Both the position numbers and the translations under genes were made by a program. A stretch of DNA of 47,421 bases from a virus: the IMG/VR virus record IMGVR_UViG_3300045960_000077, positions 1-47,421 of that record. One strand, written 5' to 3'. Below the pieces are notes generated by a model. That model was given only the letters and a program-made list of their open reading frames with translations, did no database searches and was not told the DNA's origin. The number at the start of each line of letters is the position of its first letter. Position 1 is the first letter of the stretch. Shown here one piece after another: positions 1 through 47,421 of the stretch.

Positions 1-1318
1 ATCCTGAAATACCAGAATATCCTTGAAGTCCCGTTGAGCCGCTGTAACCCGAAGTGCCGCTATATCCTGAATGTCCACTATGTCCTGAATAGCCCGATGT
101 TCCTGAAAGACCTGAATAGCCAGAAAGTCCCTGAACACCTTGAACCCCAGAGCCTGAATAGCCTGAAATTCCAGAGTAACCCGAAGAACCAGGATTGTCT
201 CCTGAGTATCCTGATTTGCCTGAATATCCACTATATCCTGAAGTTCCAATTCCTGAATATCCTGAAGATCCTGTGGCACCGGTAAATCCTGAATAACCTG
301 AACGGCCACTATATCCTGAAATTCCAGAATATCCGCTCACACCAGAACCGGAGTAGCCAGAGCGTCCAGAGTAACCAGATATACCGCTATCTCCTGAGTA
401 GCCCGAGATGCCAGAGTAGCCTGAGATTCCGCTATTGCCAGAATAACCACTTATGCCTGAGTAACCTGATGTACCGCTATCTCCAGAGTAACCTGAATAT
501 CCAGATAGTCCTGAATAGCCTGAAACCCCAGAATATCCCGACGTGCCGCTATCTCCAGAATAACCTGAAATGCCAGAGTAGCCTGAGTCACCAATTCCCG
601 AGTAGCCTGAGTCACCAATTCCCGAGTAGCCAGAATATCCACTTACGCCAGAACCAGAATATCCACTTTCACCTGATCCTGAATAGCCAGAGATGCCACT
701 ATATCCTGAAGTACCTGAATAACCAACTTCGCCAGATATTCCAGAATATCCAGAAGCACCCTCACCCGAATATCCGCTATAGCCAGAAATGCCATCTAAG
801 CCAGATATTCCCGAATCACCTGATGCACCATCAATTCCAGAGTAACCAGAGATTCCCGAATCACCACTATATCCAGAGAATCCAGAAAATCCAGATGCAG
901 TTGCTAAACCGTCTAATCCAGAATAACCCGATGCTCCAGAATAACCAACACCTGAATAGCCCGAATAACCACTTGTACCAGCGCCTGAATAGCCCGAAAC
1001 ACCTCTTCCAGAGTAGCCTGAAATGCCAGAATATCCTGAATGACCCGACATTCCCGACTGTCCCGATGTGCCCTTATAGCCGGAATAGCCAGATGTTCCA
1101 ATACCAGAGTAGCCAGAATAACCAGACTCACCCACGAAACCTGAATAACCTGAAGATCCTGGATTATCACCCGAAAATCCTGAATAACCAGACTGGCCGG
1201 GAGTTCCTGTCCCGGACGCATTCATTAACGTCCCATCAGCACCCCAGACTAAAAACTGACCTTCAGTCGGAGTTGGAGCATCTCTGAGATCGCGGAATAA
1301 GTCAAAAATTCTTCTCAT
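1..1318 (-). CDS. Collagen-like repeat fibre protein (3' end outside window)
   Basis: An open frame of at least 439 codons starts at the ATG complementary to 1316-1318 and runs off the left edge with no stop. About 45 ordinary residues (start MRRIFDLFRDLRDAPTPTEG) precede a long run in which Gly recurs every third residue, mostly as Gly-Tyr-Ser and Gly-x-Ser, with small breaks such as GIGTS or GAGTS. This is collagen-like periodicity, but proline is very rare, so triple-helix stability must come from elsewhere. Such repeats are known in phage fibres and head fibres. The gene begins one base after the stop of the Ig-like gene and follows the tail-fibre block, so a tail-associated fibre is the best guess. 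Open frames on the opposite strand are artefacts of the 9-base periodicity. The coding frame is certain; the exact role is inferred. Confidence 0.85.
   Translation of the reverse strand, partial: MRRIFDLFRDLRDAPTPTEGQFLVWGADGTLMNASGTGTPGQSGYSGFSGDNPGSSGYSGFVGESGYSGYSGIGTSGYSGYKGTSGQSGMSGHSGYSGISGYSGRGVSGYSGAGTSGYSGYSGVGYSGASGYSGLDGLATASGFSGFSGYSGDSGISGYSGIDGASGDSGISGLDGISGYSGYSGEGASGYSGISGEVGYSGTSGYSGISGYSGSGESGYSGSGVSGYSGYSGIGDSGYSGIGDSGYSGISGYSGDSGTSGYSGVSGYSGLSGYSGYSGDSGTSGYSGISGYSGNSGISGYSGISGYSGDSGISGYSGRSGYSGSGVSGYSGISGYSGRSGYSGFTGATGSSGYSGIGTSGYSGYSGKSGYSGDNPGSSGYSGISGYSGSGVQGVQGLSGYSGLSGTSGYSGHSGHSGYSGTSGYSGSTGLQGYSGISG
576..623. repeat. Perfect 24-bp tandem duplication in collagen-like gene
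   Basis: Two exact, adjacent 24-base copies (576-599 and 600-623) encode the octapeptide GYSGIGDS twice. It is the clearest recent duplication in the repeat tract and shows how the fibre can grow or shrink in whole repeat units by slippage or recombination. Confidence 0.85.
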
Positions 1319-1319
1319 C

Positions 1320-1652
1320 TTATATGTCCCTTGTCGAGATTATTTCAGGCTGGAGATCAATTTCGTACATCTGCAGCGTTTGATAAGAACCTGCAACAGT
1401 TAGACGAACTAATTCGCCGTAGTATTTACTTGTATCAAGCGTTGCGGTAAGATCGTTGGTAATAGTAACTTCAAAAAGCCCATTGACTGCATCTGTTATA
1501 GTGCATTCTATGGGCTCTATCGCATAAAATTCATCTTTTCGGTCATTTTTCATCGCGAAATACATCTTGTCGTCATTAGATATAGTGCGATGGAGATCGA
1601 ACTGAAGGTTTATCGTCCGATCCCGAACAAATATCATTTTCGTTACAGCCAT
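1320..1652 (-). CDS. Small Ig-like beta-sandwich baseplate/fibre protein (putative)
   Basis: The 110-residue product has alternating polar and hydrophobic strands typical of phage Ig-like beta-sandwiches: an N-terminal 'RDRTINLQFDL' strand, a central 'NGLFEVTIT' strand and a late 'YYGELVRLTV' strand. This layout resembles the N-terminal domain of BppU-type baseplate upper proteins, which join fibres to the baseplate; I recognise the pattern, not a specific relative. It sits directly before the collagen-like fibre gene (stop TAA at 1320, next ATG at 1318), so it may be the fibre's adaptor. A good ribosome site (AGGAG) precedes the ATG. No catalytic motif or membrane segment is visible. It could instead be an unrelated small virion protein. 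Confidence 0.5.
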   Translation of the reverse strand: MAVTKMIFVRDRTINLQFDLHRTISNDDKMYFAMKNDRKDEFYAIEPIECTITDAVNGLFEVTITNDLTATLDTSKYYGELVRLTVAGSYQTLQMYEIDLQPEIISTRDI

Positions 1653-1677
1653 CAGTTTCTCCTAAGACACCTCTATC

Positions 1678-1690
1678 TGTTTATAAATTA
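1678..1690 (-). promoter_or_regulatory. Candidate late promoter motif TAATTTATAAACA
   Basis: Read on the minus strand this is TAATTTATAAACA, about 26 bases upstream of the Ig-like gene. The identical 13-mer lies upstream of the tail sheath gene (20973-20985). It contains TATAAA, close to the T4 late promoter TATAAATA recognised by gp55, and this window encodes a gp55-like sigma factor. No -35 element is evident. The function is inferred. Confidence 0.4.
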
Positions 1691-1708
1691 ATGAAATTGA
1701 ACCGATTA

Positions 1709-2173
1709 CTAGGGTAAAAGTACCTTGGTAACGACAAAAACTGCGACAGTTGCAGAGATTGTGAACCAGGGTTGTCTATACCACACAGATTTTGCAGCAA
1801 GTTCTTCTTTTAATCCCTTTTCAACAGCAGCAGCTTCTTTCATTTTCAGTTCTAGCGTTAGATCTGCGATCTTTTTCTCTGCTGCTAATTTCTCTTCATA
1901 ATACTGCTTCTGAATCTCACCAAGTGATTTATAGTAATCTGAATCCTGAACAGCAATGACGCATTTCTGTAAACGATCTTGTTCAACAAGATAACCATCA
2001 AATGGAGCAGGAACGCCCTTGACGAGATAAACTGTCGGATTCAAGCCGGGAGCTTTGAGTGACTTCAGTGCCTCGATGTCAAGAGCAAACGAGCTATTTA
2101 CTAGGGACGTAACCGTCAATAGTATTATCAAAGAAGCTAGAAATAACTTTTTTGTCGCCGCTATTAAATACAT
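1709..2173 (-). CDS. Exported coiled-coil protein with C-terminal membrane segment (putative lysis protein)
   Basis: The 154-residue product begins with a signal-like segment: KK, then a hydrophobic run at about 10-27, with a plausible signal peptidase I site after NSSFA near residue 30. Next comes a short conserved-looking stretch containing 'APFDGYLV', a coiled coil at about 80-125 and a C-terminal hydrophobic segment (about 135-154). Its first 80 bases overlap the end of the upstream membrane-protein gene in another frame, as nested spanin genes do. There is no lipobox cysteine (the only Cys is mid-protein), so it is not a classical outer-membrane spanin. The topology loosely resembles unimolecular spanins without the lipid anchor. 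A lysis role rests on topology and overlap only. A GAGAGGAAC ribosome site precedes the ATG. Confidence 0.45.
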   Translation of the reverse strand: MYLIAATKKLFLASLIILLTVTSLVNSSFALDIEALKSLKAPGLNPTVYLVKGVPAPFDGYLVEQDRLQKCVIAVQDSDYYKSLGEIQKQYYEEKLAAEKKIADLTLELKMKEAAAVEKGLKEELAAKSVWYRQPWFTISATVAVFVVTKVLLP

Positions 2174-2471
2174 TGGTCGTTGTTCCTCTCAATTTATTTT
2201 TGATACCCACAATTTCATCTCGTTGAAGGCTATATTTGTATTCGAGTTGTTGAGTTCTATCTTTCAGCACTGCTAGGTTGTCATAGAGTGCTTGATTTTC
2301 TTGACGAAATTGAGTTCTAAGTTTTTCAGCAAGAGCGTTAGCTTGACCTGTTGCATACCATTGGCCTATGAGCACCAAAACTATGATAACAACAATCAAT
2401 GCCGCCGCACCAATGATGTAATGCCTAAATCGCATCCAAAAATCACTCACAGTTGCTTTAATATCAGCCAT
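2094..2471 (-). CDS. i-spanin-like single-pass coiled-coil protein (putative)
   Basis: The 125-residue product has one strong N-terminal membrane helix (about 19-40, rich in Ile, Val and Leu) followed by a coiled coil (about 45-95) full of Gln, Glu and Lys, and a short polar tail. This is the layout of Rz-type inner-membrane spanins, which link inner and outer membranes at lysis. The next gene starts inside it (80-base overlap), which recalls Rz/Rz1 nesting. No endolysin or clear holin is seen nearby, so a structural membrane or tail protein remains possible. It follows the gene at 2481-3068 closely and is probably co-transcribed. Confidence 0.45.
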   Translation of the reverse strand: MADIKATVSDFWMRFRHYIIGAAALIVVIIVLVLIGQWYATGQANALAEKLRTQFRQENQALYDNLAVLKDRTQQLEYKYSLQRDEIVGIKNKLRGTTTNVFNSGDKKVISSFFDNTIDGYVPSK

Positions 2472-2480
2472 ACTTACTCC

Positions 2481-3068
2481 TTACGTTCTATATCCGAGCA
2501 CATTGACAATTACAACGTATGTGCTCAATGCATTAAAGTAAATATCAAACGAACGACCAGCTTCATAAGGAAGTTCAATCATACTAGTATCTGAAGCATT
2601 ATCATCGCTGTTAGCTCTCGATCTAGAATATACGCCTACAAACTCTGGGACCGACGTTGATTTCACAGATATATAAGCTGCAGAAGAAGACATAGACATA
2701 GCAACAAGTTGAATCAAAATAGATCCTACACCTGTAGGAACCGTAACGGGATATGTCAGCGTCTTCCAAACTCTAATATCTCCAGTATTATGTGTTGTTG
2801 CTGGAGACCAAGCAGGAGGTGTTCCATTTTCGGTCGCAATACCTGTATTATTTGCAAGATATAGTTGAACGGGTGTTATTCTAACTATTGCCGAAGGAGG
2901 CACAGCTTGCAAAGCTGCAATTGCAGGGTCAATTGTATTATCCAAATAATCTTTAATCGCATTATCATTCGAAAGCAATCCAGCATGAGGAGTATTGTGC
3001 GCTGTAAAACTATGCACAGTATCGGCAGCAAATGGAGTATATGTTGGGTACGGTAATGTCAAAGCCAT
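2481..3068 (-). CDS. Tail-associated structural protein, unknown
   Basis: The 195-residue product starts MALTLPYPTYTPFAADTVHS and has two parts. Residues 1-60 look like an attachment region, with 'DYLDNTIDPAIAALQA' as a probable trimer-forming helix of the kind seen in phage fibre shafts. Residues 65-195 are Ser/Thr/Val-rich alternating beta strands, consistent with a compact receptor-facing or jelly-roll domain. It lies between fibre-type genes, and a TTTCC/GGAAA ribosome site precedes the ATG. I do not recognise a family, so the fibre assignment is positional. Confidence 0.5.
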   Translation of the reverse strand: MALTLPYPTYTPFAADTVHSFTAHNTPHAGLLSNDNAIKDYLDNTIDPAIAALQAVPPSAIVRITPVQLYLANNTGIATENGTPPAWSPATTHNTGDIRVWKTLTYPVTVPTGVGSILIQLVAMSMSSSAAYISVKSTSVPEFVGVYSRSRANSDDNASDTSMIELPYEAGRSFDIYFNALSTYVVIVNVLGYRT

Positions 3069-3080
3069 TTTATTTTCCTC

Positions 3081-3575
3081 TTAGAAGATTATTTTCCAGT
3101 CTATTGTGATAGTTCGTGTATCTGCTACCGTTATAGAACTTAAAGTTGTTTTTAGTCTTGCAATCATTGTTCCTGTCATTGTAGGAGGATCAGAGCCTCG
3201 TGTTGGAAAGCTGTCTGAATCAGGACGATAGAATAATCCCAGCTCTCTAATTATTGTGTCCCCAGCAGCCGTAAAGGTAAATTGAAAATGTACACCAGTA
3301 GGAGCTTCTGGATAACTAACTATAGTTGCGCCTGCAGCTAATGAATTAGTAAAATTAATAAGATCTAGTTGATCTGGAGCTGAGTTAGTAGCATCATCGC
3401 CTAAGTCACAAGCTATTTTTGTAGAAAGTGCTGCATCTGCTACATCACCTCTAAATATTTTCGCAATCAATTCTCGACCAGAGTCTACAAAGAGATTGCT
3501 ATCAGCGAAAAGAATTTTGCCTTCTTCGTCTTTAATACACACATTAGCCTTAGAATATTTTAGAATTTCTTTCAT
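3081..3575 (-). CDS. Fibre/baseplate beta-sandwich protein
   Basis: The 164-residue product begins MKEILKYSKANVCIKDEEGK. I chose the ATG at 3575 because it overlaps the previous stop as TAATG and has AAGGA eight bases upstream; the frame is open farther upstream but without support. The core pattern resembles a common phage tail-fibre-associated fold: 'GRELIAKIFRGD', 'IIRELGLFYR', 'MIARLKT' and the closing 'TRTITIDWKIIF'. In that fold a conserved 'ELGLF' strand is followed by an 'MxAR' segment. It is probably a fibre-attachment or collar-type domain in the adsorption apparatus. The family resemblance is by eye only. Confidence 0.6.
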   Translation of the reverse strand: MKEILKYSKANVCIKDEEGKILFADSNLFVDSGRELIAKIFRGDVADAALSTKIACDLGDDATNSAPDQLDLINFTNSLAAGATIVSYPEAPTGVHFQFTFTAAGDTIIRELGLFYRPDSDSFPTRGSDPPTMTGTMIARLKTTLSSITVADTRTITIDWKIIF

Positions 3576-5851
3576 TATGATGTCCTTGTTAATGTAACAA
3601 TGTCGTCGGGACCATCGTTTCCATAGAATTTCTTTCCATCGCCCATCGTCCACTGATTATCTAAATACAGTTCTTCATCAATTGCCCAGTCATCTCCAGC
3701 AGTTGTTTTAGACCCAGTATAGGTAGGAGCTCCCATAAATATTGGGCCATAGGGAATATTTCCGTATATGACATCCCAATCGTCGAATGAAGCAATAACA
3801 TCTTGAACAATTTTAATCAAAACATTTCCCAGAGCAGCTAGAGGGAAGATTGTATCAAAAATCTCGTTCAAAGCAGAGTCGGGCAATGAGACAACGCCGA
3901 GATTAACACTATAAATATTTGACAAAAGCTTTGGATGAATGCTTACATTTGATGACGTTACTAGTTCAGGATCAGAAGCAAGAACTGCCAAGTGATAAGA
4001 AACTCCCGCAATGTCGGCTTTTATATAATCATATTGACTTGGAATTCCTGAAGCTATATTTCTCTCGAATGTAAGAACTCCCCCAATATTGCTAAGGAAA
4101 TTTCCATAGTTCGTAGTCAATCCATCTTGTGACACAAAAGTAAGTAATGTGCCTGGAGTGTTCACCCAGAAACCCAATGTATTATAAAGAGGATCGTGCT
4201 TTAATGTACCTGATGTTATTGGACCATCTTGTAAGCACGACACATTGTCGACGTACCCTATTGTCGTTCCTGCTTGATAGAATCTAAGATAACAATCATT
4301 TGGAGCGCTTCCTGCAATTATTGATATCGTATGTCCTGTTCCAACGTTATATAGTGTTGGACCGCCTAATTGCGTCCCGCCGGACGTCGTTCCCAATGTC
4401 ACATAAACAGACCCGGCAAGAACATCAAACGTAATATCAAAAGCTTCTCCAACAACTGTAGGAATTTTATATTCTCTAGCAGCGACTCCATACTGGAGCT
4501 TCATTGCTCCACCGTATTCTGCAGTCCATAATGAAACACCTGGAGCTGGCCATCCATATCCTTCTATACGAACATCATATACATATGTAGGAGTATAACT
4601 ACTTCCAAATTCATCAGTATATGTTCCTTCATTCATGACTTGTACTCTGACTTGTGATAAATCCTGATCAAGCGGAAGTGCTATTGTTACTGTTCCTTCT
4701 GCAAGACCGGCATCATTAATACCGCCACCAATGATTATAGGAACCGATATCGTTGTCCAGTTAACTCCGTTATTTTTTGAATATTTGTATGATGCAAACC
4801 ATGCTGATGATGGGCCTCTTACTTTTACAATAAGATTCACACTTGTGGCGCCTCCGGCGGGACCAGTAAATCCCGAAACAGTGAATATAGAAGGACTACC
4901 ACTTTGCCATGATCCTCCTAAAACTTCTGCATACGAATTAACGTTCGTATCATAAGCGTATGTTGGATTTGTAACTGAATATATTCCACTTACAGTATAC
5001 GTCGTCGGTCTAAAAGTTCTTGGAGTTGGGTCAGGCGGGCCTTCATTACCCGCATCATATATTCGCCAAAAGGCCTGATTATGCTGATCATGAGAAACCT
5101 GAGCCATAGACTCGGCTGTATCAAAAGCGCCGAGTGAAATTAATTCAACTTTACCTGCTGCAGGAGGGCCTGTTGGAATTGCTCTAAATAAATTAGTGTT
5201 ATTGCCTTGAATCCAAGCAGGTTGAGTGTCGGGGCCCACATAATCAGAATAAACTAATGTTGAACCATCGTCCGACACACACTTCGCCGTAAAACTTGGA
5301 CCAACGAATCCAAAAGTGATTATTTCGTCAGTAAAATATCGTAAATCCCAATCTGCCGTAAGTTTTGCAATAGCTTGTTCTGGAAGAACCTTGAATGTAT
5401 CAGCTGGAGTTCCAGAGTCTGTAACAGTCGCATCTCGTCCAAGCTTCAATAGCATAGTCTTTTTAAGAGCTAAGTTAGAAATTTTATCCCAGAAAACGCT
5501 GTCAACAAGACGCTGGCGATATTCAGCATCTGTTTCTGGACGTAGTTCGCCTGTAACAGCATCAGTGACATTTTCTCTTGAAATGCCGACGATACCGTTC
5601 CACATATTGAGAAAGACGTCGATTGCCTTTTGAAGATTGAGCTGCTTTAGAGCTTCTTTTATCTCGAATCTGCTTTGAGCAAGTTCTGAAGCAAGAGATT
5701 CTACAAACGATTTCCACAAAATCGAATCTTCATATTGCTTTCGAATCTCTGGAGTAAATCTTAAAAGAAGTTCTTCAAGAGTCTTCTTATGAAGCTCCTC
5801 ATAAATGGCCAGCTTGAAGTTATAGTTTGTTACCTGATTTGATAGACTCAT
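3575..5851 (-). CDS. Large multidomain tail fibre/baseplate protein with lectin-like domains
   Basis: This is a 758-residue protein. The N-terminal roughly 140 residues are helical and charged, with 'TDAEYRQRLVDSVFWDK' like the segment found in baseplate wedge or fibre-anchoring proteins. From about 280 to 560 there are Gly/Ser/Thr-rich beta domains: one contains 'NLIVKVRGPSS', another has the jelly-roll pattern of carbohydrate-binding modules (around 'AFDITFDVLAGSVYVTLG' and 'DCYLRFYQAGTTIGYVDNVS'). The C-terminal part (about 570-758) is mixed. The layout suggests a baseplate-anchored fibre with glycan-binding domains. It starts inside the end of the FN3-like gene (ATGA overlap) and is read with the fibre cluster. 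No cleavage or enzymatic residues are obvious. Confidence 0.6.
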   Translation of the reverse strand: MSLSNQVTNYNFKLAIYEELHKKTLEELLLRFTPEIRKQYEDSILWKSFVESLASELAQSRFEIKEALKQLNLQKAIDVFLNMWNGIVGISRENVTDAVTGELRPETDAEYRQRLVDSVFWDKISNLALKKTMLLKLGRDATVTDSGTPADTFKVLPEQAIAKLTADWDLRYFTDEIITFGFVGPSFTAKCVSDDGSTLVYSDYVGPDTQPAWIQGNNTNLFRAIPTGPPAAGKVELISLGAFDTAESMAQVSHDQHNQAFWRIYDAGNEGPPDPTPRTFRPTTYTVSGIYSVTNPTYAYDTNVNSYAEVLGGSWQSGSPSIFTVSGFTGPAGGATSVNLIVKVRGPSSAWFASYKYSKNNGVNWTTISVPIIIGGGINDAGLAEGTVTIALPLDQDLSQVRVQVMNEGTYTDEFGSSYTPTYVYDVRIEGYGWPAPGVSLWTAEYGGAMKLQYGVAAREYKIPTVVGEAFDITFDVLAGSVYVTLGTTSGGTQLGGPTLYNVGTGHTISIIAGSAPNDCYLRFYQAGTTIGYVDNVSCLQDGPITSGTLKHDPLYNTLGFWVNTPGTLLTFVSQDGLTTNYGNFLSNIGGVLTFERNIASGIPSQYDYIKADIAGVSYHLAVLASDPELVTSSNVSIHPKLLSNIYSVNLGVVSLPDSALNEIFDTIFPLAALGNVLIKIVQDVIASFDDWDVIYGNIPYGPIFMGAPTYTGSKTTAGDDWAIDEELYLDNQWTMGDGKKFYGNDGPDDIVTLTRTS

Positions 5852-6180
5852 GGCCTGTCACCGTTCTTATTGTAAGCAAGAACTCTATAATAGAGCACAT
5901 AGAGGCTATATACTGCTGGAATGAAATGATTGTATGAAACTTGTTCATCAACTGTTAGCCCTGGAGTTGGAACATCGGTTGTTATTACATGCACGCCTCG
6001 ATCGTGAATAGTTTCAAAAGGCTTTGCCGACCAATATACCGCAAAAAAATCCGTAAAATACGGTGAATTCCAAGACAATTCTGAAATATCTTCGGTCGGC
6101 AATATCGACAATACAGGTGGAGCAGGAATCTGCGATGTTGCATTCACCTCAGCTGTATTAATCGAATGAAAATTAAACAT
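5848..6180 (-). CDS. Single fibronectin type III-like domain protein
   Basis: The 110-residue product matches one FN3-like beta-sandwich: a Pro-rich lead (PAPPVLSI), a central Trp strand (ISELSWNSP), a Tyr-rich strand (FAVYWSAK) and the typical closing strand 'YRVLAYNKNGDRP'. FN3 and Ig modules decorate phage tails and capsids and may bind cell-surface glycans. It overlaps the next gene by ATGA, and its own ATG overlaps the preceding stop, so translation is probably coupled. It is likely a small accessory tail protein. Confidence 0.55.
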   Translation of the reverse strand: MFNFHSINTAEVNATSQIPAPPVLSILPTEDISELSWNSPYFTDFFAVYWSAKPFETIHDRGVHVITTDVPTPGLTVDEQVSYNHFIPAVYSLYVLYYRVLAYNKNGDRP

Positions 6181-6896
6181 TAGTTTCTATCTACCGTCAA
6201 TGATATCGTGCATTTAGTGATTGTGTTGCAAGTTGTGACATCAAAATAGAGAATTTCACCGGCTTCAAAATTACGAACCCAATTTCCTGCAACAAGAGCC
6301 GCCGGGAGGATTTCAGACTTAAATCCAGAACTAATTGTTGGTGGCGCAGTACCTACAATCGAATCTCCTGATTGATCAATCGTTGGATCATAATTCTCAT
6401 AAGTGTCTTTATAAATATCAAATACTATGTCGCCAGATAGATCGGCAAATAATCTCACTGCTTCTATCGATCCGCTGAATGGGAGTTCAATAAAGCCTTT
6501 CATGCCTGTAGTTATAGCAGAACCGCCACCATCTACAACAAATACAATCGATCCTTTTTTTATAGCATCAATGAATCCAGCTGTCAAGCGAAGCTCGACT
6601 AAATCATTAGCAATGAATCCTCTTGCCGTCGTTCCTTCCTGACCTCGACCTAATACATTCGGATCTGAGCTTCCAGGAATACCTACTGTGAATGTGTCGC
6701 CTGACCTAGCAACAATAGTGACTATCTCTCTTTGACCCGATGCATTCTCCAGTGTCACCATGAAATGATCAACACCAGATGCATCCAACACAGGAAATAG
6801 ACTTCCCTCACTTGTCAGAATAGTAAAGGTCGTCGAAGTTTCTGAGATGTCCGCAGACAATCTTGATTTTGCGTTATTATTAAATAATTGTGCCAT
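6180..6896 (-). CDS. Tail fibre protein with conserved N-terminal attachment domain
   Basis: The 238-residue product carries at residues 1-110 a pattern I know from many phage tail or fibre proteins: 'LFNNNAKSRLSADI', then a strand ending in 'REIVTIVARSGDTFTV', then 'GRGQEGTTARGF' (83-94) and 'DLVELRLTAGF'. This unit usually forms the base of a fibre or spike. The C-terminal half (about 120-238) is beta-rich with 'FIELPFSGSIEAVRLFADLSGDIVFDI' type strands, likely a jelly-roll. It lies between the 484-residue protein and the FN3-like gene. A ribosome site (GAGGAAA) precedes the start. Confidence 0.65.
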   Translation of the reverse strand: MAQLFNNNAKSRLSADISETSTTFTILTSEGSLFPVLDASGVDHFMVTLENASGQREIVTIVARSGDTFTVGIPGSSDPNVLGRGQEGTTARGFIANDLVELRLTAGFIDAIKKGSIVFVVDGGGSAITTGMKGFIELPFSGSIEAVRLFADLSGDIVFDIYKDTYENYDPTIDQSGDSIVGTAPPTISSGFKSEILPAALVAGNWVRNFEAGEILYFDVTTCNTITKCTISLTVDRN

Positions 6897-6908
6897 GTTT
6901 ATTTCCTC

Positions 6909-8363
6909 TTAATAAAGATATGAAGCATTTGAATTAAGCTGTCTAAAGAAAAGGCTGTCTTGAACAATCTTGCTGGAGCCCGGAGGATTACCGACAGGAT
7001 CATTGACATTTTGTTCATTTATATTATTGAATTTAAAATACATCATTGGCATTAACATGCTATCATCGGGTTGATTTCCTGTAATAGTCCACGAAGTTGG
7101 GCTTGGTTTAGAAATATAAGTATGAAGAATAGAATCGTAATGTTCGCCTTCACCAAATTTATCATAATCATCATTGATCATTAAATTAACTAAATAAGTA
7201 CCGTCTAATTGCGAGTCTGATAAGAGATGCTTTCTAATAGAGATCTTCAAATTAAGCTTTACTGGGAACTCAGAATTATATGTGAAAGAATCTGATTTTG
7301 CAAGTTCAGTTACTGGTGAAAATGTCGTTGTCTTACCAACATCGGGGTTTGTAGATATGAGATATCCGAGAGCACTTCCGGGGAAAACATCATTACCGTA
7401 CAATTTAAAATAATCTGTTCCTAAGATTCCGTTCCATGCTGAACTGTCAGGTATCAAACCCCAGTTAAACTTAACTATAGCAAACTCTAGATTAGAACCA
7501 GATCCAGAAGGACGAAGAACAATAGCATATGAATTAAAAGCAATTTCAAAGTGAGTTGAAGTTCTAGTGACAATTGTTGAATCACTATAGCCAAAGAAAT
7601 AAGCCCATAATACAGGCTTTACATTATTCCCTGCAGTGTCGACGACATTGAATAAGTTAGAGTTTATTCCGCCTTGCGGATCGATGTCTGATCCCGTTTG
7701 AAATCTGAATCTAGTATATAAATCTGATGGTAGAATTCGAGTAAAAGTTGCTGTGGGAACAGCGTATATGTTTTTTAATGTAAAAAGTGTAGATGTAAAG
7801 CTTTTTCCTCTAGCATCTGTTGGAGACCTATAATCAGCAATTTGAAAAACAGGACCCAAAGCAACTCCAGATGAACCCGATATAAGAGCCGCCGCTGAAT
7901 ATGACGTCGCAACAGGAAGTTTTGTTTCAAAATCAAATGTTGATAAATCCCCAGCAATAGAATACACAGTCCACGTTCCATTTATTGATGGATGCGCATC
8001 GTCCCAATCAACTCCAGTTATAGCAACGATATCGCCGACTGCATAAGAATGAGGAGCTGTTGTTGTCACTGTGCAGGTTCTTATTCCTGTGTCGGGATCT
8101 TCTGTTATAACTACATCGCTTATAACATAAGAAACTGGCGACATGGCGTCCATATATTTATAATCCATATTTACTGGGTTGGGAATTGAAACTGTTCCCG
8201 TCGTTAAAGGAAGTTGATCAAATTCAGCTCCTTCAAGAGAGTTATTTGCATATGCAGCTGGAAGAAACGACCCTATTTCACAGTCGGCAAAATAAATATA
8301 CGGATATTTACCCACAACGTCATACGGAGTAGCATCTCTAAACTTTAAGTCGTGTGATGACAT
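6909..8363 (-). CDS. Baseplate-associated structural protein, unknown family
   Basis: The 484-residue product starts MSSHDLKFRDATPYDVVGKY. It is rich in beta-forming and aromatic residues and has no signal peptide, membrane helix or coiled coil. Around residues 85-150 is a module with 'CTVTTTAPHSYAVGDIVAI' and 'NGTWTVYSI', which looks like the small beta-barrel repeat common in phage fibre and virion proteins. It sits directly after the baseplate J gene, where baseplate-to-fibre connectors are often coded. I cannot name a family; the role in the baseplate periphery is inferred from position. Confidence 0.5.
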   Translation of the reverse strand: MSSHDLKFRDATPYDVVGKYPYIYFADCEIGSFLPAAYANNSLEGAEFDQLPLTTGTVSIPNPVNMDYKYMDAMSPVSYVISDVVITEDPDTGIRTCTVTTTAPHSYAVGDIVAITGVDWDDAHPSINGTWTVYSIAGDLSTFDFETKLPVATSYSAAALISGSSGVALGPVFQIADYRSPTDARGKSFTSTLFTLKNIYAVPTATFTRILPSDLYTRFRFQTGSDIDPQGGINSNLFNVVDTAGNNVKPVLWAYFFGYSDSTIVTRTSTHFEIAFNSYAIVLRPSGSGSNLEFAIVKFNWGLIPDSSAWNGILGTDYFKLYGNDVFPGSALGYLISTNPDVGKTTTFSPVTELAKSDSFTYNSEFPVKLNLKISIRKHLLSDSQLDGTYLVNLMINDDYDKFGEGEHYDSILHTYISKPSPTSWTITGNQPDDSMLMPMMYFKFNNINEQNVNDPVGNPPGSSKIVQDSLFFRQLNSNASYLY

Positions 8364-8375
8364 TTTATTCCCTCG

Positions 8376-10184
8376 TTAATAAGCTAAATATAGATCTGTT
8401 TTATTTACAGTATCTTTGTAATAATCGTTATAATTCGTTCCGTTATCTTTAAATGCATAACCTGTAAGAGTATTCACCAGCGTGTTGAGATTACGCACAA
8501 CGTAAATATCAGAAAGTAAGAGATCTACTTTTTCATTTATAGAAGCATCAAGCGTATTGTCGCGGAATCCTTCTTTAAAGACATCGTTCCCAAGATCTTC
8601 ATAGATAGATGGATCATATCTATAATAAATATAAAGATTTCCATATTGACTATATCTCTGATACAAATAAGCATAGAGCTCGTTCCTAATAAAATCTACG
8701 CCAATATTTTTAGTATTAGCGAATGCAATGACATCGTTTCTAATGCTTGTAATAATGTCTGATGGGACAATTGAATTCGTCAAATTATTTGTATTCAAGA
8801 TAATTGTTGGGTGTATCTGAACAACTGAAGCATTTGCAACAGTTGTTATTACACCAGCAGCTTTGAAATTATCAATTGACTCAGCAATGAGCGTCTTATC
8901 ATCATTCGTGATTAGATCACGATAATTCTTCAAGCAATAAATATCGATATATCCAGGGAAAGGATAAGTCATCACCTTGTAGACGTCCAAATTTGGACGG
9001 CCATCACCTGATTTATACATATTTATTCTTATAAAATATGCTGTATAGTCTAATATCTGATACTTACCCCATTTTGTCGTATCAATTTGCCAAGCCAAAT
9101 ATTGTTCGGCCTGTATAGGATAGTCGATAGAAAGATCTATGTTTCTAACTTCAGCCTGAGCCCATGTTTGAGTTGTAGCGTCCCAATATTCTATTCCGCC
9201 TGCAACATTTGGATGGAGAGGATCTCCTACAGCCACAATCAAATAACTTCCAGCATCTCCCTCGGAAGGGACAGACTGAGTTGAAATAAGAAGATTGCTG
9301 AACTTATCTTCTGACCCAATGTATAGATAGAAAGCATCAGTACCCAGCGCATCACTGTCGGTAAACAATGAATAAGCAGGATAGAATTTGTTTTTGAGCG
9401 TTAGATCAACATCATAATTTCCTGTTCCGACGGACGCCGATCTCTGCTTTACAATATCTAAGAATCTGTATCCGCTAATTGAATACATGAGGCCCGTAAA
9501 AGCAGCATTAGATGCTAATGCATATTCAAGAGATTCTTTTGTTCCTCTACGGAGAGAAACAAGATATTTCTGAAACCTCAATTTCATATTGTCATCGGTT
9601 TCAGCATCAGTACCGCCAGAAGCCGATGAATTTCTTATCCAATAAGCATAGTTATTGATATTTGTGATTGTAGAAGCAAATTTCGTTATTGTATTTGTAG
9701 CAACATTTCCGTCTGTTCCCGAATTAGAACAAATAGCCTGAACAGAATATTGAATTTTGCCGTAGAATTCTCCTGAGGTAGACACAACCATGCCATCAGT
9801 CGAATAGTCATCTGCAATTTCGAATATCACAGATCCATCATCCGTAGAAACTTTAGTTCCTCTAGGAATAGAAAAGAAGTCAGAACCAAGAGCCGATATG
9901 CTTGGTGCATTTATGTATATGTTCAATGATACCAAAGCTTTTTTGCCTGGCATCTTAAAGAAATTAAATCCATTGTAGATATTTTCTAGTGAATCCCTTG
10001 TCACCTGAAAGAGATCAAAATAATAATTCTCTAAGACATCAGCAAAGGCTTCTACAAGGACGTTTAAGACGCTACCGACGTTATAATCGGTGACATTTGG
10101 ACCACCATTCTCTTCTATCGCTGATCTTAAAAAATTAATAAAATCAGATTTAATTGTATCAGCTGTCTTTATTTGTATTGTCAT
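8376..10184 (-). CDS. Baseplate J-like wedge protein
   Basis: The 602-residue product matches the baseplate J/gp47 (T4 gp6-type wedge) family. The N-terminus has 'YNVGSVLNVLVEAFADVLENYY', typical of the first helical part, followed by 'PRGTKVSTDDGSVIFEIADD' and a region with 'NSGTDGNVATNTI'. Next comes 'GGTDAETDDNMKLRFQKYLVSLRRGTKESLEYA', the family's best-known signature (a GGxDxExDxxxRxR-like segment leading to a G(T/S)xxxxxxA helix). J-like proteins form the inner ring of the baseplate that triggers sheath contraction. The family is usually shorter (about 300-400 residues), so this is a long version with an inserted middle domain. It follows the LysM/gp25-like gene, the usual order. Confidence 0.88.
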   Translation of the reverse strand: MTIQIKTADTIKSDFINFLRSAIEENGGPNVTDYNVGSVLNVLVEAFADVLENYYFDLFQVTRDSLENIYNGFNFFKMPGKKALVSLNIYINAPSISALGSDFFSIPRGTKVSTDDGSVIFEIADDYSTDGMVVSTSGEFYGKIQYSVQAICSNSGTDGNVATNTITKFASTITNINNYAYWIRNSSASGGTDAETDDNMKLRFQKYLVSLRRGTKESLEYALASNAAFTGLMYSISGYRFLDIVKQRSASVGTGNYDVDLTLKNKFYPAYSLFTDSDALGTDAFYLYIGSEDKFSNLLISTQSVPSEGDAGSYLIVAVGDPLHPNVAGGIEYWDATTQTWAQAEVRNIDLSIDYPIQAEQYLAWQIDTTKWGKYQILDYTAYFIRINMYKSGDGRPNLDVYKVMTYPFPGYIDIYCLKNYRDLITNDDKTLIAESIDNFKAAGVITTVANASVVQIHPTIILNTNNLTNSIVPSDIITSIRNDVIAFANTKNIGVDFIRNELYAYLYQRYSQYGNLYIYYRYDPSIYEDLGNDVFKEGFRDNTLDASINEKVDLLLSDIYVVRNLNTLVNTLTGYAFKDNGTNYNDYYKDTVNKTDLYLAY

Positions 10185-10193
10185 CGCGTCCTC

Positions 10194-12887
10194 TTATAAC
10201 GTAGTCTTAATTAGTACATCATCATTATTAACAAGAATAATAGAAGCCTGTGATCGTATTGAATCTCCCACATCCTCTAGTTGAATGTCGCTTGCAGATC
10301 GTACTCTCACATCCGACATAAGCTGACTAAAGAGATTATAGCGAAGAAGAATGAGGTTTTCTAATGTGTTCTTCTTACCAAGCAATACAGGAAGTCCATA
10401 ATCTAGATGGAGAATTAAGCCGCCTTGAGGGCATTCTAATCTATTTCTTATTGCTTGTTTAACATTATCTAAGCCGCTTATGAGCTTAAAATCAAGATAA
10501 CCCTGGCCAACTCCTAAGTCTGGTCTAGGCAGAATAGACACATGTATATCATCGAAATACTGGAAGCGAACGTCTAAATCGACTTTGTATGTGTCCTCTT
10601 TTGTGAATGCTTCAGCAAATGGCAAGAAATTGTTTTCCAAAGAAGGAAGCATTATTTCTTGTCCATCAACTAATATTCGATACTTACTAAATGCTGCGAC
10701 TACATATTTGCTGTCTGTAATTGACCCTGTGCCTGTGAAGTTTGTCAAAATAACATAATTATTATTTTCATCGTCTCCCGACAAGAAGACCTTATCATCA
10801 TGTGTAAATGGAAAATCGCCATGTTGTATAAATGGACCTACATTTTCTCTATAGATCTCTTCAATTGTCAGCACTTCAGTGTCAAATAATGGAACATCAG
10901 CAGATGAGTTGTCTTCAAAATACGTCGTCTGTCCATAATAAGCCACAAGATCACTTGTAAGTGTGTATGGACTCAATATTTCGAATAGCGAATTATTGTC
11001 AATGTCATACGATCGACCTTTTTCGAGAGCACAAATAACATAACTATCAGCTTTAAATAGCCCGCAAGAAGAAGCATTCGTTATTCCAAATATAGCGTAG
11101 CATCTATTTGAATATGTTTCTTTGAATAGAAGAACAAAGAATTTAGTGCCTGTCTTGATTTGATCTAATACTTCTTGTTCTTGTAGTAAGAAAGTGAGAG
11201 GATCATCAACGACAGAAACATCATAAAGCGGAAGATTTGGACCTGGAGCAGCGTTCGTATCAACATTATAGATGTATCTTAGAAATTCACCTTGAGTTGT
11301 AAAAATCTTATAGCCATAAGACCCGAAATATGCTTCAAAATTAGGATTGTCTGATGTTACAACATATGGATATTCAATTCCGTTTAAATATGCGACTTCT
11401 GAAATATAAGTCTTAGACGCATTTGCCTCGTTTGGTACATATCTTTTTACAATAGAATCAATCGTATCGCCTTTTTGTATTAAAATTCTCTTTATACTCT
11501 TATATTTTGGCTGTACGATCGATTCAAAGGTCGTATAGTTATATTCGATAATAAAATCATATAAATATCCAGAATTATTGTAGTTTGTTGAAAGTACAAT
11601 ATTTGAGTCATTAAATGATTCAACAAAATCATTTTCTTTTCCAAAATCATTCGACGCATAAATTTTAACACTTGAAATCCCTAATGCAGAGGGGAGTGAA
11701 CTGAAAAATATATTGATCTTTGTCTTTCCGTCTGATGTAACTTCTTGAACTCGATCAACAGGAAACGGAAATGGAATGCGATTTAATTGACGTATATCTT
11801 TTTGAAATTGTGCAACTGTAGCTTTGTTCGCAGCTAATGTAACAGGAGCAGAAACAGAAGCTAATCTAGTCAAGTTTACATTGAATTGCAAATTTTGCTG
11901 CTCACCGACCATTGCTGTTGTAAGAAGGTCTACTTGAGCTGCAATATTTTTAACTCTGACATATGGCTCATAAAATGCAGTCTGCAAATCAGAAAATGAC
12001 TTGACATTATTCACGAAACTTCTTATATTAACTAAGCCCGATGTGACGCCGTTAAGCGCATCTGTCATTCGCTCTAATCTACGAATATCATTAATGACAG
12101 AGTTTGCTGAGTTTATAAATGCATTACTTATTTCTACAGTATCATTAATCGTATTCACTGCTAAATCGTAACTATCAAGAAGCACTTTTGCGCCAGGATA
12201 AGAATTAACTAAGCTGTCTATTGACCTTGGCAGGAATGTTGACATATTTGAAATTGTCGTAGTTATATCTTCAACACCTAATAGATTGAAAAGTGATTTC
12301 GGCCGTTTTAATGGATCACCAGATGATTCTTGAACTACTATGAAATCTAATTTATATTTGTAAAGATGAGGTTGCTCTCTATTTCGCATAAATGAATCAT
12401 TTTGAAGTAAAACATCATACGTAATTCCTTGATCGGGAATCGTAATCTTTACAGCTTCAATATTATCTATATTATCAATTGTAAAAAAATTTTTCACTTC
12501 TTTTTGATATTGTGAAAGAAATTTATTCTCACCTTTAATCAACTGGACTAATGAATATAAATCAAGCCAAAGTGATTTACCAGGCGCTGAATCTGCAGGG
12601 GCAGCGGCGGATGCGAGATCAGATCTTGGTCCACCTTGAATTCCATACTTCTTTGGATCTAGCTTATATCCTGTATGACCCTCAATTGAAAGAGTTTTTA
12701 ATCCAGCACCAAGATTCTGAAATACTTTTGCTGCATAAGTAAATGTAGCACTAACACGGCTAGCTTGATTTATAGTCAATGATGCAGGATTCAATGGAAA
12801 TAAATAAGTAATAGTTTGTTTTGTTCGCCTTAGCGCGACAGAAAAAACTATAAGATTCTTGGCTTGTGGGTTAAATCGTGTAGACAT
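10194..12887 (-). CDS. Baseplate protein: LysM-like domain fused to a gp25-like C-terminus
   Basis: The 897-residue product has three visible parts. Residues 1-200 look like the N-terminal region of XkdP/gp53-type baseplate proteins ('FPLNPASLTINQASRVS', 'KTLSIEGHTGY'). Residues about 467-505 look LysM-like ('ILIQKGDTIDSIVKRYV' with 'YLNGI' later). Residues about 797-895 resemble gp25/GPW: 'DNVKQAIRNRLECPQGGLIL' followed by 'LDYGLPVLLG' and 'VRSASDIQLED'. The gp25 protein starts sheath polymerisation at the baseplate; LysM-type proteins join hub and wedge. Normally these are separate genes of about 200-250 and 130 residues. Between tape-measure, hub and spike genes upstream and baseplate J downstream, no other gp25-like gene is seen. 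Domain calls are by eye. Confidence 0.7.
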   Translation of the reverse strand: MSTRFNPQAKNLIVFSVALRRTKQTITYLFPLNPASLTINQASRVSATFTYAAKVFQNLGAGLKTLSIEGHTGYKLDPKKYGIQGGPRSDLASAAAPADSAPGKSLWLDLYSLVQLIKGENKFLSQYQKEVKNFFTIDNIDNIEAVKITIPDQGITYDVLLQNDSFMRNREQPHLYKYKLDFIVVQESSGDPLKRPKSLFNLLGVEDITTTISNMSTFLPRSIDSLVNSYPGAKVLLDSYDLAVNTINDTVEISNAFINSANSVINDIRRLERMTDALNGVTSGLVNIRSFVNNVKSFSDLQTAFYEPYVRVKNIAAQVDLLTTAMVGEQQNLQFNVNLTRLASVSAPVTLAANKATVAQFQKDIRQLNRIPFPFPVDRVQEVTSDGKTKINIFFSSLPSALGISSVKIYASNDFGKENDFVESFNDSNIVLSTNYNNSGYLYDFIIEYNYTTFESIVQPKYKSIKRILIQKGDTIDSIVKRYVPNEANASKTYISEVAYLNGIEYPYVVTSDNPNFEAYFGSYGYKIFTTQGEFLRYIYNVDTNAAPGPNLPLYDVSVVDDPLTFLLQEQEVLDQIKTGTKFFVLLFKETYSNRCYAIFGITNASSCGLFKADSYVICALEKGRSYDIDNNSLFEILSPYTLTSDLVAYYGQTTYFEDNSSADVPLFDTEVLTIEEIYRENVGPFIQHGDFPFTHDDKVFLSGDDENNNYVILTNFTGTGSITDSKYVVAAFSKYRILVDGQEIMLPSLENNFLPFAEAFTKEDTYKVDLDVRFQYFDDIHVSILPRPDLGVGQGYLDFKLISGLDNVKQAIRNRLECPQGGLILHLDYGLPVLLGKKNTLENLILLRYNLFSQLMSDVRVRSASDIQLEDVGDSIRSQASIILVNNDDVLIKTTL

Positions 12888-13231
12888 TAACTACATCCTA
12901 ATGAACTAATTTTAGCTGCAATTTCTATCTGAAGCGCTGCTAAACTTGCAGCGTATTCAGCGGTTTTAATTTGATATTCTGTATATGGTCCTGCTATATA
13001 TGCGGCTAGATCTTTAAGAGCAGAAGCAACATCACCAACATTAGACAAGCTAAGATCTTTTATCTCATATATTGGTTGAAGCAACATCATCTGTGCATTA
13101 AGATCTGCGATCATTTGACTCATAGTAGCATTTATTTCAGCATTTGCAATTGATAAGTCTGCACAAGTTTGACAACTTGCAATTCTGTCAGACATCGCTT
13201 CAGTTAGCGTTTTTTGAGGGAGAGCTGGCAT
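12887..13231 (-). CDS. Small helical baseplate-region protein, unknown
   Basis: The 114-residue product is almost entirely helical by composition (Ala, Gln, Ile, Leu, Glu), with 'NAEINATMSQMIADLNAQMM' suggesting a coiled coil, and three cysteines (20, 23 and near the C-terminus). It has no recognisable family. It lies between the spike gene and the LysM/gp25-like gene, its stop overlapping the next start by one base, and has AAGGAA before its ATG. A structural or assembly role in the baseplate is likely from position only. Confidence 0.5.
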   Translation of the reverse strand: MPALPQKTLTEAMSDRIASCQTCADLSIANAEINATMSQMIADLNAQMMLLQPIYEIKDLSLSNVGDVASALKDLAAYIAGPYTEYQIKTAEYAASLAALQIEIAAKISSLGCS

Positions 13232-13240
13232 ATAGTTTCC

Positions 13241-13999
13241 TTAAACAGGCGTTATACTCGTCACTATTCCGTTGGTTACAATTACGACTTTGCCATCTGG
13301 AGTTGAAAATGTTCCTGTCGCGCCCGTGCTTATATTGACTTGGCCATCGACATTCATAATCGGTGTAGTAATGTCTATTCGAGTAGGCGTATTTATAATA
13401 AGATTACCGTTATTGTCTATTGTTATTTCTTGACCTGCGTGCCATTTAATGAATAAATTAGTCTCTTTTCGTGCATTATAGTCTGAAGCTTTTCTTACGT
13501 AAAAATTATCAACCGTAGTTGGGATTATTGCATCGTTCGACATCTCATTTTCATTATCTGAACCTATTTTTATCATACTTCCACTAGGATGATAAACCTG
13601 AACTGTTCCATCGCCTCTAATCATCCACATGACATCTGATTCATGTCTAAAAATATATAATCCATAATCAGGAATAGATAGAGCATTTTCTTTTGGAAAT
13701 AAGAAACCCAATATAACTGGTTGCTGATAATCTTCCACAAATGTTGCAATGCAATAAATATTCGCAGGCGTCATACAATAATTAGTGTCGGGAGCGGGAT
13801 CGTAGGACGGAACATATCTCTCGCCGAATGAAAAACCCGCAGGCATTGAACAACATATCATACATCCGTCAAGAGAAATATTGTCATCAATTGTTACAAT
13901 ATCTGCCGTATTTGTGCTTGCATAAAATTTCACTACTTTTGCAAAATAAATAGTTTGATCAGGGTTGCTTGCAGAATTATCTATAAGGAGATTACCCAT
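13241..13999 (-). CDS. Baseplate central spike protein (gpV/gp5-like)
   Basis: The 252-residue product fits a central spike: an N-terminal OB-fold-like part (about 15-110) containing 'QQPVILGFLFPKENAL', the typical point where OB domains end, then a middle with 'FIKWHAGQEITIDNNGNLII', and a C-terminal repetitive strand region ('TPTRIDITTPIMNVDGQVNI', 'STGATGTFSTPDGKVV') that looks like the triangular beta-helix of spike proteins. No lysozyme domain is seen, unlike T4 gp5. It overlaps the hub gene by eight bases and precedes the LysM/gp25 gene, the usual order. The fold assignment is by pattern. Confidence 0.72.
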   Translation of the reverse strand: MGNLLIDNSASNPDQTIYFAKVVKFYASTNTADIVTIDDNISLDGCMICCSMPAGFSFGERYVPSYDPAPDTNYCMTPANIYCIATFVEDYQQPVILGFLFPKENALSIPDYGLYIFRHESDVMWMIRGDGTVQVYHPSGSMIKIGSDNENEMSNDAIIPTTVDNFYVRKASDYNARKETNLFIKWHAGQEITIDNNGNLIINTPTRIDITTPIMNVDGQVNISTGATGTFSTPDGKVVIVTNGIVTSITPV

Positions 14000-16154
14000 G
14001 TTTATTTACCACTAATCCCGAATCTTCTAAGGCTGTTCGATTAATCGTAAAAGCTGATTTCATCGAAGCACTATTAAAGTCTATAGTGTGAGATATCGCC
14101 GTAACATATCCCTTAAATTTTGGTGAATTAAATGTTTCATTATTAGGATATTCTGATTTAACTATCATTCCCGGCAATATAGAAAGATTTATTGGCATGG
14201 TTAATTGGCAATCATAAAGATGTTCGTTTTCTCGATATGCTTTGGAAATAATTCCATTTAATTTTGCAGCAAAGTCCCCTATTTTCCCCGAACCAACTTT
14301 TTTAACATTTTGTATGAATGAAACAAGATCTTGAGTTTTCATCTTTTTGATATCTTCTTCAGTAAATCCTAGACGATATATAGACGACCTGAAATCATCA
14401 TTATTAAAAGCATTTTCATAAAAAAGACCTATTTTTTTTATTTTTGGCGCTTGATTTTTAGGATTTTTACCGTTTTTACTTACTGGCGGAGTATCTATGA
14501 GTTGCTGATTCTTTTCTAAAGCAGCACTGATAAATTTCGTAAGGCTGTCGTCTAATTTATTTTCTTCTATTATTTTATCTAGTAATGATCGATCAATAAA
14601 ATTTAGAACATGATATACAGTTGAATCATAAACGGTCAAACAATTCCACTTAATCTCAAACTCTCTAAATCCGAAATAATTCATATCTCCAGAAACATAT
14701 TTATCAGAATACATATCTCTATAATTCCAAAAGAATACAGGATTAGGCTGCTTGTTTTTAACATATTGTTCAGCAATATAATTAGCAAACTGATCTGAGC
14801 CTCCTCCAATTTCTTTAAGCTTTTGCTGTAATAAGCCGTATACTAACGATCTTCCTGATGATTGTAGAACGGCTGTGTCGGTTGTGGGCACTGTCCAGAC
14901 AACATTTACAACATTTTGTGCCGATCTAGTCATGTTCATAGTTTCAATAAATCGTATATCCATTGGGATTTCATTAAAATATGCTGCTATTAATTCATCA
15001 TTTTCTTTATTGTCTGGCAACAGCGAATCTACATCTAATTTTTTAGATTGTTTAAGCGTATCATTTAATAATTTTGTAATACTTTTTAAATGCTCTCTTA
15101 TTTGATTAGAAACTGATAAACCAGTTTCACTACTCATTTTTCTTATCCGTAAATGACCAAAATCCTCTTCATCTATAACTTTGTATGTATCAACCCCAGA
15201 TATTGAGCCTTCTAGGAGAATCTGTCGTGAACTATAAAGATCTTCACCCGCGTCTTCTGCTAATCCTACTTTCGGTCCATATTTCAACGACACTGGATCA
15301 ACGCGAGGACGCGAAAAAGACATCAATGGAGTCAGTCTGATTTGCAATATCACTGATTTTTCTGTTTCGTGTGTCGTAAATTCAAAAATTGGCTCTGGAT
15401 AAATATATTTAAACAGATCGAGAGCTACACCCTGAAGTTGTTTATATATAATTAGTGACGATACCTGACTTTTAAACATCGATTCTATTTTAACTGATTT
15501 ATTATTAATTAAATCGAATCCGAAAGGCATGAATATCTTGAATTCTTTAAATATAGATTCATTTCCTGATTTTTTAGATTCACCAGGTTTATCATACACA
15601 ATACTATATAAAAATTTAAAGAAAAAGAATGCAAAAAATATGAAACCTATTTGATTTATTGAATAAAAATTATTGAGTATCTTATTCTGGGGGTCATTAA
15701 ATACTTCGGCTAAATTTATCAATCGAAATTCAGGAACAGCTTCTTGCAAAATCTGAACAAATGTGAGATTCTTTGTGTAAAATGTTGTCTTGAATAAATT
15801 CGCAAAATCAACAATAGTAATAGATACTTGCGCCGAGGGAGTTGTTCCGTATACGACATTCTTATTGACAGTCTGTATGAATCCTGAAAAATAAAAGTCA
15901 GTTATTGTATTTTCAATATCATAATTTTTTAACGTCAATTTAATTTTTACATAATTATAAAGTTTCAATTGCTCTTCAAGCCCTAATAATACATATGACC
16001 GATCTTTGGCAAAAGAGATTGTGGCAGAATTATCTAATGAAGTATTTTTTCGTACTTGAATTCCTCTAACGAGATTAGAGTCGTCTTTTATCTTCATTGA
16101 CAATCTTGTTCTAATGTCAAAAATTTCTATTGAAAAATTTAATATCTGTTGCAT
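13992..16154 (-). CDS. Baseplate hub protein (gpD/gp27-like)
   Basis: The 720-residue product lies between the tape-measure gene and the spike gene, which is where hub proteins sit. Visible features include an N-terminal beta domain with 'VRKNTSLDNSATISFAKDRS' and 'TDFYFSGFIQTVNKN', typical of gp27/gpD hub domains, and a C-terminal 'INLSILPGMIVKSEYPN' followed by 'FKGYVTAISHTIDFNSASMKSAFTINR', the gpD-like closing pattern. It is longer than P2 gpD (about 390) or T4 gp27 (391), with a helical inserted middle (about 330-600, rich in Asn and Lys). It likely forms the trimeric platform for the spike and tail tube. Its start overlaps the tape-measure stop. Confidence 0.75.
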   Translation of the reverse strand: MQQILNFSIEIFDIRTRLSMKIKDDSNLVRGIQVRKNTSLDNSATISFAKDRSYVLLGLEEQLKLYNYVKIKLTLKNYDIENTITDFYFSGFIQTVNKNVVYGTTPSAQVSITIVDFANLFKTTFYTKNLTFVQILQEAVPEFRLINLAEVFNDPQNKILNNFYSINQIGFIFFAFFFFKFLYSIVYDKPGESKKSGNESIFKEFKIFMPFGFDLINNKSVKIESMFKSQVSSLIIYKQLQGVALDLFKYIYPEPIFEFTTHETEKSVILQIRLTPLMSFSRPRVDPVSLKYGPKVGLAEDAGEDLYSSRQILLEGSISGVDTYKVIDEEDFGHLRIRKMSSETGLSVSNQIREHLKSITKLLNDTLKQSKKLDVDSLLPDNKENDELIAAYFNEIPMDIRFIETMNMTRSAQNVVNVVWTVPTTDTAVLQSSGRSLVYGLLQQKLKEIGGGSDQFANYIAEQYVKNKQPNPVFFWNYRDMYSDKYVSGDMNYFGFREFEIKWNCLTVYDSTVYHVLNFIDRSLLDKIIEENKLDDSLTKFISAALEKNQQLIDTPPVSKNGKNPKNQAPKIKKIGLFYENAFNNDDFRSSIYRLGFTEEDIKKMKTQDLVSFIQNVKKVGSGKIGDFAAKLNGIISKAYRENEHLYDCQLTMPINLSILPGMIVKSEYPNNETFNSPKFKGYVTAISHTIDFNSASMKSAFTINRTALEDSGLVVNKHG

Positions 16155-17902
16155 TATTGTTGTCCTTCGAATCCTCCCAGCGGATTAGGGTTTCGACGAC
16201 CAGCAGTTCCTGGCTTTCTTGGCGTGATATGCAATTTTTCTCGTACACCAGCCATATATGCTTCAATTACATCTGTCAAAGCTTTAAGTTGTGGTATTAG
16301 AAGATCTTTTGTAATACCAGCTGACTCAGTTGTTGCTCTTGAAACTGACATAAGTTGATCACTAGCAATTGACATCATCTTTGCGTATTGAGTATCCATA
16401 CTACTTTGAAGATCTTTTTCATTAGCAACTTGACCTGGTTGAGCTCTAGCCAAAGCCTGCTGCAGAGCCAATCTATTTCTAGCATTTTTATCTAAACCAG
16501 CTTGACCCTTCACAGTAGTAATAGGAGTAACGGCTCGTTCGCCTGCAGCTTGCTCTAAAAACTCTGTAGATGTCGCCATGGCTTCAGCAGATGCACCCTG
16601 AAATACATGAGTTCCCACTCCAAGTAATCCACCCATTTGTCCCATAGCACTAAACGTTCTAGCAGCATGAGACATCATCTTTTTCCATCTAGGATCGTTA
16701 GATCCCATAGTTTTTGCTTCTAAGAAATCCATATAAGATGAGCCAGGATTAGCTGCCTGAAATTGTTGAAATAAAATCATTTCAGTAGCATCATTACCAG
16801 AAGCAGCAGAAGCGACCGCTTGTCCTGTTTGCATCAATGCTTGAGCAGCTGCGGGAGCTCCCATCATTTGTGATAAAGATGTGTTTGTAGCAGAATTAAA
16901 AATACCATTTCCAGCCGACGCACCAAACATATACGATTGGCCTCTAATCATTTGTGCTGCCTGTGCTAGTTGAGGTACTTGAAATCCCGTGCGAAGTGAA
17001 GCCGCTGTCAATTCATTTTCACTAAATCCCGTACGATTACCTATTTGAAGTGCTATAGCCATTTGTACAGGATCAAATCCAAAAATGCCCTGTTCGGTAA
17101 GCATTTTAGCTCTATTCATATTAAATCTATTGTAACCTCGAGCTCCCTGCGACATTATAGCTTGGGCCGCCGAAGCGCTCTCAGGAGCACTCATTCCCAT
17201 TTGTGCTAAAACTGCTGAAATTGCAGTGGCAGATCCTCCCGTACCTGCTCTCATCCCAGAAGCTGCATAATTACCTTTTTCTATTTGATAATTATATAAA
17301 TAATTTTCATTTATATCCATAGCAGCAGAGGGCATATATTCAAGAAAAGTCTGCCTAGTTGCTGCTCTTGCAACTCCTTCTCTATATTGACTTCCAAGCC
17401 ATGCGTTGCCGCCAGCGGCAGTTAGACCTCCTACAATCATGCCCGCAGTTTTAAGCCCTCCCAGCCCAGGAACAAGTCCTAATAGCCCTAAAATACCGGC
17501 GAAAGTACCTCCAATAGTATTGCCAAGACTTTGCTCTCTAGCTAAAGTTGTTTGTGCAACTCTTCCTTGAACGCCACTGAGCATTTGCATTGGAAGCTGT
17601 ATTGAATATTTCGCAAATTGATTCAATAAAGGACCGAGTATTGCTGTAGAAGAAGCTGCAACTTCTAATGCCTTAATATTTTTCTCTTGTGATTCTCTCG
17701 TCTTTGTTAGAGCATCAGCGACTCTGTCTAATGATTTTATTTGATCAGACGTCAGATCATTAATACTTTTTCCTGTAAGAGCGGGAGCTCCACCAGGACC
17801 TAAAATCGGACTTATTCCTCCAATTGCAGCTACAATTGCCTGTAAGTCAGCCTTTAATGAATAAACTGCGCCCACAACATCAGGAGGTGTTGGTGTTGCC
17901 AT
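16154..17902 (-). CDS. Tape measure protein
   Basis: The 582-residue product is rich in Ala, Gly, Met and Gln, largely helical, with a Gly-rich hydrophobic stretch at about 134-175 that could insert in the membrane during DNA ejection. It lies immediately after two overlapping chaperone ORFs and before the hub gene, the standard place for the tape measure. The rule of about 1.5 angstrom per residue would give a tail near 85-90 nm, which is an estimate. No lysozyme or peptidase motif is visible. The start overlaps the end of the chaperone ORF by 23 bases. Confidence 0.78.
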   Translation of the reverse strand: MATPTPPDVVGAVYSLKADLQAIVAAIGGISPILGPGGAPALTGKSINDLTSDQIKSLDRVADALTKTRESQEKNIKALEVAASSTAILGPLLNQFAKYSIQLPMQMLSGVQGRVAQTTLAREQSLGNTIGGTFAGILGLLGLVPGLGGLKTAGMIVGGLTAAGGNAWLGSQYREGVARAATRQTFLEYMPSAAMDINENYLYNYQIEKGNYAASGMRAGTGGSATAISAVLAQMGMSAPESASAAQAIMSQGARGYNRFNMNRAKMLTEQGIFGFDPVQMAIALQIGNRTGFSENELTAASLRTGFQVPQLAQAAQMIRGQSYMFGASAGNGIFNSATNTSLSQMMGAPAAAQALMQTGQAVASAASGNDATEMILFQQFQAANPGSSYMDFLEAKTMGSNDPRWKKMMSHAARTFSAMGQMGGLLGVGTHVFQGASAEAMATSTEFLEQAAGERAVTPITTVKGQAGLDKNARNRLALQQALARAQPGQVANEKDLQSSMDTQYAKMMSIASDQLMSVSRATTESAGITKDLLIPQLKALTDVIEAYMAGVREKLHITPRKPGTAGRRNPNPLGGFEGQQ

Positions 17903-18332
17903 TTAAGTCTTCCCAATCTTCTTTTGGAGTCATTAGAGATTCTAAATCTATATCTTCGCCTCTTTCAAGGCGTTTTACTAATGCGTCATATTCTTCAGTA
18001 TTTTTATAGATGACACGCTTATCATCCGTATCTTCTTCATCCTGTCGATTTTCTTCCCATCGATTAAATTCCGATTGCAAGACGAGCTCATATACAATAT
18101 CTTCATCGGTAAGGTCTAAAAAACGAGGATCGTTAGGAGGGAGGTTATACTTAGACCTATAAAGTAGATAGGCTAAGTTATTTTTAATTTCTTTTTTAGC
18201 TTGATCACGTAACTTCTTAAACGCAAAATCTTCTATGTCATCATTGGGGTCAACATCCGGGTCTTTAAGAGACTCGGTCGCGAGCTCACGTCGAAGGAGA
18301 TTCTGCCGGAGCCTCGTTACGAAAAAAGGCAA
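17880..18332 (-). CDS. Tail assembly chaperone extension, probably made by frameshift (gpGT-like)
   Basis: This 150-codon frame overlaps the end of the upstream chaperone ORF by 47 bases and is offset +1 (equivalent to -2) from it. Its only initiators are weak (TTG at 18332, no ribosome site), and the first internal Met is near the C-terminus, so it is probably expressed as a fusion, as with lambda gpG/gpGT and Mu. The product is acidic and helical ('DPNDDIEDFAFKKLRDQAKK', then 'TDEDIVYELVLQSEFNRWEE'), like known T domains that bind tail tube or tape measure. Its stop lies 23 bases inside the tape-measure gene. Confidence 0.72.
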   Translation of the reverse strand: MPFFVTRLRQNLLRRELATESLKDPDVDPNDDIEDFAFKKLRDQAKKEIKNNLAYLLYRSKYNLPPNDPRFLDLTDEDIVYELVLQSEFNRWEENRQDEEDTDDKRVIYKNTEEYDALVKRLERGEDIDLESLMTPKEDWEDLNGNTNTS

Positions 18333-18615
18333 AATTCTGATAATCAGTCAACATCTGACGAAGAGTAGCCCAATCAGATGAATCAAGGTCTTCTAGTTTA
18401 AGATCAGCAGGCTTGTCGACAATGACAATATTTAGTGTTGCAGTAGCATAGGCCAAAACATCGGCTACTTCATCTAATGTAGTAAATCCAGCTTTTAAAG
18501 ATGCATATGCTTGGCCTATTGCTATCTGCTCACCAACTTTTGGAGTTTTAAATCTTAGCTTATATTCTTTTTCACCAATTTTGTAAGTAAAATATTGCGA
18601 AATCTTTTGTGCCAT
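18286..18615 (-). CDS. Tail assembly chaperone (gpG-like)
   Basis: The 109-residue product, located between the tail tube and tape-measure genes, is the usual G-type tail chaperone by position and size. It starts MAQKISQYFTYKIGEKEYKL, is mixed alpha/beta and moderately acidic, and ends ...RNEAPAESPST. A T6 run near its end may let ribosomes shift into the longer downstream frame. Such chaperones coat the tape measure during tail assembly and are absent from the mature virion. The assignment is by synteny, not motif. Confidence 0.7.
   Translation of the reverse strand: MAQKISQYFTYKIGEKEYKLRFKTPKVGEQIAIGQAYASLKAGFTTLDEVADVLAYATATLNIVIVDKPADLKLEDLDSSDWATLRQMLTDYQNFAFFRNEAPAESPST
18320..18330 (-). 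other. Candidate +1/-2 frameshift site (GCC TTT TTT CGT)
   Basis: On the minus strand the zero-frame codons of the G-like ORF read GCC TTT TTT CGT, with the T6 at 18322-18327. Slipping +1 moves the Phe codon TTT to TTC, also Phe, and continues in the longer T-like frame (GTA ACG AGG); slipping -2 on TTT gives the same frame. The downstream frame is open only from just before this site. Confidence 0.6.
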
Positions 18616-18633
18616 TTTACACCTCTTTATTTA

Positions 18634-19071
18634 TTAAGCTGAAGCTTCGTAGAATCCAGCTGCGTCTCCACCAATAGCTTCTGTGGCCATCAATGTGCAA
18701 TCATGAGAAACAATAGTATGCTTTCTTACAGATACTGTTCCTCTTGCAAAGATACAGTTATTATATTGCCTGATAGTCTTTTGCGTAACCTTGTCAATAA
18801 CGACTACCGTAAACGGCTCAGTTGCCAAATATTTGTCGATACCCTCAGGAAAGACCCCGACGGAAAAGAGAGAATCTTTCTTAAGAGACATTGAAGACAC
18901 TCTTAACGAGATTGTATACATCTGAGGGACATATTCTACAACTCTTGGATCACCGATTCCTGAAGCAGGAGCTGGATCAAAAGATTCGTCGGCAGACATG
19001 TCCTGAAGCAAACCGACAGGTTTGTTCTTGATGACCACCATGATAGTATTGCCTGAATAAACTTTAGCCAT
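18634..19071 (-). CDS. Tail tube protein
   Basis: The 145-residue product follows the sheath gene and precedes the tail chaperones, the conserved place of the tube subunit. It is beta-rich: 'NTIMVVIKNKPVGLLQDMSA', 'MYTISLRVSSMSLKK', 'FTVVVIDKVTQKTIRQYNNC', consistent with the small barrel that stacks as hexamer rings around the DNA channel. The usual length is 140-180 residues. An AGGAG site precedes the ATG. No unusual residue is seen. Confidence 0.82.
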   Translation of the reverse strand: MAKVYSGNTIMVVIKNKPVGLLQDMSADESFDPAPASGIGDPRVVEYVPQMYTISLRVSSMSLKKDSLFSVGVFPEGIDKYLATEPFTVVVIDKVTQKTIRQYNNCIFARGTVSVRKHTIVSHDCTLMATEAIGGDAAGFYEASA

Positions 19072-19088
19072 TGTTATAGCTCCTTATA

Positions 19089-20930
19089 TTAGATCGTTGC
19101 TTGGAAAACGGTTGCATGGATGTTGATGAGAATGTAGTTTATTGGAAGCACAGGTGAGCACTCGAATGTAACTCTAACGGTGTCGCCATTAGCAGTGAGA
19201 GTTAGATTTCGATATGCCGGATATGCCAAAGTTCCGACAATGATTTCATTATTCTCAAGCTCTCGAAGAACCTGAACCAATGATCCCTTGATGATTGAAA
19301 GAATCTGTGGAGAATTCTTTCTACCAATGAATTGCTTGAGATTGTCTCTGCAGTTCTTAGCAATGTAGTTCGTTGCTAGTCTAACTGAGATCTCTTTCTT
19401 ATTGTAGTTGTCGTTAGAAACCCAAGTTGTTACACCTTGGACAACCTTGAGAGCAGATCCCTGACGTTCAATCACAAGAACTCCATTGTCAATAAGCTGG
19501 AGAATCTGACGATTCTTGAAATATGTTGAAAGTGCCTGAACACCCGTAATATCCTTGTTGGTAATAGGTTCGCCAACTGGGAAGAGAGCAATCAATCCAG
19601 CAATATACGCTGCTGTATATGAGCCATTGAAGAACTTGAGGTTACCCTTGATGTCGAAGGTTTTAAGTCTTGGAGCACAAAGGACCATATACGGAGAATT
19701 GATGCCAGTTGCTGTATTGATAAGATCGGTAGTAAGATCGTCGGCATCTCCGTCAGAAGTTGAAGTTGTATTTCCAATACCATCAAATTGATGTCCAACA
19801 AGACCGACTCTTTCTTCAGATCCGATTGTACTCATTGATTTACAATGAGTAAGAACAGCGTTGTTGATAGTATCAGCTTGATCGGTAATGACAATTCCTA
19901 GATAATCATCAATAATAGGAACGACGAGATCAAGATCTAGATTTTCATAGATTTCTGCCAAGACACCCGTAAAGGAAGTGCTATCAATATCTCCCGTAAC
20001 TCCGCCAGCTAAGCTGAAAGTATAAGTTACGTCATGATCAGCAGCGTTAGCAAGAAGTGTTCTATCTTTAGCTACAGCTGTCGTAAAAATGTCGTTAGTG
20101 TCTTCAGCATAGACATATGGTTGAGTTGCTGCATTCAACCAATCAAAAGCAGCTTTAACGTCAGCAGTCATTATTCCACTAGATCCGTTGCTAATAACTA
20201 GAACTTGATCATCAATCTGGATTGCGGGAATATCCGACATCACTGTAAATTCAAAATCAGCAGGATTAATAGCAGGAGTCTTATCAGGCATGACTGCCTT
20301 GATTCGTTCAACTAAATCGGTCGTTGTTGCAACGCCTATAAGATCAATCGCTGAACCACCCGAGCCTGTCATTGTCAAAACACCAGTAGTGATTGTAAAT
20401 GTTATCGGGTCAGCTGAATTATTAGCGATCTTGAGAACGTCTGTATAAATTCCAGTTCCTGTAATCGTATTACCCTGAGCAACAACGGAGATATCCAATC
20501 CTCTAGAAGGGAAACCCGTGATACCAGCTTGCTGAGTTATTACTTGAATGCCATTAGCGTGAAGTCCATAGGCTCCCGAAAATAGCTTGAACGGAATGTC
20601 TGTGTCTAGATATGTTGCTTGAGCTGGGACACTAGCAAATGAATGATCACTGCCTGTATATGTTCCACCAACCCTAGTTGCCCAAATGTACTGAGCACCG
20701 CCATTGAAAGCCATAGCGACGCCATCAACAAGCGGTCCCTCTCCGAAGATATCTGTTGCATCATTTAGTGAAGTCAAGAGATAGGCTTGATTTGGGATAC
20801 CGTCTTTAGCGGGGCCCATCATTCCTATAACGTTTGAACCAACAAGCCCAACTGGTGTTAATGCTGTATCATCAACAAAAGTTGCTACCTGTGGCTTGAT
20901 GTAGTAGCGTCCGTTAAAATATACACCCAT
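19089..20930 (-). CDS. Contractile tail sheath protein
   Basis: The 613-residue product has a sheath-like plan: N-terminal 'VGLVGSNVIGMMGPAKDGIP' and 'NDATDIFGEGPLVDGVAMAF' (the 'vtSlaeA...FG' region), a large central variable domain (about 150-400), and a conserved C-terminus with 'GVTTWVSNDNYNKKEISVRL', a helix 'NYIAKNCRDNLKQFIGRKNS', and a closing strand 'VRVTFECSPVLPINYILINI'. The sheath contracts to drive the tube through the host envelope. It starts 44 bases from a candidate late promoter motif, supporting high late expression. A GGAGAA ribosome site precedes the ATG. Confidence 0.93.
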   Translation of the reverse strand: MGVYFNGRYYIKPQVATFVDDTALTPVGLVGSNVIGMMGPAKDGIPNQAYLLTSLNDATDIFGEGPLVDGVAMAFNGGAQYIWATRVGGTYTGSDHSFASVPAQATYLDTDIPFKLFSGAYGLHANGIQVITQQAGITGFPSRGLDISVVAQGNTITGTGIYTDVLKIANNSADPITFTITTGVLTMTGSGGSAIDLIGVATTTDLVERIKAVMPDKTPAINPADFEFTVMSDIPAIQIDDQVLVISNGSSGIMTADVKAAFDWLNAATQPYVYAEDTNDIFTTAVAKDRTLLANAADHDVTYTFSLAGGVTGDIDSTSFTGVLAEIYENLDLDLVVPIIDDYLGIVITDQADTINNAVLTHCKSMSTIGSEERVGLVGHQFDGIGNTTSTSDGDADDLTTDLINTATGINSPYMVLCAPRLKTFDIKGNLKFFNGSYTAAYIAGLIALFPVGEPITNKDITGVQALSTYFKNRQILQLIDNGVLVIERQGSALKVVQGVTTWVSNDNYNKKEISVRLATNYIAKNCRDNLKQFIGRKNSPQILSIIKGSLVQVLRELENNEIIVGTLAYPAYRNLTLTANGDTVRVTFECSPVLPINYILINIHATVFQATI

Positions 20931-20972
20931 TAAATTTCTCCTATCGCATAGAGTGAAGATAAACCTATGTCA

Positions 20973-20985
20973 TGTTTATAAATTA
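20973..20985 (-). promoter_or_regulatory. Candidate late promoter motif TAATTTATAAACA
   Basis: This is the same 13 bases as at 1678-1690, in the 78-base gap between the tail-completion candidate and the sheath gene. On the minus strand the context is CTAATTTATAAACATGACATAGG. The TATAAA core fits a T4-like late -10. It would give the sheath transcript a 5' leader of about 35 bases. Confidence 0.42.
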
Positions 20986-21008
20986 GCAATTCTATGACGT
21001 TTCTTGAA

Positions 21009-21641
21009 TTATACATCGATATTTTGCCAAAAATCATTGCCGCACGATTTTAAGAAAATATTATTTATTGGGCCGTATATTTCATTCCACGTCTCTGGAT
21101 ATCTGAATCTCACGATCAAATGAACGTGAAATACATCATTCGGGAAAAACTCGGCATCTGGCGAAAATCTATCCGTATTAATATCCAAATCGGGCATGTC
21201 ATCATGATTCACTGAATATTGTTCGAGAATAAATCTCACAAATGTACCGAGAATACGTATTAAAAGTATCTGCTTACCAAGAATGTTTATTGAATAAACA
21301 CCTTGCATAATGTTTCCAAACTCGTCAGTTTCGACGCCGTCATCCATCGTTTCACTTCCCATCACATCGCCGATGGGTTTATTTGATTCAATCTGCGTTT
21401 CTTGATCCATGACGCAGACAATTACGGGAAGCATCGTTGAAATTGTGGAATATGTCGTGTGATATTGTATCTTTTCGTTTAATATGACATCTTTGAAAGC
21501 ATTTCGTTCCTCATCGCTTAAGTCCATCTTGTCAAAGAGGTATTTAAAAGTCTGATCGAACGAACTACCCAACGAGCTCAACGCAGTGAACGCCGACTGT
21601 ATGATGCGTAGTATTTTATATTCATTAAAAGGCAGAGACAT
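21009..21641 (-). CDS. Tail completion/terminator-like protein (putative)
   Basis: The 210-residue product lies between the giant disordered protein and the sheath gene, where neck or tail-terminator proteins are often coded. It contains 'MSLPFNEYKILRIIQSAFTA', a central 'LPVIVCVMDQETQIES', 'GVYSINILGKQILLIRILGT' and a late 'FFPNDVFHVHLIVRFRYPET', all suggesting an alternating alpha/beta fold. That fits gp3/gpU-type completion proteins, which cap the tail tube and sheath, but I cannot match a family. Its stop precedes the sheath promoter region. Its ATG overlaps the previous stop by one base. Confidence 0.5.
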   Translation of the reverse strand: MSLPFNEYKILRIIQSAFTALSSLGSSFDQTFKYLFDKMDLSDEERNAFKDVILNEKIQYHTTYSTISTMLPVIVCVMDQETQIESNKPIGDVMGSETMDDGVETDEFGNIMQGVYSINILGKQILLIRILGTFVRFILEQYSVNHDDMPDLDINTDRFSPDAEFFPNDVFHVHLIVRFRYPETWNEIYGPINNIFLKSCGNDFWQNIDV

Positions 21642-24600
21642 TATTCAGCTCCGTTATCGTCGTCCTCATCCTTTGATAAATCCTGAACTTCACCACCCGG
21701 ACCTACAGGCATCACTTTTGCGCCCTTAGTGATATAGGGAGAATCAGTTTGCCAAGTATTTACGACATCCTGCATAGATTTCTTGGCTAATTTGAGATTA
21801 TGCTGCCACACTTCTTCGGTTAGCCCTTCATTAAAGTCGTCTCTTTGTTTCTCATCTTTATTCTTAAAGTGAAATTTCTCGGCAACACGTTTTGATTGTT
21901 CGTGTTTCTTGGGATTATTACTTACATATCCTCTGCCCACTGCGTGGCCCGTAGTCTTGCCCGAGAAACCCTTATGAAGATCAGCAGTACGTTCGTCAAG
22001 AGATTTTGGAGCAAGTTTTTCTCTTAAAGAAGCCTCTTTTTTATAAGCCTCTTCTCTACCAGGTTCGGCTGCTGTTATACCAGGATTCTTGTCTCTAATT
22101 GCTTTGCTTTGCTTATAATCTGCCTCAGCTTTATGATCATAATCTTCGCCAGTTTGTTTTATCGACTCTTTCTTATATCCTTCACGAAGATCTTTATTTA
22201 AATCTGAATCAAGAGATTTCTGAGTTTTGTCTTCGGCGGTCCAACGACGGCCGCCATCTTTGATTGCCGAGTTTTTAGTCCCAACTTGAGATTTCTTTTC
22301 ATCGGCATCCATCTTTCGTTCTTTTTCTCTCTCGATCCCAGCATCAGGATCTTGACTTGATCCACCTCTACGATAACCTGATTTACGAGGACCATAATCG
22401 ACATTCAATGCCTTCACTAAATCAACTGTTCTCTCATCAATAGACTTTTTAGCATCTGCTGCATCGGCCTCTTCATACATCTTTTTAATCCGTATATTTG
22501 ATAGATGTTTATTGTGCGATATTCTATCGCCCTTTAGCTTTCCACCTTCGTCAATACCAAAATGAGATTCTAGTTCTTTCAAATCATCCATGTCTTCATT
22601 AGATGGTTGAAAATTATGAGAGTCTTCAGATTTTTCAGCTCTAATCTTAGCAGCCTGGCCATGTAATCCACCCATTTCAGCCTGTGTCAAGGCTTTCTTT
22701 CGAGATCCTTCAATGATTTCTTTCTTTCTGGCTTCTGAAAGTTGAGGAGTAGAGACCTTACCGTGATGCTTAGGATTTTTATGAGTTCCTTGAACATGGA
22801 TCTTACCCTTTCTAGTTCCAGGACCAAACATAGCCTTTTCCATAAGAGCATCGATAGATTTTATCAAATTATTGCTCTCTTCATCGACAGATAAACCAAA
22901 CCATGTATTTTTTGAATTCACTGGAGGGTTAGCCTCTCTTTCGGCTCTCTTCTTCAATCCTTCATTCATTTTCTTCTTCTTACTTTCTTTATACTCCGAA
23001 ATAATCCTTTTTCCCTCATCAGTATGAGGATTTTTAGGAGCAGTAGTACTACTATAATATTTTGCTTTTTCTTTCTCTCTTTTAGATTCTCTAGCTTTAA
23101 TTCCGCCAGTTCGGCTGTATGATTGATGTTTTTGCTTTGGTGTAAGATGTTCTTGAGCATCTTTTTCATAATCAGAGTGATTTTTAGGAGCAGTAGTCTC
23201 ACTATAATATTTTGTTTTTTCTTTTTTAGATTCTCTAGCTTTAATTCCACCAGCTCGGCCAGACGATTGATGTTTTTGCTCTGGCGTAAGATGTTGTTGA
23301 GAATCTTTTTCATAATCTGTAGATTCATCAGCATGATGTCGTTTATCGATAAATGTATATCCCATTCGTTTTGCTGAAACTTCTTTAAGTAAAAGATCGA
23401 TAGACTTCACAAGACTTGACTTCCAAGCACCCTCAACAGGAACCTTCACCATCTCTTTATTTTCTGTCTGAAGAGGAGTATTGCCAAATACATGGCCATT
23501 CTTTTTCTCTGGCTGTTTCTTTTCGGCTTTTCCTTCAGTCAAAACATGAGAATTGCACTTTTCAAGAAGAGCATCAATGGACGTGATTAAAGATTTCTTG
23601 GTAGCAGGCTTAGGTTTACTATAATCAGCCTCGTCATCTTCACTCCAAGTAGACTTTGGTTCCGTCTTTCTACGATGCTCTTCTACGTCTGCATAATGAG
23701 AAGCAGCGTCAGAATCATCTTTAGACTTACCCATTTCAGCTCGTTTCTTAGACTCTGCAGCTATTTCTGCTTGACGAATTGCTCTAGCTGCTTGATCCCT
23801 AAGACTTTCAGCTTCTTTGTGAGTTTCTCTTTTCACCATTGCTTCTCGGACTTTTGGATGAGTAGACCCTGATTTCTCTAGATCTGATTCTTCAGACTTT
23901 TCAGTCTTATGTTTAGATCGATAAGGCCAACTAGGCATAGGACCAGGATCAGCGGCACCTCCTGCGCCAGGACGAGATGCAGGAATTTTCGGATGTTTTT
24001 CATTCCATTCATCTTCTTCAATCTTATGATCACGAGAACTGTCTTCTTTCCAAGACTTATCCATTGACTTCCCCTGGGATTCTAATTTCTTTGCAGCATT
24101 TTCATCTGCTGTTCTAACAGCTGTTTCGCGCTTAGTGACAGGGACGTCTTCATCGTTATCGATTCGACGTTTATCTAAATTCCTAAGATAACTTTCTACC
24201 TTGGGATATGATTTAGCTTTATTGAGAAGCTCGTCTATAGCGACTCGTAGAGAAGCATTTTTGAGATCATTTTCACTCGTTATAGAAATTTCTTTACTTC
24301 CTTTTGTACCGTAACCAACATGCATTTTTTCTTCATAGGGATCATATAAAGATGTTGAATGAATTTTCTTCTTTTTTCCTTTTCCCTCGGTAACAACAGT
24401 GTGACCGCCACCAGAATGAGAATGTTGTTCTATTGCCCTTGCGTTTATTTTATAGTCTTTGCCCGCTTTTTCAATATCGAAGTCGACTTGAGATTTCTTA
24501 TTTCGACGATTATAATCAGCAATTCTAGATCGATTAACTTCATTATTATTTTCCCACTCGCTAGAATTATCAGCATGATTTGTTCTAAGTGGCGGAGCAC

Positions 24601-24676
24601 GATGAATAGCCTCGTGCACAGCTCGCTTATTAGAATCGTTGTAAACCTCGTCTGACTTGTCTTTTTTAGTTATCAT
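21641..24676 (-). CDS. Giant modular, charged, probably disordered protein with repeats
   Basis: The 1011-residue product is extremely rich in Lys, Glu, Asp, Ser and Gly and looks mostly disordered. Short amphipathic segments recur: 'SLITSIDALLEK' (362-373), 'SLVKSIDLLLKE' (421-432), 'NLIKSIDALMEKA' (603-615), 'LKNASLRVAIDELLNKAK' (138-155) and two 'KS[IL]DERT[AV]DL' segments (744-753 and 891-900). A roughly 48-residue unit beginning DYEKD (454 and 503) is tandemly duplicated. The C-terminus is acidic. No enzyme motif is visible. Related segments occur in the next upstream gene product and in the scaffold. The order (after head-tail adaptor genes) suggests an internal head or ejection protein, or a prohead-core component processed by the protease; this is inference. 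Shadow frames at 22.2 and 23.0-23.3 kb are not genes. Confidence 0.72.
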   Translation of the reverse strand: MITKKDKSDEVYNDSNKRAVHEAIHRAPPLRTNHADNSSEWENNNEVNRSRIADYNRRNKKSQVDFDIEKAGKDYKINARAIEQHSHSGGGHTVVTEGKGKKKKIHSTSLYDPYEEKMHVGYGTKGSKEISITSENDLKNASLRVAIDELLNKAKSYPKVESYLRNLDKRRIDNDEDVPVTKRETAVRTADENAAKKLESQGKSMDKSWKEDSSRDHKIEEDEWNEKHPKIPASRPGAGGAADPGPMPSWPYRSKHKTEKSEESDLEKSGSTHPKVREAMVKRETHKEAESLRDQAARAIRQAEIAAESKKRAEMGKSKDDSDAASHYADVEEHRRKTEPKSTWSEDDEADYSKPKPATKKSLITSIDALLEKCNSHVLTEGKAEKKQPEKKNGHVFGNTPLQTENKEMVKVPVEGAWKSSLVKSIDLLLKEVSAKRMGYTFIDKRHHADESTDYEKDSQQHLTPEQKHQSSGRAGGIKARESKKEKTKYYSETTAPKNHSDYEKDAQEHLTPKQKHQSYSRTGGIKARESKREKEKAKYYSSTTAPKNPHTDEGKRIISEYKESKKKKMNEGLKKRAEREANPPVNSKNTWFGLSVDEESNNLIKSIDALMEKAMFGPGTRKGKIHVQGTHKNPKHHGKVSTPQLSEARKKEIIEGSRKKALTQAEMGGLHGQAAKIRAEKSEDSHNFQPSNEDMDDLKELESHFGIDEGGKLKGDRISHNKHLSNIRIKKMYEEADAADAKKSIDERTVDLVKALNVDYGPRKSGYRRGGSSQDPDAGIEREKERKMDADEKKSQVGTKNSAIKDGGRRWTAEDKTQKSLDSDLNKDLREGYKKESIKQTGEDYDHKAEADYKQSKAIRDKNPGITAAEPGREEAYKKEASLREKLAPKSLDERTADLHKGFSGKTTGHAVGRGYVSNNPKKHEQSKRVAEKFHFKNKDEKQRDDFNEGLTEEVWQHNLKLAKKSMQDVVNTWQTDSPYITKGAKVMPVGPGGEVQDLSKDEDDDNGAE
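23033..23317 (-). repeat. Tandem ~48-residue coding repeat in the 1011-residue protein
   Basis: Residues 454-499 and 503-549 are near-copies. Each has DYEKD[SA]Q[QE]HLTP, then KHQS, then a GGIKARES element, then a KYYS..TTAPKN ending. The second copy carries about two extra residues. The copies differ at many codons, so the duplication is not recent. Confidence 0.8.
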
Positions 24677-24921
24677 GTCTCTTCATCCCTGCCTCTGCAG
24701 CCTTCCTATCATGAGGATCTTTGCTTTCGGCTAGTTTCTTAAGATTTCTCTTTGAGCCTTCACTTGTACGTTCATAGTGCTCAGCTTCAGTCGGACCAGG
24801 ATTGCTCATAGTCTGAACGTGCTTTGAATCTGGAACTACAAGTTCACCTTCTGGAAGCTCAGCTTTCTTCTTGCCACCTTGTGCCTTGTTCTTACCGGGT
24901 CGACCTTTTTCTAGCTCAGTG
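24666..24921 (-). CDS. -1 frame extension of the 561-residue protein (frameshift product)
   Basis: The roughly 230-base stretch between the stop of the 561-residue ORF (24911) and the next ATG (24676) is fully open in the -1 frame. After the A9 run (24922-24930) a -1 shift reads N-T-E-L-E-K-G-R-P-G-K-N-K-A and continues about 85 codons to TAA at 24666-24668, overlapping the next start codon by 11 bases. Composition matches the protein it would extend (Lys, Gln, Glu, Gly; an LEKGR motif). The only internal Met starts a 47-codon piece without a ribosome site, so this is more likely a frameshift tail than a gene. A homopolymer indel in the assembly is the main alternative. Confidence 0.62.
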
Positions 24922-26596
24922 TTTTTTTTTCGAGGATGGCGTCGAGTGCCTTATGAAGGTCGAAATCACCTTCAGAGGCATTCTTCAGCTTCTTCTGATT
25001 TTCCTCTGAGTTTCCTGTATCAAGCTTTCGTTCTTTCCATTCGGCAGTCTTGTCACCCTTTGGACGTGAACGAACTGTCACTTCTCCCTTTTCAGGTTCG
25101 TGACGATATCGTTTATCTTCCTTTGACTTTGGATGTTCAAATCGGCTTTCTGGCTTATCACTATAACTGATCTGCGTAGCCTTACCACCCGAGACCTTCT
25201 TGGAAACCGATGGTGAGCCCTTCTCGAGAAGGCCCATGTTTTCTAGAACTGATTTTGAGAAGTCCAACGAATAAGATTTATCTTTCATGTGCTCTTCCTT
25301 TTCCTTTTCGGGTGATTTTGCCCATTCGGCTCTTTCTTCTTTTTGACCGCCTTCGCCCTTTTCTAGGTCGAAGTCATCTTCTGATTTTTCAGCAGCCCCT
25401 GTTCCTAATCTATTCTTCAAAGCTTTGAGAGCTTCGGGATTCACTTTGCGATTAGTGAGAGGATTTTCTTTCTTTGGATTATTCTTTGAAGCAAGTGCTC
25501 CAGGTTCAGTATACTTTGAGTTAATGACTGCCTTGATAACAGTCTCAAGTCTTTCAGGACCCATAGTCTTGAGCAAATGACCAAGAGTTAGCTCATCTTC
25601 TGTCCATGACTTCTTGCTGACAAGAACATCACCATCATCATCTTCACCATCGGCACCGACTAATCCATCTTCAAACTCTTCTGGTTCATTATCAGTGAAG
25701 TTGTCAGACTTTTCAACATCATCTTCGCTGTCATCTTCTGATTTCTCAAGATCTGCATCACCTTCTGACTTCTGTTGTGATTCCTTCTTTGTGGCAGTTC
25801 CAGGATGATCTCCACCCTTATCGCCGTCGTGAACTGTGGCTGGTCGAGCTACAGCAGCATGTCCTTCGCCACCAATAGTATCCTCGGAGCCATCTTGAAA
25901 TTCTTCACCAGACTCATTCTTCTTAGACTTGTTGAGCTCATCTAAAATCTCTTGAGCTTGTGGATGGCCCTTGAGAAGTTGAGCCGTTGTAATTTCATCA
26001 ATCGTATAAGATCGTTTCATTTCTCTACCTCGAGGATTTGGATATTTCTTCTTCATTTCTTGCTGATGTTCATATTTTTCAACTTTATCGGGATCTTTAG
26101 TGTTTTCTAGAGTTTTAGGGTAAGGATGAGGATCAACCTGCTCATCTTTCTCTCGGCTCTTGAATAATTCAGGCATAGCCTTTCTATTTTCAAAAGATTT
26201 ATTTAAAAAAGAATCCATAGAAGCATTCTTTAATTCAGTTTCATGTTCGGCATTAGCAGGAATACGTTTATGTTGATATTCACCTGCACGTCTTACTCGA
26301 ATATCACCCTTTTCTTTGTCGAGCTCATAAGAATCAGCATGAACATTTGTTACTTTATCTTGATGTTTACCGCCGACATCATAATCATGTTCTTTCGTAT
26401 GCCAACGAACACTTGTAGGCTTTTTACTTCTATGTCCGTATTGCATAACTTCTTCTTTAGGAGCATCTAAATCATGATGCGTATCTTTAGCCCTTCCAAG
26501 CTTTACACGCTCAGGATTAGTAACTTTAAACTGAGTCTCTGATTTTCTTCCCTTTTCAAGCCCCATATTAGCTAATACTGATTTACTATATTCCAT
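24911..26596 (-). CDS. Modular charged protein with internal duplication (561 residues)
   Basis: The product is Lys/Glu/Asp-rich and largely disordered. The N-terminal block (about 2-134) and C-terminal block (about 444-557) are copies: both begin with 'SKSVL[AE]NMGL.EKG' and end in 'LKNAS' plus an amphipathic 'F/ID..L.K' segment. Two helices in the middle also match each other: residues 196-226 (SYTIDEITTAQLLKG) and 330-361 (SWTEDELTLGHLLKT). Residues about 231-285 closely resemble residues 75-137 of the scaffold. LEK[SG] recurs at 13-16, 283-286, 411-414 and 457-460. It may be a prohead-core or internal protein processed by the protease. Its zero-frame ends just after an A9 run. GGAG precedes the start. 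Confidence 0.7.
   Translation of the reverse strand: MEYSKSVLANMGLEKGRKSETQFKVTNPERVKLGRAKDTHHDLDAPKEEVMQYGHRSKKPTSVRWHTKEHDYDVGGKHQDKVTNVHADSYELDKEKGDIRVRRAGEYQHKRIPANAEHETELKNASMDSFLNKSFENRKAMPELFKSREKDEQVDPHPYPKTLENTKDPDKVEKYEHQQEMKKKYPNPRGREMKRSYTIDEITTAQLLKGHPQAQEILDELNKSKKNESGEEFQDGSEDTIGGEGHAAVARPATVHDGDKGGDHPGTATKKESQQKSEGDADLEKSEDDSEDDVEKSDNFTDNEPEEFEDGLVGADGEDDDGDVLVSKKSWTEDELTLGHLLKTMGPERLETVIKAVINSKYTEPGALASKNNPKKENPLTNRKVNPEALKALKNRLGTGAAEKSEDDFDLEKGEGGQKEERAEWAKSPEKEKEEHMKDKSYSLDFSKSVLENMGLLEKGSPSVSKKVSGGKATQISYSDKPESRFEHPKSKEDKRYRHEPEKGEVTVRSRPKGDKTAEWKERKLDTGNSEENQKKLKNASEGDFDLHKALDAILEKKTLS
24922..24930 (-). other. Slippery A9 run, candidate -1 frameshift site
   Basis: The minus-strand codons are CTC GAA AAA AAA ACA CTG AGC TAG: nine A in a row, including A AAA AAA, the canonical slippery heptamer. 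Slipping back one base continues into an open 85-codon frame. The zero-frame stops only four codons later. No obvious downstream stem-loop was checked by folding. Confidence 0.6.
25763..25807. repeat. Dispersed DNA repeat shared with scaffold gene (32230-32274)
   Basis: These 45 bases align without gaps to 32230-32274. The first 21 bases match at 20 positions and the last 11 match exactly, with a more divergent 13 in between. The encoded peptides share HPGTAT and ESQQKSE. The same distance is kept between the matching blocks, so this is common descent or recombination, not chance. Confidence 0.78.
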
Positions 26597-26609
26597 CTTT
26601 TATCTCCAA

Positions 26610-27389
26610 TTAGCCGAATAAATAACTATCCGGGATTTCAAGTTTTGCCGTAAAGAGCCTTGGTAGATCTTCAAAAGCCTGTTCTCCACCCTGAGAAGGA
26701 GGTTTTCCTGCTACTGTACCTCTAATTTCATGAGCAGCAGTGATTACAATATAGCTAGGGAAGAAGGTATAAAGGGCACTAAATCCCACTCCCGAAGGAG
26801 GCCTACATTTCCCTTCATTCCACACTAATAATCCGCTGTCATTCGAATCTACATCTCTGTCTTCAACATTAAGATTTCGACAATCGTACGATGTACCATT
26901 TTGATCTAAAACCTGCATTAGTTCGACAATGGGAAACGTAAATTTATACGTCTCTTTCGTAGGATCATATATCTTAGCTTCACTTCTAAATGTGACAGAC
27001 TCCTTAAAAATCATACGATCACGAATATTTACTTTGTATTCTGGTTCACATGTTAAATTAACAAAGATGTTGCTCATAATACCTGGTTGAGCCACTCTAT
27101 ACGTTAATGTCTGCTCTTCTCTTCTATTCGAAGAAGGGACGGCTCTTATTTCTTTTGTAAATACATAAGTCCATCCAGTACCGTTGCAAAGACCGCATGC
27201 TAATTGCCTGAACTTTAGATCGTTCTGTTGCGGTGCTAAAGTACAAGGGCAAACTAATGCTTGCCACCAGTCATACCTTGAGCCATATTGCTGTATTAAT
27301 CCAATTGCCGCCTGAGTATTATAATCGATTTTAATCGGATTGAAATGGACTCTAGCAGCTCCCTTTGGAGTTCCTCTATTAAGAGCCAT
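26610..27389 (-). CDS. Head completion/closure candidate with Cys pairs
   Basis: The 259-residue product follows the adaptor gene. It has an early 'YDWWQALVCPCTLAPQQ' and 'QLACGLCNGTGWTYVF' (Cys 47, 49, 65 and 68), a metal-binding-like arrangement recalling zinc ribbons in phage head-completion proteins. The rest is beta-rich ('YRVAQPGIMSNIFVNLTCE', 'ETYKFTFPIVELMQVLD'). The place after the connector and before tail genes matches head-closure proteins, which plug the portal. It starts inside the adaptor stop region (one-base overlap). The zinc and role assignments are inference; the Cys spacing is visible. Confidence 0.6.
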   Translation of the reverse strand: MALNRGTPKGAARVHFNPIKIDYNTQAAIGLIQQYGSRYDWWQALVCPCTLAPQQNDLKFRQLACGLCNGTGWTYVFTKEIRAVPSSNRREEQTLTYRVAQPGIMSNIFVNLTCEPEYKVNIRDRMIFKESVTFRSEAKIYDPTKETYKFTFPIVELMQVLDQNGTSYDCRNLNVEDRDVDSNDSGLLVWNEGKCRPPSGVGFSALYTFFPSYIVITAAHEIRGTVAGKPPSQGGEQAFEDLPRLFTAKLEIPDSYLFG

Positions 27390-28138
27390 TACGCACCTAC
27401 GAGTTGCAGACCGTAATAATATTGACGGAGAGTTTTGACAATTTCTGTCATTTCTCTTTCCATTTGTCTAATACGACCTCCATATGCAGCGTTTTCAGCC
27501 GATGCCGTCGTGCTGACCGACTGTGAGAGTCCATCAATTCCAATAGAATAGCCTGCCAAAGCAGCCTGACCGCCCAAAGCAATTTCACCAAGAACATTTA
27601 ATACTCCAGTTGTAGCATTCATGGCGATAAGCTGTGCAAGCAAATCAGGAACATCCTCATTCTCGCCGTACCCTGCTTCATATGAAACTCGTAAAATCTG
27701 CGGAACATACGTTGTTGCAGAAAGTAATGGCATGAACATTAAAATTTGATTACCGATATTCGAACTTGCTAAAATTCCATAATATGGAATCAAATTTACC
27801 TGTGCTGATTTCTTTTTAAGTTGAATCCATTCACTGGGAATCCTAATGACTGATGTAATAACGTTCAATGACATTTCAGTAACTTGGATTGCTGGTCTAG
27901 TATTGAGCTGAATATATCCGAATCCCGACATCCATTCTTCAAGCCTATAATCATAAGACTCATTCTCAATAGTCTTTGGGCGTATTGAGATATTTAAGAG
28001 CATTTCTGCTCTACTTATTGCAGAATCAATATAGAACTGAATAGCTTCATCTGTTAGTTTGTCATCGTCGAATTCAATGGGAATTCTCCAAAGCCAAACT
28101 TCTTTAAGCCAATCAGGAGTAAGATCTTTTATCTTCAT
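27389..28138 (-). CDS. Head-tail connector/adaptor protein (gp6/gp15-like)
   Basis: The 249-residue product has the helical plan of the phage connector family: 'LTDEAIQFYIDSAISRAEML' at about 28-47, then 'YIQLNTRPAIQVTEMSLNVI' (a strand typical of this fold) and a helical tail with 'VPDLLAQLIAMNATTGVLNV' and 'GGRIRQMEREMTEIVKTLRQ'. Adaptors of this type form a ring below the portal. The usual length is 100-150; this one is longer because of a C-terminal helical segment. Its ATG directly follows the TAA of the membrane protein gene, with AGAAG upstream. Confidence 0.65.
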   Translation of the reverse strand: MKIKDLTPDWLKEVWLWRIPIEFDDDKLTDEAIQFYIDSAISRAEMLLNISIRPKTIENESYDYRLEEWMSGFGYIQLNTRPAIQVTEMSLNVITSVIRIPSEWIQLKKKSAQVNLIPYYGILASSNIGNQILMFMPLLSATTYVPQILRVSYEAGYGENEDVPDLLAQLIAMNATTGVLNVLGEIALGGQAALAGYSIGIDGLSQSVSTTASAENAAYGGRIRQMEREMTEIVKTLRQYYYGLQLVGA

Positions 28139-28702
28139 TTACTTCTTCTTTGTATTAGACGTTTCATCGCCATCAGGTTCTTTGTGCCGAGGGACTACGA
28201 CTATGACTTCGTCGCCGCCTATTTTCTCGCCCTTCTTAATTGGTGGACCAACTATAACAGCGGGGACATCATGAGGTACTGGTTTTCCTTTAAGTTTTCT
28301 TGCCAAGTCTGCATTAGCAGGGTTAAAGAACTGAACGTGACAAGAATTGCATTTGTTTTCTGAAACTATCGCCGTATGATGAACCACTGCGTTTGCTGTA
28401 GCAGCAGCTCTTGAAGCGTCATTATGTTCCATGAGATCTTTTTGAACATCATTGATTTGTATTCTCATTGAAACAATTTCTTTCTGAACTTCTACTATAG
28501 TTATAGCGACCCAAGAAACCAAAGCGACTAAAAGAACAGGAAGAATTTTCCCGACAATGTCAATTAACCAACCACCTGACCACGGCTCTTTTTTCTTTTG
28601 AATATCAGCAACGTTTGATATAAGTTCACTAAGCGATTCGTCGATCGCAGTTTTAATATCTCGTTTTGTCATTATGATTCTTTCTTCATTTGGAGTAGTC
28701 AT
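28139..28702 (-). CDS. Membrane-anchored protein with a CxxCH motif
   Basis: The 187-residue product has a polar, helical N-terminus, one membrane segment at about 48-70, a short coiled coil (about 72-95), then 'NKCNSCHVQFF' (Cys 118, Cys 121, His 122), and a Pro/Lys-rich tail ending KKK. CxxCH is the covalent heme c attachment motif; here it would lie beyond the membrane helix. No second heme ligand is obvious and the region is short, so it could equally be a metal or disulfide site. I chose the ATG at 28702 because AAGGTGA lies eight bases upstream; the GTG at 28711 overlaps that ribosome site. It sits between the adaptor and a small virion gene. Function unknown. Confidence 0.55.
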   Translation of the reverse strand: MTTPNEERIIMTKRDIKTAIDESLSELISNVADIQKKKEPWSGGWLIDIVGKILPVLLVALVSWVAITIVEVQKEIVSMRIQINDVQKDLMEHNDASRAAATANAVVHHTAIVSENKCNSCHVQFFNPANADLARKLKGKPVPHDVPAVIVGPPIKKGEKIGGDEVIVVVPRHKEPDGDETSNTKKK

Positions 28703-28720
28703 ATGACTCACCTTCTATAA

Positions 28721-29107
28721 TTAGACCTTATATTCGACTACCGAAATCATGAATGGACCATTTGACGTAATTAATAGAAAAACGTCTGTGGAATTTGGTT
28801 TTATATATTGTGTGAAAGGAGTGGCAGAAAAGAACCGAGTTAAATCAATCGGTCCGGCGCCTTGAGCAAATGTGAAGAGTGTTCTTCCAGAAATAATTGT
28901 TGACCCGTTAGTAGACACACCAATAGAAAAGGTTGTACCTGCTGTAATTGCAGAATAAATAATGTATCGAAGTCCATCCGCAAGAGGGAGCACAATCGGC
29001 ACATTCGCTAAACTAGATACGAATCTAGCTTTATGTCTGAGAATAGACTCAGTATTCTGTGAAATTACTGGGAATAGAGTGGTGTGCGCTCCTGTTAAAT
29101 CAGCCAT
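28721..29107 (-). CDS. Small beta-rich virion protein, unknown
   Basis: The 128-residue product is beta-rich and lacks charged clusters: 'PVISQNTESILRHKARFV', 'ADGLRYIIYSAITAGTTFSI', 'TIISGRTLFTFAQGAG'. This suits a small capsid decoration or cement protein. An AGGAG site precedes the ATG. It lies in the small-gene cluster downstream of the capsid protein. I do not recognise a family. Confidence 0.5.
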   Translation of the reverse strand: MADLTGAHTTLFPVISQNTESILRHKARFVSSLANVPIVLPLADGLRYIIYSAITAGTTFSIGVSTNGSTIISGRTLFTFAQGAGPIDLTRFFSATPFTQYIKPNSTDVFLLITSNGPFMISVVEYKV

Positions 29108-29145
29108 TATAAACTCCTAACCTATGTTATTCATTTTATGTTATG

Positions 29146-29496
29146 TTACGCCGATGCAACTTCCTTTTTCTTTGACTTTTTAACTTCTTTAGGACTTTCG
29201 CCTTCACTAACAAATGATGGTGCCTCAGAACCTAATTCATCAGTCACTTTTTGTGTTTCAGCAGCCAACTTTGCTTCTTCGACTGCTATTGCCGCCTTAC
29301 GAGCTGCGACTGCTTTGGGTGTAACATCGAGAGTAATTCTTTGAGGCTCGAGCCCCAAACCTTTGCGCATATTCTCTAGACGCTTTTGATTAGCCTTATC
29401 GGCATCTGTCTTTATTTTTTCAATTTGATCGGGCGTAAGACGCTTTGCTTCTTCTCCCGTTAAAGTCCTATTGCCAACTCTTATATATAGAGTCAT
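29146..29496 (-). CDS. Small charged protein with MTLY start
   Basis: The 116-residue product begins MTLYIRVGNRTLTGEEAKRL, the same short MTLY...G opening as the two collagen-like proteins just upstream, then switches to a helical, Lys/Glu-rich body ('DQIEKIKTDADKANQKRLEN', 'KAAIAVEEAKLAAETQKVTD') and a basic tail with KKSKKK. It has AGGAGG before the ATG and follows a strong terminator. I infer that the MTLY segment is a common binding element and the rest a helical or DNA-contacting tail. Function unknown. Confidence 0.55.
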   Translation of the reverse strand: MTLYIRVGNRTLTGEEAKRLTPDQIEKIKTDADKANQKRLENMRKGLGLEPQRITLDVTPKAVAARKAAIAVEEAKLAAETQKVTDELGSEAPSFVSEGESPKEVKKSKKKEVASA

Positions 29497-29530
29497 ATCG
29501 ATACCCTCCTAGGGATACAAAATATTGATA

Positions 29531-29560
29531 GAGAAAATTAAGTGGGCCCGAAGGCCCACT
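29531..29560 (-). terminator. Rho-independent terminator (UUCG tetraloop)
   Basis: Minus-strand reading: an 8-base GC-rich stem AGTGGGCC / GGCCCACT with loop TTCG, followed by TAATTTTC. It begins just after the stop of the second small collagen-like gene (TAA at 29566-29568). UUCG loops are exceptionally stable. It should end most transcription before the MTLY-start gene at 29146. Confidence 0.8.
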
Positions 29561-29565
29561 CTTTA

Positions 29566-29799
29566 TTAAGCGCCAGAAACGCCAGAGTAGCCAGAAGTTC
29601 CTGTTGCTCCAGAATAACCAGAAATTCCTGAGCCTGAATAACCAGATGTGCCAGCTCCTGAATAGCCTGAAGTTCCAGTAGCACCAGAATATCCGCTGAC
29701 ACCACTATATCCAGAGATACCCGAAACGCCTCGAGGACCTGTGAACGGATTAACATACTGATAACCAACTGTGTCACCAGCTTTTGGGTAAAGAGTCAT
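29566..29799 (-). CDS. Small collagen-like protein 2
   Basis: The 77-residue product begins MTLYPKAGDTVGYQYVNPFT, then GPRG and about 50 residues of Gly-x-Ser/Gly-Tyr-Ser repeats ending SGYSGVSGA. It resembles the protein coded immediately upstream and the large fibre at the left end. A GGAGG site precedes the ATG. The place just after the capsid gene suggests a capsid-bound head fibre. Conditional expression behind the capsid terminator is likely. Confidence 0.8.
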   Translation of the reverse strand: MTLYPKAGDTVGYQYVNPFTGPRGVSGISGYSGVSGYSGATGTSGYSGAGTSGYSGSGISGYSGATGTSGYSGVSGA

Positions 29800-29826
29800 T
29801 TAAAACCTCCAAATCAATTCTTTTAA

Positions 29827-30057
29827 TTAAGGCGCGTAGCCTGAGTAACCCGAAGCGCCGAGATATCCCGAATATCCTGATACGCCATATCCAGAAGTGC
29901 CCGAGCCCGAGTAACCTGAAGTTCCGCGAGCACCAGTATATCCAGAAACTGTTCCAGACATACCAGAATATCCTTGAGGACCACGAGGGCCTCTCATATT
30001 TGCAGGAATCTCATAGGGATAACCCGTTACATCGCCTGCTTTTGGATAAAGTGTCAT
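29827..30057 (-). CDS. Small collagen-like protein 1
   Basis: The 76-residue product begins MTLYPKAGDVTGYPYEIPAN, then 'MRGPRGPQGYSG' (one real Gly-Pro-Arg/Gly-Pro-Gln stretch) and Gly-Tyr-Ser repeats. It shares its first 14 residues almost exactly with the next gene's product. An AGGAGC ribosome site precedes the ATG. It sits right after the MCP terminator, so it is translated from read-through or a local promoter. Likely a head-fibre or decoration protein. Confidence 0.8.
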   Translation of the reverse strand: MTLYPKAGDVTGYPYEIPANMRGPRGPQGYSGMSGTVSGYTGARGTSGYSGSGTSGYGVSGYSGYLGASGYSGYAP

Positions 30058-30083
30058 TGATAGAGCTCCTTTTGCGAGTCTAA

Positions 30084-30121
30084 GAAAAAAAGGGTCTTAA
30101 CAGCAGTGCCATTAAGACCCT
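30084..30121 (-). terminator. Strong rho-independent terminator after the capsid gene
   Basis: On the minus strand AGGGTCTTAA pairs with TTAAGACCCT around an 11-base loop, followed by at least six T. It lies 60 bases past the capsid stop. It would separate capsid expression from the small genes beyond it and is a textbook terminator. Confidence 0.9.
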
Positions 30122-30180
30122 TCTCATAAGTATAGTTGCTGTTATAACTATGCTGTCAGTTTTTATTTAGTAAAGTAGAA

Positions 30181-31623
30181 TTAATACTTTACGTTAATGA
30201 CTCTCGTCCACTTCAAAGGGGCAAAGAGAACGGGGACACCGTAGAGCAGGATCATCCACTTGTAAGCAGGAGCGATCGTTGCTAGATCCATCTTGACCAG
30301 CGGAGCCAACTGACGGAACGTGAGTACGTCAGGGGTCATCTGACCGATGAAGCATGTATAAGTATTAGGCATACGAACGCCTGAATAATCATATGCAGCA
30401 TCAGCTGTTGCAGCAAGAGGAATCGTCTGTACCCAATATTGCGTACCAGCAGCATCATCAACTTCGGTGATGAAGATGTCCATGAACTGAGCAGTATTAG
30501 CGTTTGAATCAACACCCGACACTGTAAAGCGAAGAGTATTAGATCCCGATGTTGTTACCGTACCACCAGCGCATGTCTTAGCAATTGTTTCTCCCCACTT
30601 ATTTCTAAGTGTGAAAGAAGCAGCATAGTCACCGGCGGCGACTGAATATCCTGAAGTAGGAGAACCAGCAGCGGTCATGGTAACAGTTACTGAACCAAGA
30701 GGCATTTCATCAGACTTGAGAAGAGTTGCTGCTGTAGGAGCTACTCTTGTCTTGTTCAAGAAGAAGGTTGGCTTTAGGTTAACTCGACCAGCCTGAGTCA
30801 TAAGACCGTCGATGTTGATGTTGACCTGAGTGTTACCAGATGCTGTTGGGAGAATTACTCTCTGTGCAGCAGTTCCAGCGAACTCTTCGTTGATCTTTGC
30901 AAGAACAGGGAATGGAAGATAAATATCAGTTGGGAAACCGAAGTTATCAACAACAGTCTGAGCTAGATCATTGACGATTGTGGTGAAAGGAGTTGAGGAG
31001 AAAGTAGTTCCACGAAGATCGTAGGTATTACCTGCACCAGTTCCGCCAGTAGAAGGACCGTCGCCAAGAAGCTTGTCAAGGCCTGCCCATTCAACATACT
31101 CTGTGGCATTTCGTCCCTTGTCATTTCCCCAGAAGAGGGAATTTTCAATCTGGCGAAGCATCCACATGATTCCGTTTGAGTTTTCCTGAGCGATAACGTC
31201 AGGAACCATCGTACGAACCAAGGTTAGAGGGTGGGAGACTGATCTGGTTGTACCAACGAACTTAACCAATGCGGCTCGTCTTGCGTAGTCGGAATTTGTC
31301 TGATAAGGTAGTTCACCTTCAGTCAAGAACCCACCGGCCTGAGTGCCGTAAGAGGTTAGCTGGTTGAATTCTTCAACCGTTGAATAAGCAGGTGACTTCG
31401 GAATATCTTTCCAGAAGTTGATGTGCTTATCTGTGAATGTGATAACCTTAAGTGAACTGTCCAGAGATTCAACTCTTAGGGACTGAGCACCCGTGGTACC
31501 ATAGTTTGAGCTACCAAAGGCTGCGCCGGCGGATAGACCATTGTCTGTTACGCCTTCGAGGGCTTTATTAAGAGCCGCGACATCCTGTAGGTCGCCGATT
31601 CCAAAACCTTGTACATCGTTCAT
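30181..31623 (-). CDS. Major capsid protein (HK97 fold) with inserted domain
   Basis: The 480-residue product is the capsid by position (after protease and scaffold) and composition. It has HK97-type landmarks: an N-terminal extension (about 1-60), an E-loop-like 'GGFLTEGELPYQTNSDYARR' (98-116), a spine helix 'QENSNGIMWMLRQIENSLFW' (146-165), and a P-domain end 'DVLTFRQLAPLVKMDLATI'. A beta insertion (about 310-405: strands such as 'YAASFTLRNKWGETIAK') looks Ig-like and is not part of the basic fold. The 29-54 segment contains a motif also seen in the protease. AGGAGGA is upstream. Terminators follow it. Confidence 0.9.
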   Translation of the reverse strand: MNDVQGFGIGDLQDVAALNKALEGVTDNGLSAGAAFGSSNYGTTGAQSLRVESLDSSLKVITFTDKHINFWKDIPKSPAYSTVEEFNQLTSYGTQAGGFLTEGELPYQTNSDYARRAALVKFVGTTRSVSHPLTLVRTMVPDVIAQENSNGIMWMLRQIENSLFWGNDKGRNATEYVEWAGLDKLLGDGPSTGGTGAGNTYDLRGTTFSSTPFTTIVNDLAQTVVDNFGFPTDIYLPFPVLAKINEEFAGTAAQRVILPTASGNTQVNINIDGLMTQAGRVNLKPTFFLNKTRVAPTAATLLKSDEMPLGSVTVTMTAAGSPTSGYSVAAGDYAASFTLRNKWGETIAKTCAGGTVTTSGSNTLRFTVSGVDSNANTAQFMDIFITEVDDAAGTQYWVQTIPLAATADAAYDYSGVRMPNTYTCFIGQMTPDVLTFRQLAPLVKMDLATIAPAYKWMILLYGVPVLFAPLKWTRVINVKY

Positions 31624-31650
31624 TGTTTAGTGTTCCTCCTAGTGAACTGA

Positions 31651-32619
31651 TTACTCTAAACCGAGTTTAGATCTTACTAATTCTGGTAGAATTGATGTGT
31701 CACCAACAGCGTCGAATCTTAGAACCATATTCGTATCTACGCCTTGATTTCCTGCCATTTGCATATCAAGAAGTCGGCTAGAGATTTCACCCTTGCTCAA
31801 CGTTGACTTGCTGAGAGAAGGATTGTCAATTCCCTTAATATTGTCGGCTGATTTGAGCAGAGACTTTCTGATATTCATTGTGTTAGCAATGTTGACGATT
31901 GCCGTTTCGAGCTCTTTGTTGGATTTTTCAAGTTCTTCAATCCTGTCAAGAGTAATTGCGAGTGATTTTGCCAATCCTGCTTCTACATATTCGGCTTCAT
32001 TGGACTTCTGAACGGTTTGTTCAACAAATTCACTATACTTCTCGTCGAGCTGGGCAACCGCCTTAGCTACAATCTCGGTGGTAAATTCGTCGATGTCAAG
32101 ATAAACTTCGCCTGGATCTTCGGACTTTTTAGCATCGTCCTTATCATCGTCGTCCTTCTTTTCATCATCATTGTCATCATCATCCTTCTTCTCGAAAGGA
32201 TTTTCGCCCTTCACAAGATCAGGATCGGATTCTGACTTCTGCTGTGATTCTGTCGAAGTAGCTGTTCCAGGATGGTTAGGTCCCGTTCCGCCGCCTTCGT
32301 GCTTAATTGTTGCCGGACGAGCTACTGGGGCTCTTCCGCCGGCGCCCTTAGGAGTCTGAATTTCATCCTGTTCGGCTCCGCCATCTTCAAAATCTTCGCC
32401 ACCTAGAGGACGACTACCGCCATCATGGCTACCACCAGCGCCCTTGGGATGCGTTCCCGAATTAGCTGCATTGGTCTCCTTTTCGGCTTCATCTTCCTTA
32501 GGAGCAGTCGCGAGTTCATGATTGACAGCCTCGGCTGGTCCACCTGAACCCGTGTGCTTTGTACCATAGCCTTGAGCTTTATTGATGAGCTCTTCGACCG
32601 CTTTAAGAATTCCTGACAT
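31651..32619 (-). CDS. Scaffolding/prohead-core-like protein, acidic and modular
   Basis: The 322-residue product lies between the protease and the capsid gene, the place of scaffolds. It starts with an amphipathic helix (MSGILKAVEELINKAQ) related to the 'SID-LL-K' helix in the two large proteins downstream. A Gly/His/Pro-rich, disordered part (about 20-135) follows, then an acid block of Asp with Lys (144-164), a coiled coil (about 172-250) with 'YLDIDEFTTEIVAKAVAQLD', and a C-terminus ending in 'SILPELVRSKLGLE', suitable for capsid docking. LEKS occurs at 230-233. Scaffolds are typically removed before packaging. GGAGG upstream. Confidence 0.75.
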   Translation of the reverse strand: MSGILKAVEELINKAQGYGTKHTGSGGPAEAVNHELATAPKEDEAEKETNAANSGTHPKGAGGSHDGGSRPLGGEDFEDGGAEQDEIQTPKGAGGRAPVARPATIKHEGGGTGPNHPGTATSTESQQKSESDPDLVKGENPFEKKDDDDNDDEKKDDDDKDDAKKSEDPGEVYLDIDEFTTEIVAKAVAQLDEKYSEFVEQTVQKSNEAEYVEAGLAKSLAITLDRIEELEKSNKELETAIVNIANTMNIRKSLLKSADNIKGIDNPSLSKSTLSKGEISSRLLDMQMAGNQGVDTNMVLRFDAVGDTSILPELVRSKLGLE

Positions 32620-32642
32620 TCGCTTTCCTCCGTGTTACGTAA

Positions 32643-32653
32643 TGTAAATTAGT
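32643..32653 (-). promoter_or_regulatory. Weak late-promoter-like motif upstream of scaffold gene
   Basis: Read on the minus strand: ACTAATTTACA, in the gap before the scaffold-like gene, partly matching the TAATTTATAAACA motif (seven of its first eight bases plus a shifted end). It is 24 bases upstream of the start codon. A weaker member of the same motif is likely, but it could be chance in AT-rich DNA. Confidence 0.22.
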
Positions 32654-32669
32654 AAGATCTCATCGTTTT

Positions 32670-33623
32670 TTACTGTAAGACATTAGAATCTTTAATAATT
32701 CTTACAAAATTATCGATTCCGTCAGCTCTATAAACGAGACCTACGATTTCTTCTAGCAGGACATCACTAGCCTTAGGATGTACTGTCTTGAGAAGTGTGA
32801 TTAACTCTTTGTGGGATTTTTGTGCTGTGCGAAAATTAGCATGTAGACGTGATTCTAATTCTTCTTCTGAACTTTGTCTGTTTCCTACTACTGCGTTGTT
32901 TTTAATAGCATTTGTGTTAGCGCCTTCAAGATCTTCCGTCCTAAGTGATTCATGACCCGTATAATTGCTACTACCAAATGAATGACCTGCAACTGCTCCA
33001 ACTTCTGCAATTGCTGCCAAATCTTTCTTGAGTGAAAGGTCTTTCATTATGTAGGAGACGATTTCGTCATAGGCAGGAGGAACGAAGGATTTTGAAACTG
33101 CTTCGAATGTAGCTTCAGTATTCACCGGGATATGTGTGACAGCAACGTTCGTTACTTTTGCTTTCACGATTTTTGACTTGTTGATCGCCGACCGGGCTAC
33201 GATTTTTCCTTCAATAGAATATCCTAATCTGCGAGGATGTCCTAATGATTTCAATTCAGTAGCTAGATTCCAAACATGGGTAGCCATCTCATTGTTAAAG
33301 AGCATTCCCTTTGTGAAGAAGCCGATGTGGTCGATTTTTGAGTAGACAGGAATTCCAATTACGTGGTTGGGTGAGTTGTTGTGCATCCAATTGAGCCAGC
33401 CCTGGTTGACATAATAGGATATGTCTAAACCCGATTTGATGATGCTTTCACCATCAGAATCCCAGGCTGGAGTTGAGGCATAACCTTGAATAAATCTCCC
33501 GGTTGCCTTAGTGGCATCAAAATTTTGATTTTGAAATTCCGCTTTATTCAGCTCGCCTTCGACAAACTCGATATTATCAGTATAAAACTGAAATATATCG
33601 TCGAAAGTTTTCGGATCTGTCAT
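32670..33623 (-). CDS. Prohead maturation serine protease (U35-like)
   Basis: The 317-residue product has the herpesvirus/HK97-type protease plan: 'GRFIQGYAS' (42-50), 'GWLNWMHNNSPNHVIG' with His 81, 'RLGYSIEGKIVA' with the nucleophile Ser 136, and 'AVTHIPVNTEA' with His 164, the second His. It cuts scaffold and capsid N-termini once the prohead is built. The C-terminal third (about 185-317) is helical and includes a copy of a capsid-protein motif (208-233). The ATG overlaps the stop of the preceding 62-residue ORF as TAATG. It should be active in the prohead. Confidence 0.88.
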   Translation of the reverse strand: MTDPKTFDDIFQFYTDNIEFVEGELNKAEFQNQNFDATKATGRFIQGYASTPAWDSDGESIIKSGLDISYYVNQGWLNWMHNNSPNHVIGIPVYSKIDHIGFFTKGMLFNNEMATHVWNLATELKSLGHPRRLGYSIEGKIVARSAINKSKIVKAKVTNVAVTHIPVNTEATFEAVSKSFVPPAYDEIVSYIMKDLSLKKDLAAIAEVGAVAGHSFGSSNYTGHESLRTEDLEGANTNAIKNNAVVGNRQSSEEELESRLHANFRTAQKSHKELITLLKTVHPKASDVLLEEIVGLVYRADGIDNFVRIIKDSNVLQ

Positions 33624-33811
33624 TATTTACCTCTTTTGTTTAATTCTGCGTATATAGAAATATATTCATCAATAATTGTCTTAGATAACGTTCGTTCAAA
33701 TGGATCAAGTCGACCTTCAAGTAAATCAGTGAAATTGATTAAAAACCGAGTTGCACGTTCGACTCTTTCTACAGGAGTTAAAAACTGCTTCGTAATTTCT
33801 TTTGGTGACAT
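33623..33811 (-). CDS. Small helical protein at head of the late operon
   Basis: The 62-residue product starts MSPKEITKQFLTPVERVERA and is helical and charged. I chose the ATG at 33811 because GAGG lies six bases upstream; an upstream TTG at 33853 has no such support. The stop overlaps the protease start as TAATG, so the two are translationally coupled. Family not recognised; it could be a small assembly or regulatory protein. Confidence 0.55.
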   Translation of the reverse strand: MSPKEITKQFLTPVERVERATRFLINFTDLLEGRLDPFERTLSKTIIDEYISIYAELNKRGK

Positions 33812-34055
33812 CGATACCTCGCATTTTGTGTATTCATGTACTATATTAGTCAAATTGCGCTCATTTTATTGAAAAAATAGCTAATTTAGTCTTTAAAGCT
33901 ATCAAATGATGAGATCTAGAACTATTTTTAGCAACTCAGTTCTCGATAACGATAACAAGGGTATAATGGTTTCAACATACTTCAAACGTAAAGCAGAAAT
34001 TAAAACCATTTCATATGAACTCATCAAAACGGTATAGGTTAAAAGGGGTTAAATA
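33812..34055. promoter_or_regulatory. Divergent intergenic control region
   Basis: About 240 bases without a gene separate the minus-strand late block from the plus-strand block. For the plus direction, GGGTATAATGG (TATAAT at 33962-33967) is a good -10, but no clear -35 is found. For the minus direction, ACTAATATAGTACATGA (TATAGT near 33836-33842) resembles the late motif before the sheath. A GATAAC direct repeat lies at 33945-33956. An AAGGGG site precedes the ATG of the terminase small subunit. No tRNA or hairpin terminator is evident. Confidence 0.5.
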
Positions 34056-34661
34056 ATGGCCAATGATGGAAAGAAGATTGAAAATGACAGCATCCGAGAA
34101 GTTCAGTCAAAACTGAATGAATTGAATCGAATCGTAAGAGAAAAAGATGCGACCGTAGAATCAATCCCAGAAGTTTCTTTAATTCAGAAATATCAGAATG
34201 AAAGCCTTCCAGACGTAGTTGAGGATGAGCAATTTGCCAGCTTGTGTGAGCAAACTGCAGCACTTCAGTACAATGGTTCGAAGAAAGAAGACATCTGTAA
34301 AGCACTTGAAATAGACGCCAGAAAATATAAAGAAATTGTCTTATCACAGGATTTCATTGACATCAAGCGTCGTATTGCTGAAGACCACAAAGTAACTATT
34401 CTTTCAAAAGTCTTGGGACAGGTTGATGCTGCTATTTTTGCTTTGTCGGAATTGTTAGATACTGCCGATGAAGACAGAGTAAAACTAAATGCAGCGGCTT
34501 TAGTATTAGAGCACGCTTCTAGACTTCTAGAAGATCAAAAGTCTTCGTTCCCCAGCATAAGCAATGTCATTAAAGATGCTGCTAATAGTGGCGAACCAGT
34601 CACACTTACTTTAGCCCAAGTTATTATGCGCCAGCGTGACGAACGTGGCCTCAACCGTTAA
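34056..34661 (+). CDS. Terminase small subunit (putative)
   Basis: The 201-residue product is acidic and helical, starting MANDGKKIENDSIREVQSKL. A helix-turn-helix-like segment occurs around 70-95: 'YNGSKKEDICKALEIDARKY', then 'KEIVLSQDFIDIKRRIAEDH'. It is followed by a coiled part (about 100-165) and ends with a tail containing 'SSFPSISNVIKD'. Small terminases bind pac or cos DNA through such a helix-turn-helix and assemble as rings. It is immediately followed by a Vsr-like nuclease and the large terminase, which supports this call. An AAGGGG site lies before the ATG. Confidence 0.65.
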   Translation: MANDGKKIENDSIREVQSKLNELNRIVREKDATVESIPEVSLIQKYQNESLPDVVEDEQFASLCEQTAALQYNGSKKEDICKALEIDARKYKEIVLSQDFIDIKRRIAEDHKVTILSKVLGQVDAAIFALSELLDTADEDRVKLNAAALVLEHASRLLEDQKSSFPSISNVIKDAANSGEPVTLTLAQVIMRQRDERGLNR

Positions 34662-35032
34662 TGAAAGAGTTCGATTATGACGGAGCAGAACGGCTCAAAA
34701 AAAGAAATGCCTTCGCTCATGTTAACAAAAGACCAGTCAAACGGTCAGGGCCAAATAAAGTGGAATGGAAGTTATGGAAAATTCTTGGCCCATCGTTTAC
34801 TTACACAGGCGATGGATCCTATAAGATCGACAACCTTAGACCCGATTTCATTAGCAAAACTAGGAAGCTTGTTATTGAAGTCTACGGAAATTATTGGCAT
34901 CGAAATGAGCCAATCCAAAAAACAATGCAAAGAATCAGTCGATTTGAAAGACAAGGATGGCGAGTAATAATCATATGGGAGCATGAAGTTCATGACCCAG
35001 TAAAATTAAGTAGGAAGTTGGCATTAATATGA
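34661..35032 (+). CDS. Vsr/DUF559-like endonuclease
   Basis: The 123-residue product shows the Vsr/DUF559 pattern: 'NLRPDFI' (Asp 62), 'RKLVIEVYGNYWHR' (Glu 73, then Trp-His 79-80) and 'RISRFERQGWRVIIIWEHEV'. These align with the nuclease core of very-short-patch repair enzymes and the DUF559 family, PD-(D/E)xK-like nucleases. It overlaps the small-terminase stop by one base and the large-terminase start by four. Such genes near terminases may be homing-type or packaging-associated nucleases. The fold call is firm; the role is open. Confidence 0.75.
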   Translation: MKEFDYDGAERLKKRNAFAHVNKRPVKRSGPNKVEWKLWKILGPSFTYTGDGSYKIDNLRPDFISKTRKLVIEVYGNYWHRNEPIQKTMQRISRFERQGWRVIIIWEHEVHDPVKLSRKLALI

Positions 35033-36780
35033 CAGACACAACTGCAATGGAGCAATTAGTACAACGTGCTCTGACCGACCATAGATTCTTTATCGAAACT
35101 TTTATCAGCATTAAAGATAAAGATCGATATATCGTACCATTCGTATTTAACCCAATTCAGGAATTATTCTTCACTAAATATGAAGAAATGAACGCGAAGG
35201 GTGTTAGACGACACATCATTCTCAAACCCCGCCAGTTAGGATTTACCACTCTTGTTTGTGCTCTCTTTCTTACAGAATGTATCCTCGTGCCTAATACGGT
35301 TGCAGCAATCATTGCACACGATGCTGAATCTACGGCAAGAATATTTGAAATCACTAAACTCATGTACGAAAAACTGCCCGAAGAAATCAGGCCTATTAAG
35401 AAGTACTCATCAAAACGAGAAATCGTGTTTGAAGATATCGGCAGCAAGATCTTCATCGGTACTGCAGGGTCGGTTGGGTTTGGCCGAGGAACCACAATCA
35501 ACCTACTACATTGTTCAGAGTACGCGTTCTGGGAAAAACCAGAAGAACTCCTTCCCTCCCTCTTAGAAACTGTCCCTAAAGACAACGGTGTTATCATCTA
35601 CGAAACCACGGCAAATGGATATAACCATTTCCATGATGACTATCTAGTCGCTAAAGCAACGAGTGATATGGATCGAAGATTGAATCAAATTGCCTATCCT
35701 CATTTCTATAGATGGTTTGACCACCCAGAATATTTCTTTGATGTTCCCGTTGGAGGGCCCGAAGAAGAGTATATAAAGAGCTCTCTAAACAAAGACGAAG
35801 AAAGCATGATCAAAGTCCACGGTCTTTCTTATGGACAAATAGCTTGGAGAAGATCTAAACAATCTTCACTAAAAGACAAGTTCATGCAAGAATATCCCGA
35901 AGATGATATTTCGTGCTTCATTGCATCAGGTAAGCCCTTCTTCGATCGTTCTATCATCAAGTCAATCGGTATATGGCTTGAAGAAAATAAGGTCGATGAG
36001 TGGAAGAAAAAGCAGATGGAAGACAAAATAACCATCTTCAAGAATTATATTCCGGGTGATCAATATATTCTATGTGTAGATCCCGCCGAAGGAAACCCTC
36101 AGTCTGATAATTCATCGGCATATATCTTGAGACTGAATAAAGAGCCAATATTCATTGAGCAGTGTGCAGAGATTTCCGATAAATTAGCGATGCCAAAATT
36201 CTATAGACTTCTATATCATTTGGGTGCTCTTTATGGATTCCCAAAATTAGCAATAGAACGAAATAATCACGGTCATCTATTGAATTATTGGGCTGCGAAT
36301 GGATTCATGCAAGATCAAGTGAAGCTATTGGATAACTATCCTAATATATACATGGGAAAAGACGGTAAACCGGGATTTATCACTTCTAGTACCACTCGTC
36401 CTTTGATTCTTGATAATCTCGCTGAATTGTTGAGAAATAACATGCTTGTTATATATTCGAGAATTTGGCTAGATCAAGCGCTCTCTTTTGTGTATAATGA
36501 TTCAGGTAGGCCAGAAGCTCAGGGTAATAAGAAAGATGATAGCATTATCGCAACAGGAGTTGGAAGCTTCGTTCTGATCAATGAAAAACAATCGTCCTCT
36601 TTCTCATTCGTAAACAAAGATTTATTTGGTGTCAGCCCATCTGAGCAACCTAAAGTGTCAGTTTATGATAAAAAAGCTCTAATTTATGATGATAGCAATA
36701 AACATCCTCTAGATTTTAACGTCGTTCTTGGTGAAACTGCTGTAGAGATCGACTGGAAACAATATATCGGAGACAAATAA
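35029..36780 (+). CDS. Terminase large subunit
   Basis: The 583-residue product carries both domains. ATPase: 'HIILKPRQLGFTTL' (residues 62-75, viral Walker A), 'INLLHCSEYAF' with Asp/Glu-like Ser-Glu 163-164 (Walker B), and 'YETTANGYN' (191-199, motif III). Nuclease (RNase H-like): 'YILCVDPAEG' (Asp 351), 'LAIERNNHGH' (Glu 410) and 'KKDDSIIAT' (Asp 503/504). It powers DNA packaging and cuts the concatemer. Length and motifs are complete. The start overlaps the Vsr-like gene by ATGA. Next is the portal. Confidence 0.93.
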   Translation: MTDTTAMEQLVQRALTDHRFFIETFISIKDKDRYIVPFVFNPIQELFFTKYEEMNAKGVRRHIILKPRQLGFTTLVCALFLTECILVPNTVAAIIAHDAESTARIFEITKLMYEKLPEEIRPIKKYSSKREIVFEDIGSKIFIGTAGSVGFGRGTTINLLHCSEYAFWEKPEELLPSLLETVPKDNGVIIYETTANGYNHFHDDYLVAKATSDMDRRLNQIAYPHFYRWFDHPEYFFDVPVGGPEEEYIKSSLNKDEESMIKVHGLSYGQIAWRRSKQSSLKDKFMQEYPEDDISCFIASGKPFFDRSIIKSIGIWLEENKVDEWKKKQMEDKITIFKNYIPGDQYILCVDPAEGNPQSDNSSAYILRLNKEPIFIEQCAEISDKLAMPKFYRLLYHLGALYGFPKLAIERNNHGHLLNYWAANGFMQDQVKLLDNYPNIYMGKDGKPGFITSSTTRPLILDNLAELLRNNMLVIYSRIWLDQALSFVYNDSGRPEAQGNKKDDSIIATGVGSFVLINEKQSSSFSFVNKDLFGVSPSEQPKVSVYDKKALIYDDSNKHPLDFNVVLGETAVEIDWKQYIGDK

Positions 36781-38511
36781 ATGCCTAGAAAGAAAACGCC
36801 AACTGCGAAATCAAGTTTATCATACGCATTTGCTGATGACAGTAGCGTCGTAGGGGCAACTCAGCAAGACCTCGCAGATTTAGAAAAAGCGCAAAAGGTT
36901 GCTTTGTCGGGTGGTAAAGTCCTCGACAAGCAAGACCCAAGAGATCAAGTCCCAGTCACGAAATTCTATGATCCTCTTTTTGTTCTTGACTACCTTCAGT
37001 TTAAAACCAAGAATGCTTCATGGGCTCTTAGCTATCAGTTACTCAGAAAAATCTCTTACCGAAATGGTGTTATTGCGTCAATAATCAATACTAGAATCAA
37101 TCAATGCGGATTATTTGCTACGCCCTATATCATGCCGAATGATAGAATTGGGTACACGATTACGCCCAAAGATAAAAAGTATCAATATATGTTGAAACAA
37201 GCCGACCCCAACAAGAAAGTTCCAAACGTCTCTGAAGAAGAAGTTAGAACGATCATGGAAATCGGTGAATTCATAGATAATTGTGGTACGACCGACACTA
37301 AAATGAGAGACCCTCAAAGAGACGACTTCGGAACATTCCTTAGAAAAATTATTAGAGATAGTCTGACGTTTGACCAACTTTGTTTCGAAATTGTCAAAGA
37401 TCCCGTTACAGGTAAACCTTCGGCATTCTATGCAGTCGATTCAGGAACTATTAGATTGTCAGATCCCAAGACAAGGATCGAAAAGGGAATTTATTATGTC
37501 CAATTCATTGACGGAAATCTCTACACAGCTTATGACTACGGAGAGATGGCCTTCGCAGTTAGAAATCCTACAACAGATATCAAAGCTAATGGATATGGAA
37601 TTTCAGAAATTGAAATGGCCCTCAACTACATCTCTTCACAAATCTATGGAGAAGAATATAATAAAAAATTCTTCACCCAAGGATCAACACCAAAAGGAAT
37701 AATAAATATCAAGGGATCAAATGTACCTAGAGAAGAACTAGATGCATTTCGTAGAGCATGGCACGCTCAACTGACGGGTGTTGCAAATGCCTGGAAAACC
37801 CCTATCCTTTCATCAGAAGGTGGCGTTGATTGGATTAATCTCGGTCAATCCAATAGAGATATGGAATTCGGCAGATGGTTAGAATATCTAGTAAACGTCG
37901 TTTGTGGTGTTTATCAAATAGATCCTGTTGAAATCAATTTCCCTAACAAGGGCGGTGTATCAGGACAGTCGAGACCAATGAATGATTCGTCAGCAATTGA
38001 AAGAATCAAGTTCTCGAAGGATAAGGGACTTGTCCCTTTGCTAAGATTCATCGAAAAGACGATCAACAGATATCTCGTATTCCCTCTTACTGACGGTAAA
38101 TATGAATTTGCTTTCCACGGCTATACCGACCTCATTGAAGAGCAGAAGATCAGGCTTGAAAAGCAAGAAGTCGAATATCTCAAAACCGTGAATGAAATCA
38201 GAGCTCAATATGGATTGAAAGAAATCCCATCAGGTGATATTATTCTCAATCCTGTCTATGCTCAAGCCAAGATGGCTGCTGATGCAGCCGCTGCAGAGCA
38301 GGGACAGCCTCCTGAAGGCGAAGAACAAGATCAAGAAGATCAAGAAGAAAATGATTTTAATCCGAATGAAGAAGGCGAAGAAGATGATGTTGCTGCTGAT
38401 GAGAGTGGTGAAGATGAAAGTGGAGAACTAGATGATTATGGCGGTAATTATAATGCTATGGGGCCAACCTCAGCCGCCGGAATGCTTCCAACAGGTGGAA
38501 TTTTGCCATAA
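36781..38511 (+). CDS. Portal protein
   Basis: The 576-residue product directly follows the large terminase. Visible segments: 'NGVIASIINTRINQCG' (early helix), 'YAVDSGTIRLSDPKTR', 'NGYGISEIEMALNYISSQIY' (typical portal stretch, GxSxxxxA then 'IYGEEYNKKFFTQGSTPKGI'), and 'YLVNVVCGVYQIDPVEINFP'. It forms the 12-subunit ring for DNA entry. The C-terminal tail (about 500-576) is strongly acidic with Glu/Asp/Gly repeats, probably disordered. GGAGA precedes the ATG. The family match is strong. Confidence 0.92.
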   Translation: MPRKKTPTAKSSLSYAFADDSSVVGATQQDLADLEKAQKVALSGGKVLDKQDPRDQVPVTKFYDPLFVLDYLQFKTKNASWALSYQLLRKISYRNGVIASIINTRINQCGLFATPYIMPNDRIGYTITPKDKKYQYMLKQADPNKKVPNVSEEEVRTIMEIGEFIDNCGTTDTKMRDPQRDDFGTFLRKIIRDSLTFDQLCFEIVKDPVTGKPSAFYAVDSGTIRLSDPKTRIEKGIYYVQFIDGNLYTAYDYGEMAFAVRNPTTDIKANGYGISEIEMALNYISSQIYGEEYNKKFFTQGSTPKGIINIKGSNVPREELDAFRRAWHAQLTGVANAWKTPILSSEGGVDWINLGQSNRDMEFGRWLEYLVNVVCGVYQIDPVEINFPNKGGVSGQSRPMNDSSAIERIKFSKDKGLVPLLRFIEKTINRYLVFPLTDGKYEFAFHGYTDLIEEQKIRLEKQEVEYLKTVNEIRAQYGLKEIPSGDIILNPVYAQAKMAADAAAAEQGQPPEGEEQDQEDQEENDFNPNEEGEEDDVAADESGEDESGELDDYGGNYNAMGPTSAAGMLPTGGILP

Positions 38512-38536
38512 ATAATAGCAATTAAGGAGATGTAAG

Positions 38537-39211
38537 ATGGCTGGTGAACAATCAACCGAAAAAACTTCAACGACAAAATTGATTTCAGTGTTCTTTCCGT
38601 TGAAGCCGTTAAAAAACAAGTTCTCTGAGAACTTCATTAGTATACAGATTGCCGACTTCATACCAAAGTTAGTGAAGTATACTGATAAATCAATAATCTA
38701 TAAGATTGATAAAGAGCGTTTCTATACATATGACCTCAAAGAAGAATCGTTTGACGATAAATTCGATGTAGTTGACAATCAAACTATTGTTGTCATTTTC
38801 AGTATAGACAAGAGCTCTCAGATAGATATAACAAATCTATTTGAACCCGATTTTTCAAAAAATATAAACACTATCCGGATCCACCGCAAACGAGTGGATT
38901 CTGTGGCTGCAGGGCTGGCTAAGCCCTCGTATATTTTCTATACTATCAACAGTACGAAACTCCTCAATAGTATCGTTCCGATCATCCAGAGCGATAAACC
39001 AGAAAATGGCGAAGCTGTGGGTGGAAAGACTTATTTCATTCTTGGTGCAAATAATGCTAAACGAGATATTAATCCTCTAGAGAAAGCATTTACGACTGAA
39101 AAAATCTGTAGAATGAACTACGTTACTACAATAGATTATGATAATATTATATTCAATGAAGATTACGCCAAGAATCTCAAGAGAAAGATCAATAGTCAAA
39201 TAAAGTTCTGA
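38537..39211 (+). CDS. Conserved-looking unknown protein after the portal
   Basis: The 224-residue product is mixed alpha/beta with an even spread of Lys and Asp: 'VFFPLKPLKNKFSENFISIQ', 'DNQTIVVIFSIDKSSQIDIT', and 'GGKTYFILGANNAKRDINPL'. No motif, membrane segment or signal peptide. It lies between portal and SSB and has AAGGAG before the ATG. It may be an accessory head or early protein; I do not recognise it. The gap to the next gene holds an extended -10 promoter, so it may end the packaging unit. Confidence 0.5.
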   Translation: MAGEQSTEKTSTTKLISVFFPLKPLKNKFSENFISIQIADFIPKLVKYTDKSIIYKIDKERFYTYDLKEESFDDKFDVVDNQTIVVIFSIDKSSQIDITNLFEPDFSKNINTIRIHRKRVDSVAAGLAKPSYIFYTINSTKLLNSIVPIIQSDKPENGEAVGGKTYFILGANNAKRDINPLEKAFTTEKICRMNYVTTIDYDNIIFNEDYAKNLKRKINSQIKF

Positions 39212-39236
39212 ACCCGCAAAAGCAGCGCGCATGTTG

Positions 39237-39245
39237 TGGTATAAT
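39237..39245 (+). promoter_or_regulatory. Extended -10 promoter TGGTATAAT
   Basis: TGGTATAAT (TG at 39237-39238, one base, TATAAT at 39240-39245) in a 63-base intergenic gap, 30 bases before the SSB start. It fits an extended -10 sigma70-type promoter; no good -35 is needed with this form. It would drive SSB, recA and the genes beyond. Confidence 0.6.
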
Positions 39246-39274
39246 AAAATTACAATGCATGGAGGTTATTACAA

Positions 39275-40141
39275 ATGCGGATTAGACCCAAGGAAACGTT
39301 CGAACAGACACACCAGAAATTTTCTTCTAACGGCGGTTCGTTCGGAACCGTAGAATTCTTAAAATTCTCGAAGGATCAGGTTTACGAATTTTACATAGTC
39401 CCTAAAGTCGTCTCAATCGACTTAGAGCAGGACGAATGTGAAATCGATTATCCTTTCGAGGAAGTAAACACTCACTTCGGCACCTATGATTTCATGCGAA
39501 ACTATGCAAGCATGAAACCACAGCGTATCAACTGTACAGGATGTGCTATTGATCATTGGATGTCAGAAACAAGGCTCCCAAAGTCGGTCTTCAAAGTAGC
39601 AGTTCCCACCAAATTTTTTGTCGCCTACTTAATTCATGAAAAGAAAATCAAAATCGGGTGGTTTCAAGATTATCTCTATTCTATTCTAATGGAGAAGATT
39701 GCCAAGTTGATGACCGACAAGGAAATCAATTTGATTGATGCTCTTCGCCACAAAGTCAAATTATTTACAAACTCTCAAAACAAATTTGATATTGAAGTGA
39801 ACTCTGAAGTTGCTATACCGACAGATTCTCAGGGTTTTAAGACTATTCTAGTCTCTGTTAACCAGAAGCCCCTCGATAAGCTCATCGACCAGCAGGTCAC
39901 ATGTGATCCCGAAACAATCAATGCAGTCCTTCATGCATTGCAAGATTATACACAAGACGTATTAAAAACTGAAAGAAACGCAGAAGTTGCGGAAAAGATG
40001 GAAGCTAAATCAAAACAATTTGAGGCTTCTTTAGAAGGATTCAAGAAAGATTCAGATTATAAGCCAGGCGGCAATGAACCCTTTGTTGAGTCAGTCGGCC
40101 CCGCCTCAGAACCAGAAGTCGATGACGACGTACCATTTTAA
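39275..40141 (+). CDS. Single-stranded DNA-binding protein with bacterial SSB-type tip
   Basis: The 288-residue product has an N-terminal OB-like region (about 20-120) with 'GTVEFLKFSKDQVYEFYIVP' and 'INCTGCAIDHWM' (a CxxC that could bind zinc as in T4 gp32), then a helical part, then a Glu/Lys-rich linker and an acidic end 'PEVDDDVPF'. That last tip nearly equals the bacterial SSB C-terminus, which binds partner proteins. It precedes recA. GGAGG precedes the ATG. The SSB call rests on the tip, the context and the domain layout. Confidence 0.75.
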   Translation: MRIRPKETFEQTHQKFSSNGGSFGTVEFLKFSKDQVYEFYIVPKVVSIDLEQDECEIDYPFEEVNTHFGTYDFMRNYASMKPQRINCTGCAIDHWMSETRLPKSVFKVAVPTKFFVAYLIHEKKIKIGWFQDYLYSILMEKIAKLMTDKEINLIDALRHKVKLFTNSQNKFDIEVNSEVAIPTDSQGFKTILVSVNQKPLDKLIDQQVTCDPETINAVLHALQDYTQDVLKTERNAEVAEKMEAKSKQFEASLEGFKKDSDYKPGGNEPFVESVGPASEPEVDDDVPF

Positions 40142-40151
40142 GGAGAAATAA

Positions 40152-41192
40152 ATGAGAGTTAAGGCAGGAAAAGAAGAAGCGACCCCGACTAATGGAAAGA
40201 AGAAGGGTCCCGGACTTCTAAAGATACGTGAAGCAATTTTCGGCAGCGCCGAACAGATTCAAATTGATGCATTCGAATTCATACCAACGGGTATTCCAAC
40301 ACTAGATAGAAAATTAGGAGGAGGAATAATCATTGGAGGAGTTGTTGAGCTTCTAGGACTAGAAGCGACAGGGAAATCTACGTTAGCCGCAATGATTGCC
40401 GCTCAAGCGCAGAAAAGAGATATGCCTGTTGTTTATCTTGACACAGAAGCAGCAACATCAATGGCGAGACTAAAGATGCTAGGAGTAGATATCGATTCAC
40501 TCATCTATGTTCAGCCAGGATGTCTAGAGGATGTCTATGATACTATAGGACAAGTCCTCTTATCAAAAGTAAAAGAGAAATCATGGGAGGGACCAGCATT
40601 GATTGTCTGGGATTCATTGGCTCAAACTCCAAGCAAGAAGGAAATTGAAATGGAAGAGGGCGATGAATACACTAAGGAAATGGCAGTCAGAGCCAGAGTC
40701 AATTCGATGGGTCTCCGCAAGCTCACCCTCCCAATTCAGAAAGCCCAAGTAACCCTACTCATAGTCAATCAAGTCAGAGAAAACGTTGGTCAGACATTCG
40801 GTGAGAAATATTCATCGCCTGGTGGACATGCACCAAAGTTTGCTTCTATCCAAAGAATTAAACTCGATGCTACGAATACTGTGAAAATTGATGAAGCAGC
40901 GGGAATTACTGGGAAGAAAGTTAGAGCCAAGACCATTAAAAACAAAGCTTATACTCCTCTACTAGAGACAGACCTCATTTTTAATCATTCAACGGGATTA
41001 TTTGATGAGGCACTCACTGTTTATGAAGAATTAAAAAGTCAGAAAAGATTGACTACTGGGACTACAAACGAACTTAATCTTAATCAGGACGTTACTGATT
41101 CCTCTTCTACTGGAATTGTTAAGTTTAGACGAAAGGAATGGGATCAAGTCTATACGGCAAACAAAGACAAGATCTATGCCATACTCAAATGA
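40152..41192 (+). CDS. recA-like: RecA/UvsX-type recombinase
   Basis: The 346-residue product has 'GLEATGKST' (69-77; Walker A), 'PALIVWDSLAQTP' (Walker B) and the L2-like region 'LLIVNQVRENVGQTFGEKYS' followed by 'GGHAPKFASIQRIKL'. It performs strand exchange in recombination-dependent replication. The L2/GG segment is closer to bacterial RecA than to T4 UvsX. The N-terminal extension (about 1-25) is basic. GGAGA precedes the ATG. The next gene overlaps its stop by ATGA. Confidence 0.9.
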   Translation: MRVKAGKEEATPTNGKKKGPGLLKIREAIFGSAEQIQIDAFEFIPTGIPTLDRKLGGGIIIGGVVELLGLEATGKSTLAAMIAAQAQKRDMPVVYLDTEAATSMARLKMLGVDIDSLIYVQPGCLEDVYDTIGQVLLSKVKEKSWEGPALIVWDSLAQTPSKKEIEMEEGDEYTKEMAVRARVNSMGLRKLTLPIQKAQVTLLIVNQVRENVGQTFGEKYSSPGGHAPKFASIQRIKLDATNTVKIDEAAGITGKKVRAKTIKNKAYTPLLETDLIFNHSTGLFDEALTVYEELKSQKRLTTGTTNELNLNQDVTDSSSTGIVKFRRKEWDQVYTANKDKIYAILK

Positions 41193-41821
41193 CAAAAAAG
41201 ATGTACTTCGACAATGCAAAAGTTGAAGAGCTCATCGTTGAATGGCAGAAAACAAGAGACCCGGCAATCATTGATGAGTTAAACCCGATTTTTAAGCAGC
41301 TTATAACAGGAGTTATTGGACGGTATAAACTGCTTCGTAGGAATTTTGTTAACGATGACTTATCGCAAGAAGCATGGGTGGGAATTTTAGAAGCCGCACC
41401 CAAGTGGAGCAAAGAAAAGGGAGATGCATTTTCATATTTCACCGGAGTAGCTAGAAATAAAATTTTCTGGTATTTGAAGTCTTATTATCAGGACACTTCA
41501 ATGAATTCAGAAGATCCGTCTAAACTAGCTCTAGATGATTCGACACTCAGCTTTGAACTTGGATCAGACGAAGAAAATGGGTTTGAAAACATGTCTGCAA
41601 TTAGAGATTACATACTAAAGCTGACGCCTGACAACTTGAACCTTCCAGATGATGAGAGTTATGGTATAATATTAGATAGCATAAAAATGAAAATCATGCA
41701 CGGTGATAGTGTGAAATATGAAGATCTCATTAAAGAGACACAAAAAGAAATAGGACATCCAAAAAAGAAAGTGCGATTTGTACTGGATGCAATCTATTCG
41801 CATTTTATGGGGGAAACATGA
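41189..41821 (+). CDS. RNA polymerase sigma factor, late-gene type (gp55-like)
   Basis: The product is 210 residues from the ATG at 41189, which overlaps the recA stop as ATGA; an in-frame ATG at 41138 lies inside recA and is less likely. Region 2 is clear: 'NDDLSQEAWVGILEAAPKWS' followed by 'KGDAFSYFTGVARNKIFWYLK', the sigma region 2.1-2.2 pattern (DLxQEAxxGxxxA). It lacks a canonical region 4, like T4 gp55. It should direct host RNA polymerase to late TATAAATA-type promoters. The C-terminal part is helical and charged. Confidence 0.78.
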   Translation: MTKKMYFDNAKVEELIVEWQKTRDPAIIDELNPIFKQLITGVIGRYKLLRRNFVNDDLSQEAWVGILEAAPKWSKEKGDAFSYFTGVARNKIFWYLKSYYQDTSMNSEDPSKLALDDSTLSFELGSDEENGFENMSAIRDYILKLTPDNLNLPDDESYGIILDSIKMKIMHGDSVKYEDLIKETQKEIGHPKKKVRFVLDAIYSHFMGET

Positions 41822-41997
41822 GCAAGCCAGAATATCAAGATCTAGTTGATGTACTTAGAAAAGTCTGGAAGGCCACAAGAGTCGAATCAGCACTCAACAT
41901 CGAATGGGCCAATTATCCTGTAGAAGTTTTTGACGAGCTTACTGAAATCGTCATGGAATTAGAAATTCCGCACGAAAATGATCCTGAACATGAGTGA
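41818..41997 (+). CDS. Small acidic protein between sigma factor and exonuclease
   Basis: The 59-residue ORF starts with the ATG at 41818, which overlaps the sigma stop as ATGA, and ends at the TGA (41995-41997), which overlaps the start of the exonuclease. The sequence is acidic and helical: 'YQDLVDVLRKVWKATRVESA' and 'FDELTEIVMELEIP'. The tight coupling on both sides makes it a real gene. Function unknown; a small regulator or adaptor is possible. Confidence 0.7.
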   Translation: MSKPEYQDLVDVLRKVWKATRVESALNIEWANYPVEVFDELTEIVMELEIPHENDPEHE

Positions 41998-42976
41998 TAT
42001 TCTCGTATGTGATGGCTCCAACCTATTCGTTAGAGCCTTCTTCTCAATGACAGATGCAATGCTTCAGAACTCTAAGAGTCAAGACACTACAGCAATCTAT
42101 GTATTCCTCCAGCATCTCCGGAAGCTAATCGATACTGAAAAGCCTGAAGAATGCTATATTATCTTTGACTTTGGCCGAGATGTTCGTAAGAAAGGGCTGT
42201 ACAAGGACTACAAGGCCAACCGTAATATTGACCTTGGTGCTCTTGCTGGATACGATCTGACGGTCAAGATGAATGAGATAGAGAGTAGAAAACGTCAGAA
42301 GGCTGTCATTATCGATATTCTTAAGACTCTGCCTGTAAAGCTAGTTATCGTCAAGCAAATTGAAGGTGACTCTCTAATAGCATATGTAGCAAAGCATTTC
42401 ACTGATAGAAACAAGACCGTGACTATTGTTTCGAATGATAAAGATTTCTATCAGCTTCTAGACCATGAAAATATCAAGATCTTCAATCCTCACAAGAAAG
42501 CATATATCGCCAGATGCAATATGGACGAAGTGTTTCCAATAAAAGACTTTCCAATCAGTTGCTATAGACTTTATAAATCAATTAGAGGTGATAGTTCAGA
42601 TAATATCCCAGGCGTTAAGCTCTTTGGTGACAAGAAAATTCAAAGCATGTTTGATTTAATGAAATCTAAAAAGCCCACAAATGTAGAAGAACTCTACCAA
42701 GAATTTGAATCAAACCCCGACTTAAAAAAGAAGTACTGGAAATATTTTGAAAACAGTAGAGACCTCCTAGAACTCAATTACAAACTTGTCGATTTGATTG
42801 ATATGGATTGGTCTCCTCAGTCTTTATCACTTATTTATGCTGCAATTGAATCTCATCCTTCATTTTCAAGAATGGATTTTATGCAAATCCTTATTAGAGA
42901 AAATATTAATACTATCCTAGCAAAGGTTGATAAATTTATTGAGCCCTTCAATAAAATGTTGCCCATCAAAGCATGA
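41990..42976 (+). CDS. 5'-3' flap exonuclease (FEN/RNase H type)
   Basis: The product is 328 residues from the ATG at 41990 (an upstream ATG at 41978 is possible). It starts 'MSDILVCDGSNLFVRAF', the classical FEN entry with Asp and the 'SNLFVRAF' turn, and has 'YIIFDFGRDVRKKGLYKDYK', 'IEGDSLIAYVAKHF', 'IVSNDKDFYQLLDH' and 'RGDSSDNIPGVKLFGDKK', the metal-binding Asp sites and helix-hairpin-helix. It removes RNA primers and flaps in replication. The family match is strong. Confidence 0.9.
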   Translation: MSDILVCDGSNLFVRAFFSMTDAMLQNSKSQDTTAIYVFLQHLRKLIDTEKPEECYIIFDFGRDVRKKGLYKDYKANRNIDLGALAGYDLTVKMNEIESRKRQKAVIIDILKTLPVKLVIVKQIEGDSLIAYVAKHFTDRNKTVTIVSNDKDFYQLLDHENIKIFNPHKKAYIARCNMDEVFPIKDFPISCYRLYKSIRGDSSDNIPGVKLFGDKKIQSMFDLMKSKKPTNVEELYQEFESNPDLKKKYWKYFENSRDLLELNYKLVDLIDMDWSPQSLSLIYAAIESHPSFSRMDFMQILIRENINTILAKVDKFIEPFNKMLPIKA

Positions 42977-44127
42977 AAATATTATCATATGGCGACCTCC
43001 ACGCCGCCAACCTCTATAGCTTTAATGTAAAAAAGTCAAAATATCAATTTACGGAATATTCACGAATTGATGAACTTTATTCTACACTTGCGTGGATAGC
43101 AAAAGTTACAAAAGATAATAGTATAATGATGACGATAAATATGGGAGATACTTTCCATCAAGCACTTAGATTCTATGTAGAGAGATATAATACAGTCGTT
43201 AAAGCTGTCAATTCAATCAATCAAAATACTCTTTCTAAGTCTGGCGTCATTATTGAGGGCAATCATGATAGGAGTGATGATGTCTCGGCTGTTGATACAT
43301 TCGAGAACGTGCAAGGGACTGTCTTAGTAAAGAATACTATAAAAGTTAAATTCATTAGTGAAATAAACTCTCACATTATTTTTGTGCCCTATATCAGAGA
43401 TCCTGAAAAGACCAGGGAAGCATTTCAATCTTTACATGAAAAATACAAAAATAGTCGGACTGACGTGTATGTATTCTGCCATCTAGATATAAAAGAAGCA
43501 TATGAGGGACTTATTTCTTCAACGTATCAACTTGGTCAGTTCAATACATATGCTGACCTTGGACTTGACATATATAAAGCCGTCTTTTCGGGACATATAC
43601 ATTTCAAGAAGCAAATCAATAACAACTTCTATTACATTGGTTCTGCATTAAATCATAATTTTGGTGACTCTTTAACGCGAAAGGGAGTAACGATAGTCGA
43701 TATTGAACCCGGCAAATATGATATAATATACAAAGAAAATCCATATTGCCCGTTCTTTGTCAAGTTTAATCTTGAAAAACCCGACAATGTTAAGTCTAAA
43801 ATAAAGGCAATTGAAGATGAAATAAACAAGTATCCAGCCACTAATGTCTACGCCCGTATATTTTCTCTTAACACAGAACAAGGCAGAAAGAAATCTAATA
43901 ATTTCATTAGAGATCATGGTCATTTATTTACAGCTTATGAAACAAAAAATCTTGATTCTGAAGACGAGTTTAGTGAAAACGATTCAATCTCTAATACGAT
44001 GGAAAACGTTAATGTCGTCGATCTCATTATTGATCACGGCACTAAAATACTTAAGTCGCAGGGAAAGACAGAATATCAAATTGAGCAATACATAACGAGG
44101 TTTAAGCGCATATGTCTGTTAAACTAG
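42973..44127 (+). CDS. SbcD/Mre11-like nuclease (T4 gp47 type)
   Basis: The 384-residue product has all metallophosphatase motifs: 'YGDLHAANL', 'NMGDTFHQ', 'EGNHDRSDD', 'VFCHLDIKEA', and 'FSGHIHFKKQ'. It pairs with the Rad50-like product of the next gene to process DNA ends for recombination. Overlap with the exonuclease is ATGA; overlap with the next gene is 16 bases. The last third is helical and would touch the Rad50 coiled coil. Confidence 0.92.
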   Translation: MKILSYGDLHAANLYSFNVKKSKYQFTEYSRIDELYSTLAWIAKVTKDNSIMMTINMGDTFHQALRFYVERYNTVVKAVNSINQNTLSKSGVIIEGNHDRSDDVSAVDTFENVQGTVLVKNTIKVKFISEINSHIIFVPYIRDPEKTREAFQSLHEKYKNSRTDVYVFCHLDIKEAYEGLISSTYQLGQFNTYADLGLDIYKAVFSGHIHFKKQINNNFYYIGSALNHNFGDSLTRKGVTIVDIEPGKYDIIYKENPYCPFFVKFNLEKPDNVKSKIKAIEDEINKYPATNVYARIFSLNTEQGRKKSNNFIRDHGHLFTAYETKNLDSEDEFSENDSISNTMENVNVVDLIIDHGTKILKSQGKTEYQIEQYITRFKRICLLN

Positions 44128-45875
44128 GCGAAATTATAATCGAAAATTTCAACTCATATCTGGGATCACATAGGATTTCATTTACTGAAAAGCAAGGCAA
44201 CCTCGTTCTCATTAAGGGCGTTGATGAATTTGATAAATCATCGAATGGCGTAGGAAAGTCGACTATTATTGATGCAATTGTATTTGCTTTTTATGGAAGA
44301 TCGCTAAAGAAAGAGCTCAACCTTGATGATCTAGTATGTAAAAAAGCTACAGAACCATTAAAGGTCATGCTGTCTTTTGTCGATTCATCGGACGGCGTTG
44401 TTAAACATTCATATATGATTGAACGGCAACGCTCGACAAAACCTTTGTTTTCTAAATGCATTCTTTATGAAGATGATATATGCATTTCTAATAACATGAC
44501 GAATACCGAAGTTCAGACGAAAATAGAGTCACTCATTGGTATGGACTATCAAATGTTCATCAACAATAACGTCTTGAACCCAGAACTCTTTAGATTTGTC
44601 AAGGGAAATAGTGCTCAAAAGATTGACATCCTTGAAAGAGTCTTGAACTTGAATATAGTAAGTAAAATATTCTTTACATTGTCAAACGTAGTAAAAGAAG
44701 ATTCAGCTGTACATCAAAAGAACGATACTGAATATTATGCATTGAAAAAATCACTTGAAAGTCTTGTCCAGCAAGAGGAAAGCGTTAATAAGAATGTTAA
44801 TGAAAACATAGAATTATTAACAAATATGAATACGAAACTTGCAGGTGAAATAAAAGAGCTAGAAACCAAGAGAGATCTTCATTCGGCTATTGTTAGTGAT
44901 CTTCACATAGTCGTTGAAAAAATAAACAGCAAGCTTGATAAACTCAATGAAAATAAAATCAAGCTCGATCAAAATATATTAGAGCATAAAAAGAAAGTTA
45001 AATATTACGAAAAAAATGAAAACTGTCATTCTTGTGGACAAGCAATCCAGAATAGAGATGCGATATTAGCTGAAGAACGAGCTAAAGTAAGAGAGCATGC
45101 AGAAAGCATGAATGCGCTTATTCTAGCAATCGACCAACTAAAGAATGACGAAAATATAGAAAAGTATGAAAAAGCTGTAGAAGCCGCCGATGAATGCACT
45201 AGACTTATAAGTGAAAAGTCTTATCAGATTAGGAACAACAACAAGAATATAGAGCGATTCAGTAACATTACATCATCAGTAGATCAAGTAGAAGAAGTAA
45301 AAGCAAAGATGGCTATTGCTTATCTAGAATATGAAGATTCTAAGAATAAGCTCGACATTACCGACTTTTGGAGAGAAATGCTTGTCCCTAAGTCTAAAAC
45401 TCGAATGACGCTGGCATCAGATCTATTAAAAGTGTTGAATGCTAATATTCAAAAACACATTAATAATTTCTATAACAAAGATTTCCATTTGCATTTCAGT
45501 ATAAATGATAACTCTATCATGGAAATAATTGAAATAGAGGGCCGTCAGTTTAAGTATGATCAACTGAGTTCGGGAGAAAAAGCTAAAGTAGACATCGTTA
45601 TTGTCATTTCACTGCTTGATATTGCTATGACGTATTTTAAGAATAATAAACTCAAATTCTTAATAGTTGATGAAGCCTGCGATCACCTCGACCTTGTTTG
45701 GTCAAAATATGTGATAGAATTTATTAAACAATATGCAGTCAATCTTAATATGATGGTGCTATTCATTTCACACCACGCTGCTGTTGAAGACATGACTTAC
45801 GTATTTGATAATACAATCACTGCAATGAAGGGTCTAGATGGTAACTCATACATCGCAAAGAATAGAGTTCATTAA
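44112..45875 (+). CDS. SbcC/Rad50-like ATPase (T4 gp46 type)
   Basis: The 587-residue product has Walker A 'SSNGVGKSTIIDA' (43-55), a coiled coil split by the zinc hook 'ENCHSCGQAIQ' (CxxC), signature 'QLSSGEKAKVDIVI' and Walker B 'KFLIVDEACDHLDLVWSKYV'. It is the partner of the SbcD-like protein coded just before. Its length fits T4 gp46 (560). The next gene starts 38 bases before its stop. Confidence 0.94.
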   Translation: MSVKLGEIIIENFNSYLGSHRISFTEKQGNLVLIKGVDEFDKSSNGVGKSTIIDAIVFAFYGRSLKKELNLDDLVCKKATEPLKVMLSFVDSSDGVVKHSYMIERQRSTKPLFSKCILYEDDICISNNMTNTEVQTKIESLIGMDYQMFINNNVLNPELFRFVKGNSAQKIDILERVLNLNIVSKIFFTLSNVVKEDSAVHQKNDTEYYALKKSLESLVQQEESVNKNVNENIELLTNMNTKLAGEIKELETKRDLHSAIVSDLHIVVEKINSKLDKLNENKIKLDQNILEHKKKVKYYEKNENCHSCGQAIQNRDAILAEERAKVREHAESMNALILAIDQLKNDENIEKYEKAVEAADECTRLISEKSYQIRNNNKNIERFSNITSSVDQVEEVKAKMAIAYLEYEDSKNKLDITDFWREMLVPKSKTRMTLASDLLKVLNANIQKHINNFYNKDFHLHFSINDNSIMEIIEIEGRQFKYDQLSSGEKAKVDIVIVISLLDIAMTYFKNNKLKFLIVDEACDHLDLVWSKYVIEFIKQYAVNLNMMVLFISHHAAVEDMTYVFDNTITAMKGLDGNSYIAKNRVH

Positions 45876-46818
45876 TATCGGAGATGCTGTCCGAGAGATT
45901 GAACGTAAATTTTCAGTCGATCCGCACTATAGAGACTGGAAAGGCAAAAAAGAAATAAACATTCGATGTCCTGAATGTAGCGTTAAAAAGTTTCATGCAC
46001 ACTATCATCTTGGTTTAAATTTCGCCAAGAATGCATATAATTGCTATCGCTGTGCATTTCACGGAAGACTTTCAGACTTTCTTAAAAAGAATGGAATACG
46101 GTATGAGACAAAAACACAGACGTTCCGACCTGAAATTATTTCGTCAACAGCTCCGAAGATTAAAATTCCAATTGATCTTGTCAGACATGAAGATATTGCT
46201 CGTAAAGCTAAAGATTATATGGTATCGCGCGGTTTTGATCTTAAATTCTTAAAACAAAACTTCAAAATTTGGCCGATAACGAATTATAATCACTATTACT
46301 TTGGATATATCATTGTAGCACTCAATGACTATGCTTTCTATGCTAGAGATTTTTTAAAAAGAGATGATAAGCAGAAGCATATCATACGTAAATCTGATAA
46401 AGAAATGAGTTTATATTATATGTATGAGAAAAATAATTCTGAAACCGTACTTGTTGTCGAATCAATGTTTAATTTAATGAAAGCCGCTCAATATGGATAT
46501 GACGCAGTCTGCATATTCGGGAAAGCGCACTGGGCAGGATTCGCTGAGTATTTGAAGAAATACAATAATCATAGGAACCTGTGCTTATGCTTCGATAAAG
46601 ATGTTATAATAAAAGATGTGGATAGGTTTATTCGTCGAGTGCAGAAAGTTACTCAATGTCCTCCGCTGTTCTATATAGATCCCAGTAATATGCCATGTAA
46701 TGATATAGCTGAGATTCGAGATAAAGAAACTTTAATAAAAACAATCAATAAGAAAAAATCTGTAGATGAGATATATCTAAACACGATGTCGATAGGAGAT
46801 TTAAATGGGAATGACTAA
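45838..46818 (+). CDS. DnaG-type primase
   Basis: The 326-residue product has a zinc ribbon 'RCPECSVKKFH' and 'YNCYRCAFHG' (Cys 44, 47, 69, 72), then a TOPRIM part with 'VLVVESMFNLMKAA' (acid and Ser-Met-Phe) and 'LCLCFDKDV' (DxD). It makes RNA primers for lagging-strand synthesis, like T4 gp61. The ATG has AAGGG five bases upstream. It is shorter than bacterial DnaG because it lacks a helicase-binding part. No helicase gene is in the window. Confidence 0.85.
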   Translation: MVTHTSQRIEFINIGDAVREIERKFSVDPHYRDWKGKKEINIRCPECSVKKFHAHYHLGLNFAKNAYNCYRCAFHGRLSDFLKKNGIRYETKTQTFRPEIISSTAPKIKIPIDLVRHEDIARKAKDYMVSRGFDLKFLKQNFKIWPITNYNHYYFGYIIVALNDYAFYARDFLKRDDKQKHIIRKSDKEMSLYYMYEKNNSETVLVVESMFNLMKAAQYGYDAVCIFGKAHWAGFAEYLKKYNNHRNLCLCFDKDVIIKDVDRFIRRVQKVTQCPPLFYIDPSNMPCNDIAEIRDKETLIKTINKKKSVDEIYLNTMSIGDLNGND

Positions 46819-47176
46819 AGCAGCTCTTGATTTTCAGCTTCAGCAAGAAACGCAAAAAGCTATTGGGGTTCTTCAAAAGAATGTCGAGCGGCTAGAAGGC
46901 ATATGCCGAGTAATTGACGGAAACATGAGACAAGCGCACATGATGGCGTATCAGGACATCATGCAACTAAGAATTCGAATAAACTTTATTTTAGATGAAT
47001 TAAAGAAAGCTAACCCAGAAATTGATGAACGCTTTAAACAATTCGCCGCAGAAGCAGCAAAACAAATGGAAAAAGAAGTTGCAGCCGCAATTGAAGCTAG
47101 AGAAAAAGCTCAAGCAGAGAAAAAGATAGAAGTAGGTGGACCAGGAAGTGAGAACACGCCAAATGTCGTGCAATGA
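46805..47176 (+). CDS. Coiled-coil protein, unknown
   Basis: The 123-residue product is helical with heptad-like spacing: 'FQLQQETQKAIGVLQKNVER' and 'HMMAYQDIMQLRIRINFILD', plus a Glu/Ala/Lys-rich helix and a Gly/Pro tail. The ATG follows GGAG at seven bases and lies inside the primase end, so translation is coupled. I do not recognise a family. It may act in replication or be a structural helper. Confidence 0.6.
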   Translation: MGMTKAALDFQLQQETQKAIGVLQKNVERLEGICRVIDGNMRQAHMMAYQDIMQLRIRINFILDELKKANPEIDERFKQFAAEAAKQMEKEVAAAIEAREKAQAEKKIEVGGPGSENTPNVVQ

Positions 47177-47421
47177 TTTTAAACGACCAGAAATAGATCC
47201 GCTTGTTGTTTCTGGAGATGAGTACTATGCCATGCAAGATAGAGTAGTACATGTAGCTATAAATGCTTTAAATGAATTACAAGGTAAATTGTTTTTGTGG
47301 CAGCAACAGAATTTCAAGAAACAAGATACTGGGATTGAATGGATGGCTTTAGGAGCCGCAGAGGAAGTAGGTGAAGTTGCCCATGTCATTTTAAAAGCCC
47401 GCCAAAAGATTCGACAACATC
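47163..47421 (+). CDS. MazG-like nucleotide pyrophosphohydrolase (3' end outside window)
   Basis: The frame begins at the ATG at 47163 (14-base overlap with the previous gene) and runs off the right edge after 86 codons. It ends with 'WMALGAAEEVGEVAHVILKA', the MazG-type helix bearing EExxE, preceded by 'LNELQGKLFLWQQQNF'. MazG-like enzymes hydrolyse nucleoside triphosphates (possibly ppGpp-related) and help phages adjust host physiology. Partial, so full domain checks are not possible. Confidence 0.75.
   Translation, partial: MSCNDFKRPEIDPLVVSGDEYYAMQDRVVHVAINALNELQGKLFLWQQQNFKKQDTGIEWMALGAAEEVGEVAHVILKARQKIRQH

Follow-up and report, generated by a model that had tools for sequence, protein, structure and literature searches.

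Two modular proteins of 561 and 1011 residues, encoded among the neck genes of an uncultured SPO1-like phage, are probably internal (core) proteins of the prohead, built of shuffled modules joined by cleavage segments and cut in the manner of a polyprotein. This reading is drawn from sequence: the module ends of both proteins carry the lysine signature at which the head protease of this phage appears to act, which argues that they are probably packed in the young head and chopped during maturation. The window analysed comprises 47,421 nucleotides (positions 1 to 47,421 of IMG/VR record IMGVR_UViG_3300045960_000077), from a source record of 111,421 bases (~111 kb), and every gene of the window for which coordinates are given below lies on the minus strand.

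The order of the protease, scaffold and capsid genes is that of SPO1 and the Herelleviridae (gp3.2 protease, gp3.3 scaffold), and the protease and capsid protein are homologous to theirs. The prohead (head maturation) protease (317 residues, 32670..33623) matches phrog_1028 (E=1.2e-52), with a weak match to Peptidase_S78; matches to the protease were found in 611 phage records, mostly of Herelleviridae type. Residues 197-233 of the protease (32925..33035) are a copy of the N-terminal segment of the capsid protein (blastp E=8e-7), a feature also present in Staphylococcus G1. The major capsid protein itself (30181..31623) is SPO1 gp6.1-like (phrog_752, E=1e-79; PDB 9vel Gp6.1, E=1e-89), with a predicted cut after residue 20, ALNK|ALEG, where the bar marks the scissile position. 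Between these two genes, as for SPO1 gp3.3, lies that of a scaffold-like protein of 322 residues (31651..32619), for which Pfam and PHROG scans gave no family above the cut-off.

Segments of the form [SA]-[IVL]-[DE]-x-L-L-x-K had been described previously in the scaffold-like, 561-residue and 1011-residue proteins, and both the open reading frames and the segments are present at the positions given: LKAVEELINKAQ within residues 1-18 of the scaffold, RVAIDELLNKAK (residue 144), ITSIDALLEKCN (364), VKSIDLLLKEVS (423) and IKSIDALMEKAM (605) in the 1011-residue protein, and HKALDAILEKKT (548) in the 561-residue protein. A relaxed pattern, [SA][IVL][DE]x[LIM][LIM]x[KE], occurs six times among the ORFs examined in the 111,421-base record, only in these three proteins, and its four copies in the 1011-residue protein compare with a mean of 0.01 in shuffles of that protein. 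Pairwise BLAST of the helix segments alone gave nothing significant (best E = 0.08), and we therefore do not claim homology of the bare helices; the segments are taken as real because of the pattern count and their conservation in relatives. Outside the helix segments, the scaffold and the 561-residue protein have in common a homologous block of ~90 residues (blastp E = 4e-14), at residues 74-162 of the scaffold (32134..32400) and residues 230-303 of the 561-residue protein (25688..25909).

The better reading of the helix segments is that they usually lie between two likely protease sites, typically LxK|SIDxLLxK|A. In the 1011-residue protein (21641..24676) these segments are AIDELLNK|A at residues 143-155 (24212..24250), a match to the N-terminal end of the homologous protein of relative L007, SIDALLEK|C at 362-373 (23558..23593), LVK|SIDLLLKE at 421-432 (23381..23416), and LIK|SIDALMEK|A at 603-615 (22832..22870), retained in L006 and L012. 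The 561-residue protein (24911..26596) has a paired-site segment, FSK|SVLENMGLLEK|G, at residues 446-459 (25220..25261), present in 8/8 aligned homologues, and a C-terminal segment, DLHK|ALDAILEK, at residues 546-558 (24923..24961), found in every homologue that extends to the C-terminus. Pairs of sites spaced by 8 residues occur nine times against 0.6 expected.

The signature was defined as hydrophobic-x-K|[S/A/G], and expected counts were obtained from composition-preserving shuffles. Measured N-termini of related mature major capsid proteins fit it: the mature peptide of the A511 major capsid protein (X91069) starts at S24, after EDALK (DALK|S), and the Staphylococcus capsid chain in PDB 9ROW/9ROX/9ROZ begins after EDVVK (DVVK|S). 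When the 90 ORFs of the source record were ranked by enrichment, the top four were the 561-residue protein (12 sites against 2.55 expected, a count unmatched in 2000 shuffles), the scaffold (11 against 1.49), the protease (6 against 1.36) and the 1011-residue protein (11 against 5.0, p ~0.01). The excess is thus strong in the 561-residue protein and moderate in the 1011-residue protein. Four phages that played no part in setting the motif served as controls. The SPO1 scaffold and protease took ranks 1 and 2 among 106 ORFs, the MA9V-3 protease-scaffold fusion was first among 88, and the scaffolds of LysYB1 and Staphylococcus G1 carried 11 sites against 1.3 and 7 against 1.4, the LysYB1 protease being enriched as well; the Listeria scaffold was not enriched (3 against 1.45).

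Both long proteins are ~40% charged, and highly charged, lysine-rich sequence might yield LxK[SAG]-like strings by chance. This explanation is disfavoured and appears highly improbable, since the shuffles preserve composition and fall short of the observed counts, and since the enrichment falls at positions -2 and +1 of the lysine and is absent from the remaining proteins of the window. Both proteins are also picked out by a matrix whose training set was limited to the scaffold/protease pairs of four Herelleviridae phages, ranking the scaffold first, the 1011-residue protein second and the 561-residue protein fifth among the 90 ORFs; it finds 16 sites in the 1011-residue protein against 6.0 expected, a number reached in 0/500 shuffles. 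In homologues of the 561-residue protein the site lysines are 93% conserved, against 59% for other lysines (p=0.0023), and the residue that follows the lysine varies, but within its class.

The signature is short and imperfectly specific, and an unrelated 168-residue ORF heads the list in a 163-kb relative (L029). In the 1011 family the excess of sites is modest, and several relatives fall short of significance (p=0.20 in L006, 0.10 in L007 and 0.06 in L029). Our literature search, which could not reach many subscription papers, turned up no K|S consensus described for the head proteases of SPO1-like phages. The earlier proposal that the proteins are cut by the adjacent protease gains real, if indirect, support, the segments being made of a signature that matches known capsid maturation sites of the family and is enriched in SPO1-like scaffolds and proteases.

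The modules between the sites include a repeat of ~80 residues, the KNAS unit, common to the 561 and 1011 families (L007 vs the 561-residue protein, E = 1.5e-7; L007 vs L012, E = 9e-29). It occurs at residues 16-126 (26219..26551) and 460-541 (24974..25219) of the 561-residue protein and at residues 71-142 of the 1011-residue protein (24251..24466). An AlphaFold2 model of the second unit, of modest confidence (mean pLDDT 60.8, core 70-80), has six predicted strands, and the unit is probably beta-rich. Foldseek searches with this model returned nothing at E <= 0.001; weak p32/C1QBP-like matches were set aside. The predicted fragments bearing KNAS units are basic, with pI 9.5 for residues 460-549 of the 561-residue protein and 9.2 for residues 71-153 of the 1011-residue protein. 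The conserved C-terminal module of the latter (residues 891-1011, 21644..22006; A2 and A6) reached a pLDDT of only 47 in modelling.

Relatives differ through gain and loss of modules, and modules also move from one ORF to another; what precedes the ESEGEGVELPGGSMATMGNPGG module, for example, is not the same in L012 as in L026. In a symmetric test, 63% of conserved-block ends fell within 6 residues of a site (<=6), against 21% at random (0/1000), whereas block starts showed no clear coincidence with sites. The preliminary description of these proteins as disordered is only partly right; it overlooked a repeated, predicted beta domain and the shuffling of modules.

That description also proposed that the helix acts as a core-assembly or targeting tag. 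In a rival reading along these lines this is its main role, many copies docking the proteins on the scaffold or the capsid interior, with any cutting incidental. For N-terminal copies a targeting role is plausible. The scaffold and relatives of the 1011 family begin with the same helix-K|A peptide (scaffold residues 1-15, 32575..32619, ending LINK|A; LIxK|AQG in 7/7 aligned scaffolds), and among 762 ORF starts the sole match to this peptide was the scaffold itself. The 1011-residue protein of the window carries it at residue 143, and the start of the 561 family differs. Both the 8-residue spacing and the I/L-D/E-x-L-L pattern fit an amphipathic helix, and T4 capsid-targeting sequences join targeting to a cleavage site (PMC5694885). 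The internal copies, however, vary in number among relatives and resemble paired cleavage sites between modules, and the enrichment centres on two lysine-flanking positions, as at a protease site. Sequence cannot separate targeting from cleavage, and we consider it unlikely that docking is the main role. We infer that the scaffold and the two long proteins co-assemble in the prohead core.

The position of the two genes, between neck genes and away from the scaffold, counts against a role in the core. Upstream are a probable neck adaptor (27389..28138; phrog_772, phrog_442 and gene order) and a probable stopper (26610..27389; phrog_1004) with CPC...CGLC, which fits the CPC-Xn-CxxC pattern that stoppers of the Herelleviridae are reported to conserve (PMC12886913). 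Downstream is a possible tail terminator (21009..21641), assigned by gene order only, which adjoins the sheath gene and had no convincing family match in Pfam and PHROG scans. As previously remarked, such proteins are unusual here: nothing comparable lies between the neck and sheath genes of SPO1, Staphylococcus G1, Listeria VAfA18, Bacteroides DAC19 or Chryseobacterium MA9V-3. Encoded with the probable stopper on one side and the sheath on the other, both proteins could instead be whisker or decoration components of the neck or tail top, the helix being structural or partner-binding. The necks of phage 812 bear decoration proteins as well as whisker density that is unassigned (PMC12886913), and a variable modular length would suit an external appendage. 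This assignment leaves unexplained both the head-protease signature and the ~90-residue block in common with the scaffold, and we regard it as decidedly improbable.

Pfam and PHROG scans of the two proteins and their relatives gave nothing convincing. No homologue of them or of the scaffold was found by tblastn against annotated phages or by a scan of genome contigs, and a tblastn search of 50,697 phage records gave no match for either long protein; these searches also gave no sequence relation to T4 internal proteins or Alt. The two proteins are most likely functionally similar to the T4 internal proteins, by analogy and not by homology. The proposed likeness to T4 is that several core proteins would share a short peptide at the N-terminus with a protease site at its end, that core proteins would be cut at many places, and that small internal proteins would be packaged and then cleaved. 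The T4 protease motif places the cut after glutamate, whereas the predicted cut here follows hydrophobic-x-K; the present proteins are also far larger, with several modules per chain, and their packaging is proposed from sequence. T4 internal proteins and Alt, which carry capsid-targeting sequences, are cut by gp21 (PMC5694885). In the giant phages SPN3US and phiKZ the prohead protease acts on several inner-head or ejection proteins, in many cases at multiple sites (PMC5694885); the sites here are predicted, and the giant phages differ in a motif ending in glutamate and in propeptides mostly of >100 residues. The first of two MA9V-3 proteins (95271-96833 and 98188-99825) contains ISIEK|SIIDELEK|GG, a paired-site segment as in the 1011 family, but the modules of these proteins are others, namely GREYIKTADGWK and a region like an AAA ATPase, and their genes lie elsewhere.

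In the mechanism that we favour, the 561- and 1011-residue proteins would go into the prohead together with the scaffold, in part by means of scaffold-like N-terminal helices, and the protease would cut them along with the scaffold and the capsid protein. Pieces that are acidic and scaffold-like would then exit the head, and the small basic KNAS domains would remain with the DNA and might be ejected, much as in the T4 internal-protein scheme but starting from polyprotein-like chains. A bolder form, possible but on balance doubtful, is a virion polyprotein system in which chains of small folded basic domains are packaged, cut by the prohead protease and ejected with the DNA, and cargo is gained by inserting modules between a pair of K|S sites. 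Should the proteins indeed be polyproteins, a phage head protease would make separate virion proteins out of long chains of several domains, a process that to our knowledge has no description in tailed phages. Hydrophobic-x-K|[SAG] offers a simple, testable rule for recognising substrates of SPO1-like head proteases from sequence alone, and blind ranking by it recovers the SPO1 scaffold and protease. Several SPO1-like phages are studied for therapy, and little is known of their internal head proteins.

The uncultured virus record, of 111,421 bases, whose bases 1-47,421 form the window, encodes a major capsid protein resembling SPO1 gp6.1 (phrog_752; PDB 9vel, E = 1e-89), approximately 40% identical to those of Bacillus and Lysinibacillus phages, and a protease of the phrog_1028 type. 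On the minus strand the protease gene is followed by the genes for the scaffold-like protein and the capsid protein, then by small genes, a probable adaptor and a probable stopper, the 561-residue protein, the 1011-residue protein, a 210-residue protein (possibly the tail terminator) and the sheath. The probable stopper carries a CPC...CxxC pattern that has been described in Herelleviridae stoppers (PMC12886913). Gene position makes a role in the neck the leading alternative for the 561- and 1011-residue proteins; no proteins of such size occur there in SPO1, Staphylococcus G1, Listeria VAfA18, Bacteroides DAC19 and Chryseobacterium MA9V-3. The simplest account of the two is that they would belong to the prohead core, with the prohead protease cutting them where modules meet. 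Between capsid and neck genes, a 190-residue protein (28139-28711) has a haem-binding-like CxxCH motif (CNSCH) and a hydrophobic stretch, probably membrane-spanning. At the same place, relatives encode small similar proteins (MTNYPNADNSPGYVYDPD...; L001 5002-6033, with three in tandem, and L010 3512-3844), none of which was seen in the window.

The preliminary description had noted [SA]IDxLLxK helix segments in the scaffold-like, 561- and 1011-residue proteins, and all lie where it placed them. The relaxed pattern [SA][IVL][DE]x[LIM][LIM]x[KE] occurs six times among the ORFs examined in the 111-kb record, each time in these three proteins, with four copies in the 1011-residue protein against 0.01 after shuffling. 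The bare segments are too short to reach significance in pairwise alignment; the proteins themselves are related in parts, through a block of about 90 residues common to scaffold and 561-residue protein (E = 4e-14) and through a repeated unit. The segments are usually flanked on both sides by a K|[SAG] signature (hydrophobic-x-K with S, A or G as the next residue, the bar marking the predicted cut), as in LIK|SIDALMEK|A, ILK|AVEELINK|A, DLHK|ALDAILEK and FSK|SVLENMGLLEK|G. Counted over a mixture of these proteins, 9 site pairs are spaced by eight residues, where 0.6 would be expected.

The signature was first noticed in the window proteins, an observation on which the tests in other phages do not depend. 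Among 106 SPO1 ORFs the scaffold ranks first (11 sites observed, 1.4 expected) and the protease second (8 against 1.6); among 88 MA9V-3 ORFs a protease-scaffold fusion ranks first (21 against 2.6). LysYB1 and Staphylococcus G1 agree, the DAC19 scaffold is weakly enriched and the Listeria scaffold falls below significance. The next-best SPO1 carriers, gp2.31 (L031 26602-27546; 7 against 2.06) and ParB-like gp2.12 (24642-25265; 4 against 1.04), are candidate internal head proteins. Relative to lysine, only positions -2 (LIVMF) and +1 (SAG) are enriched, and the other window proteins lack this enrichment. The best four of 90 ORFs in the window genome are the 561-residue protein, scaffold, protease and 1011-residue protein. 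As a guard against circularity, four Herelleviridae scaffold/protease pairs served as the sole training set for a matrix, which ranked the scaffold 1, the 1011-residue protein 2 and the 561-residue protein 5 among these 90 ORFs. The shuffles preserve composition, not local order, and the mechanically made ORF lists include some non-genes. The motif is short and its specificity imperfect: in a 163-kb relative, an unrelated 168-residue ORF (L042 11123-11629), following an 889-residue ORF and neither acidic nor scaffold-like, tops all ORFs with 10 strings against 1.2 expected.

The signature also agrees with the two sites of capsid-protein maturation in the family that rest on experiment and were available for comparison. 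The mature A511 peptide begins at S24, after EDALK (X91069), and the Staphylococcus capsid chain begins after EDVVK (PDB 9ROW/9ROX/9ROZ); the equivalent places read ALNK|ALEG in the window, MELQK|AMQ in MA9V-3 and AELQK|AME in DAC19. The C-terminal region of the window protease (32925-33035) contains a copy of the stretch of capsid protein that surrounds and follows the predicted cut (31459-31575; E = 8e-7). Such a copy, which may be a pseudosubstrate or docking tail, also occurs in Staphylococcus G1 (E = 1e-6) and can be seen in LysYB1 and Listeria. In the 561 family, 93% of site lysines are conserved against 59% of other lysines (p = 0.0023), and the following residue varies within S/G/A/T, as a protease site would allow. 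The evidence is strong for the 561-residue protein and scaffold and moderate for the 1011-residue protein, whose relatives are individually weak for the signature.

The 561- and 1011-residue proteins both contain a repeat, roughly 80 residues long with LKNAS at its end (the KNAS unit), and a site-bearing helix directly after it; the unit connects the two families (E = 1.5e-7 and 9e-29). AlphaFold2 modelling on 11 copies gave six strands flanked by helices (pLDDT 60.8 overall and 70-80 in the core), for which no matching known fold was found. Of the predicted fragments, those with KNAS units are basic (pI 9.1-9.5) and the scaffold-like ones acidic. Across the related loci L005-L012 and L026-L030, both genes are kept on every contig that extends far enough to include them, but their lengths and modules vary greatly. 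In L012 there is an additional ORF with two KNAS units; a C-terminal module of this ORF is found in L026 fused instead to the homologue of the 561-residue protein. In 63% of cases a conserved block ends no more than six residues from a site, compared with 21% at random (0/1000) and 11% when other lysines are taken; for block starts there was no clear effect. In relatives, GIY-YIG homing endonuclease-like ORFs, recognised by eye, adjoin the genes for the stopper and for the 561- and 1011-type proteins (L003 5328-6092, L005 6106-6648, L011 2449-2964, L012 8354-8941, L024 501-1064) and may help to shuffle modules.

In relatives the 1011 family begins MDKSIIDxLLEK|A, resembling the scaffold start MSGILKAVEELINK|A, the sole match to this helix-K|A form among the starts of 762 ORFs from four genomes. 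In the window protein the peptide is internal, at residue 143, and comparison with L007 places a KNAS unit ahead of it. The earlier suggestion that the helix is a targeting tag fits the N-terminal copies, and is compatible with cleavage rather than exclusive of it. Two MA9V-3 proteins (L018 991-2628 and 3983-5545) have KTFGGREYIKTADGWK-type modules; one has an AAA-like ATPase region (phrog_1250), and the other contains IEK|SIIDELEK|GG, the same paired-site segment as in the 1011 family.

Whereas the T4 protease motif ends in glutamate, as do SPN3US sites, the predicted window site ends in lysine, and by sequence the window proteins are not family members of the T4 internal proteins, Alt or the SPN3US ejection proteins. 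The T4 protease cuts core proteins to short fragments and frees internal proteins and Alt of their N-terminal propeptides, the capsid-targeting sequences; SPN3US processes several of its ejection proteins, often at two or more places (PMC5694885). From their sequences we infer that the 561- and 1011-residue proteins are cleaved, and they would work like these T4 and SPN3US proteins; more speculatively, they or their fragments may be packaged, retained and ejected.

Follow-up and report, generated by a model that had tools for sequence, protein, structure and literature searches.

An invariant A9 run as a probable programmed frame-transition site in a putative head-protein gene of an uncultured phage related to SPO1

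The phage and its gene order

The DNA considered here, referred to as the window, is a stretch of 47,421 nucleotides (47 kb) that forms part of a 111,421-base virus record. Its source is an uncultured phage in a group related to SPO1. The major capsid protein is 37–42% identical to that of SPO1-like phages, and the order of genes (protease, scaffold, capsid, neck genes, a tail terminator-like gene, sheath, tube and tail chaperones) is broadly that of EalM-132 of the Herelleviridae. The sheath protein, however, is only ~28% identical to its nearest matches, and two large genes encoding charged proteins (561 and 1011 codons), which are flanked by the second neck gene and the terminator-like gene, have no counterpart in the EalM-132-type order. 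For these two reasons, membership in the Herelleviridae is not claimed despite the capsid protein and the gene order.

Two further regions of the window may be described here. Behind the capsid gene lie short collagen-like ORFs with GYSG repeats (29538–30083, minus strand), the copy number and length of which vary in relatives. At 17880–18615 (minus strand), a pair of tail assembly chaperone genes is found: a 109-aa ORF and, in the −1 frame, a second ORF that it overlaps at GCCTTTTTTCGT. The T6 block is also kept in the related loci L009, L014 and L015 and looks like the usual chaperone frameshift.

Features of the locus

The features of the locus are collected in Table 1. On the minus strand, the 561-codon gene, or main ORF, ends with ...ATC CTC GAA AAA AAA ACA CTG AGC TAG. 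One base back from the zero frame, translation continues as KKNTELEKGRPGKNKAQGG...AAEAGMKRHDN. This −1 frame, the tail, reads ..KKNTELEKGRPGKNK...MKRHDN and then the stop, with 85 codons running from AAC (24923–24921) to TAA (24668–24666). The zero-frame TAG is made from the Leu codon CTA of the ELEKGR block in the tail and the G that follows it. A re-reading of the sequence bore out what the original prediction had described: an A9 run at 24922–24930 with a zero-frame stop four codons on, an open −1 frame of about 85 codons with a TAA (24666–24668) that overlaps the next start (24674–24676, read as ATG from 24676) by 11 bases, and a motif in the tail (ELEKGR) like the one at the N-terminus of the main ORF (GLEKGR). 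The gap of about 230 bases that would separate the main ORF from the 1011-aa ORF if the tail were not counted was measured at 234 bases.

Table 1. Coordinates of the features in the window.
Feature	Position	Strand	Remark
Main ORF, 561 codons, Lys/Glu-rich modular protein	24911..26596	−	
A9 slippery run, zero frame GAA AAA AAA ACA	24922..24930	−	invariant in 7 lineages
17-nt block with the A9 run, ATCCTCGAAAAAAAAAC			
Zero-frame stop TAG of the 561-codon ORF	24911–24913	−	four codons past A9
−1 frame tail, 85 codons and TAA	24666..24923	−	frame-shifted product would be 643 aa
Tail start ELEKGR	24900..24917	−	conserved Phi-x-K-G-R block
11-base overlap of tail stop and 1011-aa ORF start, ATGATAACTAA	24666..24676	−	
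Downstream ORF, 1011 aa	21641..24676	−	composition like main ORF, repeated SIDALLEK-type motifs
Major capsid protein	30181..31623	−	37–42% identical to SPO1-like phages
Probable scaffold gene, between protease and major capsid protein	31651..32619	−	67-residue stretch in common with main ORF
Probable prohead protease gene	32670..33623	−	gene order portal/protease/scaffold/MCP as in herelleviruses

Neither the main ORF nor the tail gave a match in PHROGs, Pfam, solved structures or cultured phages, and no relatives were found in bacterial and archaeal genomes. The gene family of the 561-codon ORF is thus without a match in the libraries searched. As a single query, the 1011-aa ORF found no relatives in viral contigs; ORFs at the same position in the relatives' loci have motifs in common with it. 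Both large ORFs of the window (21641–26596) and L009 (5148–8352) contain repeated modules that end in IPANAxHExELKNAS and are followed by a helix-like (K)SxDxxLEK segment, and the number of modules varies among relatives.

Relatives of the locus

IMG/VR searches recovered this locus in L002, L003, L004/L005, L006, L007/L008, L009, L010, L014, L015 and L016. Where the site is covered, an A9 followed by C stands at the same place in L002, L003, L004/L005, L007/L008, L014 and L015. On comparison with relatives, as the original prediction had proposed, the same A9, followed by an open −1 frame, was seen again in six other lineages from seven metagenomes. The run is exactly A9 in nine of ten sequences, and A8 or A11 is present in none. 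In L016 the run is A10, which fuses the frames into one open frame of 512 codons. Over 5,162 bp, L015 (A9) and L016 (A10) are 99.9% identical, and no indel other than that in the run separates them; they form the single A9/A10 pair among the relatives, with A9 elsewhere.

In L009, the run is replaced by GACAAGAAAAGAGATTAA. One base past it begins a GTG-started ORF of 342 codons that contains two more modules and then the tail, which is in frame after KELKNASVFSVFDEILEKGRRGKNK and follows a further module of the same type. Parts of the kind that frameshifting would join in the window stand in one frame in L009. Since the run is absent from L009, the mechanism would not be essential across the whole group. 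Two arrangements that the original prediction had set against its own proposal, an A10 run and a separate tail gene, were each found once. L016, with its A10, encodes the fusion as one ORF, and L009 has lost the run but carries the tail in frame; the link between the frames is refuted by neither.

A scan with a degenerate DNA pattern returned mostly unrelated contigs among the matches listed, and a tighter scan added L142 and L143, both of which proved unrelated. ORFs that by eye resemble GIY-YIG homing endonucleases were observed at different places in the same gene cluster (L009 8342–8941, L002 4646–5242 and L008 2449–2964); the one in L009 is directly 3' of the remodelled tail gene.

Conservation of the run and the tail

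The A AAA AAA of the run is a heptamer of the X XXY YYZ type, set in the zero frame and 5' of the zero-frame stop in seven lineages. A programmed transcriptional realignment site is expected to have an unbroken run of at least 8–9 A or T at the frame junction; the run here is A9 in each of the seven. No other A9 or T9 is present anywhere in the 111,421-base record, while 3.8 would be expected by chance in the 47-kb window alone (dinucleotide shuffles), so that long A runs are avoided and this one has been kept.

A codon alignment was made from seven sequences (the window, L002, L003, L004, L008, L014 and L016). Among these sequences, which are related by descent rather than seven independent trials and which are near saturation at synonymous positions elsewhere, 120 columns are invariant as amino acids and just 21 are invariant as codons. 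Among the 23 Lys columns that are invariant, AAA is the codon in every sequence at just two, both inside the run; the other 21 are mostly AAG. The GAA and CTC ahead of the run are also fixed, CTC being the sole invariant Leu codon (1 of 10). By codon statistics from the 47-kb window, the gene favors AAG for Lys, yet the run is unbroken.

The pairwise dN/dS of the −1 frame is 0.07–0.31 where computable, with pS mostly 0.5–0.9 and some pairs saturated to the point of giving no ratio; by this measure the −1 frame is under purifying selection. Conservation of the tail begins at codon 4, ahead of any start codon, and the first possible start is at codon 35–39 with the exception of L002, which has a GTG at codon 28. 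The invariant residues include L7, K9, G10 and R11 of the alignment (tail codons 4–8, L-x-K-G-R), and a C-terminal block SKDP.DRKA.E.G.KRH is present in most sequences. Both the zero frame and the +1 frame close within 2–5 codons in each A9 lineage. Judged by these comparisons, the run, the frame and the protein sequence of the tail are all under selection.

A programmed frame transition and its mechanism

The selection on the run, the −1 frame and the tail, together with relatives that encode the fusion or the tail in frame, argues that the A9 is very probably a programmed frame-transition site that acts by RNA-polymerase slippage and/or −1 ribosomal slippage and yields products of two lengths. 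The majority would end at the zero-frame stop with 561 aa. In a fraction, the mRNA would carry an additional A through RNA-polymerase slippage and/or the ribosome would slip by −1 on A AAA AAA, so that translation continues into the tail and reaches 643 aa; the two forms may be made in a set ratio. Since the tail stop is about −11 to +2 nt from the start of the next gene in each lineage and the zero-frame stop is ~230 nt off, the frame change may also set the translation of that gene. Ribosomes at the tail stop would re-initiate at the 1011-aa gene, whose start overlaps that stop; the output of this gene would then depend on slippage as well, and such coupling is probable. The link between the two frames that had been suspected is supported as real and conserved, given the A9 in seven lineages. 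As for the programmed −1 frameshifting on A AAA AAA that had been invoked to explain it, the frame link stands and the data do not separate ribosomal from RNA-polymerase slippage; slippage of the ribosome on A AAA AAA and of the polymerase on A9 would both yield the same fusion.

There is about an even chance that transcriptional slippage acts alone, with the polymerase adding an A on the A9 and standard translation of the A10 mRNA giving the fusion. The run is unbroken in all lineages though the gene prefers AAG, and its last codon is AAA in all seven sequences even though A AAA AAG would also serve at a ribosomal site. The two other frames are quickly closed by stops, as described for Thermus dnaX (PMC5009743), and transcriptional realignment signals are listed as including An with n>7 (PMC3711429). 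Nevertheless, A AAA AAA is also valid as a ribosomal heptamer, and as a run for polymerase slippage A9 is at the short end. Classical −1 programmed ribosomal frameshifting on A AAA AAA, which we rate at somewhat below an even chance, is consistent with a heptamer that is correctly framed in seven lineages and with the second, typical arrangement that the same phages keep at the tail assembly chaperone (GCC TTT TTT CGT). A downstream stimulatory RNA structure, which would be in its favor, was not found: in folds calculated without pseudoknots, no stem-loop was conserved or unusually stable (z-scores of +1.0 to −1.9, no common fold). Inspection of the alignment identified no Shine-Dalgarno-like element 8–15 nt upstream either; in known bacterial −1 frameshift sites, such an element ~10 nt upstream is optional. 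With neither structure nor upstream element, only the run would mark a classical ribosomal frameshift cassette here. On this pattern, we lean slightly toward polymerase slippage over ribosomal slippage.

Phase variation, whereby the length of the run in the DNA (A9, off; A10, on) would switch the fusion between virions, is improbable. The L015/L016 pair would fit such a switch, but the A10 of L016 may be an assembly or read error, and an A9 that is constant across lineages near synonymous saturation, with neither A8 nor A11, argues against a free-running tract, which should vary more. It is very unlikely that the tail is a separate gene that initiates on its own: L009 does have the tail in a separate GTG-started ORF, but the run is gone there and the ORF holds two further modules ahead of the tail, while in the A9 lineages the first ATG lies past conserved residues. 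Homopolymers are error-prone and one relative has A10, and on those grounds the run might be considered a true A10 that was misread or misassembled. However, A9 is present in two other loci from the metagenome of L016 itself, and its recurrence in seven lineages, assembled separately from several metagenomes, excludes the mis-assembly that the original prediction had allowed for. An error in a true A10 is exceedingly unlikely for the window and is already refuted for the group.

Comparison to known systems

A programmed frame transition on a poly-A run is of a kind already known; the gene family here is without a library match. In Shigella spa13/spa32, transcriptional slippage produces a C-terminal extension of ~100 aa that overlaps the start of the next gene, the expression of which depends on slippage (PMC5009743). 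The end of the extension overlaps the next start in both cases; the Shigella genes belong to a secretion system, whereas here slippage is predicted from sequence in a gene of the phage head region. Poly-A transcriptional frameshifting on an A11 is known from Citrobacter rodentium tssM1, which likewise has an A run just ahead of a stop and two length variants per gene (PMC4256274). The tssM1 run is A11 and restores a large domain, in contrast to the A9 here, which would add a short basic tail.

Among phages, −1 frameshifting occurs in a structural gene of T7, the capsid protein gene 10A/10B. As with T7 10A/10B and lambda G/GT, the gene described here would encode a morphogenesis protein of two lengths by a −1 change near the 3' end. 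While the T7 product is a capsid protein and the lambda product a tail chaperone, the protein here is charged and core-like, and no stimulator was seen. The locus may be seen as a clean case of recoding, tested by evolution, in a phage morphogenesis gene that is not one of the familiar tail chaperones. The natural variants (A9, A10 and run lost) make its function and mechanism directly testable, and the tail is likely to have been overlooked by gene callers in most of these phages.

A putative role in the phage head

As the protein family has no library match, its role must be considered from composition, motif and gene position. From these, the charged 561/643-residue protein looks like a prohead-core precursor with putative protease sites. 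A 67-residue stretch of the main ORF is 55% identical to the probable scaffold (E 2e-13). A short motif, Phi-x-K-(A,S,G,C), is found 11 times in the scaffold (1.3 expected, z 8.4), 11 times in the main ORF (2.2 expected, z 6.0), five times in the protease (1.2 expected, z 3.9) and 12 times in the 1011-aa ORF (4.4 expected, z 3.7), all by within-protein shuffles on the 47-kb window in a test made after the motif was noticed. It is not enriched in the neck, sheath, tube, terminase, portal or most other genes of the 47-kb window; an unrelated 384-aa gene is also enriched (z 3.4). The enrichment was seen again in relatives. The capsid protein has a candidate processing site, ALNK|ALEG, at residues 18–21, where an N-terminal propeptide could end. 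The motif is likely to be a prohead-protease site, though the post hoc test and the 384-aa gene make it a lead and not a proof.

The first such motif of the tail is ELEK|GR in the window and LIK|GR, LTK|GR, LSK|GR or VEK|GR in relatives. If the motif is a cut site, the −1 frame begins by adding one, and the amount of a small basic peptide in the head would depend on slippage. The protein would then be a prohead-core or internal-head precursor cut by the phage protease at Phi-x-K|(A,S,G), and cleavage at ELEK|GR would free the remaining tail as that peptide. A tentative and rather doubtful proposal joins these parts: through slippage on the A9 run, the phage would control how much of a cleavable internal head peptide is made and, via the overlap of the tail stop with the next start, how strongly the next core gene is expressed; its prohead protease would cut behind Lys (Phi-x-K|A/S/G) and not behind Glu. 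A presumed head-core role and a recurrent short motif suited to a protease are features in common with the prohead core and internal proteins of T4 and SPN3US (PMC5694885, PMC10052503). The T4- and phiKZ-type prohead proteases cut after Glu (PMC5694885, PMC10052503), whereas the motif here ends in Lys and its cleavage is a prediction from sequence. The Lys-ended motif also offers a testable guess for head maturation in this phage group. The C-terminal part of the protease and the N-terminal part of the capsid protein have AG..FGSSNY....SLR.E.L in common, as if one had been copied from the other.
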